Part shown: positions 1-64,000 of the stretch, in pieces
Numbering within the stretch: position 1 is the first letter of the stretch
Layout: the number at the start of each line of letters is the position of its first letter
Origin: Aromatoleum toluclasticum ATCC 700605
Lineage (GTDB): Bacteria > Pseudomonadota > Gammaproteobacteria > Burkholderiales > Rhodocyclaceae
NCBI RefSeq assembly: GCF_000378245.1
Contig: NZ_KB899499.1
Coordinates: forward strand, 62,001 to 126,000
Reading direction: 5' to 3'
DNA: 64,000 nt
The notes under the pieces: generated by a model
The model's input: only the letters and a program-made list of their open reading frames with translations
Databases searched by the model: none
What the model was told of the DNA's origin: nothing
Program-made: the position numbers and the translations under genes

Positions 1-1983
1 GGCCGGCGAGGCGCCGTCGGGGCGCTGCCGGCGCAGGATGTCGTGCAGGCGGTTGAGGGAGTGCCAGTGGTCGAGGGAGAGGCGGTCGCGCACCTGCGTG
101 GCGGCCCACACGGCGCGGCGCAGCGTGGAGGCGAGGCTGCCGGGGACGTTTTCGTCGAGCGCAGCTTCGATGAGGCGGCGCGCGACGGAGCGCTCATCGG
201 CGGGCGGGAGCAGGCCGAAGAGTTCGCAGTAGCCCACGGCGGTGGCGAGGGCGCCCGGCTCCCCGAAAAGCTCGCGAGCGCCTTCGCCGCGCACCGCCTT
301 CCCGGACACGCCCGCGTCCGCGGCCGCATCGCCTTCCTCGTTCAACCGGTCGCTGGCAAAGCGCAGCAGGCGGGCGCTGTTCTCGACGCGCTCGGCGTAG
401 CGGCCGAGCCAGAACAGGTTCTCCGCGCTGCGGCTGGCGATCTCGGGGCCGGCGCGCACGATGTCGCCCGCGCCGAGTTCGCCCTTGAGCAGGCTGAACT
501 GGCTCACCGGGGCCTCGGACAGGACCCAGGTGTCCTTCGACGAGCCGCCGCGCTGCATCGACAGGATGTCGACGTCGCCGCTGCCGGAGACGCGCGTGAG
601 GCCGCCGGGCATCACGCGCCAGCCCTCGGGTGTGACGACCGCATAGACGCGCACGCCGATCGCGCGCGCGACGAGGCGACGGTCGAGGGTCGGGCTGCCG
701 GAGTCGGGCATCACCGGCGCCTGCGACAGCTCCACCAGTTCCTGCCCGACATAGGCGTGCGGGCGATGGCGCAGGCGTTCTACCCAGTGGGCGCGCCCGC
801 GGGCGTCGAGGTCGCGCCCGAACACCGGCTGCAGGCGTTGCGAGGGGTAGGCGGGCTTGATGACGAGTTCGGCGAGATGCTCGATGACGTAGTCGAGCGC
901 AGGGGCTTCGCCGCACCACCAGCTGGCGACGGCCGGCATCGCGAGCGGCTCGCCGAGGAGGTGTTCGGCGAGCTTGGGCAGGAAGGCGAGCAGGCCCGAG
1001 GATTCCAGCACGCCGCTGCCCAGCGCGTTGGCCATCAGCACGCGGCCGGCGCGCACCGCCTCGACGAGGCCGGGCACGCCGAGCGAGGAGTCGCCGCGCA
1101 GTTCGAGCGGGTCGGCGTAGTCGTCGTCGAGCCGGCGCAGGATCACGTGCACGCGCTTGAGTCCGGCGAGCGTCTTCAGATACACGGAGTCGCCGCGCAC
1201 GGTGAGGTCCTGGCCTTCGACGAGCGGGAAGCCGAGGTAGCGCGCGAGGTAGGACTGCTCGAAGTAGGTCTCGTTGTAGGGGCCGGGCGTGAGCAGCACG
1301 ACGAAGGGCGTCTCGCCGGGATCGACCGGGGCCCAGCGCGCGAGGCTGTCCTGCAGGTGGCGGAAGAAATCCGCGAGGTGATGCACGCGCTGGTCGCGGA
1401 AGAGCTCCGGAAACAGGCGCGAGACGATCAGGCGGTTTTCGAGCGCGTAGCCGGCGCCCGAGGGGCCCTGCGCACGGTCGGCGATGACCCACCAGCGACC
1501 GTCGGGCGAGCGCGCGAGGTCGGCCGCATAGACGTGCAGGAAATGGCCCGAGGGCGGGCGCGTACCCTGGCAGGGCCACAGGAAGCCGTTGTGGCCGTAG
1601 ACCAGCGCCGCGGGCAGCGCGCCGCTGCGGATCAGGTTCTGCGGACCGTAGAGGTCGGCGAGCACCTGATCGAGCAGGTCCGCGCGCTGGGCGATGGCGG
1701 CATCGATCTGCGCCCACTCGTGGGCCGGGAGGATGAAGGGCAGCGGATCGAGGGTCCACGGCCGGTCGGCGCCCTGCGGGTCGGCATAGACGTTGTAGGT
1801 GGTGCCGTTCTCGCGGATGCGCTCGGTGACGAAAGCCTGGCGCGCGCGCATCTGGTCGGGCGTCGAGACGTCCAGCGCCTCGAACAGCGCCTGCCAGTGC
1901 GGCCGCAAATGCTCCGCCCCCGCGAGCATTTCATCGTAGCGGCCGGACTGGCGGGCGTAGAGCGAGAGCAGCTGGTGCGGCAT
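1..1983 (-). CDS. Fused circularly permuted ATP-grasp / alpha-E protein (C-terminus cut by window edge)
   Basis: Open from an ATG at 1983 to the window edge with no stop (661 codons), so the C-terminus is missing. Residues ~1-480 match the circularly permuted type 2 ATP-grasp family, with the characteristic SSKDTWVL string near the domain end. From about residue 512 an alpha-E (DUF403) domain begins with SAENLFWLGRYAERVENSA. The same two domains are encoded separately at 7261-8697 and 6256-7209, so this is a fused paralogue of that pair. It lies 8 bp downstream of the transglutaminase gene on the same strand, which suggests one operon. ATP-grasp proteins of this family are predicted to ligate carboxylates to amines; the substrate is unknown. 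Family assignment is firm, function is inferred. Confidence 0.9.
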   Translation of the reverse strand, partial: MPHQLLSLYARQSGRYDEMLAGAEHLRPHWQALFEALDVSTPDQMRARQAFVTERIRENGTTYNVYADPQGADRPWTLDPLPFILPAHEWAQIDAAIAQRADLLDQVLADLYGPQNLIRSGALPAALVYGHNGFLWPCQGTRPPSGHFLHVYAADLARSPDGRWWVIADRAQGPSGAGYALENRLIVSRLFPELFRDQRVHHLADFFRHLQDSLARWAPVDPGETPFVVLLTPGPYNETYFEQSYLARYLGFPLVEGQDLTVRGDSVYLKTLAGLKRVHVILRRLDDDYADPLELRGDSSLGVPGLVEAVRAGRVLMANALGSGVLESSGLLAFLPKLAEHLLGEPLAMPAVASWWCGEAPALDYVIEHLAELVIKPAYPSQRLQPVFGRDLDARGRAHWVERLRHRPHAYVGQELVELSQAPVMPDSGSPTLDRRLVARAIGVRVYAVVTPEGWRVMPGGLTRVSGSGDVDILSMQRGGSSKDTWVLSEAPVSQFSLLKGELGAGDIVRAGPEIASRSAENLFWLGRYAERVENSARLLRFASDRLNEEGDAAADAGVSGKAVRGEGARELFGEPGALATAVGYCELFGLLPPADERSVARRLIEAALDENVPGSLASTLRRAVWAATQVRDRLSLDHWHSLNRLHDILRRQRPDGASPA

Positions 1984-1991
1984 CGTCGGGG

Positions 1992-5351
<3,360 letters not shown>

Positions 5352-5457
5352 GCTGGATCTCCGCGGATTGTCGGGACGTCGCCGGACGAGCCGCCGGCGA
5401 CGTTCGGGTTTGTGATCTTGTTGTAGATGCCGGGCGGGCCGCAGCGACGCGGCGCGC

Positions 5458-6186
5458 TCAGAGCCAGTCCGGGTTCGGCAGTTCGGCGAAGGCCTCGCGC
5501 AGCCGCTCGCCCCACTGGCTGCGGATCTGTGCGTAGTAGGCGTGGTCCTGGTTGACCGAGATGTGCGACTTGACGGTCAGCGCGTCGCGCTCGATGACGC
5601 ACAGATCGAGCGGCAGGCCCACCGACAGGTTCGAGCGGATCGTCGAATCCATCGACACCAGCGCGCACTTGGCGCCATCGGCAAGCGTGGAGCCGTAACG
5701 CAGCACGCGGTCGATGATCGGCTTGCCGTACTTCGATTCGCCGATCTGGATGTAGGGGGTGTCCTCGGTGGCTTCGATGAAGTTGCCCGCGGCATAGACG
5801 TTGAAGAGCCGCGGCGCCTCGCCGAAGATCTGGCCGCCGACGATCAGCGAGGCGTTGAACTCGACACCGAACTCGTGCAGCGCGTCGGCATCGCGCCGGT
5901 GCACCTCGCGCACGACGTCGCCGACGTGGCGCGCCACCTCGAACATGTTGGGCGCGTTGAAGAGGTTGGCCGAATCGGTGAGCGCAAGCCGCTCGCTGAT
6001 GATGTTCACGACCGACTGGCTCACCGACAGGTTGCCGGACGTGCACATCACGACCACACGCTCGCCCGTCCGCTGCCAGACGCGCATCTTGCGGAACGTG
6101 TTGATGTGGTCGACGCCCGCGTTGGTGCGCGAGTCGGACAGGAACACCAGCCCCTTTTCGAGGCGCATCGCGACACAGTAGGTCAT
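5458..6186 (-). CDS. Anbu-type proteasome-like peptidase
   Basis: 242 residues, beginning MTYCVAMRLEKGLVFLSDSR. After removal of the initiator Met the N-terminal residue is Thr, the expected Ntn-hydrolase nucleophile. Asp18 and Lys33 (17 and 32 in mature numbering) fall where the proteasome catalytic Asp and Lys belong. This is the ancestral beta subunit (Anbu) family, which has a proteasome beta fold but is distinct from HslV and from the actinobacterial 20S proteasome. Flanking genes are the classic Anbu partners: alpha-E and ATP-grasp upstream, transglutaminase downstream. No ATPase unfoldase gene lies nearby in the window. Natural substrates are not known. Confidence 0.93.
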   Translation of the reverse strand: MTYCVAMRLEKGLVFLSDSRTNAGVDHINTFRKMRVWQRTGERVVVMCTSGNLSVSQSVVNIISERLALTDSANLFNAPNMFEVARHVGDVVREVHRRDADALHEFGVEFNASLIVGGQIFGEAPRLFNVYAAGNFIEATEDTPYIQIGESKYGKPIIDRVLRYGSTLADGAKCALVSMDSTIRSNLSVGLPLDLCVIERDALTVKSHISVNQDHAYYAQIRSQWGERLREAFAELPNPDWL

Positions 6187-6255
6187 GGCATTTGCTCGCT
6201 TGGTGCCGCGGCCGGAGGTGGCCCGCCGCGGCGGCTCACACGCTTCCCGCCCGGC

Positions 6256-7209
6256 TCAGGCGCCGACGAGGAAGTCCTCGCTGATGCGCACGCTCAGGTC
6301 ACCGATCGAGTCGATGAAATCGTCCAGCCACGCGTGCAGCCCGCGCTCGAAGATGGCGTCCATGCGGCCGTAGCGCAGCGTCGCGTACAGCTGGCCGGCG
6401 CGGCGCACGGTCTCGTCGGAGCGGCTGTTGCGCACCTTGTCCAGGATCTCGACCACCCCTTCCATGCACGAATGCAGCGCACGCGGCAGATCCTCGCGCA
6501 GGATCAGCAGTTCGGCGACGCGCTCGGGCGTGATCACGTCGCGATAAACCTTGCGATACACCTCGAAGGCCGACACCGAGCGCAGCAGCGCGCCCCAGTG
6601 GTAGTAATCGTTGGCGTCGACGAGGTCGTCTCCCTGGCTCTGCTGCGCACCGGGGAGGCCGTGATACTTCACGTCGAGGATGCGCGCGGTGTTGTCGGCG
6701 CGCTCGAGCAGGGCCCCCAGCCGGATGAACTGGAAGGCCTCGTCGCGCAGCATCGTGCCGAACATCGCCCCGCGCAGCAGCGAAGCGCGCTGCTTCACCC
6801 AGTCGAAGAAGGCCGCGATTCCGCCCGAATGGATCTCGGCGAAGCTCTGGTCGCGCAGCTGCAGCCAGGTCTCGTTGATCGTCTCCCACATCTCCGCGGT
6901 GAGCGTGCCGCGCACCGCATGGGCGTTCTCGCGCGCCGCACGCAGGCAGCTGTAGATCGACGATGGGTGCGTCTCGTCGCGCACCATGAAGTGCAGCACT
7001 TTCGTCGCGGTGGCCTCGTCGTGCCGCTTCGCGTAGGCGTATTCGAGGCTGTTCAGCGCGATGATCGCGTTCCAACTGCTGCGCTCGGTCTCCGCGTCGT
7101 GCGGCACGAGCGACATCTGATAATTGACGTCCAGCAGGCGCGCGAGATTTTCCGCGCGTTCGGAATAGCGGGCCATCCAGTAGAGGTGATCGGCGGTACG
7201 GCTCAGCAT
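6256..7209 (-). CDS. Alpha-E domain protein (DUF403)
   Basis: 317 residues, all predicted helical, beginning MLSRTADHLYWMARYSERAE. This start is the conserved motif of the alpha-E family, which consists of a single domain of about this length. It follows the ATP-grasp gene by ~50 bp and precedes Anbu by ~70 bp on the same strand. Alpha-E proteins almost always accompany or are fused to circularly permuted ATP-grasp proteins, and a partner or scaffold role is presumed. A paralogous copy is the C-terminal half of the fusion protein at 1-1983. Confidence 0.92.
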   Translation of the reverse strand: MLSRTADHLYWMARYSERAENLARLLDVNYQMSLVPHDAETERSSWNAIIALNSLEYAYAKRHDEATATKVLHFMVRDETHPSSIYSCLRAARENAHAVRGTLTAEMWETINETWLQLRDQSFAEIHSGGIAAFFDWVKQRASLLRGAMFGTMLRDEAFQFIRLGALLERADNTARILDVKYHGLPGAQQSQGDDLVDANDYYHWGALLRSVSAFEVYRKVYRDVITPERVAELLILREDLPRALHSCMEGVVEILDKVRNSRSDETVRRAGQLYATLRYGRMDAIFERGLHAWLDDFIDSIGDLSVRISEDFLVGA

Positions 7210-7260
7210 GATCGGGGCTCCGGCGCGGCGGTCGTGGTCGGGGGGCGAAGACGGCAGGAC

Positions 7261-8697
7261 TCAGCGCTGCGGTTCGGCATGGCCGTTCTCCAGCACCCAG
7301 GTGTCCTTGGTTCCTCCACCCTGCGAGGAATTGACCACCAGCGAGCCCTTGCGCAGCGCCACCCGCGTGAGCCCGCCCGGCACCAGCGAAACCTCCTTGC
7401 CCGAGAGCACGAAGGGCCGCAGGTCGATATGGCGCGGCGCGATGCCGCTGTCGACGTAGGTCGGGCAGGTCGACAGCGCCAGCGTCGGCTGCGCGATGTA
7501 CTTGTCCGGGTGCGCGGCGAGCACCGCGCGGAACTGCTCGATCTCGGCCTTCGTCGCCGCCGGCCCGACCAGCATGCCGTAGCCGCCCGCGCCATGCACC
7601 TCCTTCACGACGAGCTCCGGCAGATGGTCCAGCACGTAGCGCAGGTCGTCCTTCTCGCGGCAGCGCCAGGTCGGCACATTGTTGAGGATCGGCTCCTCGC
7701 CGAGGTAGAAGCGCACCATCTCGCCGACGTAGGGGTAGATCGACTTGTCGTCCGCGACGCCGGTGCCGATCGCATTGCACAACGTCACGCGCCCGGCGCG
7801 GTAAGCCTTCAGCAGGCCCGGCACGCCCAGCATCGAATCCGGCCGGAAGACCTGAGGATCGAGGAAGTCGTCGTCGATGCGGCGATAGATCACGTCCACG
7901 CGCTTCGGACCGCAGGTCGTGCGCATGTAGACGGCGTCGTGGTCGATGAACAGGTCGCGGCCTTCGACGAGCTCGACGCCCATCTGCTGGGCGAGGAAGG
8001 AATGTTCGAAGTAGGCCGAGTTGAATGCCCCCGGCGTCATCACGACCACCGTCGGATCATCCACGCCGGCCGGCGCCACCGCACGCAGCGTCTCCAGCAG
8101 CAGGTCGGGGTAGTGCTCGACCGGCGCGATCTTCTGCTGCGCGAAGAGCTCGGGGAAGAGCCGCATCATCATCTTGCGGTTCTCCAGCATGTAGGACACG
8201 CCCGAGGGCACGCGCAGGTTGTCCTCCAGCACGTAGAACTCCCCCGCCCCCGCGCGCACGATGTCCACACCCGCGATATGTGCATAGATGCCGTTGGGCA
8301 CCTTGAAACCCTTCATCTCCGGGCGGAACTGCGCGTTATCGAGCACCTCATCGGCGGGGATGCGGCCCGCGCGCAGGATGTCCTGGCCGTTGTAGATGTC
8401 GCCCAGGAACATGTTCAGCGCCTTCACGCGCTGCTTGAGCCCGGCGCGCAGCGTCTTCCATTCCGCATTGGGAATGATGCGCGGGATGGTGTCGAAGGGG
8501 ATCAGCCGCTCCGTGCCGGCCTCCTCGCCATACACGGCGAAGGTGATGCCCAGGCGGCGGAACGCGAGGTCCGCCTCGGCCCGCTTGCGCGCCATCACGC
8601 CCGGCGGCAGCCCGCGCGCCCAGGTTTCGAACGGACCGTAGTGCGTGCGCGTGCCGGCGTCCGCGTCATGCATTTCGTCGAAAAACAGCGTCGTCAT
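7261..8697 (-). CDS. Circularly permuted type 2 ATP-grasp protein
   Basis: 478 residues from the ATG at 8697, starting MTTLFFDEMHDADAGTRTHY. The reading frame continues upstream, but the upstream part lacks family similarity and a good ribosome site; an ATG at 8730 is the main alternative. Glycine-rich AGGYGMLVGP and the C-terminal TKDTWVL string mark the DUF404/DUF407 family. Members are predicted ATP-dependent carboxylate-amine ligases. It is the first gene of the Anbu cluster, so the promoter should lie in 8698-9004. It is paralogous to the N-terminal half of the protein at 1-1983. Confidence 0.92.
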   Translation of the reverse strand: MTTLFFDEMHDADAGTRTHYGPFETWARGLPPGVMARKRAEADLAFRRLGITFAVYGEEAGTERLIPFDTIPRIIPNAEWKTLRAGLKQRVKALNMFLGDIYNGQDILRAGRIPADEVLDNAQFRPEMKGFKVPNGIYAHIAGVDIVRAGAGEFYVLEDNLRVPSGVSYMLENRKMMMRLFPELFAQQKIAPVEHYPDLLLETLRAVAPAGVDDPTVVVMTPGAFNSAYFEHSFLAQQMGVELVEGRDLFIDHDAVYMRTTCGPKRVDVIYRRIDDDFLDPQVFRPDSMLGVPGLLKAYRAGRVTLCNAIGTGVADDKSIYPYVGEMVRFYLGEEPILNNVPTWRCREKDDLRYVLDHLPELVVKEVHGAGGYGMLVGPAATKAEIEQFRAVLAAHPDKYIAQPTLALSTCPTYVDSGIAPRHIDLRPFVLSGKEVSLVPGGLTRVALRKGSLVVNSSQGGGTKDTWVLENGHAEPQR

Positions 8698-9004
8698 GAT
8701 GATTCGATCCGGTAGCGATTCATCGGACATCAGCGAAGACCATGCCAGGGTGAAACTCCCCGGACCAGAAGCACAATTGCGCGCGGCTCTCGCCAATTCC
8801 GCACGAAATCGCACCGCATTGATGCAGCCCCCGCCCAGTGAATGTGCATTGACATGCACTGCACCGCGATGCGGTCCGCCACATCCCGGGCGCGCCACAC
8901 CCCGCCCCGCGCCCTCGCTGGCGGGTAGACCTCATCGTAGGAAAGAATTGCGCACCCTGCGCCCTGCACTGCAGCGACGGCACGCGCCCCCGCCCGAAAC
9001 CGGT
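8698..9004. other. Intergenic region upstream of the Anbu cluster
   Basis: A 307-bp stretch between the first gene of the Anbu cluster and the end of the cupin gene. Short ORFs on the minus strand here have biased, non-protein-like composition and I do not support them. It contains an inverted repeat (listed separately) and should hold the promoter of the cluster, but no clear -35/-10 pair could be picked by eye. Confidence 0.5.
8844..8859. promoter_or_regulatory. Inverted repeat GTGCAT-N4-ATGCAC
   Basis: Perfect 6-bp arms separated by TGAC, ~150 bp upstream of the first Anbu-cluster start codon. The form suits a dimeric regulator. No regulator gene is adjacent, so the assignment as an operator is inference. 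Confidence 0.35.
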
Positions 9005-9436
9005 TCAGTCGCTGTCCGCACCGGGATCTTCGGCAGGGTCGTAGGGAACGACATTCTCCTGCTCCGCCGGATCGTTGCGTGCGACGATCGCCCGTGCGGG
9101 ATCGGTGTCGCTAAGGTTGCACGCCTGATGCGGGATGTCCGGCGGGATGAACAGGAACTCCCCCGCGCAGCTCACGACCCGCTCGCGCAGGCCGGGCCCG
9201 AAACGCGTCTCGACCCGCCCCTCGAGCACATAGATCGCGGTCTCGTAACCGCGATGCCGATGCGGCGCCGCGACGCCGCCCGGCGGGATGACCACGATGT
9301 GCATGGACAGCCCGCGGCTGCCGGCCGTCTCGCCGGAGATCCCGACAAAATACGGGAGACGCTGCCGCGTGAGGATTTCCCGGTCGGGCCGCAGAGCGAC
9401 CACCGTGCGTGAAGGATCGGACACTGGCGTCGGCAT
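9005..9436 (-). CDS. Cupin-domain protein
   Basis: 143 residues from the ATG at 9436 (a TTG at 9454 is also in frame). A single cupin fold is indicated by the first metal-binding motif PHRHRGYETAIYVLEG (His59, His61, Glu65) and the second-motif His103 in IPPDIPHQACN. This arrangement fits a small metal-binding cupin of unknown substrate. The gene stands alone between the Anbu cluster and the DUF2889 gene. No enzyme activity can be assigned from the sequence. Confidence 0.8.
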   Translation of the reverse strand: MPTPVSDPSRTVVALRPDREILTRQRLPYFVGISGETAGSRGLSMHIVVIPPGGVAAPHRHRGYETAIYVLEGRVETRFGPGLRERVVSCAGEFLFIPPDIPHQACNLSDTDPARAIVARNDPAEQENVVPYDPAEDPGADSD

Positions 9437-9608
9437 GCTGCATCCCCACCGCAAACGGCACGGCGACGAAACGGCCGCACCCGAATCAGCCTAGACCGCC
9501 GATCCGCCCCTGTCGAGACGGCTCAACTTGCCCGCGTAACCTTCATCGGCCCCGCAGCCGGCCTTGGACATGCTGCTCACATTGATCCGCGTGGACGCCG
9601 GGCCGGCC

Positions 9609-10169
9609 TCACTGCTGTGCGAGTTCCGGGTATTCCCCCCGCAGCGGCTCGCCGTCGCGCTTCCACGCGAGGCATTCGCCGACGAAGGCCACCGCGCGCG
9701 AATCCGGCCAGCGCCGCGGATCCGGGTCGATGGCGATCTGCCGCGCCACGCGCTCGGGCCACGAAGCCTGCGTGTAGGTGTTGCCGACCTGCGTGATCAG
9801 ATCGCTCAGATGCACACAGCCCTGTTCGCTGCCGATGCGCTCGCGGATCTGGCGCCCGAAGCCCGGCCCGATCTGCAGCCCGATCAGGCGGCGGTAGGCA
9901 TCCACCGCCTCCCGACACGCCGTCCAGGGAGTCACCTGCATCGCGGCCCGTACGTCGAGGATCGTGAAATTGTCGTCGATCAGGAAATTGATGCCCATGT
10001 GGTGCATGAATTCGCCGGCATGCACCGGCTCGCGGGAACGGAACGGCACATCCTCGCCCTTCTCGTCCACCACCGTCGCCTCGATCTCCCACAGGCCGTC
10101 CTTGCGGCGATAGGCGCGGCAAGTGATCTGGCGAGTATGCGTGAGCTCGCGCTCGCAGTCTCCGAACAT
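9609..10169 (-). CDS. DUF2889 domain-containing protein
   Basis: 186 residues with AGGAA just before the ATG. The N-terminal half contains RQITCRAYRRKDGLWEIEAT and later EFMHHMGINFLIDDNFTI, which I recognise as DUF2889. This is a cytoplasmic family common in betaproteobacteria with no known function. No signal peptide or membrane segment is seen. It is followed by no obvious partner on this strand. Confidence 0.75.
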   Translation of the reverse strand: MFGDCERELTHTRQITCRAYRRKDGLWEIEATVVDEKGEDVPFRSREPVHAGEFMHHMGINFLIDDNFTILDVRAAMQVTPWTACREAVDAYRRLIGLQIGPGFGRQIRERIGSEQGCVHLSDLITQVGNTYTQASWPERVARQIAIDPDPRRWPDSRAVAFVGECLAWKRDGEPLRGEYPELAQQ

Positions 10170-10313
10170 TTCCTGCCCTTTCCGAATCAGTGACCAAAGT
10201 CACCACCGTGATGACGAAAGTTTCAATGATAACGCCCGTCCGGCCCGCGGACCGCCAGCGCGGCCACCGGAGATTCAGGCAGCCCGAGCGGGGGCGCTCG
10301 CAAGGGCCGGAAA

Positions 10314-10347
10314 GCAAAAGGCCAGCCCCGAAGGGCTGGCCTTTTGC
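10314..10347 (-). terminator. Rho-independent terminator downstream of tRNA-Thr
   Basis: The stem is AAAAGGCCAGCCC / GGGCTGGCCTTTT around a short loop, running into T-rich sequence on both strands. It lies 10 bp past the 3' end of the tRNA. Confidence 0.8.
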
Positions 10348-10356
10348 CTGAATCAA

Positions 10357-10432
<76 letters not shown>

Positions 10433-10701
10433 GAAGAGCCGGGAATATACAGCACGGTTTCGCTTCGTACAAGTACCCTGCACGGCAATCGCATGAAGCC
10501 CCGCAAGGCTGCACCAGAGTCCGTGGACGCAGTGAAGTCCGCCCTCGGGAACGGCTTCAGCCGAAAATCGGAGCCAGGGGAAGCCCGGCCGATCATGCGA
10601 TTGCCCTGAAGTACTCATGCCACATGTACCCCTGCTACGTGTACGCCTGCCGCATGCAGGCTGGCGGGGACGTCGGCTCGGGCAGGCGGCCTGAAAGCCG
10701 T

Positions 10702-11643
10702 TCAGGCAGCGCCACCGGCGATCGACGGCGCGGCGATCGCCGGTGGTGAGGACACCCAGTAGTCCGGGCGGCCATAATGGTTCTTCAGGTGGTCGATGAA
10801 CAGGCGCACCCGCAGCGCAAGGCGCTTGCGCTGCGGGAACACCGCATAGATCCCCATCGTGGGCGCGGCGAACTCGTCGAGCACCGTCACCAGGCGCCCC
10901 GCCCTCAGGTCGGCGTCGACTTCCCACAGCGAACGCCACGCCAGCCCGTCACCGGCCAGCGCGCACTGGTGCAGCACCGCGCCGTCATTGCATTCCAGCC
11001 GCCCGCTCACCTTCACCGAGAGCGTCTCGCCCTTCTCTCCACAAAACAGCCAGCCGCGCTGCTGGCCGAGTGACAGGCAGTTGTGCGCGGCGAGATCCTG
11101 CGGTGCCGCCGGCGAGCCATGACGCGCCAGATAGGCCGGGCTGGCGACCACCACGCGGCGGTTCTCCGCAAGGCGGATCGACACGAGGCTGGAGTCCGGC
11201 AGTTCCCCGATGCGGATCGCGCAATCGATGCTCTCATTCACCAGGTCCACGACGCGGTCGGTGAGGTCCAGCGTGCAGGACACGTCCGCGTTCATCTCCA
11301 GGAACTCGCGCAGCAGCGGCGCGACATGCAGCCGCCCGAAGCCGGCCGGCGCAGACACACGGATATGGCCGCTCGCCTTCACGCCCCCCAGGCTCACCGA
11401 GGCTTCGGCATTCGCAAGGTCATTCAGGATGCGCTGGCAGTCCTCGAGGAAGGCCGCGCCCTCGAAGGTGAGCGAGATGCTGCGCGTCGTGCGCGTCACG
11501 AGCTTGACGCCCAGGCGCTGCTCCAGCGCATCGAGCCTGCGGCCGATCACCGCGGGGGTGACACCTTCCGCCCGGGCTGCTGCCGAGAGACTGCCCTTGA
11601 TCGCGACACTGACGAAGGTTTCGACCTGTTTAAACGCATCCAT
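10702..11643 (-). CDS. LysR-family transcriptional regulator
   Basis: 313 residues. The N-terminal winged helix (residues 1-60) reads FKQVETFVSVAIKGSLSAAA and RRLDALEQRLGVKLVTRTTR, typical of the LysR family. The rest is the periplasmic-binding-protein-like effector domain. It is divergent from the haloacid dehalogenase gene with 178 bp between the two start codons, so it probably controls that operon and itself. A 13-bp palindrome lies at 11650-11662, right at its own start. Confidence 0.9.
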   Translation of the reverse strand: MDAFKQVETFVSVAIKGSLSAAARAEGVTPAVIGRRLDALEQRLGVKLVTRTTRSISLTFEGAAFLEDCQRILNDLANAEASVSLGGVKASGHIRVSAPAGFGRLHVAPLLREFLEMNADVSCTLDLTDRVVDLVNESIDCAIRIGELPDSSLVSIRLAENRRVVVASPAYLARHGSPAAPQDLAAHNCLSLGQQRGWLFCGEKGETLSVKVSGRLECNDGAVLHQCALAGDGLAWRSLWEVDADLRAGRLVTVLDEFAAPTMGIYAVFPQRKRLALRVRLFIDHLKNHYGRPDYWVSSPPAIAAPSIAGGAA

Positions 11644-11649
11644 TTTATA

Positions 11650-11662
11650 CTTTTAGTAAAAG
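11650..11662. promoter_or_regulatory. Palindrome CTTTTA-G-TAAAAG between lysR and the dehalogenase operon
   Basis: A perfect 13-bp palindrome 7 bp upstream of the LysR start codon. It is compatible with an autoregulatory site; it does not match the T-N11-A consensus exactly. Confidence 0.35.
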
Positions 11663-11667
11663 ATCAA

Positions 11668-11696
11668 TTGACCTGACAGAGTATTCAGTCTTATAC
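11668..11696 (+). promoter_or_regulatory. Candidate sigma-70 promoter of the dehalogenase operon
   Basis: TTGACC (11668) and TTATAC (11691-11696) with 17-bp spacing, pointing at the dehalogenase gene and leaving a 5' leader of about 120 nt. Confidence 0.45.
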
Positions 11697-11821
11697 ATGA
11701 CTTCAATACACTTCATCCTCAACGAAGGGTGGAGGAGACGCTACCCCAACGTCCAGACGTCCACGTGGCCGGCAGCGATGCCGGCCACGCAAGGCGCAAC
11801 GAACTACACCAGGAACCCCGC

Positions 11822-12526
11822 ATGAAACCTTCCGAGCGCATCCGTGCAGTCGCCTTCGACGCCTATGGCACGCTGTTCGACGTGTACTCCGTCGGCGCGC
11901 TCGCGGAACAGCTCTTCCCGGGCAAGGGCGAGGCGCTGACCGCGCTGTGGCGCCTGAAGCAGATCGAATACTCCTTCATCCGCACGCTGTCCGGGCGCTA
12001 CCGCCCCTTCCTCGAGATCACCGCGGACGGCCTCGTTTATTCGGCGAAGAAGCTCGGGCTGGCGATGACCGATTCGCAGCGCCGCCAGCTGATGAACCAG
12101 TATGCCTGCCTGTCGCCCTTCCCGGAGAACCTCGGCGCGCTGAAGGCGCTGCGCGCGCTGGGCCTGCCGATGGCCGTGCTGTCGAACGGCACGCCGCAGA
12201 TGCTGGACGTGGCGATCAAAAGCGCCGGCATGACCGGGCTGTTCGATCACGTGCTGTCGGTCGACGCCGTGCACCAGTACAAGACTTCCGACGCCGCCTA
12301 CCAGATGGGGCCCGACGCCTTCGGCGTGCCGGCGAAGGAAATCCTCTTCGTGTCCTCGAACGGCTGGGACGCCGCCGGCGCGACCTGGTTCGGCTACACG
12401 ACCTTCTGGATCAACCGCGCCCAGCTGCCGACGGAAGAACTCGGCGTCACACCCACCGCAGTCGGCCAGCGCCTGACCGACATCGTCGAATTCGTGCAGG
12501 CGCGTTGCGCCCAGGCTGCCCGCTGA
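11822..12526 (+). CDS. Haloacid dehalogenase, type II ((S)-2-haloacid dehalogenase family)
   Basis: 234 residues from the ATG at 11822. HAD motif I AFDAYGTLFD supplies the nucleophile Asp13, motif II is LSNGTPQML, Lys is in QYKTSD, and motif IV is SSNGWDAAGA. The SSNxWDxxGA signature is typical of L-2-haloacid dehalogenases, which hydrolyse 2-haloalkanoates to 2-hydroxy acids. The stop overlaps the start of the exporter gene (TGATG), and malate synthase G follows. That neighbourhood fits a route from haloacetate via glycolate and glyoxylate to malate. Substrate is inferred from family and context. Confidence 0.9.
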   Translation: MKPSERIRAVAFDAYGTLFDVYSVGALAEQLFPGKGEALTALWRLKQIEYSFIRTLSGRYRPFLEITADGLVYSAKKLGLAMTDSQRRQLMNQYACLSPFPENLGALKALRALGLPMAVLSNGTPQMLDVAIKSAGMTGLFDHVLSVDAVHQYKTSDAAYQMGPDAFGVPAKEILFVSSNGWDAAGATWFGYTTFWINRAQLPTEELGVTPTAVGQRLTDIVEFVQARCAQAAR

Positions 12527-13302
12527 TGTCCGCGAGCGAAATTCTCATCATCGGACTGGCCGCCGCGATGGCGGGCGCGATGAATTCGGTCGCCGGCGGC
12601 GGCACCTTCTTCTCCTTCCCTGCCCTGCTGGCGATCGGTGTGCCGCCCGTGGTCGCTAACGCCAGCAACGCGGTCGCGCTGTGGCCCGCCAGCCTGTCCA
12701 GCGCCTGGGCCTACCGCAAGGAACTCGCACGTTTCCGCCAAGGACTCGCCGCACTGTCGCTCGTCGCGCTCGTCGGCGGCATCGCCGGCGGCTTGCTGCT
12801 GCTGTCCACCAAGGACGACACCTTCTCCAAGCTGATCCCCTGGCTGCTGCTCGTCGCGACCGTGATGTTCGCCGGCAGCGGACAGATCTCGGCGCTCCTC
12901 GCCCGCCTGCGCCTGCGCGCCGAAGAGGGGCCCTCGCACGGCAGCGTCGGCGGCCTGCTGTTCCAGCTCGGCGTGTCGATCTACGGCGGCTTCTTCGGCG
13001 CCGGCATGGGCATCGTGATGATCGCCGCGTTGGCCATTCAGGGGCACCGCGACATCCACGACATCAACGCACTGAAGAACTGGCTGTCGGCCATTATCTA
13101 CAGCGTCGCCGTGGTCACCTTCGTCGCCGCCGGCGCCGTGAGCTGGCCGCACACGCTGGTCATGATCGTCACGGCCGCCATCGGCGGTTACTGGGGGGCG
13201 GTCGGTGCCCGCAAGGTCCCGGCCATGTGGCTGAGGCGTTTCATCATCGGGGTAGGCAGCGTCCTCACCATCTACTATTTCTACAAAACCTATCTCATCT
13301 GA
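12526..13302 (+). CDS. TSUP-family (TauE/SafE) membrane transporter
   Basis: 258 residues beginning [20 protein letters not shown], followed by the family motif [19 protein letters not shown] and about eight hydrophobic segments. A second half repeat begins near [20 protein letters not shown] proteins export or import sulfonates, sulfite or small organic anions. The start ATG overlaps the dehalogenase TGA, implying translational coupling and a substrate tied to haloacid metabolism (the acid or the product), which is inference. Confidence 0.88.
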
Positions 13303-13315
13303 AGAGCGAGGAACC

Positions 13316-15493
13316 ATGAGCACAAGAATCCAATGCCATCAGCTGCAGGTCGACGCCGAACTGCACCGTTTCATCGAAACTGAAGCCCTGCCCGGCACCG
13401 GCATCGACGCCGGCGCATTCTGGAAGGGTTTCAGCGAGCTCGCCAACGAACTGGCGCCGAAGAATCGGGCACTGCTCGCCGAGCGTGATCGCCTGCAGGT
13501 CGAACTCGACAACTGGCACCGTGCCCATCCCGGCCCGATCCAGGACATGCCGGCCTACCGCGCCTTCCTCGAGAAAATCGGCTACCTGCAGCCGGTTCCC
13601 GCGCCCTTCAAGGTCACGACCGCCAACGTCGATATCGAGATCCGCGAACAATGCGGCCCGCAGCTCGTCGTGCCGATCATGAACGCCCGTTACGCGCTGA
13701 ACGCCGCGAACGCGCGCTGGGGCAGCCTGTACGATGCCCTCTACGGCACCGACGCGATCCCCTCGGACGGCGGCGCCGAAGCCGGCTCCTCCTACAACCC
13801 GGCGCGCGGCGCGCGTGTGATCGCCTTCGCGCGTGACGTGCTGAACCAGGCCGCCCCGCTCGCCCAGGGCGACCACACCAAGGCCGCCGGCTACGCCGTG
13901 GAAGGCGGCAAGCTCGTCGTCACGCTGCAGGACGGCACCAGAACCGGCCTCGCCGACGCATCGAAGTTCGCCGGCTTCCAGGGCGACGCTGCCGCACCGA
14001 AGGCCGTGCTGGTGAAGAACAACGGCCTGCACCTCGAGATCCAGTTCGACCGCAACCACCCGATCGGCAAGACCGACGCGGCCGGCATCAAGGACGTGCT
14101 CGTCGAAGCCGCGATCTCGACCATCATGGATTGCGAGGACTCTGTCGCCGCGGTCGACGCCGAGGACAAGGTCCTCGCCTACCGCAACTGGCTGGGCCTG
14201 ATCACCTGCACCCTCGTCGAGCGCTTCGAGAAGGGCGGCAAGACGGTCGAGCGCCGGATGAACGCGGACCGCGAATACACCGCGCCCAACGGCGGCACGC
14301 TGCGCCTGCACGGCCGCTCGCTGCTCTTCATCCGCAACGTCGGCCACCTGATGACCAACCCGGCCATCCTGCTTGCCGACGGCGCGGAAATCCCCGAAGG
14401 CGTCATGGACGGCGTCGTCACGGGCCTGATCTCGCTACGCGACCTGAAACTGAAGAACAACTCGCGCACCGGCAGCATGTACATCGTGAAGCCGAAGATG
14501 CACGGCCCGGCCGAAGCCGCCTTCACCGATGAACTCTTCGGCCGTGTCGAGCAGCTGCTGGGCCTGCCCGCCAGCACGATGAAGGTTGGCATCATGGACG
14601 AGGAACGCCGCACCTCGGTGAACCTCGCCGGCTGCATCAAGGCCGCCGAATCGCGCGTCGCCTTCATCAACACCGGCTTCCTCGACCGCACCGGCGACGA
14701 AATGCACACCGCAATGGAAGCGGGCCCGATGATCCGCAAGGGCGACATGAAGAGCTCCGCGTGGATCCAGGCCTACGAGCGCCAGAACGTGCTGGTCGGC
14801 CTCGACTGCGGCCTGCGCGGCAAGGCGCAGATCGGCAAGGGCATGTGGGCGATGCCGGACCTGATGGCCGAGATGCTGAAGCAGAAGATCGGCCACCCGA
14901 AGGCCGGCGCCACGACCGCTTGGGTGCCGTCGCCGACCGGCGCAACCCTGCATGCGCTGCATTACCACCAGGTCGACGTCCAGGCCGTGCAGCAGGAGAT
15001 GGAGAAGATCAGCCTCGCCGCCGAGCGCGACACGCTGCTCAACAACCTGCTGACCGTGCCGGTCGCGGCCACCGCGAACTGGAGCGCCACCGAGATCCAG
15101 CAGGAACTCGACAACAACGCCCAGGGCATCCTCGGCTACGTCGTGCGCTGGGTCGACCAGGGCGTGGGCTGCTCCAAGGTGCCGGACATCAACAACATCG
15201 GCCTGATGGAAGACCGTGCGACGCTGCGCATCTCCAGCCAGCACATCGCCAACTGGTTGCGCCACGGCGTCACCAACGAGGCGCAGGTCATGGAAACGCT
15301 CAAGCGCATGGCAGCCGTCGTCGACCAACAGAACGCCGGCGACCCGCTGTACCAGCCGATGGCTGCCGACTTCGACAAGTCGGTCGCCTTCCAGGCAGCC
15401 AAGGACCTGATCTTCAAGGGCTGCGCACAGCCCAGCGGCTACACCGAACCGCTGCTGCACAAGTGGCGCCAGGTGAAGAAGGCGCAGGGCTGA
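13316..15493 (+). CDS. glcB: Malate synthase G
   Basis: 725 residues, matching the length of malate synthase G rather than the shorter A form. Recognisable strings include [20 protein letters not shown] and GLNV-type active-site loops such as [11 protein letters not shown] and [17 protein letters not shown]. It condenses glyoxylate with acetyl-CoA to give malate. It sits 13 bp downstream of the TSUP gene with GAGGAACC before its ATG, so it may be cotranscribed with the dehalogenase. Isocitrate lyase, the other glyoxylate-bypass enzyme, is far away at 46408. Confidence 0.97.
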
Positions 15494-15503
15494 GTCTCGC
15501 CTT

Positions 15504-15568
15504 GCGGGCCGGATCTCGCGTCCGGCCCGCAACTACACGAACGGCACCGCACATGCGGTGCCGTTTTT
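15504..15568 (+). terminator. Terminator region after glcB
   Basis: Two hairpins: GCGGGCCGGA/TCCGGCCCGC (15504-15530), then ACGGCACCGC-ACAT-GCGGTGCCGT followed by TTTTTC (15541-15568). The second is a canonical rho-independent terminator. Confidence 0.85.
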
Positions 15569-15583
15569 CTTCAGCCGCCGTGG

Positions 15584-16009
15584 TCAGCCCTCGGCCGGCA
15601 GCATCAGCCCTTCCGCGCGCAGCGCGACATCGGCGGGAAAGGGCTGCGAACGGCGCGTTTCCGGGTTCAGGCACACGGCGGTGAATTCGCATACCGCCGA
15701 CAGCTCGCCGTTTTCCACGCTCACCAGTTCGTGGCGAAACCGGACGACCTTTTCGCGCATCTCCATCACCCCCGTGCGCACGTACACGGTATCGCCCGGG
15801 TATAGCTCCTTCATGTAGCTGACGTTCTGCTGCACCGCCGCCAGCTTGACCTCGCCACTGCGCAGCCGCGACGGCCCCAGCCCGAGCATGCCGTAGAACT
15901 GCCAGCAGGCCGCATCGAAGAGATCCAGGTAGGCACGCACGTTGATGTGCCCCATGTGGTCCCGCTGCCACTCGTACACCGTGCCGCGCGCCGTCTCCAC
16001 CATCGTCAT
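15584..16009 (-). CDS. Acyl-CoA thioesterase (4-hydroxybenzoyl-CoA thioesterase-like hotdog)
   Basis: 141 residues from the ATG at 16009. The reading frame continues much further upstream, but that part is an artefact overlapping the promoter of the next gene. RDHMGHINVRAYLDLFDAAC contains Asp17, in the catalytic position of the 4HBT hotdog family. YPGDTVYVRTGVMEMREKVV is the usual central strand pair. It is expected to hydrolyse a medium, branched or aromatic acyl-CoA in the cytoplasm. It is convergent with glcB and divergent from the nucleoside-recognition gene. Confidence 0.85.
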   Translation of the reverse strand: MTMVETARGTVYEWQRDHMGHINVRAYLDLFDAACWQFYGMLGLGPSRLRSGEVKLAAVQQNVSYMKELYPGDTVYVRTGVMEMREKVVRFRHELVSVENGELSAVCEFTAVCLNPETRRSQPFPADVALRAEGLMLPAEG

Positions 16010-16139
16010 GCCCGTCTCCTCGTTCGCCCTGATTGTTTGAACTCGAACAATAGCCTCCGACGCCGCGCAAGGGCAATCCCCGCATCCCGACCACTCGCTC
16101 CGGTAGAATTCGCCGCACTGCACAATCCGGACCACCGAC

Positions 16140-17078
16140 ATGGACATCATCACCGACATCATCCTGCGTGCCGGGCGTTCCGCCGTCGAACTCGCCCTGT
16201 TCGTGCTCCTGCCGGTAATGGTCGTCATGCTGTCGCTGATGCGCCTGCTCGAGGCGAAGGGCGTGCTCGACCGCCTCGTGCACGTGCTCGCCCCCGCGCT
16301 GCGTCCGGCCGGGCTGACGGGACTGGGCGTGTTTGCCGCGCTGCAGATCAATTTCGTCAGCTTCGCCGCGCCGATCGCAACGCTGACGATGATGGAGAGC
16401 CGCGGCGCCTCCGACCGCCATCTCGCCGCGACGCTGGCAATGGTGATGGCGATGGCCCAGGCCAACGCGGCCTTTCCGATGATCGCGATGGGGCTCGACT
16501 TCGGGCTGACCCTCGCGCTGTCGGTTGTCGGCGGCCTCGTCGCCGCCGCCGTCACCTACCACGGTTTCGCCCGCGGGCTGTCCGCCGTCGAAGGGCAACT
16601 CGACGAGACCCTGCATCATCGCGTCGCCGAAGACGCCAAGGGCGTGCTCGACGTCATCAACCGTGCCGGCGCCGAAGCCTTCAAAATCGCCGTGGGCGCG
16701 ATCCCCATGCTCGTGCTCTCCCTCGTCGCCGTGATGGCCCTGCGCACGAGCGGCGCGGTGGACCTGCTCACGCGAGTCCTCGCCCCGGCCCTGACCGCAG
16801 TGTCGATCGACCCGGCGCTGATCCTGCCTACCCTGACCAAATACCTCGCGGGCGGCACGGCCATGATGGGCGTGATGGACGACATGCTGCGGGCGGGGTC
16901 CGCCAGCGTCGGCATGCTCAACCGCAGCGCGGGCTTCCTGATCCACCCGTTGGACGTTCCGGGCGTTGCGGTGCTCATCTCGGCCGGCCGGCGCGTCGCG
17001 GGGGTGTGGAAGCCGGCCGCACTTGGCGCCGGCGTCGGCATCCTCGCGCGCACGGCGGGACACGCACTGCTCGGCTGA
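16140..17078 (+). CDS. Nucleoside-recognition (Gate) domain membrane protein
   Basis: 312 residues with about eight hydrophobic segments. Two repeats of the Gate/nucleoside-recognition fold are visible: INFVSFAAPIATLTMMESRGASD in the first half and LTKYLAGGTAMMGVMDDM in the second. Proteins of this family resemble spore maturation proteins and nucleoside transporter cores; the substrate is unknown. It stands alone, divergent from the thioesterase and convergent with the TonB receptor gene. Confidence 0.8.
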   Translation: MDIITDIILRAGRSAVELALFVLLPVMVVMLSLMRLLEAKGVLDRLVHVLAPALRPAGLTGLGVFAALQINFVSFAAPIATLTMMESRGASDRHLAATLAMVMAMAQANAAFPMIAMGLDFGLTLALSVVGGLVAAAVTYHGFARGLSAVEGQLDETLHHRVAEDAKGVLDVINRAGAEAFKIAVGAIPMLVLSLVAVMALRTSGAVDLLTRVLAPALTAVSIDPALILPTLTKYLAGGTAMMGVMDDMLRAGSASVGMLNRSAGFLIHPLDVPGVAVLISAGRRVAGVWKPAALGAGVGILARTAGHALLG

Positions 17079-17097
17079 CCGCGGCGCGGGCCGCCAC

Positions 17098-19230
17098 TCA
17101 GAATTCGAGCGCGATGGCGGCCCAGACGCGGGGACTGATGAACTGTGCCTGCACCTGCGAGGTTCCGTCGGCGTCACGCTCCTTGAACTCGGCCCGACGA
17201 CCGTCCACCCCCTGCCCCGTCAATGAGACTTCACCGCGCGTCGGGCCGATCCGGAACGGATACGCCACCCGCACGTCCGTGCGGTGGAATGCCTTGACCG
17301 CCGTGTTGGGCGTCCACTGGAACCGTCCGTAGCGGAAATGCGCCATCGATAATTCCGCTCCGGCCGGAAGTTTCTGCACCCACCGCAGCATCGTCGCGCG
17401 CCGCGGGGCCGAGTTCTCCATGTGGCGTTCCGCCTTCGCCGCATCCTTCTGCCCGAGTGCGGCAAACTCCGCATCGGCCTTGGAGTCGATGACGATGAAC
17501 GACTGGTTGAGCGTGAAATCCGTCCCATCCAGGGGAGACCAGCGCAGCTGATACTCCGCCCCCCGGATGTCGAGGTCCTGCGCGTTCATGTAGTCGATGT
17601 AGTTGCCGCATTCCGGCGGACGCCGGCGCAAGCGACCAAGTCCGCGCACCTCGCAGTCGGGCGGGGAAAGCGCCAGGGAAACAGGCATGATGCGATCCTT
17701 GACCTTCTCCTCAAACACACGGACGTCGACAAACACGCCCTGCTCGCGGAAATCGCCGAGATATCCGATTTCCGTGACGTCGATCACCTCCTTGTCGAGG
17801 CGCCCGCTTGCGTCACGCTGTATTTCCAGCGGGATCACGCCGAATGGAAGCCGGAACGGCGTCGTGTCGAGCGCACCATAGTGCTCGCGCGACTTCGCCT
17901 CGGTCAGCGACGGAATACGGTGAGCGCGCGAAACGCCGGCGCGCAGCGTCTGCCTCGGTGACAGGTGATGGTTCACCGCCAGCCGCGGTGCCAGCGACGT
18001 ATTCGAGAGCGAATCGTTTTCCCAGGTCATGCCCAGATTGGTCGTCCAGGCATCCGACGGCCGCCATTCGAAGTTACCGAACAGCCGGTGCACGGCTTGC
18101 CGCACGGCGTCACCGTCGCGGCCGTAGAATTGCCGGCCTTCAACCGCATCGTAGCGGGCACCAGCGCCCCAGACGAAACGCGTGGTGTCGCTGGGGAGCA
18201 GGGTATGCTGGAACTCGAGTTCGTCGCGAATCGTGTCGATGCGCTGATCGATCTCGAGCAGGAAGGGCGTCGGCAATCCGACTGAACCGATGAGCTTGTC
18301 GAGATCGGGATCGGACACGGTGTAGTCGTCGCGATAACGCTCGGTCGTATGCGTGTACCGCAAGGAGATCGCGCCGCCGTCGCTGGTGGCATGCTGCCAT
18401 GCCAGCGATCCGAAGGTCTTTTCTGCTTCGATCCCGCGCGCCGGATTCAGCGTCTCGCCCGCCTCGCCCATGCGCAGACGGAAATCGACGGCTCCCGCCT
18501 CCACCTGCAACTCGTCGGCGGCACTCAATGGCATGTCGGCGCGCAGGTTGATGCGCCGGTGCTCGCGCCTGTCGTCGAAGTGCTTGATGTTGTTGTCGCG
18601 CAAGGTCTCCGCGGAAACGCGGAGCGATCCTTCGCCGATCCGCGTGCCCACCCGCGCATACCGGTCCTCGACGCCGTCGTTCCCCTGTCCTGCGCGCACA
18701 CGGACGCCCTGTGTCTCGGCGGCGGAGCGCGTGACGATATTCACGACGCCGAGAAACGCGTTCGAGCCATAGGCCGCGGAATTCGAGCCGCGAATCACCT
18801 CGATGCGCTCGATCTCGTCGAGCGATACATCGATCAGGCTCCATGCGACGCCGCCGAAGAACAGCGGGCTGTATTGCGAGCGCCCGTCGATCAGGATCTG
18901 CAACCCGCGCGGACTTTCGTCGGTCATGCCGTGGTAGACGGCATTCGGCGCACCGTTGGTCGAGTGTGCGACGAGAAAGCCCGGCACCAGGCGCAGGAGA
19001 TCCGCGAGATCGCGCGCTCCCGAAGTGCGTATCGTGTCGGCATCGATCACGGTGACCGAGCCCGGCGCGTCGTGCAGGGGCTGCGCGAGGCGCGACACCG
19101 ACAGGACGACGGGCAGTTCGTCGAAATAGGGATCCTCGACCACCCGGGCCAGCGGACCGATCGACTCCGCGGCCAAAGCCGGCCAGGCGAAGACGGCCGC
19201 CAGGGCCGCCGCAGCTTTCCTTACCCCCAT
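17098..19230 (-). CDS. TonB-dependent outer-membrane receptor
   Basis: 710 residues from the ATG at 19230, chosen because GGTGGAG precedes it and a clear signal peptide follows (MGVRKAAAALAAVFAWPALA). A TonB-box-like and plug region follows: APGSVTVIDADTIRTSGARD, LADLLRLVPGFLV, RGLQILIDGR and IERIEVIRGSNSAAYGSNAF. The C-terminus ends in a beta strand finishing in Phe (AAIALEF), as outer-membrane barrels do. The plug resembles siderophore and cobalamin receptors, but no neighbouring gene identifies the ligand. Confidence 0.92.
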   Translation of the reverse strand: MGVRKAAAALAAVFAWPALAAESIGPLARVVEDPYFDELPVVLSVSRLAQPLHDAPGSVTVIDADTIRTSGARDLADLLRLVPGFLVAHSTNGAPNAVYHGMTDESPRGLQILIDGRSQYSPLFFGGVAWSLIDVSLDEIERIEVIRGSNSAAYGSNAFLGVVNIVTRSAAETQGVRVRAGQGNDGVEDRYARVGTRIGEGSLRVSAETLRDNNIKHFDDRREHRRINLRADMPLSAADELQVEAGAVDFRLRMGEAGETLNPARGIEAEKTFGSLAWQHATSDGGAISLRYTHTTERYRDDYTVSDPDLDKLIGSVGLPTPFLLEIDQRIDTIRDELEFQHTLLPSDTTRFVWGAGARYDAVEGRQFYGRDGDAVRQAVHRLFGNFEWRPSDAWTTNLGMTWENDSLSNTSLAPRLAVNHHLSPRQTLRAGVSRAHRIPSLTEAKSREHYGALDTTPFRLPFGVIPLEIQRDASGRLDKEVIDVTEIGYLGDFREQGVFVDVRVFEEKVKDRIMPVSLALSPPDCEVRGLGRLRRRPPECGNYIDYMNAQDLDIRGAEYQLRWSPLDGTDFTLNQSFIVIDSKADAEFAALGQKDAAKAERHMENSAPRRATMLRWVQKLPAGAELSMAHFRYGRFQWTPNTAVKAFHRTDVRVAYPFRIGPTRGEVSLTGQGVDGRRAEFKERDADGTSQVQAQFISPRVWAAIALEF

Positions 19231-19592
19231 CTCCACCCCGTATTGATTCCCGAACCGCAATGACGCGTCGCTGTTGTTTGCTGCAGCGCGATATGGCGGA
19301 GACTCTCTCCTCCCGACTGCGTCGAGAGCCCTCGGCACGGCGCTTTCCCGTTCGCGATGCATCGCGAGGCGCCGTATACGTCATTGAACCAGAAATTCTG
19401 GCCGCGGCGATGCAACATTTCCGTTGACGGCCACCGAGTATCCCCAAAATGGGACTGTCCGCCTGCCGTCGTCACCGATATGCAGCCCTCCGCCGGCCCC
19501 CGCCTGACCGAAGGAAACGCGCACCTTACGCCGACATCGCCGCAGCCACTAGAATGGGCACCCACCCACACCACGGGAACCACCCCAATCCG
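19231..19592. other. Intergenic region between TonB receptor and lrgA
   Basis: 362 bp between divergent genes. It contains a CCAGAA-A-TTCTGG palindrome at 19389-19401 and a TTGACG hexamer at 19424-19429 without a convincing -10. No coding sequence is supported. Confidence 0.4.
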
Positions 19593-19952
19593 ATGATCGG
19601 CGCACTTACCGTTCTGCTTGTGTTCCAGCTCGTCGGCGAGGCACTCGCCCGCGGGCTCGGACTCCCCATACCCGGCCCGGTCATCGGCATGGGACTGATG
19701 TTTGCCGCCCTGGTCCTGCGCAGCGGGCCCAGCGCGGAACTGCGCGGCACGGCCACGGGCATCCTGCAGCATCTCTCGCTGCTGTTCATCCCCGCCGGCA
19801 CCGGCGTCATGCTCCACTTCCAGCGCCTCGCCGACGAATGGCTGCCGCTGACGGTGGCACTTATCGCGAGCACGCTGCTGTCGATCGCGGTTTCTGCGCT
19901 GCTCCTCCGCGCACTTTCCCGCCACACGCCGCACGGCGAGGACCCGCAATGA
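19593..19952 (+). CDS. lrgA: LrgA/CidA-family membrane protein
   Basis: 119 residues starting MIGALTVLLVFQLVGEALAR, with PIPGPVIGMGLMF, the family motif, and four hydrophobic segments. LrgA/CidA proteins are holin-like inner-membrane proteins that affect murein hydrolase activity or organic-acid transport. The stop overlaps the start of lrgB by ATGA, as is usual for this pair. Confidence 0.9.
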   Translation: MIGALTVLLVFQLVGEALARGLGLPIPGPVIGMGLMFAALVLRSGPSAELRGTATGILQHLSLLFIPAGTGVMLHFQRLADEWLPLTVALIASTLLSIAVSALLLRALSRHTPHGEDPQ

Positions 19953-20680
19953 AGCCCGCACTCGGCGAAATCTGGGTCTACCTGTCCACGACGCCGCTGC
20001 TCGGCCTGACCCTGACGCTGCTCGCCTATCAGGGTGCGTTGTGGCTCTACCGCCGCGCGAACCACCACCCGCTGCTCAATCCGGTGATGGTCGCCGTGAC
20101 CGTCCTCGTGCTCGTCCTGACGCTCACCGGCACGCCCTACCAGACCTACTTCGACGGCGCGCAGTTCGTTCACTTCCTGCTCGGCCCGGCAACGGTCGCG
20201 CTGGCGATTCCGCTCTACGCGCAGTGGGAACGCCTGAAGGGCATGCTGCTGCCGCTCCTCGTCACGCTCGTCGCCGGCTCCCTGACGGCGGCCCTGTCTG
20301 CCGTCGGCATCGCCGCGCTGCTCGGCGCCAGCCGCGAGTCGGTGATGTCGATGGCGCCCAAGAGCGTCACGATGCCGATCGCGATGGGCGTCGCCGAACG
20401 CCTCGGCGGCCTGCCCTCGCTCACCGCGGTGCTGGTCATGAGCACGGGGATCCTCGGCGCCGTCGGCGCCCGCTACGTATACCTCCTGCTGCGCATCGAG
20501 GACCACGCCGTACGCGGCTTCGCGATCGGCATCGCCTCACACGGCATCGGCACCGCGCGCGCATTCCAGGTCAGCGAACAGGCCGGTGCCTTCGCCGCGC
20601 TGGCGATGGGTCTCAACGGCCTGCTGACCGCGGCGATGCTGCCGTGGATCCTGCCCTGGCTCGAGTCGCTCCTGCACTGA
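19949..20680 (+). CDS. lrgB: LrgB-family membrane protein
   Basis: 243 residues, polytopic, with the family strings PKSVTMPIAMGVAERLGGLP and GIASHGIGTARAFQ. It begins inside the last codons of lrgA (ATGA), so the two are translationally coupled. The LrgAB complex has been linked to cell-lysis control and, in some bacteria, to pyruvate or glycolate export. Which role applies here cannot be told. Confidence 0.9.
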   Translation: MKPALGEIWVYLSTTPLLGLTLTLLAYQGALWLYRRANHHPLLNPVMVAVTVLVLVLTLTGTPYQTYFDGAQFVHFLLGPATVALAIPLYAQWERLKGMLLPLLVTLVAGSLTAALSAVGIAALLGASRESVMSMAPKSVTMPIAMGVAERLGGLPSLTAVLVMSTGILGAVGARYVYLLLRIEDHAVRGFAIGIASHGIGTARAFQVSEQAGAFAALAMGLNGLLTAAMLPWILPWLESLLH

Positions 20681-20729
20681 TGCCGGCCGTGACCCTTCCC
20701 TCCCGACTACCTCCCGACGGAACCCGACC

Positions 20730-22355
20730 TTGATCACCGCCCTGCTTCGCTGGTTCGACCGCAACATCCTCGAACTCGGCCGCGAGATGCGCCTGTCCTA
20801 CCTCCCGCCACTGATGGTTTATGTCGCGGCGGGCGTCTCCGGCCTCACCGGCATTGTCGGCACCTTCTTCGTCAAGGACTACCTCGGCCTCTCCGCCTCC
20901 TTCCTCGCCGCGCTCGGGTTCTGGGCCGGCATCCCGTGGGCCCTCAAGATGCCCATCGGCCATCTGGTCGACCTCCTGTGGCGGCACAAGGCCGGGCTGG
21001 TCTACCTCGGCGCTTCGCTCATCGCCGCCAGCCTGATCATCATGATCGGACTGATCGGCAACCCCGCCGCAATGCGCGAGGTGATGTCCGCCGAAGCCTG
21101 GTTCGTCCTGTCGACGCTGCTCGCGCCGATCGGCTACGTGATGCAGGACGCCGTCGCCGACGCGATGACGGTCGAAGCCGTGCCGCGCATCGGCGAGGAC
21201 GGCCGCCCCTTCCCGGACGAGACCGTGCGCCTGATGCACACCACGATGCAGATGCTCGGCCGCGTCGCGATCATCGGCGGCACCGTGCTCGTGTCGCTGG
21301 CCAATGTCGCGATGTTCCAGGGCAGCGAAACGCTGCCGGAAGCGGACAAGATCGCGATCTACGTACGCATCTACGAACTCGCGCTGATCATCCCCGTGTT
21401 GTCGGTGAGCGGCGTGCTGCTCGCGAGCATCCTCAAGCGCCGCGAGGCCCGGCGCCTCGCCAGCCTCGGCCATGGCGCAGCGGAAATCGACCGCCTCGTC
21501 CACGCGCCCGAGCAAACCACCGCCCCCAACTGGTGGATCCTCGGCGGCAGCGCGGTCTTCGTCGCGCTGACACTCGCGGTCGGCCTGTCCGGCCTCGGCT
21601 ACGGGCAGGAACTGATCTTCGGCGCGTCCTTCACAATCATCGGCGTGATGATCTACCGCCTGGTGCGCGAACTCTCCGACGACGCCCGCCGCACCCTGCT
21701 GGGCACCGTGATCGTGATCTTCGTCTTCCGCGCCATGCCGGGCCCCGGCGCCGGCGCGAGCTGGTGGATGATCGACGAGCTGGGCTTCGACCAGAGCTTC
21801 CTATCGCGGCTCGATCTCATCACCAGCACCCTCACGCTCGCAGGCCTCTTCCTCTTCCGCCGCTTCATGGCCGAAAAGTCGATCGCACAGATCGTGATCT
21901 TCCTGACCGTCGCCAGCACGCTGCTGTCGCTACCCATCGTCGGCATGTTCCACGGCCTGCACGAGTGGACCGCTGCCGCGACGGGCGGGCTCGTCGACGC
22001 CCGCTTCATCGCCATCGCCAACACGGCGCTGGAATCGCCCCTCGGACAGGTGTCCATGGTGCCGATGCTCGCGTGGATCGCAAACTCCGCCCCGCCCCAC
22101 CTCAAGGCCACCTTCTTCGCGGTAATGGCCTCATTCACGAACCTCGCCCTGTCGGCCTCCCAGCTCGGCACCAAGTACCTCAACAGCATCTACACCATCA
22201 CCCGCGAAGTGCGCGACGCCGCGAGCGCCGCGGTCACCGTGCCCGCGGATTACTCCGAACTCGGACAGCTCCTCGTGACGGTCCTGGTGCTGGGACTCGC
22301 GCTGCCGCTGCTGGCGATCGCAGCCACGCGCCTGCTGGGGCTGCGCAGCGCGTGA
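20730..22355 (+). CDS. Folate/biopterin transporter (BT1)-like MFS protein
   Basis: 541 residues, about 12 transmembrane segments, from a TTG start (first in-frame ATG at 20787). GTFFVKDYLGLSASFLAALG and IPWALKMPIGHLVDLLWRHK resemble the BT1 family, where a lipid-facing PWxLKPxxGxLSD motif is typical. BT1 transporters move folates and pteridines in protists, plants and cyanobacteria. Bacterial members outside cyanobacteria are poorly known, so substrate is open. It lies 49 bp after lrgB on the same strand. Confidence 0.65.
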   Translation: MITALLRWFDRNILELGREMRLSYLPPLMVYVAAGVSGLTGIVGTFFVKDYLGLSASFLAALGFWAGIPWALKMPIGHLVDLLWRHKAGLVYLGASLIAASLIIMIGLIGNPAAMREVMSAEAWFVLSTLLAPIGYVMQDAVADAMTVEAVPRIGEDGRPFPDETVRLMHTTMQMLGRVAIIGGTVLVSLANVAMFQGSETLPEADKIAIYVRIYELALIIPVLSVSGVLLASILKRREARRLASLGHGAAEIDRLVHAPEQTTAPNWWILGGSAVFVALTLAVGLSGLGYGQELIFGASFTIIGVMIYRLVRELSDDARRTLLGTVIVIFVFRAMPGPGAGASWWMIDELGFDQSFLSRLDLITSTLTLAGLFLFRRFMAEKSIAQIVIFLTVASTLLSLPIVGMFHGLHEWTAAATGGLVDARFIAIANTALESPLGQVSMVPMLAWIANSAPPHLKATFFAVMASFTNLALSASQLGTKYLNSIYTITREVRDAASAAVTVPADYSELGQLLVTVLVLGLALPLLAIAATRLLGLRSA

Positions 22356-22431
22356 GCATAGCCGCGAAACCGTTGCACAGCCGTGGCGACAGGGGGAAAC
22401 TGCTAGGCAAAGGCCACGTGAGGACAAGTCC

Positions 22432-24483
22432 ATGACACCTGCTTCGGTTCACGACATTCGCAACCTCGCCCTGCTCGGCCACGCCGGCTGCGGCAAGACC
22501 ACCCTGCTCGAAGCCCTGCTCGTCGCCTCGGGCACCATCGGCACCGCCGGCACGATCGAGCGCGGCGATACCGTCAGCGATTTCGATCCCCAGGAAAAGG
22601 CGATGGGGCATTCGCTGTCGACCTCGCTCGCGCACCTCGAATGGGCCGGACACTGGGTCAATCTCCTCGACACCCCGGGAACGCCCGACCTCGCCGGCCG
22701 CGCCCTTACCGCGCTGCCCGCGGTCGAGACCGCCGCGGTGCTCGTGAGCGCCGCGGCCGGCATCGAAAGCGGCACGCGCCGCATGATGGAGGCCGCGCGC
22801 GACAAATGCCGCCTCGTCGTCGTGTCGAAGATCGACGCCGCCACCCCGGCATCGCTCGCCGCGCTGCTCGACGACCTGTGCGCGACCTTCGGACGCGAAT
22901 GCCTGCCGATCAACCTGCCATCCGCGAGCGGCGACGCGGTGATCGACTGCTTCTTCGCCCCCGACGCAAACCGCGAGCCCGCGTTCTCGTCGGTCTCCGC
23001 CGCGCACGACAGCATCGTCGACCAGGTCGTCGAACTCGACGAGGCCCTGATGGCGAGCTACCTCGAACAGGGCGAATCGCTCGATCCCGAGCAGCTCCAC
23101 GCCCCCTTCGAGCAGGCCTTGCGCGAAGGCCACCTGATCCCGGTATGCTTCGTCTCCGCCCGCACCGGCGCCGGCGTGAAGGAACTGCTCGACATCCTCG
23201 GCCGCCTCATGCCCGACCCGACCGAAGGCAACCCGCCCCGCTTCCTCAAGGGCGACGGCGCCGACGCGCAGGAAGTCGAGGTCGCCACCGATCCCGAACG
23301 CCATGTCATCGCACACGTGTTCCAGGTCGCCAACGATCCTTACCGCGGCAAGCTGGGCCTGTTCCGCATCCACCAGGGGCGCATCAGCCCCAACACGCAG
23401 CTCTACATCGGCGACAGCCGCAAACCCTTCAAGGTATCCCACCTGCTGCGGCTGCAGGGCAAGAACCAGTCAGAGACGCCGCTGGGCGTGCCCGGCGACA
23501 TCTGCGCGGTCGCGCGCGTCGATGACATCCACCCCGACGCGGTGCTGCACGACTCGCACGACGAGGACAACTACCACCTCGCACCCGCCAGCTACCCGCA
23601 GCCGGTGTTCGGCCTCGCGCTGATCCCGCAGAAGCACGGCGACGAACAGAAGCTCGCCGAAGCCCTCGTGCGCCTGCTCGACGAAGACCCGTGCCTCGAA
23701 GTCGGCTTCGACCACCAGGCCCGCCAGACCGTCGTGCGCGGACTCGGCGAGCTGCACCTGAAGATCATCCTCGAACAGCTGCGCGCGCGCTGGAACCTGC
23801 AGTTCGACACGGCGACGCCGTCCGTCCCCTATCGCGAGACCATCAACGGCACGGCCGAGGCGCGCTACCGGCACAAGAAACAGAGCGGCGGCGCCGGCCA
23901 GTTCGGCGAAGTCGCCCTGCGCGTCGAATCGCTGCCAAGAGGCTCGGGCATCGAGCTCGGCAACGAGGTCAAGGGCGGCGCGATCCCGACCAATTTCCTG
24001 CCCGCGGTCGAAAAGGGCGTGCGCCAGGCGCTGGCCGAAGGTGCGCTCGCCGGCTTCCCGGTTCAGGACGTCAAGGTCGTACTGGTCGACGGCAAGGCGC
24101 ACGCAGTCGACTCGAACGAGGTGTCCTTCGTCTCCGCCGGCCGGCATGCGACGCTCGAAGCACTGCTCGGGGCACGGCCTGTCGTGCTGGAACCGCTCGT
24201 CAGCGTCACGGTGAAGGTCGCCGACAGCAACTTCGGCGAGGTCAGCGGCGAATTCGCGGGCCGGCGCGGCCACCTCACGACGACCGAAAGCCCGGCGAGC
24301 GGCTTCACACTGCTCACCGCCATCCTGCCGCTAGCCGAGATGGAAGGCTTCGAGGCGCGGCTGAAGGCCATCTGCGCCGGTGAGAGCGAGTTCTCGATCA
24401 CGGCAGCCGGGTACGAGCCCGCCCCTCAGGACGTGCAGCAGCGTCTCGCCAAGTCCTGGACGGGCCACGGCAGCGGCCAGTAA
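22432..24483 (+). CDS. Elongation factor G-like GTPase
   Basis: 683 residues with EF-G domain order. The G1 P-loop is GHAGCGKTT. G3 is DTPGTPD, where canonical EF-G has DTPGHVD. G4 is VSKID instead of NKxD. Domain IV contains RHKKQSGGAGQFGEV and the C-terminal domain V ends in the usual fold. It belongs to the EF-G-2/FusA2-like group, which does not replace housekeeping EF-G. Its cellular role is undefined. No ribosomal operon genes flank it; a DUF4212 gene follows 18 bp downstream. Confidence 0.88.
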   Translation: MTPASVHDIRNLALLGHAGCGKTTLLEALLVASGTIGTAGTIERGDTVSDFDPQEKAMGHSLSTSLAHLEWAGHWVNLLDTPGTPDLAGRALTALPAVETAAVLVSAAAGIESGTRRMMEAARDKCRLVVVSKIDAATPASLAALLDDLCATFGRECLPINLPSASGDAVIDCFFAPDANREPAFSSVSAAHDSIVDQVVELDEALMASYLEQGESLDPEQLHAPFEQALREGHLIPVCFVSARTGAGVKELLDILGRLMPDPTEGNPPRFLKGDGADAQEVEVATDPERHVIAHVFQVANDPYRGKLGLFRIHQGRISPNTQLYIGDSRKPFKVSHLLRLQGKNQSETPLGVPGDICAVARVDDIHPDAVLHDSHDEDNYHLAPASYPQPVFGLALIPQKHGDEQKLAEALVRLLDEDPCLEVGFDHQARQTVVRGLGELHLKIILEQLRARWNLQFDTATPSVPYRETINGTAEARYRHKKQSGGAGQFGEVALRVESLPRGSGIELGNEVKGGAIPTNFLPAVEKGVRQALAEGALAGFPVQDVKVVLVDGKAHAVDSNEVSFVSAGRHATLEALLGARPVVLEPLVSVTVKVADSNFGEVSGEFAGRRGHLTTTESPASGFTLLTAILPLAEMEGFEARLKAICAGESEFSITAAGYEPAPQDVQQRLAKSWTGHGSGQ

Positions 24484-24501
24484 GGCGGACGAGGGAACGC
24501 G

Positions 24502-24762
24502 ATGAAACTCACCGAACAGCACCGGGCGTACTGGCGCAGCAATCTGGTGCTGACCTTCTCGCTGCTGTCGGTGTGGTTTCTCGTGAGCTTCGTCGCCGGC
24601 TACTACGCCGACGAGCTCAACCGCTTCTCGTTCATGAGCTTCCCGCTCGGCTTCTACATCTTCGCCCAGGGCTCGCAGATCACCTTCGTCATCCTGATCG
24701 GGATCTACGTGCTCGCGATGAACCACCTCGACCGCAAGTACCAGATCGGCGAAAAGCGCTGA
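24502..24762 (+). CDS. DUF4212 protein (sodium symporter small subunit type), unpaired copy
   Basis: 86 residues with GAGGGA before the ATG. HRAYWRSNLVLTFSLLSVWF and FPLGFYIFAQGSQITFVILI are typical of DUF4212, with two transmembrane helices. DUF4212 proteins are normally encoded directly beside a VC_2705-type sodium:solute symporter. Here the neighbouring symporter has its own small subunit (27131-27385) and lies on the opposite strand, so this copy is unpaired. Confidence 0.88.
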   Translation: MKLTEQHRAYWRSNLVLTFSLLSVWFLVSFVAGYYADELNRFSFMSFPLGFYIFAQGSQITFVILIGIYVLAMNHLDRKYQIGEKR

Positions 24763-24798
24763 CCCGCGACACGACCCGGCAACACCTGGCGACGCCCC

Positions 24799-25176
24799 TC
24801 AGTCGGCCACGGCTGGGGCCGCATCACCCTTCTTTCGGAGAACGAAAGGGTGGGCATGGCGGCTCAGGATGAAATCGGCAAGGAATTTGCACCAGATGGT
24901 GCCACCGGCGAGCGCGCTCCAGGTCTCGTAGGCGAGCGCGCCGGCCAGCACACCGAAGATCACATAGGCGACCACGCCGCCGCCGAGCAGATTGATGACC
25001 GCCGCATATGGCGCGAATTTCTGCGGGTTTGCGGGCGGCTGGCCGCGCTTGAGCGCAACGTCGGCGAAATCCCGCCGGACGATGATGCGCCACGCCCGCC
25101 GCAGCCAATAGAAGGCGATCGGAAACAGTGCAAGGAAGAGAATCCAGTTGAGGGCGATGCTAACGTCGAAAGCCAT
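24799..25176 (-). CDS. Small membrane protein, unrecognised
   Basis: 125 residues from the ATG at 25176, preceded by TCTGGAGC. Two hydrophobic stretches are seen (WILFLALFPIAFYWL and GGGVVAYVIFGVLAGALAY) with a basic segment between them. I do not recognise a family. It is convergent with the unpaired DUF4212 gene and follows the symporter gene on the same strand by 129 bp. Confidence 0.6.
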   Translation of the reverse strand: MAFDVSIALNWILFLALFPIAFYWLRRAWRIIVRRDFADVALKRGQPPANPQKFAPYAAVINLLGGGVVAYVIFGVLAGALAYETWSALAGGTIWCKFLADFILSRHAHPFVLRKKGDAAPAVAD

Positions 25177-25305
25177 ATGACGCTCCAGACTCTTGCGGCA
25201 CTCGCGCGCCGCGGGATAAACCACCCCGGCACGGCCGGGTAGTGCGGTGCCGCCCTGCCGGACGGCGGGGCGGCACCACGATGCTGCATACGCTTCAGTT
25301 ACCGA

Positions 25306-27120
25306 TCAATGGGCGTGGGCACCATCGACCGCCTTCGCGCCGCGCGGCACGCGCACGCTCTCGACCAGATGCTGGATGTGCTCCGGCGGCTCCTTGGTGA
25401 CCTTGTCGACCACGAAGGCGACCCCGAAGTTGACCAGCGCACCGATCGCGCCGAAGGCTTCCGGCGTGATGCCGAAGAAGCTGTTGGCACCGCCGATCAG
25501 GTCGACGAACTCGGTGCCCTTGATGAAGAAGATGCCCTTGTGCGCGAACACATAGATCAGGGTGACGACAAGACCCGCGAGCATGCCGGCGACGGCGCCT
25601 TCCTTGTTCATCTTCTTGCTGAAGATGCCCATCATGATTGCCGGGAACAGCGAGCTGGCCGCAATACCGAAGGCCAGGGCCACGGTGCCGGCAGCGAATC
25701 CGGGGGGATTCAGGCCCAGCCAGCCGGAGATCACGATCGCAACCGCCATCGCGATCTTGCCCGCCATCAGCTCGCCCTTCTCGCTGATGTCCGGCATGAA
25801 CACGCCCTTGATCAGGTCATGCGACACCGCGGCGGAGATCGCCATCAGCAAGCCGGCAGCGGTCGACAGCGCGGCAGCCAGACCGCCCGCGGCCACCAGC
25901 GCGATCACCCAGTTGGGCAGCAGCGCGATTTCCGGGTTGGCCAGCACCATGATGTCGGCGTTGACCGTCAGCTCGTTGCCCTTCCAGCCCGCTTCGGTCG
26001 CCTTGGCGTTGAATTCCTCGCTCTTCGACTTGTCGTTGTAGTACTGAATGCGGCCGTCGCCGTTCTTGTCCTCGAACTTGAGCAGGCCGGTCTTCTCCCA
26101 GCGCTTCATCCAGTCAGGACGGGCCTCGTACTGGATCTGCGATTCCGGGTTGTACGGGCTGGCGTTCTGCATGACGATGCCGGGGTTGACCGTGCGGATG
26201 AGGTTCATCTTGGCCATCGCCGCGACAGCCGGAGCGGTCGTGTAGAGGATGGCGATGAACACCAGCGCCCAGCCGGCGGAGATCCGCGCGTCGGAGACCT
26301 TCGGCACGGTGAAGAAGCGCATGATGACGTGCGGCAGACCAGCGGTACCGATCATCAGCGACATCGTGTAGACGAACATGTTGAGCGTGCTGCCCGCCGT
26401 GGTCGTCGTGTACTTGCCAAAGCCCAGTTCGGTCACGACCTGGTCGAGCTTGGTGAGCAGCGAGACGTCGCTACCGACCATGTCCGAGCCGAGGCCCAGC
26501 TGCGGCAGCGGATTGCCGGTCAGCTGCAGCGAGATGAAGATCGCCGGAACCGTGTAGGCAAGGATCAGCACGATGTACTGGGCCACCTGGGTGTAGGTGA
26601 TGCCCTTCATGCCGCCGAACACGGCGTACATGAACACGATGCCCATACCGACGTAGATCCCTGTTTCGCTCGACACGCCGAGGAAGCGCGAGAACGCGAC
26701 GCCCACACCCGTCATCTGGCCGATGATGTAGGTGATCGACGCGGTCAGCAGGCAGATCACGGCCACGGTCGAGGCGGTCTTCGAGTAGAAGCGGTCGCCG
26801 ATGAACTGGGGCACGGTGAATTTGCCGAACTTCCTGAGGTAGGGAGCAAGCAGGCACGCCAGCAGGACGTAGCCACCGGTCCATCCCATCAGGAACAGGC
26901 CGCCGCCGTAGCCCATGTTGGCGATCAGGCCGGCCATCGAGATGAACGAGGCCGCCGACATCCAGTCGGCCGCCGTCGCCATGCCGTTCATGACCGGAGG
27001 CACGCCGCCGCCGGCGACGTAGAACTCGGACGTCGAGCCCGCACGCGCCCAGATGGCGATGCCGATGTACAGCGCGAAGGACGCGCCGACAACGAGGTAG
27101 ATTGTGGTTTGCAGATCCAT
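25306..27120 (-). CDS. Sodium:solute symporter large subunit (VC_2705 subfamily)
   Basis: 604 residues from the ATG at 27120. It has about 13 transmembrane helices and the SSS signature in ADWMSAASFISMAGLI and GGMKGITYTQVAQYIVLILA. It is most like acetate/short-carboxylate symporters of the ActP type. A ~75-residue hydrophilic insertion (about 310-390) contains an EF-hand-like loop, DKNGDGRIQYYN, at 351-362. The small subunit gene starts just upstream with an 11-bp gap. Likely substrate is a short monocarboxylate, which would fit the neighbouring isocitrate and glyoxylate genes, but this is inference. Confidence 0.9.
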   Translation of the reverse strand: MDLQTTIYLVVGASFALYIGIAIWARAGSTSEFYVAGGGVPPVMNGMATAADWMSAASFISMAGLIANMGYGGGLFLMGWTGGYVLLACLLAPYLRKFGKFTVPQFIGDRFYSKTASTVAVICLLTASITYIIGQMTGVGVAFSRFLGVSSETGIYVGMGIVFMYAVFGGMKGITYTQVAQYIVLILAYTVPAIFISLQLTGNPLPQLGLGSDMVGSDVSLLTKLDQVVTELGFGKYTTTTAGSTLNMFVYTMSLMIGTAGLPHVIMRFFTVPKVSDARISAGWALVFIAILYTTAPAVAAMAKMNLIRTVNPGIVMQNASPYNPESQIQYEARPDWMKRWEKTGLLKFEDKNGDGRIQYYNDKSKSEEFNAKATEAGWKGNELTVNADIMVLANPEIALLPNWVIALVAAGGLAAALSTAAGLLMAISAAVSHDLIKGVFMPDISEKGELMAGKIAMAVAIVISGWLGLNPPGFAAGTVALAFGIAASSLFPAIMMGIFSKKMNKEGAVAGMLAGLVVTLIYVFAHKGIFFIKGTEFVDLIGGANSFFGITPEAFGAIGALVNFGVAFVVDKVTKEPPEHIQHLVESVRVPRGAKAVDGAHAH

Positions 27121-27130
27121 GTCGCGGCCC

Positions 27131-27385
27131 TCAGTCTTCGTGAACGTCGAATTGGCGATCGATGTCACCCATCTTCTTCGCGTACCAGAAGATCAGCACC
27201 ACAAACACATAGATCGACCCCTGGTGAGCGAACCAGAACCCAAGCGGATAACCGCCGAGGGAGATGGCGTTCAGCGCAGGCGCAAACAGGATGCCCGCCC
27301 CGAACGAGACCACGAACCAGATCACCATAACCTTCACGAGCAACCCCAGGGTCGCACGCCAATACGCTGCACTTGTGTCGTCCAT
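27131..27385 (-). CDS. DUF4212 sodium symporter small subunit
   Basis: 84 residues from the second of two adjacent ATGs (27385). That start gives AGGAGA proper spacing, whereas the first ATG (27388) would be too close. AAYWRATLGLLVKVMVIWFV and GGYPLGFWFAHQGSIYVFVV form the two helices of DUF4212. It is the first gene of the pair with the large subunit and is expected to be in complex with it in the inner membrane. Confidence 0.9.
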   Translation of the reverse strand: MDDTSAAYWRATLGLLVKVMVIWFVVSFGAGILFAPALNAISLGGYPLGFWFAHQGSIYVFVVLIFWYAKKMGDIDRQFDVHED

Positions 27386-27543
27386 CATGTCTCCTCTTAT
27401 AGTTTGCGCCTTGGGTGACACTCGGCCGGAGTTGCTCGACCGACAAGGCCGCAGTGGGATTGTTGAAACACTCCCTTACTGTTCGCTTACAAAGCTAAAA
27501 AATTTTTAATGGGCCCATTTGCAAAAATGCGGACTGCATCGAC

Positions 27544-27579
27544 GAAAAAAAACCGCTTGCCTTGCGGCGAGCGGTTCTC
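27544..27579 (-). terminator. Rho-independent terminator after icd
   Basis: On the minus strand, AACCGCTCGCC-GCAA-GGCAAGCGGTT (one mismatch) is followed by a run of T. It ends about 40 bp past the icd stop. Confidence 0.75.
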
Positions 27580-27618
27580 GTCGGGATGGATATTCGAGCC
27601 TGGCTCGAAATCGGTGGC

Positions 27619-28863
<1,245 letters not shown>

Positions 28864-29100
28864 GCCTACTCCCTCTTCATGTGGATGTGTCTCGCTCGAT
28901 TCAGCTCGTCGCTGAAAACCCTTGGCTTGCAGCGGGGGACCATCTCGCCGGCGGATCACGGCCGGGCCATGCAATGCGGATGATACTCCCCGATCCAGCT
29001 TGAGATTATGGCGCAAAAAATCGGGCCGGTCCTGCGACGCCGGCGCCCCGCGGAGCGTCGTACCGGGGCAGGGCCGCTTGGCTCGCGCGGAGGGATGCCG

Positions 29101-29128
29101 AAAAAAAACCAGCGCATGCGCTGGCTTT
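29101..29128 (-). terminator. Rho-independent terminator after icd2
   Basis: On the minus strand, GCCAGCGCATGCGCTGG is followed by eight T, ~50 bp past the icd2 stop. The stem is self-complementary and near perfect. Confidence 0.85.
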
Positions 29129-29179
29129 TCCGGATCGCCGGCCCAGCCCGCTCGGGACCTGGGCCGGCACAGCTCGCCG

Positions 29180-31417
29180 TCAGGAATTCAAGGCAGCGAG
29201 CGCCGCATTGAGCGTCGCGCTCGGGCGCATCACCGCTTCGGTCTTGGCCGGATCTGCATAGTAGTAACCGCCGATGTTGACCGGCTTGCCCTGCACCGCG
29301 CTGAGTTCGGCGATGATCTTCTGCTCGTTGTCCGCGAGGGACTTGGCGAGCGGCGCGAAACGGGCCTTCAGCTCGGCATCCTCGGTCTGCGCAGCCAACG
29401 CCTCGGCCCAGTACAGGGCGAGGTAGAAGTGGCTGCCGCGGTTGTCGAGCTGGCCGGTGCGGCGCGACGGCGACTTGTCGTTGTCGAGCAGCTTGCCGGT
29501 CGCCTGGTCGAGCGTCTTCGCGAGCAGCTTCGCCTTGGCATTGCCGGTCTTGAGGCTCATCTCCTCGAGCGACACCGCCAGCGCGAGGAATTCGCCGAGC
29601 GAATCCCAGCGCAGGTGGTTTTCCTCGACCAGCTGCTGCACATGCTTGGGCGCCGAACCGCCCGCGCCGGTCTCGTACATGCCGCCGCCGGCCATCAGCG
29701 GGACGATGGAGAGCATCTTCGCGCTGGTGCCCAGTTCCATGATCGGGAACAGGTCGGTCAGGTAGTCGCGCAGGATGTTGCCGGTCACCGAGATGGTGTC
29801 GAGGCCGCGGGCGACGCGCTCAAGCGTGAAACGCATCGCACGCACCTGCGACATGATCTGGATGTCGAGGCCGCTGGTATCGTGATCCTTGAGGTACTTC
29901 TGCACCTTCTTGATCAGCTCGTTCTCGTGCGGACGGTAGGGGTCGAGCCAGAAGATCGCCGGCATACCCGAGTTGCGCGCGCGCGTGACGGCGAGCTTGA
30001 CCCAGTCGCGGATCGGCGCATCCTTGACCTGGCACATGCGCCAGATGTCACCCGCTTCGACGTTCTGCGACATGAGGACTTCGCCGGTATCGAGGTCGGT
30101 GATGTTGGCGACGCCGTCTTCCGGGATCTCGAAGGTCTTGTCGTGCGAACCGTATTCCTCGGCCTGCTGCGCCATCAGGCCGACGTTCGGCACCGTGCCC
30201 ATCGTGGCCGGATCGAAGTTGCCGTGCCACTTGCAGAAGCTGATCATCTCCTGGTAGATGCGGGCGAAGGTCGATTCCGGCATGACGCACTTGCTGTCGT
30301 ACTGTTTGCCGTCTGCGCCCCACATCTTGCCCCCGCCGCGGATCATCGCCGGCATGGAGGCATCGACGATGATGTCGTTGGGCGAGTGGAAGTTGGTGAT
30401 GCCCTTGGCCGAGTCGACCATCGCCAGGCGCGGACGGTGCTCCTGGCAGGCGTGCAGGTCGCGGATGATCTCGTCGCGCTTCGACTCGGGCAGTGTCTCG
30501 ATCTTCTCGTACAGCGTGGCCATGCCGTTATTGACGTTGATGCCCAGCTCGTCGAACAGCTTGCCGTGCTTCTCGAAGGCTTCCTTGTAGTAGATCTTCA
30601 CGCAATGGCCGAAGACGATGGGGTGCGAGACCTTCATCATCGTCGCCTTCACGTGCAGCGAGAACAGGATGCCGGCTTCGCGGCAGTCGTCGAGCTGCTG
30701 CTCGTAGAACTCGCACAGCGCCTTCTTGCTCATGAACATGGAGTCGATGATCTCGCCGTCGAGCAGCACGGTCTTCGGCTTCAGCACGATCGCCTTGCCG
30801 CTCTTGGTGACGAGCTCCATCTTCACGTTGCGCGCACGGTCGAGCGTCAGCGACTTTTCGCCGTGATAGAAGTCGCCGTGCTCCATGTGCGAGACGTGGG
30901 TCTGCGACCACTGCTTCCACTCGCTCATCGAGTGCGGGTGCTTCTTCGCGTAGTTCTTGACGGCCGCAGGCGCGCGGCGGTCGGAGTTGCCTTCGCGCAG
31001 CACGGGGTTCACCGCGGAACCCAGGCACTTGCCGAAGCGGACTTTGAGCGCCTTCTCTTGTTCGGTCGTCGGATTCTCCGGGTAGTCCGGGATGGCGTAG
31101 CCGTTGGACTGGAGTTCCTTGATGCAGGCCATCAGCTGCGCAACCGAGGCGCTGATGTTCGGCAGCTTGATGATGTTCGTGTCCGGATCCTGGGTCAGGC
31201 GGCCCAGCTCGGCGAGGTTGTCGGGGACCTTCTGTGCATCGGTCAGGCAATCCGAGAATTCGGCCAGCACGCGGGCGGCCACGGAGATGTCGCTTTTCTG
31301 GATCGTCACACCTGCCGGCGCCGTGAACGTCTCGATGATCGGCAACAGCGAGTAGGTCGCCAGCAGCGGCGCCTCATCAGTGAGCGTGTAGATGATCGTC
31401 GAATTCTTGCTGGTCAT
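29180..31417 (-). CDS. icd2: NADP-dependent isocitrate dehydrogenase, monomeric type
   Basis: 745 residues, the size of the ~80 kDa monomeric IDH and unrelated in sequence to the dimeric enzyme. Strings such as [19 protein letters not shown] at the N-terminus, [40 protein letters not shown] and [18 protein letters not shown] are typical. Same reaction as Icd but not known to be an AceK substrate. It lies immediately upstream of icd in tandem. A perfect 16-bp palindrome at 31577-31592 sits 160 bp upstream and is shared in its core with the aceA promoter. Confidence 0.97.
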
Positions 31418-31973
31418 GCGTTTCTCCCTCTATATCTCTTTGTGGCGGATAGCCGAGCGGACGTAGGAGCCGGCCGAGACACATCCGTTAAAGGCCTGAC
31501 AGCATCCGGACATTTTCTGGCGGCGCATAATTATAGACCCTCGGACGCCGTAGTTAGTCGCCAGAATCGCAATCTTTGTCTTATATAAGACACAAGATAA
31601 ACCCTCGGACTGGCCCAGACCCTCTGCGCGGCGGGGATGCAGGCGTTTTCCGGACCCGCGCCTCGTTCATGACAATGCTGAATGGAAGCTGTTTCGGCAG
31701 TCTGCCGAAACGCGGCCCTTCCCCACCCCGGAGCTCGGCACCGGGCTTGACGCACAGCCCGACCTTGGCCTGCAGCCGGAAATCAGTTAATATATTTGTA
31801 GCAATATATTTCCTGCAATTCATTTCCTGTAATTTCATTCGCACCGACCCCTCTTCCGGCTGCGACCATCGCCGGGGCGGCATTCCGCAACTGCCGCCCC
31901 TCTCCCCCCAAGATGTCCCGAACGACGCGACGCCAAAGCCTTGCGCGGGCCGGACCATTCAGGAGGACAGCCT
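31418..31973. other. Intergenic region between icd2 and the glucosylglycerol gene
   Basis: 556 bp with no supportable ORF. It holds a minus-strand TATAAT at 31530-31535 (possible icd2 -10, weak -35), the palindrome at 31577-31592, and an AT-rich zone at 31789-31835. That zone contains the direct repeats AATATATTT (31789, 31803) and ATTTCCTG(C/T)AATT(C/T) in tandem (31808, 31822), ~140 bp upstream of the plus-strand gene. Confidence 0.6.
31577..31592. promoter_or_regulatory. Palindrome TGTCTTATATAAGACA upstream of icd2
   Basis: A perfect 16-bp palindrome. Its core TCTTATATAAGA recurs upstream of aceA at 46239-46250 and I saw it nowhere else in the window. It probably binds a dimeric regulator of isocitrate-node genes. 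The regulator is not encoded next to either site. Confidence 0.65.
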
Positions 31974-34226
31974 ATGCTGCTTGCGACCGACCTCGACGGC
32001 ACCTTTCTTGCCGGCCACCCCGAACAGCGCCTTCGCCTGTACCAACTGATCAACGCCCACCCGCAGATCAAGCTCGTATTCGTGACCGGACGCGGCCTCG
32101 AAGTCGTGATGCCGCTGCTGTCGGATCCTTCGGTGCCGACGCCCGACTACATCATCTGCGACGTTGGCGCCACCGTCGTGGATGGCCGCACGCTGAAACC
32201 GATACAGCCCCTGCAGGCGGAAATCGACGCGCGCTGGCCCGGCGAGCGGACCGTGGCCCAGGCGCTGGGATCCTTTGCCGGCATCGAGCGCCAGGAGGTC
32301 CCTCAACAGCGGCGCTGTTCGTATTTCTGCGCACCCGGCACCGTGGACAGCGACCTGCAGGCGATTGCCGATTCCCTGGGCTGCGACGTGCTCTACTCGG
32401 CCGACCGCTATCTCGACATCCTGCCACGGGGCGTCAACAAGGGCAGCACGCTCGATGCATTGGTATGCGCCCAGGGCTTCGACCGCGACGCGGTGCTCGT
32501 CGCCGGCGACACGCTGAACGACCTGTCGATGTACCGGCAAGGCTTCCGCGGAGTATGCGTCGGGGAATCGGAAACTGCCCTGCTTGAGGCGACACGCGCG
32601 CGGGCGGGGGTTCTGCATGCGCGCTCGCCCGGCTGCGGAGGCATCCTGGAGGCGATCGCCCACTTCGGCTTTCTCGGCCCGGCCGGCATCGATGCGCAGC
32701 TGCCCGACGCCGACGCGCCCGGGCGGAGCGAGCTGGTGATGGTCTATCACAGACTGCCGTACGAGGAAGTGAACGAAGGGGGCAGTGTCTTGCGCCGCCC
32801 GCCCAGCTCACCGAACGGCATCATCCCGACCCTGCTGAGCTACTTCGGCGACGGCCGCCCCGGCGCCTGGGTTGCGTGGTCGGTGCACGACCCCAGGAAG
32901 GCGATCCCCTTCGAGGTACACACGAGCGTCGATCGCGACCGCTATCCTCAACTCGTCGCCGCACGGGTGCCGCTGACGAAGGACGACGTAGACGTGTTCT
33001 ACAAGCGCTTCTCGAAGGAAGCGTTCTGGCCCACGCTGCATACCTTCTGGGAACGGGCACAGTTTCGCGACGAGGACTGGCGCGTCTTCCTGAAGGTCAA
33101 CCGGCTCTTCGCCCGGCGGGCGGCGGCCGAAGCCGCCGAAGGTGCCGTAGTGTGGCTGCATGACTACAACCTATGGATGGTGCCGGCGGTTTTGCGGGAG
33201 CTGCGGCCGGATGTGAAGATCGCGTTCTTCCATCACACCTATTTTCCTTCCGCGGACGTCTTCAACGTGCTGCCCTGGCGGCGCGAAATCATCGGCAGCC
33301 TGCTTCAATGCGATTACATCGGCTTCCATATCCCTCGCCAAGCAGAGAACTTCCTCGACGTGGTGCGGGGAGTGGCACCGCTCACGGTACTCGAGCAGCG
33401 CAACTGTGCGCCGCGCTACCTCACGTACGGCTGCGCCGTCGGCCTGGAGGAGATGACGACGGCCTTCGAGGTGCACGGCCGGCGCATCGGGCTCGGCGCC
33501 CATCCGGTCGGACTCGACGTCGGGCGCATCCGCGCGATCCTCGATCGCCCCGAAACGCGCGCGCGCATCGACGAGCTGCGCGAGGGGCTTGGCGGCACGC
33601 GCATGATCCTGTCGGTGGAGCGGCTCGACTACACGAAGGGCACGCTCGAGAAGCTCGTCGCGTTCGAACGCCTGCTGGACGAACATCCCGAGCTTCAGGG
33701 CGAAGTGTCGCTGCTCGCGGTGTGCGTGCCCGCTGCAAAGGAGATGACGATCTACGACGGGCTTCAGACGCAGATCGAGCAGGCGGTCGGCCGCCTCAAC
33801 GGCCGTTTCTCGCGCGTCGGCTGGACGCCAGTGCAGTTTTTCTTCCGCGCGCTGCCGTTCGACGAGGTCGTCGCGTGGTACGCGACGGCCGACGTCATGT
33901 GGATTACCCCGCTGCGCGACGGGCTCAACCTGGTGTCCAAGGAATACGTCGCAACGCAGGGCATCCTCGACGGCCGTGGCGTGCTCGTGCTGTCGGAGTT
34001 CGCGGGTGCGGCGGCCGAACTGCACGGCGCAGTCCTGACGAATCCGCACGATGGCGCGGATCTCGCCGCGCAGCTGCATCACGCGATCACAATGGATCCG
34101 ACCGAGGCGGCTACCCGGCTCCGCGAGTTGTTCTCGATCGTCGAGCATAACGACATCCGGCGCTGGGGCCGGGATTTCCTCGCCGCTGTCTCCGGCGAAC
34201 TCGAGGACGGCGCGCTTCCGGGCTAA
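31974..34226 (+). CDS. ggpPS: Glucosylglycerol-phosphate synthase/phosphatase fusion
   Basis: 750 residues with AGGAGG upstream. Residues 1-235 are a HAD phosphatase (Asp6 and Asp8 in DLDGT, Lys156 in GVNKGSTL, GDTLND at 178-183). Residues ~253-735 are a GT20 glycosyltransferase. The GT20 part starts VMVYHRLPYEEV and continues SSPNGIIPTLLSYFGDGRPG, which is closer to cyanobacterial GgpS than to trehalose-6-phosphate synthase. Fusions of this order are known from Azotobacter and Pseudomonas and make the compatible solute glucosylglycerol from ADP-glucose and glycerol-3-phosphate. Trehalose-type activity is the alternative. It precedes aceK by 60 bp. Confidence 0.8.
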   Translation: MLLATDLDGTFLAGHPEQRLRLYQLINAHPQIKLVFVTGRGLEVVMPLLSDPSVPTPDYIICDVGATVVDGRTLKPIQPLQAEIDARWPGERTVAQALGSFAGIERQEVPQQRRCSYFCAPGTVDSDLQAIADSLGCDVLYSADRYLDILPRGVNKGSTLDALVCAQGFDRDAVLVAGDTLNDLSMYRQGFRGVCVGESETALLEATRARAGVLHARSPGCGGILEAIAHFGFLGPAGIDAQLPDADAPGRSELVMVYHRLPYEEVNEGGSVLRRPPSSPNGIIPTLLSYFGDGRPGAWVAWSVHDPRKAIPFEVHTSVDRDRYPQLVAARVPLTKDDVDVFYKRFSKEAFWPTLHTFWERAQFRDEDWRVFLKVNRLFARRAAAEAAEGAVVWLHDYNLWMVPAVLRELRPDVKIAFFHHTYFPSADVFNVLPWRREIIGSLLQCDYIGFHIPRQAENFLDVVRGVAPLTVLEQRNCAPRYLTYGCAVGLEEMTTAFEVHGRRIGLGAHPVGLDVGRIRAILDRPETRARIDELREGLGGTRMILSVERLDYTKGTLEKLVAFERLLDEHPELQGEVSLLAVCVPAAKEMTIYDGLQTQIEQAVGRLNGRFSRVGWTPVQFFFRALPFDEVVAWYATADVMWITPLRDGLNLVSKEYVATQGILDGRGVLVLSEFAGAAAELHGAVLTNPHDGADLAAQLHHAITMDPTEAATRLRELFSIVEHNDIRRWGRDFLAAVSGELEDGALPG

Positions 34227-34286
34227 TATGTCGCGCAGGTCCCGCCCCCGAAGGCGGGCCTGCCGAACCCCCGCGCGAGGCGCTCC

Positions 34287-36056
34287 ATGGACGCAGCCGT
34301 CGGCGAAAATCCGCTCGCCCACGCCATCGCCCAGGCGATGATCGAAGGTTTCAACAAGCACTATCGCATCTTCCGCGAGACCTCGCGGCGGGCGAAGGAA
34401 AGCTTCGAGGCCGCCGAGTGGCAGGCCCAGCTCGACGCCGTACGGGAGCGCGTCGAGTTCTACGACGAGCGCGTGGAAGAGACGGTGCGCCGCCTGCACG
34501 ACGAGTTCGATGCCGATTCGGTCGACGACGACACCTGGCAGCAGGCCAAGCTCCACTACATCGGCATCCTGATCCGTCACAAGCAGCCGGAGCTCGCCGA
34601 GACCTTCTTCAATTCGGTGTGCTGCAAGATCCTGCACCGCACGTACTTCAACAACGACTACCTGTTCGCGCGCCCGGCGATCTCCACCGAATACATGGAG
34701 TCCTACCCGCCCGTCTACAGCAGCTACTACCCGCGCGACGCGGGCCTGCGCACAACGGTGCGCCGCATCGTCGAGGACTTCGACTGGCAGCGCTCCTTCG
34801 AAGACCTCGACCGCGACATCGACCTGATCCTGCACACCGCACACCGGCACCTCGGCGAGTGGCCGGACATGGAGGTCAATTGCCAGATCCAGGTGCTGTA
34901 TTCGGCCTTCTACCGCAACAAGACCGCGTACATCATCGGCAAGGCCATCAACGGCTACCAGGAATACCCGTTTGCGATCGCCGTGCGCCACAACGCCGCG
35001 GGGCGGCTCGAGATCGACACCATCCTGCTCGACCCGTGGCGCATTTCGGTGCTGTTCTCGCTGTCGCGCGCCTACTTCCTCGTCGACATGGAAGTGCCGT
35101 CGGGCTACGTGCAGTTCCTGCGCTCGATCATGCCCAACAAGCACCGCTCCGAGCTCTACACGATGCTGGGGCTGGGCAAGCAGGGCAAGACGATGTTCTT
35201 CCGTGACCTCATCGCGCACCTGCGCCACTCCAACGACCAGTTCGTGATCGCGCCGGGCATCCGCGGCATGGTGATGCTGGTGTTCACACTCCCGTCCTAC
35301 CCCTACGTATTCAAGGTCATCAAGGACGTGTTCGGGGCTTCGAAGAACACGGACCGCGCCACCGTGAAACGCAAGTACCTGATCGTCAAACGCGTCGACC
35401 GCGTCGGCCGGATGGCCGACACGCTGGAGTTCTCCAACGCCGCCCTGCCGTTGGCACGCTTCCATCCCGAACTGCTCGAAGAGTTGCAGGCCCTCGCACC
35501 GACCGCCTACGAGATCGACGGCGACTCGGTCATCGTCAAGCACCTGTACATCGAACGTCGCATGACACCGCTCAACATCTACCTCGAGCGCTCCGGCGAC
35601 GAACAGGTCGAAGACGCGGTGCGCGAATACGGCAACGCGATCCGCGAGATGGCCACGGCGAACATCTTCCCCGGCGACATGCTGTGGAAGAACTTCGGCG
35701 TCACGCGCTACGGCCGCGTCGTGTTCTACGACTATGACGAGATCGAGTACATGACGGACATGAACTTCCGTCACATCCCCGAAGCGCCCTACCCGGAGAT
35801 GGAGATGTCGAGCGAGCCGTGGTACTCCACCGGCCCGATGGACGTCTTCCCCGAGGAATTCGCGACCTTCCTGCTAGGCGCCCCGCGCGTGCGCCAGGCC
35901 TTCCTGAAACACCACCGCGACCTGCTGACGCCGGCCTTCTGGCAGCGTACGCAGGCGTCGATCCGCAGCGGCTACATCGAGGACTTCTTCCCCTATCCCG
36001 AGGAACTGCGCTTCTGTCACCTGCACGCGCGCCGCGGCCGTACCCCCGGTGCCTGA
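34287..36056 (+). CDS. aceK: Isocitrate dehydrogenase kinase/phosphatase
   Basis: 589 residues, full length for AceK. APGIRGMVMLVFTLPSYPYV followed by FKVIKDVF is the ATP-binding segment, and PGDMLWKNFG plus FYDYDEIEYMTDMNFR are catalytic-loop strings. AceK reversibly phosphorylates the dimeric Icd at the active-site serine to divert isocitrate into the glyoxylate bypass. Its target icd lies 5 kb away, while aceA is 10 kb downstream rather than in an aceBAK operon. A GC-rich hairpin without a T tract (34241-34258) separates it from ggpPS. Confidence 0.97.
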   Translation: MDAAVGENPLAHAIAQAMIEGFNKHYRIFRETSRRAKESFEAAEWQAQLDAVRERVEFYDERVEETVRRLHDEFDADSVDDDTWQQAKLHYIGILIRHKQPELAETFFNSVCCKILHRTYFNNDYLFARPAISTEYMESYPPVYSSYYPRDAGLRTTVRRIVEDFDWQRSFEDLDRDIDLILHTAHRHLGEWPDMEVNCQIQVLYSAFYRNKTAYIIGKAINGYQEYPFAIAVRHNAAGRLEIDTILLDPWRISVLFSLSRAYFLVDMEVPSGYVQFLRSIMPNKHRSELYTMLGLGKQGKTMFFRDLIAHLRHSNDQFVIAPGIRGMVMLVFTLPSYPYVFKVIKDVFGASKNTDRATVKRKYLIVKRVDRVGRMADTLEFSNAALPLARFHPELLEELQALAPTAYEIDGDSVIVKHLYIERRMTPLNIYLERSGDEQVEDAVREYGNAIREMATANIFPGDMLWKNFGVTRYGRVVFYDYDEIEYMTDMNFRHIPEAPYPEMEMSSEPWYSTGPMDVFPEEFATFLLGAPRVRQAFLKHHRDLLTPAFWQRTQASIRSGYIEDFFPYPEELRFCHLHARRGRTPGA

Positions 36057-36060
36057 GGCG

Positions 36061-36372
36061 CTACGCCACCCGGATCGTGTCGCTGCGCGTCTCGCCGCGG
36101 TTGTCGCGCCAGCTCACGACGATCTCGTCACCCGCGGCACCGCCGGCGATGCTGAAGGCGAGATAGGGATTCGTTGAAATCGACGGCCCGAAATCCGCCG
36201 CCAGCACGATTTCCCCGTTGCGCCGCACGCTCACCTCCATGATGAAGTGCGCCGGAATCCGCTGGCCCTCGGCGTCCTTGCGCAAACCGTTCTCCATCGG
36301 ATGACTGAACAGCATGCGCAATTCCGTCGCTCCTTCCTTGAGCGTCGCTCGGATGCGGGTCGGCGCGCTCAT
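36061..36372 (-). CDS. soxZ: Sulfur-oxidation carrier subunit SoxZ
   Basis: 103 residues starting MSAPTRIRATLKEGATELRM, with HPMENGLRKDAEGQRIPAHF, a SoxZ hallmark. SoxZ pairs with SoxY in the periplasm to carry sulfur intermediates on the SoxY cysteine. The start ATG overlaps the soxY stop (ATGA), the usual soxYZ coupling. It is convergent with aceK with only 4 bp between the stops. Confidence 0.95.
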   Translation of the reverse strand: MSAPTRIRATLKEGATELRMLFSHPMENGLRKDAEGQRIPAHFIMEVSVRRNGEIVLAADFGPSISTNPYLAFSIAGGAAGDEIVVSWRDNRGETRSDTIRVA

Positions 36373-36836
36373 GTCCCGCAGCCTCCGACCGTCACGGTGA
36401 CCTCCCGCCGCGCCGCGAAGAGGCGCCCCTCGGCCTTCACCAGCGCATGCACGCGCGTCGAACGTGCCATCTTGACGCGCGTCTGGATCGCCGGCGCCAT
36501 CGCGCCCGAGAGGCGGAAACTCGCCGCGACCTTCCAGGGGTTCTCCTCGATGAGGATCACGATCTGCTCGGTCCGCGGGATCTCGCTCGAAACCGAGATC
36601 GCCACCGCACGCCCGTCCTCCGCGACATCCGGAGCCACGATGCGGATCGCCCCGCTCTCGGCAGCGTCCCGGGCCCCCAGCGCCTGCAGGGCTTCGTCCA
36701 GCGTGGTGGCCTCGAACGCGGCCACGTTCCTCGCGTCCTGAGCCCTCGCCGGGCTCACGATCCCGGCCACCGCCAGCAAGGACCAGATCCCCAGTCCGCC
36801 CCCCGCTTTCAGCACATCCCTGCGCCGACTATCCAT
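36369..36836 (-). CDS. soxY: Sulfur-carrier protein SoxY
   Basis: 155 residues from the ATG at 36836 (GGGAGCAGGG upstream). The N-terminus MDSRRRDVLKAGGGLGIW is a Tat signal ending at ARA. The C-terminal carrier motif is VTVGGCGT; the usual ending is GGCGG, so the final residue is changed but the sulfur-carrying Cys is present. SoxYZ is exported as a folded complex. No soxA, soxX, soxB or soxCD is visible in this window. Confidence 0.95.
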   Translation of the reverse strand: MDSRRRDVLKAGGGLGIWSLLAVAGIVSPARAQDARNVAAFEATTLDEALQALGARDAAESGAIRIVAPDVAEDGRAVAISVSSEIPRTEQIVILIEENPWKVAASFRLSGAMAPAIQTRVKMARSTRVHALVKAEGRLFAARREVTVTVGGCGT

Positions 36837-36950
36837 CCCTGCTCCCGCATTTCCATTCACTCGACACCGGCTCCGCCGTCACCCGGACGCGCCTGCCGCG
36901 CGCGTTATACTGCCCAGTCCCGCGCACGCGCCACCGCATGGAGAACGTCC

Positions 36951-37250
36951 GTGACCGGCAAGTCTACCCTCGCTGCCATGTGCCTGCTTGCCGGCGGCGC
37001 CCACGCCGCCGACCTCAGCGATCTCCACGCGCGCAACCTTGCCGCCAACTGCACCCCCTGTCATTCGGCCGACGCCCCCGAACCGAACGCGATCCCGCGC
37101 ATCGGCGGCCTGTCGGCCGACAAGATCCTGCACCGGCTGCGGGCATTCGGCAGCGGCGAGGCACCCGCGACCGTCATGCACCAGATCGTGCGCGGCTACA
37201 GCGACGAACAGCTCTCGCTGATCGCCAGCCATTTCGCCACCAACCCCTGA
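36951..37250 (+). CDS. fccA: Monohaem cytochrome c, sulfide dehydrogenase small subunit
   Basis: 99 residues from a GTG at 36951, with GGAG 7 bp upstream. A signal peptide is visible (TLAAMCLLAGGAHAAD) and one haem-binding CTPCH with a distal Met candidate near ATVMHQIVRGY. It precedes a flavoprotein gene by 18 bp, giving the two-subunit flavocytochrome c (FccAB or SoxEF) arrangement that oxidises sulfide in the periplasm. The short ORF start is GTG, so an ATG-based caller may miss or extend it. Confidence 0.85.
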   Translation: MTGKSTLAAMCLLAGGAHAADLSDLHARNLAANCTPCHSADAPEPNAIPRIGGLSADKILHRLRAFGSGEAPATVMHQIVRGYSDEQLSLIASHFATNP

Positions 37251-37268
37251 CCCCGCTTTCGACCAACG

Positions 37269-38543
37269 ATGGACAGACGCCGTTTCCTGCGTAGCCTGGG
37301 CCTGACCGCAACCGCACCGGCCACCGCCATCCTTGCGGCGTGTTCAGCCGCCCCGCCGCGCCCCGCCCCGCGCGTCGTCGTGGTCGGCGGCGGATACGGT
37401 GGCGCGACGACGGCGAAGTACCTGCGCCTGTGGAGCGCCGGCCGCGTCGACGTCACGCTGGTCGAACGCGAAGCGCGCTTCGTCTCCTGCCCGATGTCCA
37501 ACCTCGTCCTCGCCGGCCTGCGCAGCCTCGACGAGCTGACGGCGAACTACGAGCGCCTGCGCACGCGCTGGGGCGTGCGCGTCGTCTGCGACGAAGTCAC
37601 CCAGATGGACGTCGCCCGACGCGAGATCCGCCTCGCCCGCAACGGCACAATCGCCTTCGACCGCATCGTGCTCGCCCCCGGCGTGGATTTCCTCGCCGAG
37701 CAGGTGGCGGGGCTGGCAGGCAACTTCGAGCGCATCCCCCACGCCTGGAAGGCCGGCCCGCAGACCGAACTGCTGCGTCGCCAGATCGAGGCGATGCCCG
37801 AGGGCGGCGTGTTCGCACTGCACGTCCCGAAGTCCCCCTACCGCTGCCCGCCCGGCCCCTACGAACGGGCCTGCCTCGTCGCGCACTACCTGCGTGCGCG
37901 CAAGCCGCGCGCGAAGCTGCTCCTCCTCGACGCCAACAGCGAGATCCAGTCCAAGAAGGCTTTGTTCGCCACAGCCTTTGCCGGACCATACAAGGACATC
38001 ATCGAATACCGCCCCGACAGCACCCTGCTCTCGGTCGATGCCAATACCCTGAACGCCGAACTCGAATTCGACCGGATCCGCGCCGACGTCCTCAACGTCG
38101 TCCCGCCGATGCGCGCGGGGCGACTCGTGGACGGGCTGGGTATCCCCCTGACCAACGGCCGATGGATCGAGGTCGACTGGCGCACGATGGAAGTACCCGG
38201 CCTCCCCGGCGTCCATGTCATCGGCGACGCGGTGCTCGCCGCACCGGGCATGCCGAAATCCGGCCACATCGCGAACCAGCAGGCCAAGCTTGCCGCAGCC
38301 GCGATCGTCGAACTGTTCGACGGCCGTTCGCCCGACCCCGTCCCGACGCTGCTGAACACCTGCTACAGCTTCGTCGACGACCGCAGAGCGATCCACGTCG
38401 CGACCGTGCACCGCTACGACACGGCCGAGGGAACCGTCCTGCCGGTCGCCGGCGCGGGCGGCCTGTCGTCGTCGGCGAGCGAAGAGGAAGGACGCTACGC
38501 TGCGGCCTGGGCGCAGAACATCCGCGCCGACATGCTGGGCTGA
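37269..38543 (+). CDS. fccB: Flavocytochrome c sulfide dehydrogenase flavoprotein
   Basis: 424 residues. The N-terminus MDRRRFLRSLGLTATAPATA is Tat-like and ends ILAACSAAP, which also fits a lipobox. The FAD-binding motif is VVVVGGGYGGATTAKYLRL. Cys74 in FVSCPMSN matches the covalent FAD attachment cysteine, and Cys193 and Cys365 match the redox disulfide pair. It oxidises sulfide to polysulfide or sulfur and passes electrons to FccA. It is in one operon with fccA and divergent from soxYZ. Confidence 0.92.
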   Translation: MDRRRFLRSLGLTATAPATAILAACSAAPPRPAPRVVVVGGGYGGATTAKYLRLWSAGRVDVTLVEREARFVSCPMSNLVLAGLRSLDELTANYERLRTRWGVRVVCDEVTQMDVARREIRLARNGTIAFDRIVLAPGVDFLAEQVAGLAGNFERIPHAWKAGPQTELLRRQIEAMPEGGVFALHVPKSPYRCPPGPYERACLVAHYLRARKPRAKLLLLDANSEIQSKKALFATAFAGPYKDIIEYRPDSTLLSVDANTLNAELEFDRIRADVLNVVPPMRAGRLVDGLGIPLTNGRWIEVDWRTMEVPGLPGVHVIGDAVLAAPGMPKSGHIANQQAKLAAAAIVELFDGRSPDPVPTLLNTCYSFVDDRRAIHVATVHRYDTAEGTVLPVAGAGGLSSSASEEEGRYAAAWAQNIRADMLG

Positions 38544-38592
38544 CGCGGCGGCCGGCACCGCATCGGCCTCTGATCGGCCCCACGGCAGGCGC

Positions 38593-39015
38593 TCACCAAC
38601 CCAGTTCCAGCAGCCACGGCCCCTCGCCCGCGGCCAGCGCCGCGCGCACGTAGGCCACCGTGTTCGCCGGCAGCCCGCCGCGCGCGAACCAGCCCAGCGC
38701 GTCGCACTTGCCGGGTTCGCAGATGCGCGGCTCGCCCGACCACGCCTTCGCGCGCAGGAAGAAATCCACCCGGTTGGTATCCGACCGGCGATGCACGACG
38801 CCCAGGTTCGCCAACTCCGCCGGATCGATGTCGATCCCCAGCTCCTCGCGCATCTCGCGCACCGCGGTCGCGCCCAGCGATTCGCCGGGCTCGACATGAC
38901 CGCCAGGCAGGCTGAACAGCCCGTCGAAGAAGCCCGTACCGGCACGGCGCATCAACAGGACGCTGCCCTCACGCTCCAGCAGGACATGCACCCCGACGGG
39001 AATCCCCGCATGCAT
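38593..39015 (-). CDS. NUDIX hydrolase
   Basis: 140 residues from the ATG at 39015 (TGATG overlap with the dut stop). The Nudix box reads GGHVEPGESLGATAVREMRE followed by ELGI, all catalytic Glu and Arg present. It is expected to hydrolyse a nucleoside diphosphate linked to another moiety; substrate is unknown. It is the last gene of the coaBC-dut-nudix operon, suggesting a link to nucleotide housekeeping. Confidence 0.92.
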   Translation of the reverse strand: MHAGIPVGVHVLLEREGSVLLMRRAGTGFFDGLFSLPGGHVEPGESLGATAVREMREELGIDIDPAELANLGVVHRRSDTNRVDFFLRAKAWSGEPRICEPGKCDALGWFARGGLPANTVAYVRAALAAGEGPWLLELGW

Positions 39016-39464
39016 CAATGCTTGCCGGTGCTGCCGAACCCGCCTTCGCCGCGATCGCTTTCCGGGAATTCATCGACGACATTGAACCCGACCTGCAGCA
39101 CCGGCACCACCACCAGCTGCGCGATACGCTCCATCGGCTGCAACGTGAAACTCGCGCGGCCGCGGTTCCACACCGACACGAAGATCTGGCCCTGATAGTC
39201 GGAATCGATCAAACCGACCAGATTGCCCAGCACGATGCCGTGCTTGTGCCCCAACCCCGAGCGCGGCAGCACCATCGCGGCGAGCCCGGGATCGGCGAGA
39301 TGGATCGCGAGGCCGCTCGGGATCAGCGTGGAGTCGCCCGGATGGAGCGTCACCGGCGCATTCAGGCAGGCGCGCAGGTCCAGCCCGGCCGAACCCGGCG
39401 TGGCGTAGGACGGCTTGTGATCGCGCAAGCGATCGTCGAGGATCTTGACGTCGATTCGGTGCAT
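39015..39464 (-). CDS. dut: Deoxyuridine 5'-triphosphate nucleotidohydrolase
   Basis: 149 residues from the ATG at 39464 with GAGGG upstream. All five dUTPase motifs are present: [39 protein letters not shown] and GEGGFGSTG. It converts dUTP to dUMP, keeping uracil out of DNA. It is 8 bp after coaBC, the conserved coaBC-dut arrangement. Confidence 0.97.
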
Positions 39465-39472
39465 GTTCGCCC

Positions 39473-40669
39473 TCAGTTTGCAGCCGTCTTCAGCAGACCG
39501 GCCAGATGTTCGACGATCCTGCGCGCGACCTCGGTCTTCGGTGCGCGCTCGAGCGGATGGCGCCCCGCGTCGTCGTACAGGATCACCAGGTTGTCGTCGC
39601 TGCCGAGACCGTCCTGCACCAGGTTGCCGACCAGCATCGGCAGGCGCTTCGCCCGCCGCTTGCCTTCCGCATAGGCATCCAGGTCGCGGCTCTCCGCAGC
39701 GAAGCCGACGCAGAAGGGCGCATCCGCGCGCGCCGCGACCTCGGCCAGAATGTCGGGGTTGGGCGTCAGCCGCAGCGTCATGTCCGCCGACGACTTCTTC
39801 ACCTTGTGCTCCGCGGCATCGGCCGGACGATAGTCCGCCACCGCCGCCACGCCGATGAAGACGTCCGCCCCCGGCAGCGCCGCCATCACCGCATCGCGCA
39901 TCTGCAAGGCGCTGCGAACGTCCGCGCGCCGCGCGCCGGCCGGCACGGGAAGGCCCGTTGGTCCGCTCACCAGCACGACTTCCGCACCGGCCCGCACGCA
40001 TGCCTGAGCCAGCGCGTAGCCCATCTTGCCCGAGCTGGTGTTCGTGATCCCGCGCACCGGGTCGATCGCCTCGAAGGTCGGCCCGGCGGTCAGGACGACC
40101 TTGCGGCCCGCGAGCAGCTTCGGCTGGAAGAATGCGATCACGTGCTCGAGCAGTTCCTCCGGCTCCAGCATCCGCCCCATGCCCACCTCCCCGCAGGCCT
40201 GATCGCCCGCGGCCGGCCCGAGAACCGTCGCGCCGTCGGCGGCGAGCTGCGCCACGTTGCGCTGCGTCGCCGGGTGTTCCCACATCTGGCGGTTCATCGC
40301 CGGCGCCACCAGCAGCGGACACTCCCGCGCGAGACTCAGCGTCGTCAGCAGGTCGTCCGCCCGCCCCTGCACCAGCTTCGCGATCACGTCCGCCGTCGCC
40401 GGCGCGATCAGGACCGCATCCGCACCGCGCGTGAGATCGATGTGCGCCATGTTGTTGTCCATGCGCGCATCCCACAGGTCCGTCCACACCCGATTGCCCG
40501 ACAGCGCCTGATAGGTCACCGGCGTCACGAAACGCGCCCCGCCCTCCGTCAGCACGACGTGCACGTCCGCCCCGGCCTTGCCCAGCAGCCGCACGAGTTC
40601 CGCCGCCTTGTATGCGGCCACCCCGCCGGTCACGCCAAGGACCAGCTTGCGCCCCTTCAATTCGCACAT
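39473..40669 (-). CDS. coaBC: Bifunctional phosphopantothenoylcysteine synthetase/decarboxylase
   Basis: 398 residues from the ATG at 40669. The N-terminal flavoprotein half has [16 protein letters not shown], and the PAMN segment is [17 protein letters not shown]. The C-terminal synthetase half has [37 protein letters not shown] and the Asn-rich tail region. It makes 4'-phosphopantetheine in coenzyme A synthesis. It is divergent from radC with only 46 bp between the start codons. Confidence 0.97.
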
Positions 40670-40715
40670 GACATATGCCTTACAATTATCCACTCACCCA
40701 CAACCTGCTCCCGAC

Positions 40716-41393
40716 ATGGCAATCACCGACTGGCCGGAACACGAACGACCGCGCGAAAAACTCCTCGGACGCGGCCCCGCAGCCCTCTCCGACGCCGAAC
40801 TCCTCGCGTTGTTCCTGCGTGTCGGCGTCCGCGGCAAGAGCGCCGTCGATCTCGCCCGCGAGCTGCTCGAACGCTTCGGCTCCCTGACCCGCCTGTGCGC
40901 CGCGCCGGCAGACGACTTCGCTGCGGTCCCCGGCATGGGGCTGGCGAAGTATGCCCAACTGCAGGCAGTCATGGAACTGGCCCGGCGCGCCCTGAGCGAG
41001 GAGATGGCCGCACGCGACGTGTTCGACTCGCCCTCCGCGGTGCGCGACTGGCTGCGGCTGCGCATCGGCAGCCTGCCCCACGAGGTGTTCTGCGTGCTGC
41101 TCCTCGACGCCCGCAACCGCCTGATCGAAGCCGTCGAACTTTTCCGTGGCACCCTCACGCAGACCAGCGTCTACCCGCGCGAAGTGGTCAAGCTCGCCCT
41201 GTCGCGCAATGCCGCCGCCGTCATCCTCGCGCACAATCACCCCTCCGGCGCCTGCGAACCGAGCGGCGCCGACGAGCTGCTGACCCGCAATCTCAAGCAG
41301 GCGCTCGACCTCGTCGACGTGCGTACCCTGGACCACTTCATCGTCACCGCCCACGCGCGCCCGCTCTCCTTCGCCGAACGGGGCCTGCTATAG
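40716..41393 (+). CDS. radC: RadC-family JAB domain protein
   Basis: 225 residues. The N-terminal helix-hairpin-helix region includes [20 protein letters not shown]. The JAMM metal motif [14 protein letters not shown] is complete. The family is called RadC but a DNA-repair role has not held up, and the enzymatic activity is unclear. A TACAAT hexamer at 40681-40686 is a plausible -10. Confidence 0.93.
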
Positions 41394-41432
41394 CGCAAAC
41401 CCCGCCCCCTGGCCGGCAATCGCACGCCGGAC

Positions 41433-41462
41433 TTGCCCCCTTCGGACAACATCGGATATCAT
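41433..41462 (+). promoter_or_regulatory. Candidate promoter of rpmB-rpmG
   Basis: TTGCCC at 41433 and TATCAT at 41457-41462, 18-bp spacing, 39 bp before the rpmB ATG. Confidence 0.45.
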
Positions 41463-41500
41463 CTTGCGTTTTCCGCAATCCGAATTCCCTGGAGCAACCT

Positions 41501-41737
41501 ATGGCTCGCGTTTGCCAAGTGACCGGTAAGGCACCGATGGTGGGAAACAACGTTTCCCACGCCAACAACAAGACCAAGCGTCGTTTCCTCCCGAACCTGC
41601 AGAATCGCCGGTTCTGGAGCGAAGCTGAAAACCGCTGGATCCGCCTGCGCGTATCCAACGCCGCGCTGCGCACCATCGACAAGAAGGGCATCGACGTCGT
41701 CGTGTCCGAGCTGCGCGCCCGCGGCGAAAAAGTCTGA
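41501..41737 (+). CDS. rpmB: 50S ribosomal protein L28
   Basis: 78 residues, standard length, starting [20 protein letters not shown] and including [24 protein letters not shown] is the ribosome site. It is followed by rpmG 54 bp downstream, the conserved pair. Confidence 0.98.
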
Positions 41738-41791
41738 CACTGCGGATACAAGCACTGCGCCGCACGGCGCAGCAACTGAACGGAGATTCAA

Positions 41792-41959
41792 ATGGCTAAA
41801 GGCGGCCGCGAAAAGATCAAGCTGGAATCGACCGCAGGTACCGGTCATTTCTACACGACCTCGAAGAACAAGCGCACCACCCCGAACAAGCTTGAGTTCA
41901 ACAAGTACGACCCCGTCGCACGCAAGCACGTCCTGTACAAGGAAGTGAAGCTGAAGTAA
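41792..41959 (+). CDS. rpmG: 50S ribosomal protein L33
   Basis: 55 residues, [20 protein letters not shown] and ending [11 protein letters not shown], preceded by CGGAGA. The CxxC zinc pairs of some L33 proteins are absent, so this is the zinc-free form. It forms an operon with rpmB. Confidence 0.97.
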
Positions 41960-42004
41960 GCCCCCTCGCAGGCTGCGGCCTGCTCCAGGGACGCAGCGCG
42001 CAAA

Positions 42005-42043
42005 ACAAGAGGCCGCCGGAGTGATCCGGCGGCCTCTTGTTCT
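42005..42043 (+). terminator. Terminator after rpmG
   Basis: ACAAGAGGCCGCCGG and CCGGCGGCCTCTTGT form a 15-bp stem around AGTGAT, followed by TCTT. A strong rho-independent terminator that also ends close to the convergent csp gene. Confidence 0.85.
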
Positions 42044-42092
42044 TCCCGAAGGCCTTTCGCTGGAGCGTACGGCCTTCCGGACTAAAGGGACA

Positions 42093-42296
42093 TCAGGCCT
42101 TCTGGATGTTAGAGGCCTGCTTGCCCTTCGGACCCTGGGTGACTTCGAAGGAAACCTTTTCGCCTTCCTTCAGCGTCTTGAAGCCGGCCATATTGATCGC
42201 GGAGAAGTGAGCGAACAGATCCTCGCTGCCATCGTCCGGAGTAATAAAGCCAAAACCCTTGGAGTCGTTGAACCACTTAACGGTACCAGTTGCCAT
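42093..42296 (-). CDS. Cold-shock domain protein
   Basis: 67 residues, [20 protein letters not shown], with RNP1 (KGFGFI) and RNP2-like (DLFAHFSAI) motifs. It is a CspA-family single-stranded RNA/DNA-binding protein. A promoter about 155 nt upstream of the start codon implies a long untranslated leader. Confidence 0.95.
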
Positions 42297-42713
42297 GTTG
42301 CCTTAATCCTTCAAGATTACTTAAAACGATGCGGGGTCTCCCCCTTCAGTGCATTAATGCTCAGTGAAGCGTTACCAGTACTGACAAGCCAGGGACCACA
42401 AAAGCAGCCAGGACCACAGAACCAGTGCATTGAACTTTGCATCTCGCACCCGTCCTGCTTTTACGCATTTGTCAGCAGAGCGTCAACAATTTATTGCCGC
42501 CGGAATTGCTGCGTCGCAGCGACGAAAACCCGCTGAAAACGCCCATCCTGGCGCTGTCTGCAGTCAATCCAATGCCATTATCCATCGGCGCTCATTCGTT
42601 GCGCCGCAATATGCCGCTTGTGGTATCGACACACTTCCGCACACGCGCAAACGCCTTGCCCGAGCTGCCCGGCAGCTGTTGCACTCCGCTTCCACTTGAT
42701 TAGAATGGGCCGC
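42297..42713. other. Intergenic region between csp and clpS
   Basis: 417 bp with no supported gene; plus-strand ORFs here have no family similarity. It contains the csp promoter and leader, a GCATTAATGC palindrome at 42351-42360, and two imperfect copies of AGCCAGG(G)ACCACA. The clpS promoter should lie in the right part but is not clear. Confidence 0.55.
42458..42486 (-). promoter_or_regulatory. Candidate csp promoter
   Basis: On the minus strand TTGACG (42481-42486) and TAAAAG (42458-42463) with 17-bp spacing, giving a leader of about 155 nt. Confidence 0.5.
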
Positions 42714-43022
42714 ATGGCCACGCAAAAACAGGGCGAGTTCATACTCGAGGCGGAGCGCTCTCGCACCAAGCCCCCGCCGCTATACAAGGTGCTGTTGCTC
42801 AATGACGACTTCACACCCATGGATTTCGTCATCGTTGTGCTGCAGAAATTTTTCGGCATGGACCGCGAACGGGCTACGCGGGTCATGCTCCAAGTCCACA
42901 GAGAGGGCATGGGGGTCTGCGGCGTCTTCGCGAAGGACGTCGCAGCGACCAAGGTGGAACAGGTCGTATCCTTCGCCCGTCAGCACCAGCATCCGCTGGC
43001 ATGCGTGATGGAGGAAAACTGA
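42714..43022 (+). CDS. clpS: ATP-dependent Clp protease adaptor ClpS
   Basis: 102 residues from the ATG at 42714 (an ATG at 42705 adds three residues). [20 protein letters not shown] is the ClpS core with the substrate-binding Asn-Asp-Asp, and the Met gate and [11 protein letters not shown] follow. It binds N-degron substrates and delivers them to ClpAP. clpA follows after 2 bp. Confidence 0.95.
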
Positions 43023-43024
43023 GA

Positions 43025-45304
<2,280 letters not shown>

Positions 45305-45337
45305 GCGTTCGAACACCACGAAGCTGACGCGATCGGA

Positions 45338-45367
45338 AAGGGCGACCTGCGGGTCGCCCTTTTTTTG
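45338..45367 (+). terminator. Terminator after clpA
   Basis: GGGCGACC/GGTCGCCC stem followed by seven T, 36 bp after the clpA stop. Confidence 0.9.
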
Positions 45368-45467
45368 TGTGCCGCGCTGGTTTATCGTGCCAGCCCTGAA
45401 CGTGCGCAGGTTTGCGCGTGTCATCGAATGGCCCCTATCAACCGCTAGCAAACAAGGAAACGCAAAC

Positions 45468-45947
45468 ATGGAAATCCAGACCGCAGACCTGTGCGACGCC
45501 CACGAGGGCAAACTCCGTGTCGTCAGCCCGATGTTCCGCAGCTACGGCGGCCGCCCCGCCTTCGGTGGCGAGATCGCGACGCTCAAGGTCTTCGAGGACA
45601 ACTCGCTAGTGCGCAGCGCGCTGGAGGGGCCGGGCAAGGGACGCGTGCTCGTGATCGACGGCGGCGCGTCGATGCGCTGCGCGTTGGTCGGCGATCAGCT
45701 GGCGCTGCTGGGGGTGAAGAACGGCTGGACCGGCGTGATCGTCTATGGCTGCATCCGTGATTCCAAGGCGATCGGCGACATGGACATCGGCGTGTTCGCG
45801 CTCGGCACCCATCCACAGAAGAGCATCAAGAAGGGCGTAGGCGACACGGATCTGCCGGTGACCTTCGGCGGCGTCACCTTCGTTCCGGGCCAGTTCGTCT
45901 ACGCGGACGAGGACGGCGTCGTGCTGTCCGAATCGCCTCTGCTCTGA
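45468..45947 (+). CDS. rraA: RraA-family protein (RNase E regulator / HMG aldolase-like)
   Basis: 159 residues from the ATG at 45468. GDQLALLGVKNGWTGVIVYG and CIRDSKAIGDMDIGVFALG match RraA. Betaproteobacterial members can be 4-hydroxy-4-methyl-2-oxoglutarate aldolases; the GxxxD..R metal site residues are present (RDxxxIxxMD). Which activity applies cannot be read from context. Confidence 0.9.
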   Translation: MEIQTADLCDAHEGKLRVVSPMFRSYGGRPAFGGEIATLKVFEDNSLVRSALEGPGKGRVLVIDGGASMRCALVGDQLALLGVKNGWTGVIVYGCIRDSKAIGDMDIGVFALGTHPQKSIKKGVGDTDLPVTFGGVTFVPGQFVYADEDGVVLSESPLL

Positions 45948-46170
45948 CCATTACGGGGCCGCGCTTCAGGCGCCGGCCCCGCCCCGGCTCGCGCCGGCGC
46001 CCCCCCCCCCGACACACCTTCCCCGCTCGCCTCGCCCCTCTCATAGCCCCGCGGGCGGATGTCGCCGCGTCGCGGCGGCCCCGCACTCCCCGCCCTTCGT
46101 CCCCGCCTTGCGCGACGAAACCTGCGTCCGATCTTGCGCACCGCAGCAGCTTTTCATTTCACAACGCCGA

Positions 46171-46203
46171 TTACGTTCTCACAATACGAAAACAAGAACG
46201 TAA
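46171..46203. promoter_or_regulatory. Dyad TTACGTTCT-N15-AGAACGTAA
   Basis: Perfect 9-bp arms 15 bp apart, followed 9 bp later by seven T. It could be a second operator of aceA or a weak rraA terminator; the long loop favours an operator. Confidence 0.5.
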
Positions 46204-46238
46204 CCCGTTGATTTTTTTGCCTCAAATAATTTCTTATA

Positions 46239-46250
46239 TCTTATATAAGA
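46239..46250. promoter_or_regulatory. TCTTATATAAGA palindrome upstream of aceA
   Basis: A perfect 12-bp palindrome with an extra half-site (TCTTATA at 46232) just before it, ending 4 bp upstream of the candidate -35. It shares its core with the icd2 site at 31577-31592. Confidence 0.65.
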
Positions 46251-46254
46251 CTTA

Positions 46255-46283
46255 TTGCTGCAAAGCGAGATCGTCCCTATACT
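46255..46283 (+). promoter_or_regulatory. Candidate aceA promoter
   Basis: TTGCTG at 46255-46260 and TATACT at 46278-46283, 17-bp spacing. The predicted leader is about 118 nt. Confidence 0.6.
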
Positions 46284-46325
46284 TTTCCCCACACGAGGAC
46301 GCTTCGGCGGCCCCCGTACCGGCGA

Positions 46326-46359
46326 GACCCACCCGGCCGGGACACCCACCGGGTGGGTC
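46326..46359 (+). promoter_or_regulatory. Leader hairpin of aceA
   Basis: GACCCACCCGG and CCGGGTGGGTC pair perfectly (11 bp) with a 12-nt loop inside the predicted 5' leader, ~50 nt before the start codon. No T tract follows, so it is not a terminator. Confidence 0.55.
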
Positions 46360-46407
46360 AGCCGAGTTGAAACCTGCACGTAAACCATCCGACGAGAAGG
46401 AATTGTC

Positions 46408-47721
46408 ATGACCCTGACCCGCGAACAGCAAATCGCCGCCCTCGAGAAAGACTGGGCCGAAAACTCCCGCTGGAATGGCATCAAGCGTGGCTACAGCGCC
46501 GCCGATGTCGTCCGCCTGCGCGGCTCCCTGCCGATCGAGCACACCCTGGCGAAGCGCGGCGCCGAAAAGCTGTGGGAAAAGGTCAACGGCGGCGCGAAGA
46601 AGGGCTATGTGAACGCCTTCGGCGCGATCACCGCCGGTCAGGCGATGCAACAGGCCAAGGCCGGCCTGGAAGCCGTCTATCTGTCGGGCTGGCAGGTCGC
46701 CGCCGACGGCAACACCTCCGAAACCATGTACCCGGACCAGTCGCTGTACGCCTACGACTCGGTGCCGACGATGGTTCGCCGCATCAACAACACCTTCAAG
46801 CGTGCCGACGAGATCCAGTGGTCGCGCGGTGTCAATCCGGGCGACAAGGAATTCATCGATTACTTCCTGCCGATCGTCGCTGACGCGGAAGCCGGTTTCG
46901 GCGGCGTGCTGAACGCCTTCGAACTGATGAAGAACATGATCGCCGCCGGCGCCGCCGGTGTGCACTTCGAAGACCAGCTGGCTGCCGTGAAGAAGTGCGG
47001 TCACATGGGCGGCAAGGTGCTCGTGCCGACGCAGGAAGCGATCGAGAAGCTGATTTCGGCCCGCTTCGCCTCCGACGTGATGGGCGTGTCGACCCTGATC
47101 CTGGCCCGTACCGATGCGGAAGCGGCGAACCTGATCACCTCGGACCATGACGCTAACGACAAGCCCTTCCTCACCGGCGAGCGTACCCAGGAAGGCTTCT
47201 ACCGCGTGAAGAACGGCCTCGAGCAGGCCATCAGCCGCGGTGTTGCCTACGCCCCGTACGCCGACCTGGTGTGGTGCGAGACCGGCACGCCGGACCTCGG
47301 CTTTGCCCGCGAGTTCGCGCAGGCCGTGCTGTCCGCCTGCCCGGGCAAGCTGCTGTCGTACAACTGCTCGCCGTCGTTCAACTGGAAGAAGAACCTTGAC
47401 GACAAGACCATCGCCAAGTTCCAGGACGAGCTGTCGGCGCTGGGCTACAAGTACCAGTTCATCACGCTGGCCGGTATCCACGTCAATTGGTTCAACACCT
47501 TCCAGTTCGCGCACGCTTACGCTCGCGGCGAAGGCATGAAGCACTACGTCGAGATGGTTCAGGAGAAGGAATTCGCTGCTCGCGAGCAGGGTTACACCTT
47601 CGTGTCGCACCAGCAGGAAGTCGGTGCCGGCTACTTCGACGACGTGACGACCGTGATCCAGGGCGGTTCGTCCTCGGTGAAGGCGCTGACCGGTTCGACC
47701 GAAGAAGAGCAGTTCCACTGA
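46408..47721 (+). CDS. aceA: Isocitrate lyase
   Basis: 437 residues with GAAGGAA upstream. The catalytic signature KKCGHMGG is present, along with WQVAADGN near the substrate site and HFEDQLAA. It splits isocitrate into glyoxylate and succinate, the first glyoxylate-bypass step; malate synthase G is at 13316 and AceK at 34287. It has a single-gene transcription unit with its own promoter and terminator. Confidence 0.98.
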
Positions 47722-47764
47722 TCAAAGGGGCATAGGCGGGCCGCCATCAGGCCCGCCCAAGCTG

Positions 47765-47797
47765 AAAGCCGCGCCCACAAGGCGCGGCTTTTTCCAT
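47765..47797 (+). terminator. Terminator after aceA
   Basis: AAAGCCGCGCC-CACAA-GGCGCGGCTTT followed by TT, 44 bp after the stop; preceded by a second GC hairpin GGCGGGCC/GGCCCGCC. Confidence 0.85.
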
Positions 47798-47817
47798 TTC
47801 GGGTTGCGCCGGCTCCG

Positions 47818-48393
47818 TCAGGTCGCGCTGCCCGGACCGCCCTGGGGCGCCATACCCGGACCCATCCGTCCCGGTCCCATGTGGCCGCCGCCTTTTCCGC
47901 CTCGCCCCATTTCGCCCCGCCCCATTCCGCGCGGCCCGAACATCGGGAACTGTTCGTCGAAGGTCTTCTTCTGCGTCGCGTCGAGGCCGCCATACAAGGC
48001 ATCGGTTGCCTTGCGCACCTCCTGCAGCGACGCCAGACGCTCCTTCGCGAAGGATTCCATGCGCTCCATGCGGTCAGGCACGGTCTTCGGGCGCTCCTGC
48101 GTCCGCATCGCCTGCATGTGTTCGGACATCCTGCGCGCCTTGTCCTGCATCACGCTCTTGAACTGCTCCCATGCCACGGCCTGCTCAGGCTTGAGGGAAA
48201 GCGCTGTCTGCAGCGTCGCAAGGCGCTGGGTCATGTGCTCGGACATCGCCGCCGGGTCCATGCGGTGCATCCGGTCCATTCCACCGCGTGGGCCGTCGCA
48301 GTCGCCCCACGGCGCCGCGAACGCCCCGCTGGCGCCAACGCCGATCGTCGCGACGAGCGCGGCGGCGAGTGAATGCTTCATCCAGGTTTTCAT
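47818..48393 (-). CDS. Spy/CpxP-like periplasmic protein with Met/Gly-rich tail
   Basis: 191 residues. A signal peptide (MKTWMKHSLAAALVATIGVG...AFA) is followed by a helical Spy/CpxP-type core with LKPEQAVAWEQFKSVMQ and LDATQKKTFDEQF, the LTxxQ-type repeats. The last ~38 residues are rich in Met, Gly, His and Arg (GRGEMGRGGKGGGHMGPG). Spy proteins are periplasmic chaperones or metal-stress proteins. It is divergent from the response regulator at 48606, so it is a likely target of that two-component system. Confidence 0.82.
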   Translation of the reverse strand: MKTWMKHSLAAALVATIGVGASGAFAAPWGDCDGPRGGMDRMHRMDPAAMSEHMTQRLATLQTALSLKPEQAVAWEQFKSVMQDKARRMSEHMQAMRTQERPKTVPDRMERMESFAKERLASLQEVRKATDALYGGLDATQKKTFDEQFPMFGPRGMGRGEMGRGGKGGGHMGPGRMGPGMAPQGGPGSAT

Positions 48394-48605
48394 GATTCTT
48401 CTCCGGTTAGTGGTCGGGTTCGCCCTCTCCGGGCGGCAGGGTCATTTCAGCACCGCCATGTAAGCGCGATTTGTCCGGGGGAAAGCGGATTGAATGGTCT
48501 TGTTTCGGGCGCCTTGGGCGATACTCTGGGATACAAACCGGCGGCCCCTGAGCCGTAAGATTCGGTCGACCCGGACTTCCGGGGCGACTCCGCCGCATCG
48601 ATCCA

Positions 48606-49373
48606 ATGAACATGACAAACGCCCCCGACCATATCCTGATCGTCGACGACGACCGCGAGATCCGCACGCTGCTGGCCGACTACCTCGAGAAGCAGGGACT
48701 GCGCTGCACGACCGCCGCAGACGGGCGCGAGATGAAGGCCGCGCTCGACCGTCACCGCGTGGACCTGATCGTGCTGGACCTGATGCTGCCCGGGGAGGAC
48801 GGTCTGACCCTGTGCCGCAACCTGCGCGCGGCCGGCCCGCATGTGAACACCCCGGTCCTGATGCTGACCGCGCGGGGGGAAGACATGGACCGCATCCTCG
48901 GGCTGGAGATGGGTGCGGACGACTATCTGCCGAAGCCCTTCGTCCCGCGCGAGCTGCTCGCGCGTATCCGCGCGATCCTGCGCCGCGCACGCGCACTGCC
49001 GCCCAATCTCGAGACCGCGCCGGTGCAGCACGCAACCGAGCTGGGCTTTGCCCACTGGCGCCTGAATACCGTGGGCCGCCACCTCATCGGCACCGACGGC
49101 ACGATTGTCCCCTTGTCGGGCGCCGAGTACCGGCTCCTGTCGGTGTTCCTGTCGCATCCACAACGGGTGCTGAATCGCGACCAGCTGATGGAACTGACCC
49201 AGGGCCGCGAGGCGGACATCTTCGACCGCTCGATCGACCTGCTCGTGAGCAGGCTGCGCCAGCGCCTCGGCGACAACGCACGCGAGCCGGAGATCATCAA
49301 GACCGTGCGCAACGAGGGCTACGTGCTCGCGTGCGCGGTGACGCCGGTCACGCCCGGGGACGGGGCCGCATGA
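48606..49373 (+). CDS. OmpR-family response regulator
   Basis: 255 residues. Receiver domain: acidic pair in ILIVDDDREIRT, phospho-Asp in LIVLDLMLPGEDG, Lys in YLPKPFVPREL. Winged-helix DNA-binding domain from about residue 145, with LSGAEYRLLSVFLSHPQRVL and DRSIDLLVSRLRQRLGD. The stop overlaps the kinase start (ATGA). Target genes probably include the divergent Spy-like gene. Confidence 0.95.
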   Translation: MNMTNAPDHILIVDDDREIRTLLADYLEKQGLRCTTAADGREMKAALDRHRVDLIVLDLMLPGEDGLTLCRNLRAAGPHVNTPVLMLTARGEDMDRILGLEMGADDYLPKPFVPRELLARIRAILRRARALPPNLETAPVQHATELGFAHWRLNTVGRHLIGTDGTIVPLSGAEYRLLSVFLSHPQRVLNRDQLMELTQGREADIFDRSIDLLVSRLRQRLGDNAREPEIIKTVRNEGYVLACAVTPVTPGDGAA

Positions 49374-50722
49374 AGACCGGCTGGACCCGCACGCTGTTCG
49401 CCCGACTGATGCTGATCTGGCTGGGCGGGATGGTGGTGGTGCTTGCCGTGAGCCTGACGCTGTTCGTCGGCGAACGCGACCGCTATGCACGCGAGGTTCT
49501 GTTCGAGGGCGTCGCGCGCGAGATCGCTGCCGCCGTCGATATACTCGAACACCTGCCCGCAGGGCAGCGCGAAGACTGGATCGACGCGGTCGGGCGCCGC
49601 CGCCTGCGCTTCGCCCTCGTGTCGCCACCACCCGATGCGACCGCCAGTGGCGCATCGGCGCCGCTTGCCGCGGCAATCCGCGAGGCCCTGCCCGACCACA
49701 GCGTCGAAGTGCTCAACCGTACGAGGCCGGACGAAGAGCATCCGCACCGGTTCCAGTACTTCGTCAGCCTGAGTCTGGGCGACGGCACCCCGCTGCTGAT
49801 CCGCATGCCCGGCCCGATGTTCGGCATGCGGCCGCCGCCACTTCCGCCGGGCAGCCTCGTTACCTCGCTGCTGGCCTTGCTCGTCGGCGTCACGCTGCTC
49901 ACGTGGTTCGCGGTGCGCATCGCGACGCGCCCGATCACGCGGCTCGCCGCTGCCGCCGACGCGCTGGGCGAGGATCCGAACCGTCCGCCGCTCGCCACCG
50001 ACGGCCCCGCCGAAGCCGCGCTGGCGGCGCACGCCTTCAATCGCATGCAGCAACGCATCCTTCAGCATGTGGGCGAGCGCACGCGCATCCTGGCGGCGAT
50101 CTCGCACGACCTTCAGACCCCGATCACGCGCCTGCGCCTGCGTGCCGAGCTCATCGACGACGAGACCCTGCGCGCGAAGTTCCAGAGCGACCTCGATGCG
50201 ATGCAGGCACTGGCGAAGGAAGGGCTGGACTACGCACGCAGCCTGGACGCGAGCGCGCCGAGGCAGGCGATTGACCTGAACGCCTTGGTCGCCGCATTGC
50301 GCGACGACGCCCAGGACATGGGCTGGGACATCGAGATCGAGGGCGATCCGGTGGCGCCCTGCCTCGGGCAGGTGGGCGGACTGCGGCGCGCATTGTGGAA
50401 CCTGATCGAGAACGGCCACAAGTTCGGGGGCCGCGTGCGCATCGCCCTGCACGCCCTGCCCGCCGCCTGCGAGCTCCGCATCCGCGACGAAGGCCCCGGC
50501 CTGCCACCGGACGAACTCGACAAGGTGTTCGAGCCCTTCTACCGTGTGGAGTCCTCGCGCAACCGGGAAACGGGGGGCACCGGTCTCGGGCTGGCGATTG
50601 CACGCAACCTGCTGCGGGCGCAGGGCGGCGATGTACGGCTCGCGAACCGCCCCGAGGGCGGGCTCGAGGCCGTCGTCACGCTGGCCCCTGCGGCGACCGG
50701 CACGGGCACGACAGCCGCCTGA
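49370..50722 (+). CDS. Sensor histidine kinase (EnvZ/CpxA-like layout)
   Basis: 450 residues. Transmembrane helix near residues 10-30, periplasmic region ~35-160, second helix around LLALLVGVTLLTWFAV, then HAMP. The H-box is ISHDLQTPITRLRLRAELID, the N-box LWNLIENGHKFGG, and G-boxes DEGPGLP and GTGLGLAI are complete. It is coupled to the upstream regulator. The signal is unknown; the Spy-like neighbour hints at envelope or metal stress. Confidence 0.95.
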   Translation: MKTGWTRTLFARLMLIWLGGMVVVLAVSLTLFVGERDRYAREVLFEGVAREIAAAVDILEHLPAGQREDWIDAVGRRRLRFALVSPPPDATASGASAPLAAAIREALPDHSVEVLNRTRPDEEHPHRFQYFVSLSLGDGTPLLIRMPGPMFGMRPPPLPPGSLVTSLLALLVGVTLLTWFAVRIATRPITRLAAAADALGEDPNRPPLATDGPAEAALAAHAFNRMQQRILQHVGERTRILAAISHDLQTPITRLRLRAELIDDETLRAKFQSDLDAMQALAKEGLDYARSLDASAPRQAIDLNALVAALRDDAQDMGWDIEIEGDPVAPCLGQVGGLRRALWNLIENGHKFGGRVRIALHALPAACELRIRDEGPGLPPDELDKVFEPFYRVESSRNRETGGTGLGLAIARNLLRAQGGDVRLANRPEGGLEAVVTLAPAATGTGTTAA

Positions 50723-50731
50723 GCAGGTGGC

Positions 50732-51742
50732 TCAACGCAGGACGGCGAAGCTCCCGCGTCCCACCGGCAGCGCTTCCAGCGGTGCGGCGAGGTCGGCCGC
50801 CGCCTCGGCACGCAGCCACTCGAGAAAGGCCGAGAGCAAGGGCGTCTCCGGGGTCCGTTCCGGCGACACGATCCAGTAGCGCCACAGCGGGCGCTGCTCG
50901 AACGGGAGATCGGGCGGAAAATCGATCGCGCTCAAGCCTTCCGGCGCGTGCCGCGCCTCGATCTCGATGTCGAACGGGCGCAGCAGTTTCCCCGCGCGCA
51001 CGGCGGAGGCGGCGAGACTGCGGCGGGCGAGCGCAACGCCGCGGCCTTCCAGCGCAGCCTGAAGCACCAGGGCGGAATCGGACAGCATCAGGCCACTGGC
51101 CGGTTCGGGCCAGTCGAGGCCCGCGGCGCGAAACCACGGTGCCCAGTCCTCCCCTTCGGAACGCAGGAGCGGCAGCCCGGCAAGGTCGGCCGGGGTGCGC
51201 AGGAAATGCCCGGCACACAGCGCAGGACTCACGACCGGAAAGAGGACGTCGTCCATCAGCAGTTCGCTCCTGACGCCGTTGTAGCCTCCCGGCCCCCAGC
51301 GGATGCTGAGGTCCATGCCGTCGCGGTTGAAATCCGCGAGGGCGCTGGTCGCAGTGATATGCACTTCCGCCGAGGGATGGGCATCGATGAAGTCACCGAT
51401 GCGCGGCGTGAGCCAGCGGCTGGCGAAGGACGGCATGACGCTGATCGACAGGCGGTTCGGATTGGAGCGCCGCTTGAGATTCGCCACGGTATCGGCAATC
51501 TGGCGCAGCGCGCCGTTGGCGGCCTGCAACAGCTCCTCGCCGGCGGGGGTCAACACCACCGCCCTGCCCTGGCGATGGAAGAGCGGAAAGCCGAGATGCT
51601 CCTCCAGCGTGCGGATCTGGTGGCTGACAGCGCCGTGCGTGACGAAGAGCTCCTCGGCTGCGCGCGAGACGCTGGACAGGCGTGCCGCGGCCTCGAAGAC
51701 ACGCAGCGCCGGCAGCGGCGGAAGCTTTCCGGGGCGTTCCAT
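50732..51742 (-). CDS. LysR-family regulator (GcvA-like)
   Basis: 336 residues. The helix-turn-helix reads LPPLPALRVFEAAARLSSVS and THGAVSHQIRTLEEHLGFPL, typical of GcvA-type LysR proteins. The effector domain includes SRWLTPRIGDFIDAHPSAEV and DLSIRWGPGG. It is divergent from the DUF2917 gene; a TGTGAG-N5-CTCACA site lies just upstream of its start. It is convergent with the kinase gene. Confidence 0.9.
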   Translation of the reverse strand: MERPGKLPPLPALRVFEAAARLSSVSRAAEELFVTHGAVSHQIRTLEEHLGFPLFHRQGRAVVLTPAGEELLQAANGALRQIADTVANLKRRSNPNRLSISVMPSFASRWLTPRIGDFIDAHPSAEVHITATSALADFNRDGMDLSIRWGPGGYNGVRSELLMDDVLFPVVSPALCAGHFLRTPADLAGLPLLRSEGEDWAPWFRAAGLDWPEPASGLMLSDSALVLQAALEGRGVALARRSLAASAVRAGKLLRPFDIEIEARHAPEGLSAIDFPPDLPFEQRPLWRYWIVSPERTPETPLLSAFLEWLRAEAAADLAAPLEALPVGRGSFAVLR

Positions 51743-51759
51743 ATGTGAGTCCTGTTATA

Positions 51760-51776
51760 TGTGAGCCCTACTCACA
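51760..51776. promoter_or_regulatory. Inverted repeat TGTGAG-N5-CTCACA
   Basis: A perfect 17-bp dyad 17 bp from the LysR start, with an extra TATGTGAG half-site at 51742-51749. It suits autoregulation and control of the divergent DUF2917 gene. Confidence 0.55.
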
Positions 51777-51866
51777 AATATGTCAGAAAAGATCGATTTT
51801 CACGATCGCCGTTCGCGATGACAATGCCGTCCACGAGGTTGTACGAGCGGAGTGTCAGGAGGCATC

Positions 51867-52220
51867 ATGGAAGTCAAATATGCGCGTCCGGAATGGAATC
51901 TGCAAGCAGGCGGGATCCTCGCCATCAATGATGCGAGTGACTGGGAAGTGACTCTGGAAAGCGGTCACGCGTGGCTGACACTTGAGGGATACTCACAGGA
52001 CAAGTGGCTCTGCGCGGGTGACCGCTTCCGCGTTCCTGGCGAGGGCCGGATGCTCATCGAGGCCGACCACGACTCCCGCATCCGGCTTGAGCCGCCGCCC
52101 GCCGGCGCCGTGCAGCGTTTCCTCACGCGGGTCGAGAGCGGCGCGCGGCGATTCGCGCGGACGGTCGCCAGCGCGACCGTGTATTCGGCCGAACGCATCA
52201 GCTGCGGCCCTGCACGCTGA
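51867..52220 (+). CDS. DUF2917 domain-containing protein
   Basis: 117 residues from the ATG at 51867, with AGGAGG 7 bp upstream. WEVTLESGHAWLTLEGYSQD and LCAGDRFRVPGEGRMLIEA recall the DUF2917 family, which has a small cupin-like beta fold. These genes usually sit next to a GcvA-type LysR, as here. Function is unknown. Confidence 0.8.
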   Translation: MEVKYARPEWNLQAGGILAINDASDWEVTLESGHAWLTLEGYSQDKWLCAGDRFRVPGEGRMLIEADHDSRIRLEPPPAGAVQRFLTRVESGARRFARTVASATVYSAERISCGPAR

Positions 52221-52275
52221 ACGCCAGCAATCAAGGCGGTACGCAAATACCCCCCGTTCGCCGGGTTGATAGCGA

Positions 52276-53115
52276 TCAGGCGCGGCGCTTGAGCAACACG
52301 ATGGCGACACCGCCGAGAATCGCGACCGACGAAAGGACCAGGCGCAGCGTTAACGCCTCGCCGAGGAACAACACTCCACCCACCGCCGCGATCACCGGCA
52401 CGCTGAGCTGGACGGTCGCGGCCGTGGTGGCGGTCAGGCCGCGCAGCGCGGCGTACCACACCGCATAGCCTGCCCCCGAGGCCAGTGCTCCGGAAAGCAC
52501 CGCATAAAGCGCGCCCGCCGGATCGACGCGAACGTCGCCGGTGCCGAGGATGCCGAGCGCAAGCGCCATCGGTACCGTGCGCAGGAAATTTCCGCCGGTC
52601 GCCGCCAGGGCGTCCGAGACCTTGCGGCCACGCAGCGAATACACGCCCCACGCGATCCCCGCGCCTATCATCAGCAAGGCCCCACCCAGGGGCGGCGCGC
52701 TCAACCCCGGCAGCAGCAGGTACACCAGCCCGCCGAAGGCGAGCAGCAAGCCGGCCGTCTGTTGCACTCGCAGGCGCTCGCCACGCGCGATTCCGGTCAG
52801 GATCATGGTCGCCTGCACGGCGGCGAACAACAGCAGCGCCCCCACGCCGGTCGGCAGGGACACGTAGGCGAAGGAGAACCCCGCAGCGTAGGCGAACAGG
52901 GCGAGGGCCGAGGCCCAGTTGCCCGCCTTGCCCGGAAGCTGGCGTCGCCACTGCAGCAAAATGGCAAGCATCACGGCGCCCGACACGAGGCGGATCACCG
53001 TGAAACTCGCCGGATCGATGCCGGTGTGCTGGAGCGCGAGGCGGCACAGCACGGAATTGGCCGCGAAGGCGATCATCGTGACCACGGTCAGCGATGCGAT
53101 ACGCAAGGGCGTCAC
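52276..53115 (-). CDS. EamA-family (DMT) transporter
   Basis: 279 residues from a GTG at 53115, chosen because GAGGAG lies 8 bp upstream; the longer frame is hydrophilic and lacks a start signal. Ten hydrophobic segments in two EamA repeats (RIASLTVVTMIAFAANSVLC and ALASGAGYAVWYAALRGLTA). Substrate is unknown. It is convergent with the DUF2917 gene. Confidence 0.88.
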   Translation of the reverse strand: MTPLRIASLTVVTMIAFAANSVLCRLALQHTGIDPASFTVIRLVSGAVMLAILLQWRRQLPGKAGNWASALALFAYAAGFSFAYVSLPTGVGALLLFAAVQATMILTGIARGERLRVQQTAGLLLAFGGLVYLLLPGLSAPPLGGALLMIGAGIAWGVYSLRGRKVSDALAATGGNFLRTVPMALALGILGTGDVRVDPAGALYAVLSGALASGAGYAVWYAALRGLTATTAATVQLSVPVIAAVGGVLFLGEALTLRLVLSSVAILGGVAIVLLKRRA

Positions 53116-53173
53116 AAGGGTCTCCTCGACGGGGAGCAGCGCGGGCGGCTTGCGCACCGCGCGCCCTTCCCTC

Positions 53174-54751
53174 TTATTTTTCTTCGGGCCGGCCGTATTG
53201 CCGGGCGAGTGCACCGAAGCGCCCCACCTCGGCCTCGCACCAGGCCGCATCCTTTCCCAGTTCCTCTGCGAGCAGGCGTGCGACCTGCGGCGCAGCTGCG
53301 GTCGCTCCCGCGGCATCGAGGAACAGCGCCCGATGCCGCCGCGCCAGCACGTCCTCCACGCCGCGAGCCAACTCGCAGCGCGCAGCGTAGCGCACTTCGG
53401 CTTCGCTCAGGCGGAAACCCGCATGCACGGGGCGTCCGGCGCCGGGCAGCGCGTCCACGGCGGCGCGCGCCGAACCGTAGGAATCGGACGAGGGCCCCGC
53501 CTCCGCTCCGTGCAGACGCAGATCCGCGGTGACGCACGGGCGTCGCGACAGACCGGCAACCGATTGTGCGGTGTCGATGGTCTCCTCGGCCATGCGGCGG
53601 TACGTGGTCCATTTCCCGCCCGTGACCGTCACGAGTCCGCCCGGCGACACTTCGATACAGTGCTCGCGCGACAGGCTGCGCGTGGCCGAATTGTCGCCCG
53701 CGCCGATCAGCGGACGCAGGCCGGCGAAGACGCTGCGGATGTCCGCGCGCGAGGGCGGCCGCTGCAGATACGGCGCCACGGCATCGAGGATGAAATCGAT
53801 CTCGCCCGCGCGCGGCTGCGGCTCCAGTGGAAGATCCTGCCGCGGCGAGTCGGTAGTGCCGATGAGCACCCGGCCCTGCCACGGGATCACGAAGAGGACA
53901 CGCCCGTCGGCGGTTTCGGGCACCAGCAGGGCGTCGCGGCCCGGCAGGAATTCCCCATCGACGACGACGTGCACGCCCTGGCTGGGTTTCAGCAGGGGGC
54001 GCACCTGCGGCAACTCCGCGCGACGGATCGCGTCGGCCCACACGCCGGTCGCATTGACGACGACGCCGGCAGCGATGCGAAACGTCTCGCCGGTCTCGAC
54101 GTCGTGCGCGAGGACGCCATTCACCTGCCCGTCCTCGACGACCAGGCCATCGACGGGAAGATAGTTCAGCGCGAGCCCGCCCAGGTCGAAATGCGTGCGC
54201 ATCAGGGCGAGCGCAAGTCGCGCGTCGTCGAACTGGGCGTCCCAGTAGGCGATACCCCCGCGCAGGCCGCCGGGCTTGAGCGTCGGCAGGGCGACGATGG
54301 TGCTCGCTGCGTCGAGCACGCGGCTGTGGCCGATGCCGTGCGTGCCCGACAACAGGTCGTAGAACGCGAGGCCGGTACCGTACTTCGGGATGTCCAGCCA
54401 GTGATAGGCCGGCACGACGAAACGGAGCTTGTGAACCAGATGCGGCGCGTTCGCGAGCAGGCGCGAGCGCTCGGCGAGCGCCTCATGCACGAGCGGGAGA
54501 TTGCCCTGCGCGAGGTAGCGCACGCCGCCGTGGATCAGCTTGGTCGCGCGCGAGCTCGTCCCTTTCGCGAAGTCGTGCGCCTCGAGCAGCAGGGTACGGT
54601 GGCCGCGCGAGCTTGCATCGACCGCGCAGCCCAGCCCCGTCGCTCCTCCGCCGATCACCACGACGTCCCACGAACCGCCCTCGCGCAGACGGGCGAGCAG
54701 CGACGCCCGATCGAGCCTGCCCTCCGCCTTCCTTCCCGCTGCCGCGTTCAC
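53174..54751 (-). CDS. glpD: Glycerol-3-phosphate dehydrogenase, aerobic
   Basis: 525 residues from a GTG whose first bases overlap the glpK stop (GTGA). The FAD-binding motif is [20 protein letters not shown], followed by [40 protein letters not shown] is a GlpD hallmark. It oxidises glycerol-3-phosphate at the inner membrane, feeding the quinone pool. It is coupled to glpK. Confidence 0.95.
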
Positions 54752-56238
54752 GCCTCGACCCAGCCGCGCGAGCGCTCGACCGCGCGATGCCAGCGGGCGA
54801 TCAGCGCCTCGCGCCGGTCCGCGGCCATCGCCGGCTCGAAACGCCGCTCCGCCCGCCAATGTGCGGCGACCTCGTCCACACCCGACCACACGCCGACGCC
54901 CAGCCCGGCGAGATAGGCTGCGCCCAGTGCCGTCGTTTCCAGCATCTGCGGCCGCAGCACGGGCACGCCGAGCAGGTCGGCCTGCATCTGCATCAGGAGA
55001 TCGTTCGCCGCCGCGCCGCCATCAACACGCAGCTCCATCAGTGGTCCGGCCCCGTCGCGATCCATCGCCGCAACCAGATCCACGGTCTGCAGCGCGATCG
55101 CCTCCAGCGCCGCGCGCGCGATGTGGGCGGCGCCGGTGCCGCGCGTCAATCCGAACAGGGCACCACGTGCGTACGCGTCCCAATACGGCGCCCCCAGCCC
55201 GGTGAAGGCCGGGACCAGCACGACGCCGCCGCTGTCGGGAACGCTCGCGGCGAGCGCCTCGATCTCGCCGGAATGCCGGATCAGGCCGAGGCCGTCGCGC
55301 AGCCACTGCACGATCGCCCCGCCCATGAAGATGCTGCCTTCCAGCGCATAGCTGGTGCGCCCGCCGGCGCGCCACGCGACCGTCGTCAGCAGGCGGTTGG
55401 TCGAGGCCACGATGCCGGCGCCGGTGTTCATGAGCAGGAAGCAGCCCGTGCCGTAGGTGTTCTTCGCCATGCCGGGCGCAAAGCAGGCCTGGCCGAAGGT
55501 CGCGGCCTGCTGGTCGCCGGCGATGCCTGCGATCGGCACGGCCGCACCGAACACCTCGGTACACGTCTCGCCGCACACGCCGCTGCTGTCGACAATGCGC
55601 GGCAGCAACGCGCGGGGAATGTCGAAAAGGGCGAGGAGCTCGTCATCCCAGTCTCCGCTGTGGATGTTGAACAGCATGGTGCGCGCGGCATTGCCCGGAT
55701 CGGTGACGTGCAGTGCGCCGCCACTCAGCTGCCACACCAGCCAGCTGTCGACGGTGCCGAAGGCCAGTTCGCCAGCTTCCGCCCGCCTTCGCGCGCCCGG
55801 CACCTTGTCCAGCAGCCACGCGAGCTTGGTCGCCGAGAAGTAGGCATCGAGCTCCAGGCCGGTGCACGCGCGGATCCGCTCGGCATGCCCCTCGGCGCGC
55901 AGCCGGTCGCATTCGGCGGCGGTGCGGCGGTCCTGCCACACGATCGCCGGCGCGAGCGCCCGGCCGCTGGAGCGCTCCCACAGGATCGTCGTCTCGCGCT
56001 GGTTGGTGATGCCCACGGCCGCCAGATCCCCCGCGCCGATCCCGGCGTCGGCAAGCGCAGCGCGCGCGCAGTCCAATTGTGACGCAAGGATCTCGTCGGG
56101 GTCGTGTTCGACCCAGCCCGGCTGAGGGAAGGATTGCGCGAAAGCCTGCTGCGCGACCCCGCGCACGCGCCCGTCCGCGTCGAACACCATGGCCCGCGAA
56201 CTCGTCGTCCCCTGATCCAGCGCCAGCAGCCAGCTCAT
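54748..56238 (-). CDS. glpK: Glycerol kinase
   Basis: 496 residues, the usual length. [46 protein letters not shown] and [15 protein letters not shown] are family motifs. It phosphorylates glycerol for glpD. No glpF or glpR gene lies beside it in this window. Confidence 0.97.
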
Positions 56239-56393
56239 GCCACCCCCGCAAAGACCCGCGATGACGCAAGCCTACCGCGGCGCTGCGCCTGTGACCATCC
56301 CCATCACCGTCCACCTCCCCATCCCTCCCGCCCTCGCGCACCCGGCCGGCATGTGGTTCAATATCGCCTTTCGCTGCACCGCAACAAGCCACC

Positions 56394-57281
56394 ATGCAAT
56401 CCCTGTGGATGATCGTCGCCAGCCTCCTCTTCGCCTGCATGGGCGTATGCGTCAAGCTCGGCGCCGGCATCTTCTCCACCGGGGAGCTCGTGTTCTACCG
56501 CGGCTTCATCGGTCTGCTCGTCGTCGCGCTGATCGCGCGCATCCAGGGCGTACCGCTGCGCACGCCGCACTGGCGGCTGCAAATCACCCGCGCCTTGTCC
56601 GGCTGTGCGGCGCTGATGTGCTACTTCTACGCGATCAGCGCCCTGCCGCTCGCGACCGCAGTAACGCTCAATTACACTTCGCCGATCTTCGTCGCCCTGC
56701 TGCTCGCGCTGTGGTTCCGCGAACGCCTGCGCGGCCCCGTGATCGCATCGGTCGCACTGGGCTTCGTCGGTGTCGTGCTGCTGCTCAAACCCACACTGCA
56801 GGCCGAACAGTGGCTGGGCGCCTGCGCCGGGCTCGGCTCCGGTCTCGTCGCGAGCCTGGCCTACATCAACGTGCGCGAACTGGGCCGCGCCGGCGAGCCG
56901 GAGGCGCGCACGGTGCTGTGGTTCTCGGCGATCACGACCCTGCTCGGCATCCCTTGGGCGCTGTCCGGCGAGCTGCGCGCCATCGACCTGCAGGGCGGCG
57001 CGACAATCGCGGGCGTCGGCCTGTTCGGCGCGCTGGCCCAGCTCGCGATGACCCGCGCCTACCGCTTCGGCAAGACCATCGTCGCGGCCAATCTCGCCTA
57101 CACTACAGTGATCTTTTCAAGCCTCTTCGGCGTCCTGTTGTGGGACGAAATCCTCCCGCTCGAAGCATGGATCGCCGTCACACTGATCATCGCCAGCGGC
57201 GCGGCGGTGTCGGTCGCCTCGCGCCCGGCACCGCAAGCGCTTCCCGCCGGCACGGCACCCGGCAGCCGCAGTCCCGATTGA
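56394..57281 (+). CDS. EamA-family (DMT) transporter
   Basis: 295 residues with ten predicted helices. MQSLWMIVASLLFACMGVCV and FYRGFIGLLVVALI start the first EamA repeat, and FGALAQLAMTRAYRFGKTIV is in the second. Substrate unknown. It is divergent from glpK with 155 bp between them. Confidence 0.9.
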   Translation: MQSLWMIVASLLFACMGVCVKLGAGIFSTGELVFYRGFIGLLVVALIARIQGVPLRTPHWRLQITRALSGCAALMCYFYAISALPLATAVTLNYTSPIFVALLLALWFRERLRGPVIASVALGFVGVVLLLKPTLQAEQWLGACAGLGSGLVASLAYINVRELGRAGEPEARTVLWFSAITTLLGIPWALSGELRAIDLQGGATIAGVGLFGALAQLAMTRAYRFGKTIVAANLAYTTVIFSSLFGVLLWDEILPLEAWIAVTLIIASGAAVSVASRPAPQALPAGTAPGSRSPD

Positions 57282-57341
57282 AGCGGCCACCGCCCGGGGA
57301 TATAGTAGTCTGCATAATCCAGTCGCCATGCGGAGGCAGTC

Positions 57342-57704
57342 ATGATCACAACGGACCATCGCCCCAACCTGGTCGCCGTTGCCGTCTTCGGCGAATTCAC
57401 CCTCGCGGACTACAAGGAGTTCGAAGAACTGGTCAATTACAAGGTCCAGTTCGAGGGTCCGGTGAGCCTGCTTTTCGATCTGCGCGAAATGGCCGGTTTC
57501 ACCCTCGACGTCGCGTGGGAGGAAATCAAGTTCTCGCGCAAACATGCGCACGACTTCCGCCGCATCGCCGTGCTTACGCAGGACCAGTGGCTGACGTGGA
57601 GTGCGTGGATCTCGCAGATCTTCGTCGACGCGGAAGTGCTCGTCTTCGACGATGAAACCGAAGCACGCGCCTGGCTCGAAGCGACCGAGGAGCCCGCACA
57701 GTGA
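57342..57704 (+). CDS. SpoIIAA-like (STAS) protein
   Basis: 120 residues with GGAGG upstream. NLVAVAVFGEFTLADYKEFE, LLFDLREMAGFTLDVAWEEI and RRIAVLTQDQWLTW match the SpoIIAA-like/STAS family, predicted to bind lipids or nucleotides. Its stop overlaps the GTG start of the sulfurtransferase gene, so they are likely translated together. Confidence 0.85.
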   Translation: MITTDHRPNLVAVAVFGEFTLADYKEFEELVNYKVQFEGPVSLLFDLREMAGFTLDVAWEEIKFSRKHAHDFRRIAVLTQDQWLTWSAWISQIFVDAEVLVFDDETEARAWLEATEEPAQ

Positions 57705-58579
57705 GCAGTTCCGCGTCCTGCTGTTCGGCGTCCTACAGCACGCTGATCAGCGCCCACGAGCTTGCCCAGCATCTCGACGACCCCGACTGGGTGATCTTCG
57801 ACTGCCGTCACGACCTCGCGAACCGCGATTTCGGCCGCGACGTCTACGCCCGCGCCCACATTCCGGGCGCACGCTTCCTGCACATCGACGAAGACCTGTC
57901 GAGCCCGCTGACCGGCACGAACGGCCGCCACCCGCTGCCCGACCCCGAAGCGTTCGCGCAGCGCCTCGCCCGGGCCGGTGTCGGCAACGAAACGCAGGTC
58001 ATCGCCTATGACGACGCCGGCGGCATGTTCGCCGCGCGCCTGTGGTGGATGATGCGCTGGATCGGACACCATTGCGCGGCCGTCCTCGACGGCGGCCTAG
58101 TCGCCTGGCTGGAAGCCGGCCAGGCGCTCACCGCGAAAGTCCCCGAACCCGCTCCGGCGAACTTCCGCGTCTCGCTACGCCCCGAAGTCGTCGATGCCGC
58201 TTGGGTCCTCGGGCACCTGCGCAACCCGGAGATGCTCCTGGTGGACGCCCGCAGCCCCGACCGCTACCGCGGCGAGAACGAGACGCTGGACCCCGTGGGC
58301 GGGCATATCCCCGGTGCGATCAACCGCTTCTTCCGCGACAACCTCGACGGCCGCGGACACTTCAAGCAGGCGTCGATCCTGCGCGAGGAATTCGGCGCGC
58401 TGCTGAAGGGCGGCGACGCCCACCGCGTCGTCCACCAGTGCGGGTCGGGCGTCACTGCCTGCCACAACCTGCTGGCGATGGAATCCGCGGGACTCACCGG
58501 CTCGCGCCTTTACGCCGGTTCGTGGAGCGAATGGTGCGCCGATCCGGCGCGTCCCGTCGCAACCGGCCCCGAGCGCTGA
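57701..58579 (+). CDS. Thiosulfate/3-mercaptopyruvate sulfurtransferase
   Basis: 292 residues from a GTG start. Two rhodanese domains: the inactive first (FDCRHDLANRDFGRDVYARA) and the active second, with loop QCGSGVTACHN bearing the catalytic Cys. The CGSGVTA loop is the type seen in mercaptopyruvate sulfurtransferases. It transfers sulfane sulfur; with soxYZ/fccAB elsewhere in the window a link to sulfur metabolism is possible but not shown. Confidence 0.9.
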   Translation: MSSSASCCSASYSTLISAHELAQHLDDPDWVIFDCRHDLANRDFGRDVYARAHIPGARFLHIDEDLSSPLTGTNGRHPLPDPEAFAQRLARAGVGNETQVIAYDDAGGMFAARLWWMMRWIGHHCAAVLDGGLVAWLEAGQALTAKVPEPAPANFRVSLRPEVVDAAWVLGHLRNPEMLLVDARSPDRYRGENETLDPVGGHIPGAINRFFRDNLDGRGHFKQASILREEFGALLKGGDAHRVVHQCGSGVTACHNLLAMESAGLTGSRLYAGSWSEWCADPARPVATGPER

Positions 58580-58597
58580 CGGCCAGGAGCCGGGCGC

Positions 58598-59401
58598 CTA
58601 CCACTCCAGCTTTTCGACCGTGCCGAGCGAACGCCCGAGGAAACGCTCGCCAATGGTCTGGAAACGCAGGGGCACATCGGTCACGACGAAGCGATAGGCC
58701 GTCGGACCCGCGTGCGTGCTGGCGATGCCGAGTTCCAGCAACTTGGCGGCCGCCAGTTCCGCCGTCGTGATCGCGGAGTCAACCAGACGCACGCCGGGGC
58801 CGACGACATCGCGCAGCAGCGGCTTCAGCAGCGGATAGTGCGTGCAGCCGAGCACCAGGCTGCCGACTTCCTCGGCGAGCACCGGCTTGAGGTATTCCTG
58901 CGCCGTCAGCCGTGTCACCGGATGATCCAGCCAGCCCTCCTCGACCAAGGGCACGAACAGCGGGCAGGCCTGCGAATACACGCGCACACCCGGGTCGAGC
59001 GCATGAATGCGCCGCGCGTAGGCATTGCTGTTGATCGTCGTAGGCGTGCCAATCACGCCGATCCCGCGCCCCTTCGACTCCGCGACGGCCGCGAGCGCGC
59101 CAGCCTCGATCACGTCGAGGACGGGAATGTCGCGCGCCAGGCGCCGCACCACGTCGGCCGCCACCGCCGCCATCGTGTTGCACGCGACGATCAGCATCTT
59201 GACGTCCTGCTGCAGGAGGTACTCGGTGATCTGCGCGGTGAAGTGCTCGATCGTCGCGACGGATTTGACGCCATACGGCACGCGCGCGGTGTCGCCGAAA
59301 TACACGATGCGCTCGAGCGGCAGCCGCTCCATCAGGGCACGCACGACGGTGAGCCCGCCGATGCCGGAATCGAATACGCCTATGGGTCGGGAGGAGTCCA
59401 A
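58598..59401 (-). CDS. murI: Glutamate racemase
   Basis: 267 residues. Catalytic cysteines lie in VACNTMAA and LGCTHYPLL; FDSGIGGLTVVRAL and YFGDTARVPYG complete the signature. It supplies D-glutamate for peptidoglycan. It is convergent with the sulfurtransferase gene and follows queG by 42 bp. Confidence 0.97.
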   Translation of the reverse strand: MDSSRPIGVFDSGIGGLTVVRALMERLPLERIVYFGDTARVPYGVKSVATIEHFTAQITEYLLQQDVKMLIVACNTMAAVAADVVRRLARDIPVLDVIEAGALAAVAESKGRGIGVIGTPTTINSNAYARRIHALDPGVRVYSQACPLFVPLVEEGWLDHPVTRLTAQEYLKPVLAEEVGSLVLGCTHYPLLKPLLRDVVGPGVRLVDSAITTAELAAAKLLELGIASTHAGPTAYRFVVTDVPLRFQTIGERFLGRSLGTVEKLEW

Positions 59402-59443
59402 TGCAGAAACCAGGTCAGGACAAAAACGGATTTTACCGCAAGC

Positions 59444-60538
59444 TCACCCCTGCCGTTGTCCATGCCGCGCCAACGCCCAGGCGACATGCTCGCGCACGAG
59501 TCCGGACGGGTCGTCGGCACGCGCCCGCAGCGCGGCCAGCACGTCCGGAGAGCCCGTCGCGTTGCCCAGCGCCACCGCGAGATTGCGCAGCCAGCGCTCG
59601 TAGCCGATGCGATGGATCGCGCTGCCCGCCATCCGCTCGCGGAACTCGCCCTCGCTCCACGCGAACAGTTCGACCAGACTCACCTCGTCGAGCCGGTGGC
59701 GCGGCGCGAAGTCCGCTTCCGCGCCAAACTGCGCGAAGCGGTTCCACGGACACACGAGCTGGCAGTCGTCGCAGCCGTAGATACGGTTGCCGATCAGCGG
59801 CCGCAGATCCTCGGGAATCGCGCCCTTGAGCTCGATCGTCAGGTAGGAGATGCAGCGCCGAGCGTCCACCCGATAAGGCGCGACGATGGCGCCGGTCGGG
59901 CACGCATCCAGGCAGGCGCGGCAGCTGCCGCAATGCGGCGCCTCGGGCGCGTCGAGAGGCAGCGGCAGGTCGGTGAAGATCTCGCCGAGGAAGAAATACG
60001 AGCCGGCGTGGCGATTCAGCAGCAAGGTGTGCTTGCCCCGCCAGCCGAGTCCCGACCGGCTCGCGAGTTCGACCTCGAGCACCGGCGCGGAATCAACGAA
60101 CACCCGGAAACCGTGCGGGGCCTCGGCGGCGATGCGCTCGGCGAGCTTCTGCAGGCGATTGCGCATCAGCTTGTGGTAATCGCGCCCCAACGCATAACGC
60201 GACACGTAGGCGCGCTGCGGATCATCCAGCGCCGACTGCGCATCGGCCGCCCGCGGCCAGTAGTTCATGCGCACGCTCACCACGCGCAGCGTGCCCGGCA
60301 CCAGTTCCGCCGGCCGCGCCCGCATCATGCCGTGGCGCGCCATATAATCCATCTCTCCGTGGAAACCGTCCGCCAGCCAGGCTTCGAGCCCGGGCTCGGC
60401 CGACGACAGATCCACGCCGGACACGGCCAGATCGGCGAAGCCCAGCTCGCCGGCCCACACCTTCATCCGCCCGACGAGCGCGCTCAGCGATGCGTCGGGA
60501 GCGACATCCGCAGGGATTTCATCATGATTCACGTTCAT
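59444..60538 (-). CDS. queG: Epoxyqueuosine reductase
   Basis: 364 residues from the ATG at 60538. Two ferredoxin-type clusters are visible: CGSCRACLDACPTGAI and CDDCQLVCPWN. HEAT-like C-terminus (EHVAWALARHGQRQ). It reduces epoxyqueuosine to queuosine in tRNA with cobalamin. Its first codons overlap the first codons of tsaE on the other strand (15 bp). Confidence 0.95.
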   Translation of the reverse strand: MNVNHDEIPADVAPDASLSALVGRMKVWAGELGFADLAVSGVDLSSAEPGLEAWLADGFHGEMDYMARHGMMRARPAELVPGTLRVVSVRMNYWPRAADAQSALDDPQRAYVSRYALGRDYHKLMRNRLQKLAERIAAEAPHGFRVFVDSAPVLEVELASRSGLGWRGKHTLLLNRHAGSYFFLGEIFTDLPLPLDAPEAPHCGSCRACLDACPTGAIVAPYRVDARRCISYLTIELKGAIPEDLRPLIGNRIYGCDDCQLVCPWNRFAQFGAEADFAPRHRLDEVSLVELFAWSEGEFRERMAGSAIHRIGYERWLRNLAVALGNATGSPDVLAALRARADDPSGLVREHVAWALARHGQRQG

Positions 60539-61036
60539 CACCGGGCAGATGATAGCAGCCCGCTCTCTGCACTCCTCGACGACGAATCCGACACTGCAGC
60601 CGCAGGCGCAGCCCTTGCGACCGCCTTGTGCGCGGGCCTCGTCATCTACCTGCGCGGCGACCTCGGCGCCGGCAAGACGACCCTGGTGCGCGGGGTATTG
60701 CGTGCCCTCGGTCACGACGGAAAGGTGAAAAGTCCCACGTACACCTTGATTGAACCTTATCTTGTTTCTAGATTAAACTTATATCACTTTGATTTTTATC
60801 GCTTCGCAGTCCCAGAGGAATATCTGGAAGCAGGGCTGGACGAGTATTTCGACGGAAGCGGGGTATGTCTGGTCGAATGGCCGGACAAGGCGGTGCCTTA
60901 CATTGCCGCACCGGACCTCGAAATCCGCCTTACCGTATCCGGCCCGGGCCGGCGCCTCGAAGCGCTGGCACTGACGGAGGCAGGACGGACATGCATACGC
61001 AAACTGGATTCGGATCTGAACCGGAAGCCGACATGA
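60524..61036 (+). CDS. tsaE: tRNA threonylcarbamoyladenosine biosynthesis ATPase TsaE
   Basis: 170 residues from the ATG at 60524 (AGGGA 8 bp upstream). Walker A is GDLGAGKTTLVRG; SPTYTLIEPY, LYHFDFYR and EWPDK are family marks. It works with TsaB and TsaD in t6A tRNA modification. The stop overlaps the amidase ATG (ATGA). A short AT-rich patch (60740-60800) differs in codon use from its neighbours. Confidence 0.93.
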   Translation: MIHVHHRADDSSPLSALLDDESDTAAAGAALATALCAGLVIYLRGDLGAGKTTLVRGVLRALGHDGKVKSPTYTLIEPYLVSRLNLYHFDFYRFAVPEEYLEAGLDEYFDGSGVCLVEWPDKAVPYIAAPDLEIRLTVSGPGRRLEALALTEAGRTCIRKLDSDLNRKPT

Positions 61037-62349
61037 CTGCCGCGCCCGGCGTGACGCGACGCGAACTGCTGAAGTTCGCGGGCGCAACGCTTGCGCTGCT
61101 CGTCAGCCCGGTCGGCATGGCTGCGACCAGTCTCCTCGCGGTGCGCGTGTGGCCCGCGGCGGAATACACTCGCGTCACGATCGAAGGGAATTCCCAGCTC
61201 AAGTTCACCCACCTGCTCGTCACCGACCCGCACCGCCTCGTCGTCGATCTCGAAGGGGTCGAGTTCGACAGCGTGCTGCAGTCGCTGCCGTCCAAGGTGC
61301 TCGACTCGGACCCCTACATCAAGCTGATCCGCGCCGGCCGCAACCGGCCCGGCGTCGTGCGCCTGGTCGTGGAACTGAAAAGCGAGATCAACCCGCAGGT
61401 GTTCACACTCGCACCCGTCGGCAACTACGGACACCGGCTCGTGCTGGACCTGTACCCCACGACACCGGTCGATCCGCTGCTCGCGCTGATCGAGAAGTCG
61501 TCGCCGATGGATGCCGCAGCGGGGCAGACGGGCGACGCTCCGACTGCGGCCGACGCGCCCGCACAGATCGCGCGCCCCACCCCCGCCGACCAGGCTTCGC
61601 CCCCCCGGCGATCCACGCGCCCGGCGGCCAACCGCCTCGTCACCATCGTGCTCGACCCCGGCCACGGCGGCGAAGATCCGGGCGCAGTGGGCGCACGCGG
61701 CAGCTTCGAGAAGAATGTCACGCTGTCCATCGCGCGCCGCCTGAAGCAGAAGATCGACGCCGAACCGAACATGCGTGCGGTGCTCACGCGCGACGGCGAT
61801 TACTTCGTGCCGCTGGGCCAGCGCGTCACGCGCGCACGGCGCGTGCAGTCCGACCTCTTCGTGTCGATCCACGCCGACGCCTTCGTGCGCCCCGATGCGC
61901 GCGGCAGTTCGGTCTTCGTCCTGTCCGAAAGCGGCGCATCGAGCTCGGCCGCACGCTGGCTCGCGCAGAAGGAAAACGACGCCGACCTCATCGGCGGCGT
62001 GAATCTCGCCAAACAGGACGGCCACCTCGCCCGCACGCTGCTCGACCTGTCGCAGACCGCGACGATCAACGACAGCCTCAAGCTGGGCAAGGCCGTGCTC
62101 AACGAACTGGGCGACATCAACACGCTGCACAAGGCACACGTCGAACAGGCCGGCTTCGCCGTGCTCAAGGCGCCGGACATCCCGTCCATCCTCGTGGAAA
62201 CCGCATTCATCAGCAATCCCGAAGAAGAGCAGCGGCTCAACGACGACGCTTATCAGGACAAGATGGCGAACGCGATCCTGCGCGGACTGCGGCTCTATTT
62301 CCGCGACAACCCGCCGATCGGCCGCACCAAGATCGCACAGCTGGACTGA
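61033..62349 (+). CDS. amiC: N-acetylmuramoyl-L-alanine amidase
   Basis: 438 residues from the ATG at 61033, overlapping the tsaE stop; an in-frame ATG at 60991 with GGAGG upstream is the alternative. Tat-type signal TRRELLKFAGATLALLV, then an AMIN domain (to ~140), a Pro/Ala-rich linker, and Amidase_3 with LDPGHGGEDPGAVG and VSIHADAF. It cleaves the peptide side chain from septal peptidoglycan. In related bacteria mutL normally follows; here it does not. Confidence 0.93.
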   Translation: MTAAPGVTRRELLKFAGATLALLVSPVGMAATSLLAVRVWPAAEYTRVTIEGNSQLKFTHLLVTDPHRLVVDLEGVEFDSVLQSLPSKVLDSDPYIKLIRAGRNRPGVVRLVVELKSEINPQVFTLAPVGNYGHRLVLDLYPTTPVDPLLALIEKSSPMDAAAGQTGDAPTAADAPAQIARPTPADQASPPRRSTRPAANRLVTIVLDPGHGGEDPGAVGARGSFEKNVTLSIARRLKQKIDAEPNMRAVLTRDGDYFVPLGQRVTRARRVQSDLFVSIHADAFVRPDARGSSVFVLSESGASSSAARWLAQKENDADLIGGVNLAKQDGHLARTLLDLSQTATINDSLKLGKAVLNELGDINTLHKAHVEQAGFAVLKAPDIPSILVETAFISNPEEEQRLNDDAYQDKMANAILRGLRLYFRDNPPIGRTKIAQLD

Positions 62350-62360
62350 TGGGTGACCCA

Positions 62361-62415
62361 AATAAAGTCGTCACCTGGAGAATAAAGTCGTCACCTCTCA
62401 AAATTAAGTCATGAC
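62361..62415. repeat. 20-bp tandem repeat, two exact units and one degenerate
   Basis: AATAAAGTCGTCACCT at 62361 and 62381, followed by the degenerate AATTAAGTCATGAC at 62402, all on a 20-bp period, 12 bp after the amidase stop and just after the palindrome GGGTGACCC (62351-62359). It resembles a transposable-element end with internal repeats, such as those of IS21-family elements, but no transposase remains. Confidence 0.6.
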
Positions 62416-62518
62416 GTCGATACGCAGAGCCCCGGGGGCTTGCGTCTTCGTCAGCTAAGTCCAGCCCTAGCTTTGGCACGGGAGGTTCTGTGCAACGGTT
62501 ACATCCGCGAGGCGGCGG

Positions 62519-62800
62519 GCTGTCCGGGTCGTTGATTTCGCCCGAGAAGGCCACCAGCACGCTCAGCGTGTACTGCCGCTTCTCGACGTAGGCGGTGATA
62601 GCCTTCTGCCAGCGCACCGCCTCCTTGCGACTCCCGACCACCACCATGGCCTTGGCCCGGCCGTTCAGGAGCGGCTGCACGCTCTCGCGGAAATGCTCCA
62701 CCACCACCTGCACCTTCTGCGAGATGTTGTAGGGGTGGAGCCGTACCCACTGCATGATGCCCTTGAGTGCCTCGGACTTCTCGACCTGCTGCGGCCCATC
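62519..62800 (-). pseudogene. hsdR: Internal fragment of a type I restriction enzyme R subunit (HsdR)
   Basis: About 91 residues in the minus frame match the helicase region of HsdR: ALKGIMQWVRLHPYNISQKV, VVVEHFRESVQPLLNGRAKA, MVVVGSRKEAVRWQKAITAY and LVAFSGEINDPDS. No N-terminal nuclease or C-terminal part is present, and the frame runs into unrelated sequence at both ends. It is a decayed remnant, not a working gene. hsdM and hsdS are not seen. Confidence 0.75.
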
Positions 62801-62842
62801 GCACGGACAAGACGCAGGGGCTGCGGTCAAGAGCCACCGAGC

Positions 62843-63118
62843 CTACCCGCGCGTACGCGCCAACCACTCCTGGACAAGCCCCTGTTCCGCCACGCGCTCA
62901 TAGCCTCGCCAACGCATCGAGCCCCCTTGTGCAGCAACAAGCACTGGCTCGTAGAGCTCTACCGGGGCAAAATCGCCCAACCATGGATTTCGCAACCGCA
63001 GTCGCTTTGCCCCGTGGGCGACGTCGAGCACGAAATCACCCGTGTACGTCGGTTGGCGTGCCACATCTTCGGACCCCAGGCGGGCCCCACCGCGCCGCAT
63101 CAGTCGGACGTCGTACAT
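62843..63118 (-). CDS. Small protein of unknown function
   Basis: 91 residues with GAGGG 7 bp before the ATG. MYDVRLMRRGGARLGSEDVA, PTYTGDFVLDVAHGAKRLRL and LVQEWLARTR look protein-like. I do not recognise the family. It lies next to the HsdR fragment in the same orientation and may be accessory DNA. Confidence 0.45.
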   Translation of the reverse strand: MYDVRLMRRGGARLGSEDVARQPTYTGDFVLDVAHGAKRLRLRNPWLGDFAPVELYEPVLVAAQGGSMRWRGYERVAEQGLVQEWLARTRG

Positions 63119-63720
63119 ACCCTCATCACCTCAATACACCTACCCCCAGCCGACACTCTCGTATGTCATTACGGCAGTCCTAATACCCACTGACGACGGG
63201 AACCTCGTCGGCGCCGTTTTCCCTACATGTTTCGGCTGACGCACATCCCCCCCGCGCGACCAGCATGCTTCAAGACCGCTCCCCGTTTGGGCCGTCGAGC
63301 AGTGACAGGACGAAGCGAATTAAGCTATATTTTTGTACAGTTCTCTGCGGCGAGCAAGATAGTGACACGACGCGACATCGACATCAATCTCGTTCAACTC
63401 GACGAAGCAACCTTCGACGCCTGGATGAAGGCATTGCATCAGCACATCCCCTGGCTCCAAGCGAACCAGTGCATCACACCCTCGCACGCACTCCTGAACG
63501 CCGTTGGCACCCGAGCTCAGCATCTCCCCGACAGCTCCCTCGAACTTTCCGCAGAGGGCGTATTCGGCACGCGCTCATCGCGGGTCGTGCCATGTCAGCA
63601 GTGGTCGTGGTGTTAGGTGATGTTGCAGGTCTCTTCGATAACCGGAAGTCGCCTAGAATGGCCGCGACGCGCGATGAACCCCGCATCATCGAGTCAGCCA
63701 ACCACGGACTGAGCATACGG
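63119..63720. other. Poorly coded stretch before the H-NS gene
   Basis: About 600 bp with only the weak ORF above. Its composition is lower in GC than the core genome, with AT-rich patches (for example around 63320), and I see no repeats or clear promoter. It is consistent with accessory or decayed DNA. Confidence 0.4.
63362..63616 (+). CDS. Possible small protein of unknown function
   Basis: 84 residues from a GTG at 63362 (a longer frame begins at 63227). DINLVQLDEATFDAWMKALH is protein-like, but the C-terminus (RVVPCQQWSWC) is not, so this may be a truncated gene. No family recognised. Base composition is lower in GC than in the core genes. Confidence 0.3.
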   Translation: MTRRDIDINLVQLDEATFDAWMKALHQHIPWLQANQCITPSHALLNAVGTRAQHLPDSSLELSAEGVFGTRSSRVVPCQQWSWC

Positions 63721-64000
63721 ATGACAAATCTCACCGGTTTTACCCTGCCGCAACTCAAACAACTCAAGGACCGCATCAGCAAGGAAATTGCAAAGCGTGA
63801 GATTGGCACCAAGACCTCCCTGCTGAAGCGGCTTCGCAAACTCGCAATGAGCGAAGGCCTCCGGCTTGAAGAGCTGCTCGGCGCACCACAGTCAGAGCGG
63901 TCGTCCTCCTCCAAACGGGGAGCGGTCATTCAGGCTGCCACTGCGTCCGCTTCGGCCAAGAAATCCACCCTCCCGCCGAAGTACGCGAACCCCAACAACC
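63721..64000 (+). CDS. H-NS family nucleoid protein (C-terminus cut by window edge)
   Basis: 93 codons to the window edge. The N-terminal oligomerisation helices (GFTLPQLKQLKDRISKEIAK) and LAMSEGLRLEELLGAP match the H-NS family of beta-proteobacteria. The frame ends at PPKYANPNN, exactly where the DNA-binding YxNPxxxxxTWxGRGRxPxW motif begins, so that motif is off the edge. H-NS silences AT-rich foreign DNA and is often carried on islands. Confidence 0.88.
   Translation, partial: MTNLTGFTLPQLKQLKDRISKEIAKREIGTKTSLLKRLRKLAMSEGLRLEELLGAPQSERSSSSKRGAVIQAATASASAKKSTLPPKYANPNN

Follow-up and report, generated by a model that had tools for sequence, protein, structure and literature searches.

A gene cluster of Aromatoleum toluclasticum merging two ATP-grasp/alpha-E modules around Anbu, with likely sigma-54/NtrC nitrogen control

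Results

We analyzed a stretch of 64,000 nucleotides of Aromatoleum toluclasticum ATCC 700605 (the window), from a genome of 5.9 Mb. Positions 1 to 8697 of the window hold five consecutive genes (Table 1). An earlier note on this DNA had described five same-strand genes, including a second, fused ligase/alpha-E protein, and both statements hold: all five lie on the minus strand, each has family matches, and the two Pfam families of the fused protein share one frame. The extent given there was too short, since a sixth gene coding for a second transglutaminase follows just beyond the window edge. The order of transcription is thus ATP-grasp, alpha-E, Anbu, transglutaminase-DUF2126, fused ATP-grasp/alpha-E, and second transglutaminase, with gaps of 51, 69, 106, 8, and 2 bases. 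On the basis of this spacing and the shared strand, the six genes likely form one operon, in agreement with the single transcription unit suggested earlier. All cluster genes except Anbu score at least 30 bits above their Pfam cut-offs and Anbu 6 bits above, and the predicted gene assignments are far beyond chance. NCBIfam yielded one match for the six proteins: Anbu hit a proteasome beta model built for archaea, with a score of 22.7 bits against a cut-off of 224.

Table 1. Genes and candidate control elements of the cluster (window positions, unless preceded by L003 or contig)
Feature	Position	Strand	Details
Module 1 CP-ATP-grasp ligase, first gene, 478 aa	8697-7261	-	PF14403, 558 bits, E 1e-167; PF04174, 513 bits
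Module 1 alpha-E, 317 aa, helical, internally duplicated	7209-6256	-	PF04168, 336.5 bits, E 2.4e-100
Anbu, proteasome-like Ntn hydrolase, 242 aa	6186-5458	-	Thr2/Asp18/Lys33; PF00227, E 1.4e-6; 5loy, E 9.4e-93
Module 2 transglutaminase-DUF2126, 1119 aa	5351-1992	-	GTG start; PF08379, PF01841, PF09899
Module 2 fused CP-ATP-grasp/alpha-E, 875 aa	1983-1, on past the window edge to L003:9357	-	PF14403 and PF04168 in one frame
Module 2 second transglutaminase, sixth gene, 298 aa, outside the window	L003:9354-8458 = contig 61353-60457		Transglutaminase core
Sigma-54-type box TGGCATGGTCTTCGCT	8747-8732	-	Begins 50 bases upstream of the start codon of ATP-grasp
NtrC-like palindrome TGCATCAATGCGGTGCG	8826-8810	-	11/14 consensus letters; weak on its own

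Structures of Anbu proteins have been solved since 2017, and we know of no Anbu substrate. The window protein, with its Pfam margin of 6 bits, was placed by its close solved relatives, five Anbu sequences matching at E 9e-93 to 3e-74, among them the designed Anbu 5loy. It carries the N-terminal Thr behind Met together with the Asp17/18 and Lys32/33 by which Anbu proteins are recognized. The Thr2/Asp18/Lys33 site, previously called intact, is indeed present in the window protein and in all 108 Anbu sequences collected. The four families of the Anbu operon stand on one strand here, but the transglutaminase is of the DUF2126-fused kind and not the short one. The nearest named Anbu genes come from Dechloromonas, a Comamonadaceae metagenome-assembled genome (MAG), and Azovibrio, and point to a probable Rhodocyclaceae-like betaproteobacterium as the source. 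For other Anbu proteins an open-ring or lock-washer assembly has been published, and proteasome inhibitors bind Anbu. According to the accessible part of Piasecka et al., neither peptidase nor amidase activity on standard substrates was detected, and no complex with other operon proteins was found. Such failed assays, along with the precedent of Connectase, a proteasome-like protein that acts as a protein ligase and not as a protease, would suit a scenario in which Anbu is a transpeptidase or ligase instead of a hydrolase: an acyl group carried on its Thr would be handed over to an acceptor that the module produces. No acceptor is known, however, and Anbu exists in genomes that have no module at all (see below); we consider this scenario very improbable.

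The transglutaminase had been credited with an intact catalytic triad. Its Cys-His-Asp motif was found, as in 25 of 26 copies of transglutaminase-DUF2126 (window copy included), but a full DUF2126 domain fused to it had been overlooked. This predicted amidoligase occupies residues 280-1112 (PF09899, 1324.5 bits, profile positions 1-826 of 826). The same pattern, which is too strict for short copies, occurs in 18/70 short transglutaminases, and the triad of the sixth-gene transglutaminase is present when read by eye. At the thresholds used, sequence searches returned no solved relative of the transglutaminase-DUF2126 protein, and a DUF2126 model built from 7 sequences was unusable (pLDDT 45). 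On the question of a glutamine-synthetase-like fold, HHalign gave less than 1% for DUF2126 against GCS2. Groups within GCS2 recognized one another at 91% in this comparison, which could still overlook a remote link.

Both ATP-grasp copies fit the CP-ATP-grasp family and have its conserved residues. The module 1 copy has a solved relative (3n6x, E 6e-222), and the fused copy keeps 68 of the 69 columns that are at least 97% conserved among 99 aligned copies. Judged by these residues both look active; phosphate release from ATP has been published for the Yersinia ATP-grasp. For alpha-E, no solved relative was detected by sequence at the thresholds used. A model from 49 sequences is all-helical (pLDDT 91.5) and gave no clear fold match in the PDB, which does not demonstrate a new fold. 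The N- and C-terminal parts of alpha-E are homologous by profile comparison (HHalign 99%, E 3.8e-18, 119 columns, 40 sequences; unrelated pairs <1%), and by this profile evidence the protein is an internal duplication. The window alpha-E has the motif ERAENLAR in its first half and ERADNTAR in its second; the fused protein has, as seen by eye, a changed version of the second motif.

The window cluster is two modules merged, with Anbu between the two; locus maps were drawn for 40 hand-chosen loci from 25 of 61 genomes. In relatives, module 1 consists of ATP-grasp and alpha-E, to which a short transglutaminase and Anbu may be added, and module 2 of transglutaminase-DUF2126, fused ATP-grasp/alpha-E, and a transglutaminase; the two can occur apart. 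Clusters of the same two modules occur in mycobacteria, where they are not known to include Anbu. Of 17 same-genus genomes, counting that of the window, 11 show the order ATP-grasp, Anbu, DUF2126, fused ligase; in one the blocks are split between two contigs, and five have no ligases. We also compared named Anbu loci, namely the best 80 of 593 confirmed. In 39 of these 80, ATP-grasp, alpha-E, transglutaminase, and Anbu stand in a row; two have the gene order of the window, and in 21 Anbu has no partner within the retrieved flank. Among those 21, alpha-E lies elsewhere in 19 of the 20 genomes that could be searched.

Co-occurrence was counted in 61 genomes of relatives (window genome included) and in a separate sample of 200 genomes of the phylum. 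ATP-grasp and alpha-E are found in the same 38 of the 61 genomes (Fisher p 3e-17, to be taken as a guide, since genomes were counted singly and are not independent events). The coinciding genome sets, and likewise the fusion in module 2, identify alpha-E as the partner that constantly accompanies ATP-grasp. DUF2126 occurs in 34 of the 61 genomes, one copy being in fragments, and all 34 fall within the 38 that have ATP-grasp and alpha-E. Anbu behaves differently. It is present in 39 of the 61 genomes, 33 with the ligase and six without, and five of the 38 ligase genomes have no Anbu. In the phylum sample, Anbu occurs in 69 genomes and alpha-E in 112, with 68 having both and 44 of the 112 having alpha-E without Anbu. 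Anbu is hence mostly found where the module is present, the module is often found without Anbu, and Anbu looks like an optional member of the ligase operon and not part of its core.

These counts bear on the earlier proposal, which follows Iyer 2009 as relayed by citing papers, that a single peptide-like compound or tag is made by the ligases and that Anbu is its dedicated peptidase, the cluster thus encoding both its synthesis and its turnover. The presence of alpha-E in 68 of the 69 Anbu genomes of the phylum sample upholds the association, as do the 39 of the best 80 named loci with four genes in a row and the 19 of 20 searched genomes in which a separate Anbu is accompanied by alpha-E elsewhere. 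A dedicated role fits less well with the 44 of 112 alpha-E genomes that have no Anbu, or with the six of 39 Anbu genomes that have neither ATP-grasp nor alpha-E. The published assays described above, without activity on standard substrates and without a complex, count against it too, and Fuchs et al., in the text available, judge a role in peptide synthesis less likely. We regard a dedicated peptidase as possible but doubtful.

The six stand-alone Anbu genes of the 61-genome set belong to five species of the genus of the window and to a sixth from the same family. A tree was built from 74 Anbu sequences, with weak support for 28 of its 71 inner branches. It places seven ligase-less copies among operon copies, at two places; the seventh, from Achromobacter pulmonis, was checked for alpha-E alone. 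Five ligase-less copies gave dN/dS values of 0.03-0.08 in ten pairwise comparisons, indicating purifying selection. Because the active site is kept and dN/dS is this low, ligase-less Anbu copies probably still work without a ligase, which speaks further against a dedicated peptidase.

Upstream of the first gene we found a sigma-54-type box that the earlier note had not noticed. It is the single such box in the window, where a one-mismatch match is expected 1.3 times by chance, so it is no evidence when taken alone and the case rests on conservation. With a threshold score of at least 13 and hand-set weights based on the consensus, a box precedes 68 of 79 module 1 ATP-grasp genes (11 have none at this threshold), against 76 of 842 other genes that have an upstream gap. 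The remaining cluster families have it in 2/81 (alpha-E), 10/70 (short transglutaminase), 8/108 (Anbu), 3/20 (fused protein), and 9/26 cases (transglutaminase-DUF2126). All nine of the last group are among the 15 genes that lie away from module 1, and none is among the 11 behind it (p 0.002; loci were sorted by hand, and one with an intervening 170-aa frame was put under ‘behind module 1’). In 42 of 68 loci, that of the window included, there is an NtrC-like palindrome that outscores 95% of shuffles. The source genome has one sigma-54 gene. Detached Anbu genes seldom have a box: it was found in 3 of 22 unlinked copies and in none of seven ligase-less copies, which is a further point against a dedicated peptidase. 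It was found in none of three paired with a transglutaminase alone. Where Anbu is divergent from a module gene, three of five have one.

Published expression data point mostly in the same direction. In the ntrC mutant of Burkholderia cenocepacia, the ATP-grasp, alpha-E, and both transglutaminase genes are down by log2 6.0-9.4, and the same genes are listed among common sigma-54/NtrC targets (PMC5491218). In Pseudomonas putida, Anbu is up by log2 4.4 and ATP-grasp by log2 4.0 on nitrate versus ammonium (PMC8050072). An RpoN site has been reported in Bradyrhizobium (PMC13207237), a sigma-54 survey includes COG3484, there called a proteasome-type protease (PMC12316311), and urea-metabolism domains feature in work on marine metagenomes (PMC3597751). 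One study of P. putida conflicts with this picture: under nitrogen limitation, PP_2686-2688 (ATP-grasp, alpha-E, transglutaminase) rose 11-15 fold in the wild type and 14-20 fold in the rpoN mutant, with Anbu (PP_2685) at 1.12 fold and 1.45 fold, respectively (PMC7801951). These data speak against sigma-54 dependence in P. putida. Since its urea-transport genes respond likewise in that study, the conflict extends beyond this operon, and it stands. For the window operon, the conserved box and the relatives make nitrogen control through sigma-54 and NtrC likely.

Nitrogen induction in relatives could also mean that the cluster serves bulk protein turnover, with Anbu degrading proteins or peptides, the transglutaminases releasing ammonia, and the ligases being secondary. 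Piasecka et al. name this possibility in the part available, it is near the opinion of Fuchs et al., and the binding of proteasome inhibitors to Anbu would suit it. Yet Anbu activity was not found in the published assays, the constant core is ATP-grasp and alpha-E and not Anbu, and the box is mostly absent ahead of detached Anbu; bulk turnover therefore seems to us quite improbable.

Discussion

The cluster is a new example of an operon type already known, here joined to a second module. The association of Anbu, CP-ATP-grasp, alpha-E, and transglutaminase, which the earlier note had rightly called known from other bacteria, and a proposed peptide chemistry are already published (PMC5666114, PMC6376114); in the literature searched we recognized no report of the substrate or of a ligase product. 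What is added here are figures for a constant ATP-grasp/alpha-E core with an optional Anbu, the box on detached module 2, ligase-less Anbu copies under selection, and the duplication within alpha-E.

On balance, we favor with moderate confidence the explanation that the operon is probably under sigma-54 and NtrC in nitrogen limitation and merges two amide-bond modules, with Anbu as a member that is often present but not core. This explanation combines computed features (gene content, modules, co-occurrence, and conservation of box and active sites) with inferred ones (co-transcription, activity, substrate, and direction). Each ATP-grasp would activate a carboxylate as acyl phosphate, and alpha-E, both halves of which have a Glu/Arg-rich motif, might hold the acceptor or product. 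Transfer or cutting of amides could fall to the Cys-His-Asp transglutaminase domains, and DUF2126 may contribute one more ligation. Anbu would act as an N-terminal-Thr hydrolase that is a frequent companion of the operon.

A bolder extension, unlikely in our estimate, would be a nitrogen-starvation assembly line in which three amide-forming domains (two ATP-grasp/alpha-E pairs and DUF2126) and two transglutaminases build and remodel a peptide-like compound not yet described, either a nitrogen store or a protein tag. Alpha-E would be the duplicated carrier of the growing product, and Anbu would be Thr-dependent with its own substrate. Since Anbu can live without the line, that substrate would be sought in ligase-less species of the same genus.

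These results offer three handles on Anbu: nitrogen limitation as a condition to examine, ATP-grasp and alpha-E as a joint purification unit, and species with a naturally ligase-less Anbu as a control that parts the role of Anbu from that of the ligase.

Among known systems, B. cenocepacia I35_5080-83 (ATP-grasp, alpha-E, transglutaminase, and large transglutaminase) shares families with the window and has published NtrC control, but Anbu is not among the four and the accessible account does not list the fused ligase. In Pseudomonas and Yersinia the Anbu operon has four genes (CP-ATP-grasp, alpha-E, transglutaminase, and Anbu), with nitrogen-linked expression published for P. putida; its first two genes and Anbu are the same as here. 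Compared with it, the window operon has no short module 1 transglutaminase and carries a whole module 2 after Anbu. RimK-type ATP-grasp enzymes are not known to belong to the circularly permuted family. The RimK/RimB and rlo systems also pair an ATP-grasp ligase with a peptidase, in their case a retropepsin-like one, and rlo includes a transglutaminase-like protein. Both differ from the window cluster in that their peptidases are aspartic, Anbu is absent, and alpha-E goes unmentioned in the available descriptions; the rlo transglutaminase is inactive and membrane-bound.

Anbu genes in other settings

A second Anbu, the proteasome-like Ntn hydrolase, is present in three of the compared genomes (G001, G002 and G058; loci L040, L041 and L042), where its sole partner is a transglutaminase. 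These three transglutaminase-paired copies form one clade in the Anbu tree. Upstream in L040 and L041 lie small genes that, by eye, look lipoprotein-like and PRC-barrel-like.

In the window's own genus, Anbu also occurs in genomes that carry neither ATP-grasp nor alpha-E genes. All five of these (G005-G008 and G011; loci L034-L038) encode a BON-domain protein tail to tail with the ligase-less Anbu. This neighbor is very rich in Gln, Gly and Tyr, and no match to it was found in the window's genome.

Anbu genes standing apart from the ligase module were seen near a mutS-like gene, named by eye from its sequence, at 11 loci of Comamonadaceae-type genomes (L110, L131, L132, L134, L135, L136, L142, L144, L147, L148 and L151). 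Directly behind it, 10 of the 11 loci carry a gene that by eye resembles an alpha/beta-hydrolase.

Other genes in the window

The flavocytochrome c sulfide dehydrogenase flavoprotein-like gene gives a hint of sulfide oxidation. Two adjoining isocitrate dehydrogenase genes are mutually unrelated, one being of the isocitrate/isopropylmalate type and the other monomeric.

Further genes of the window (window numbering)
Feature	Position	Strand	Length
Elongation-factor-G-like protein	22432-24483	plus	683 aa
Isocitrate dehydrogenase gene	27619-28863	minus	
Isocitrate dehydrogenase gene	29180-31417	minus	
Flavocytochrome c sulfide dehydrogenase flavoprotein-like gene	37269-38543	plus
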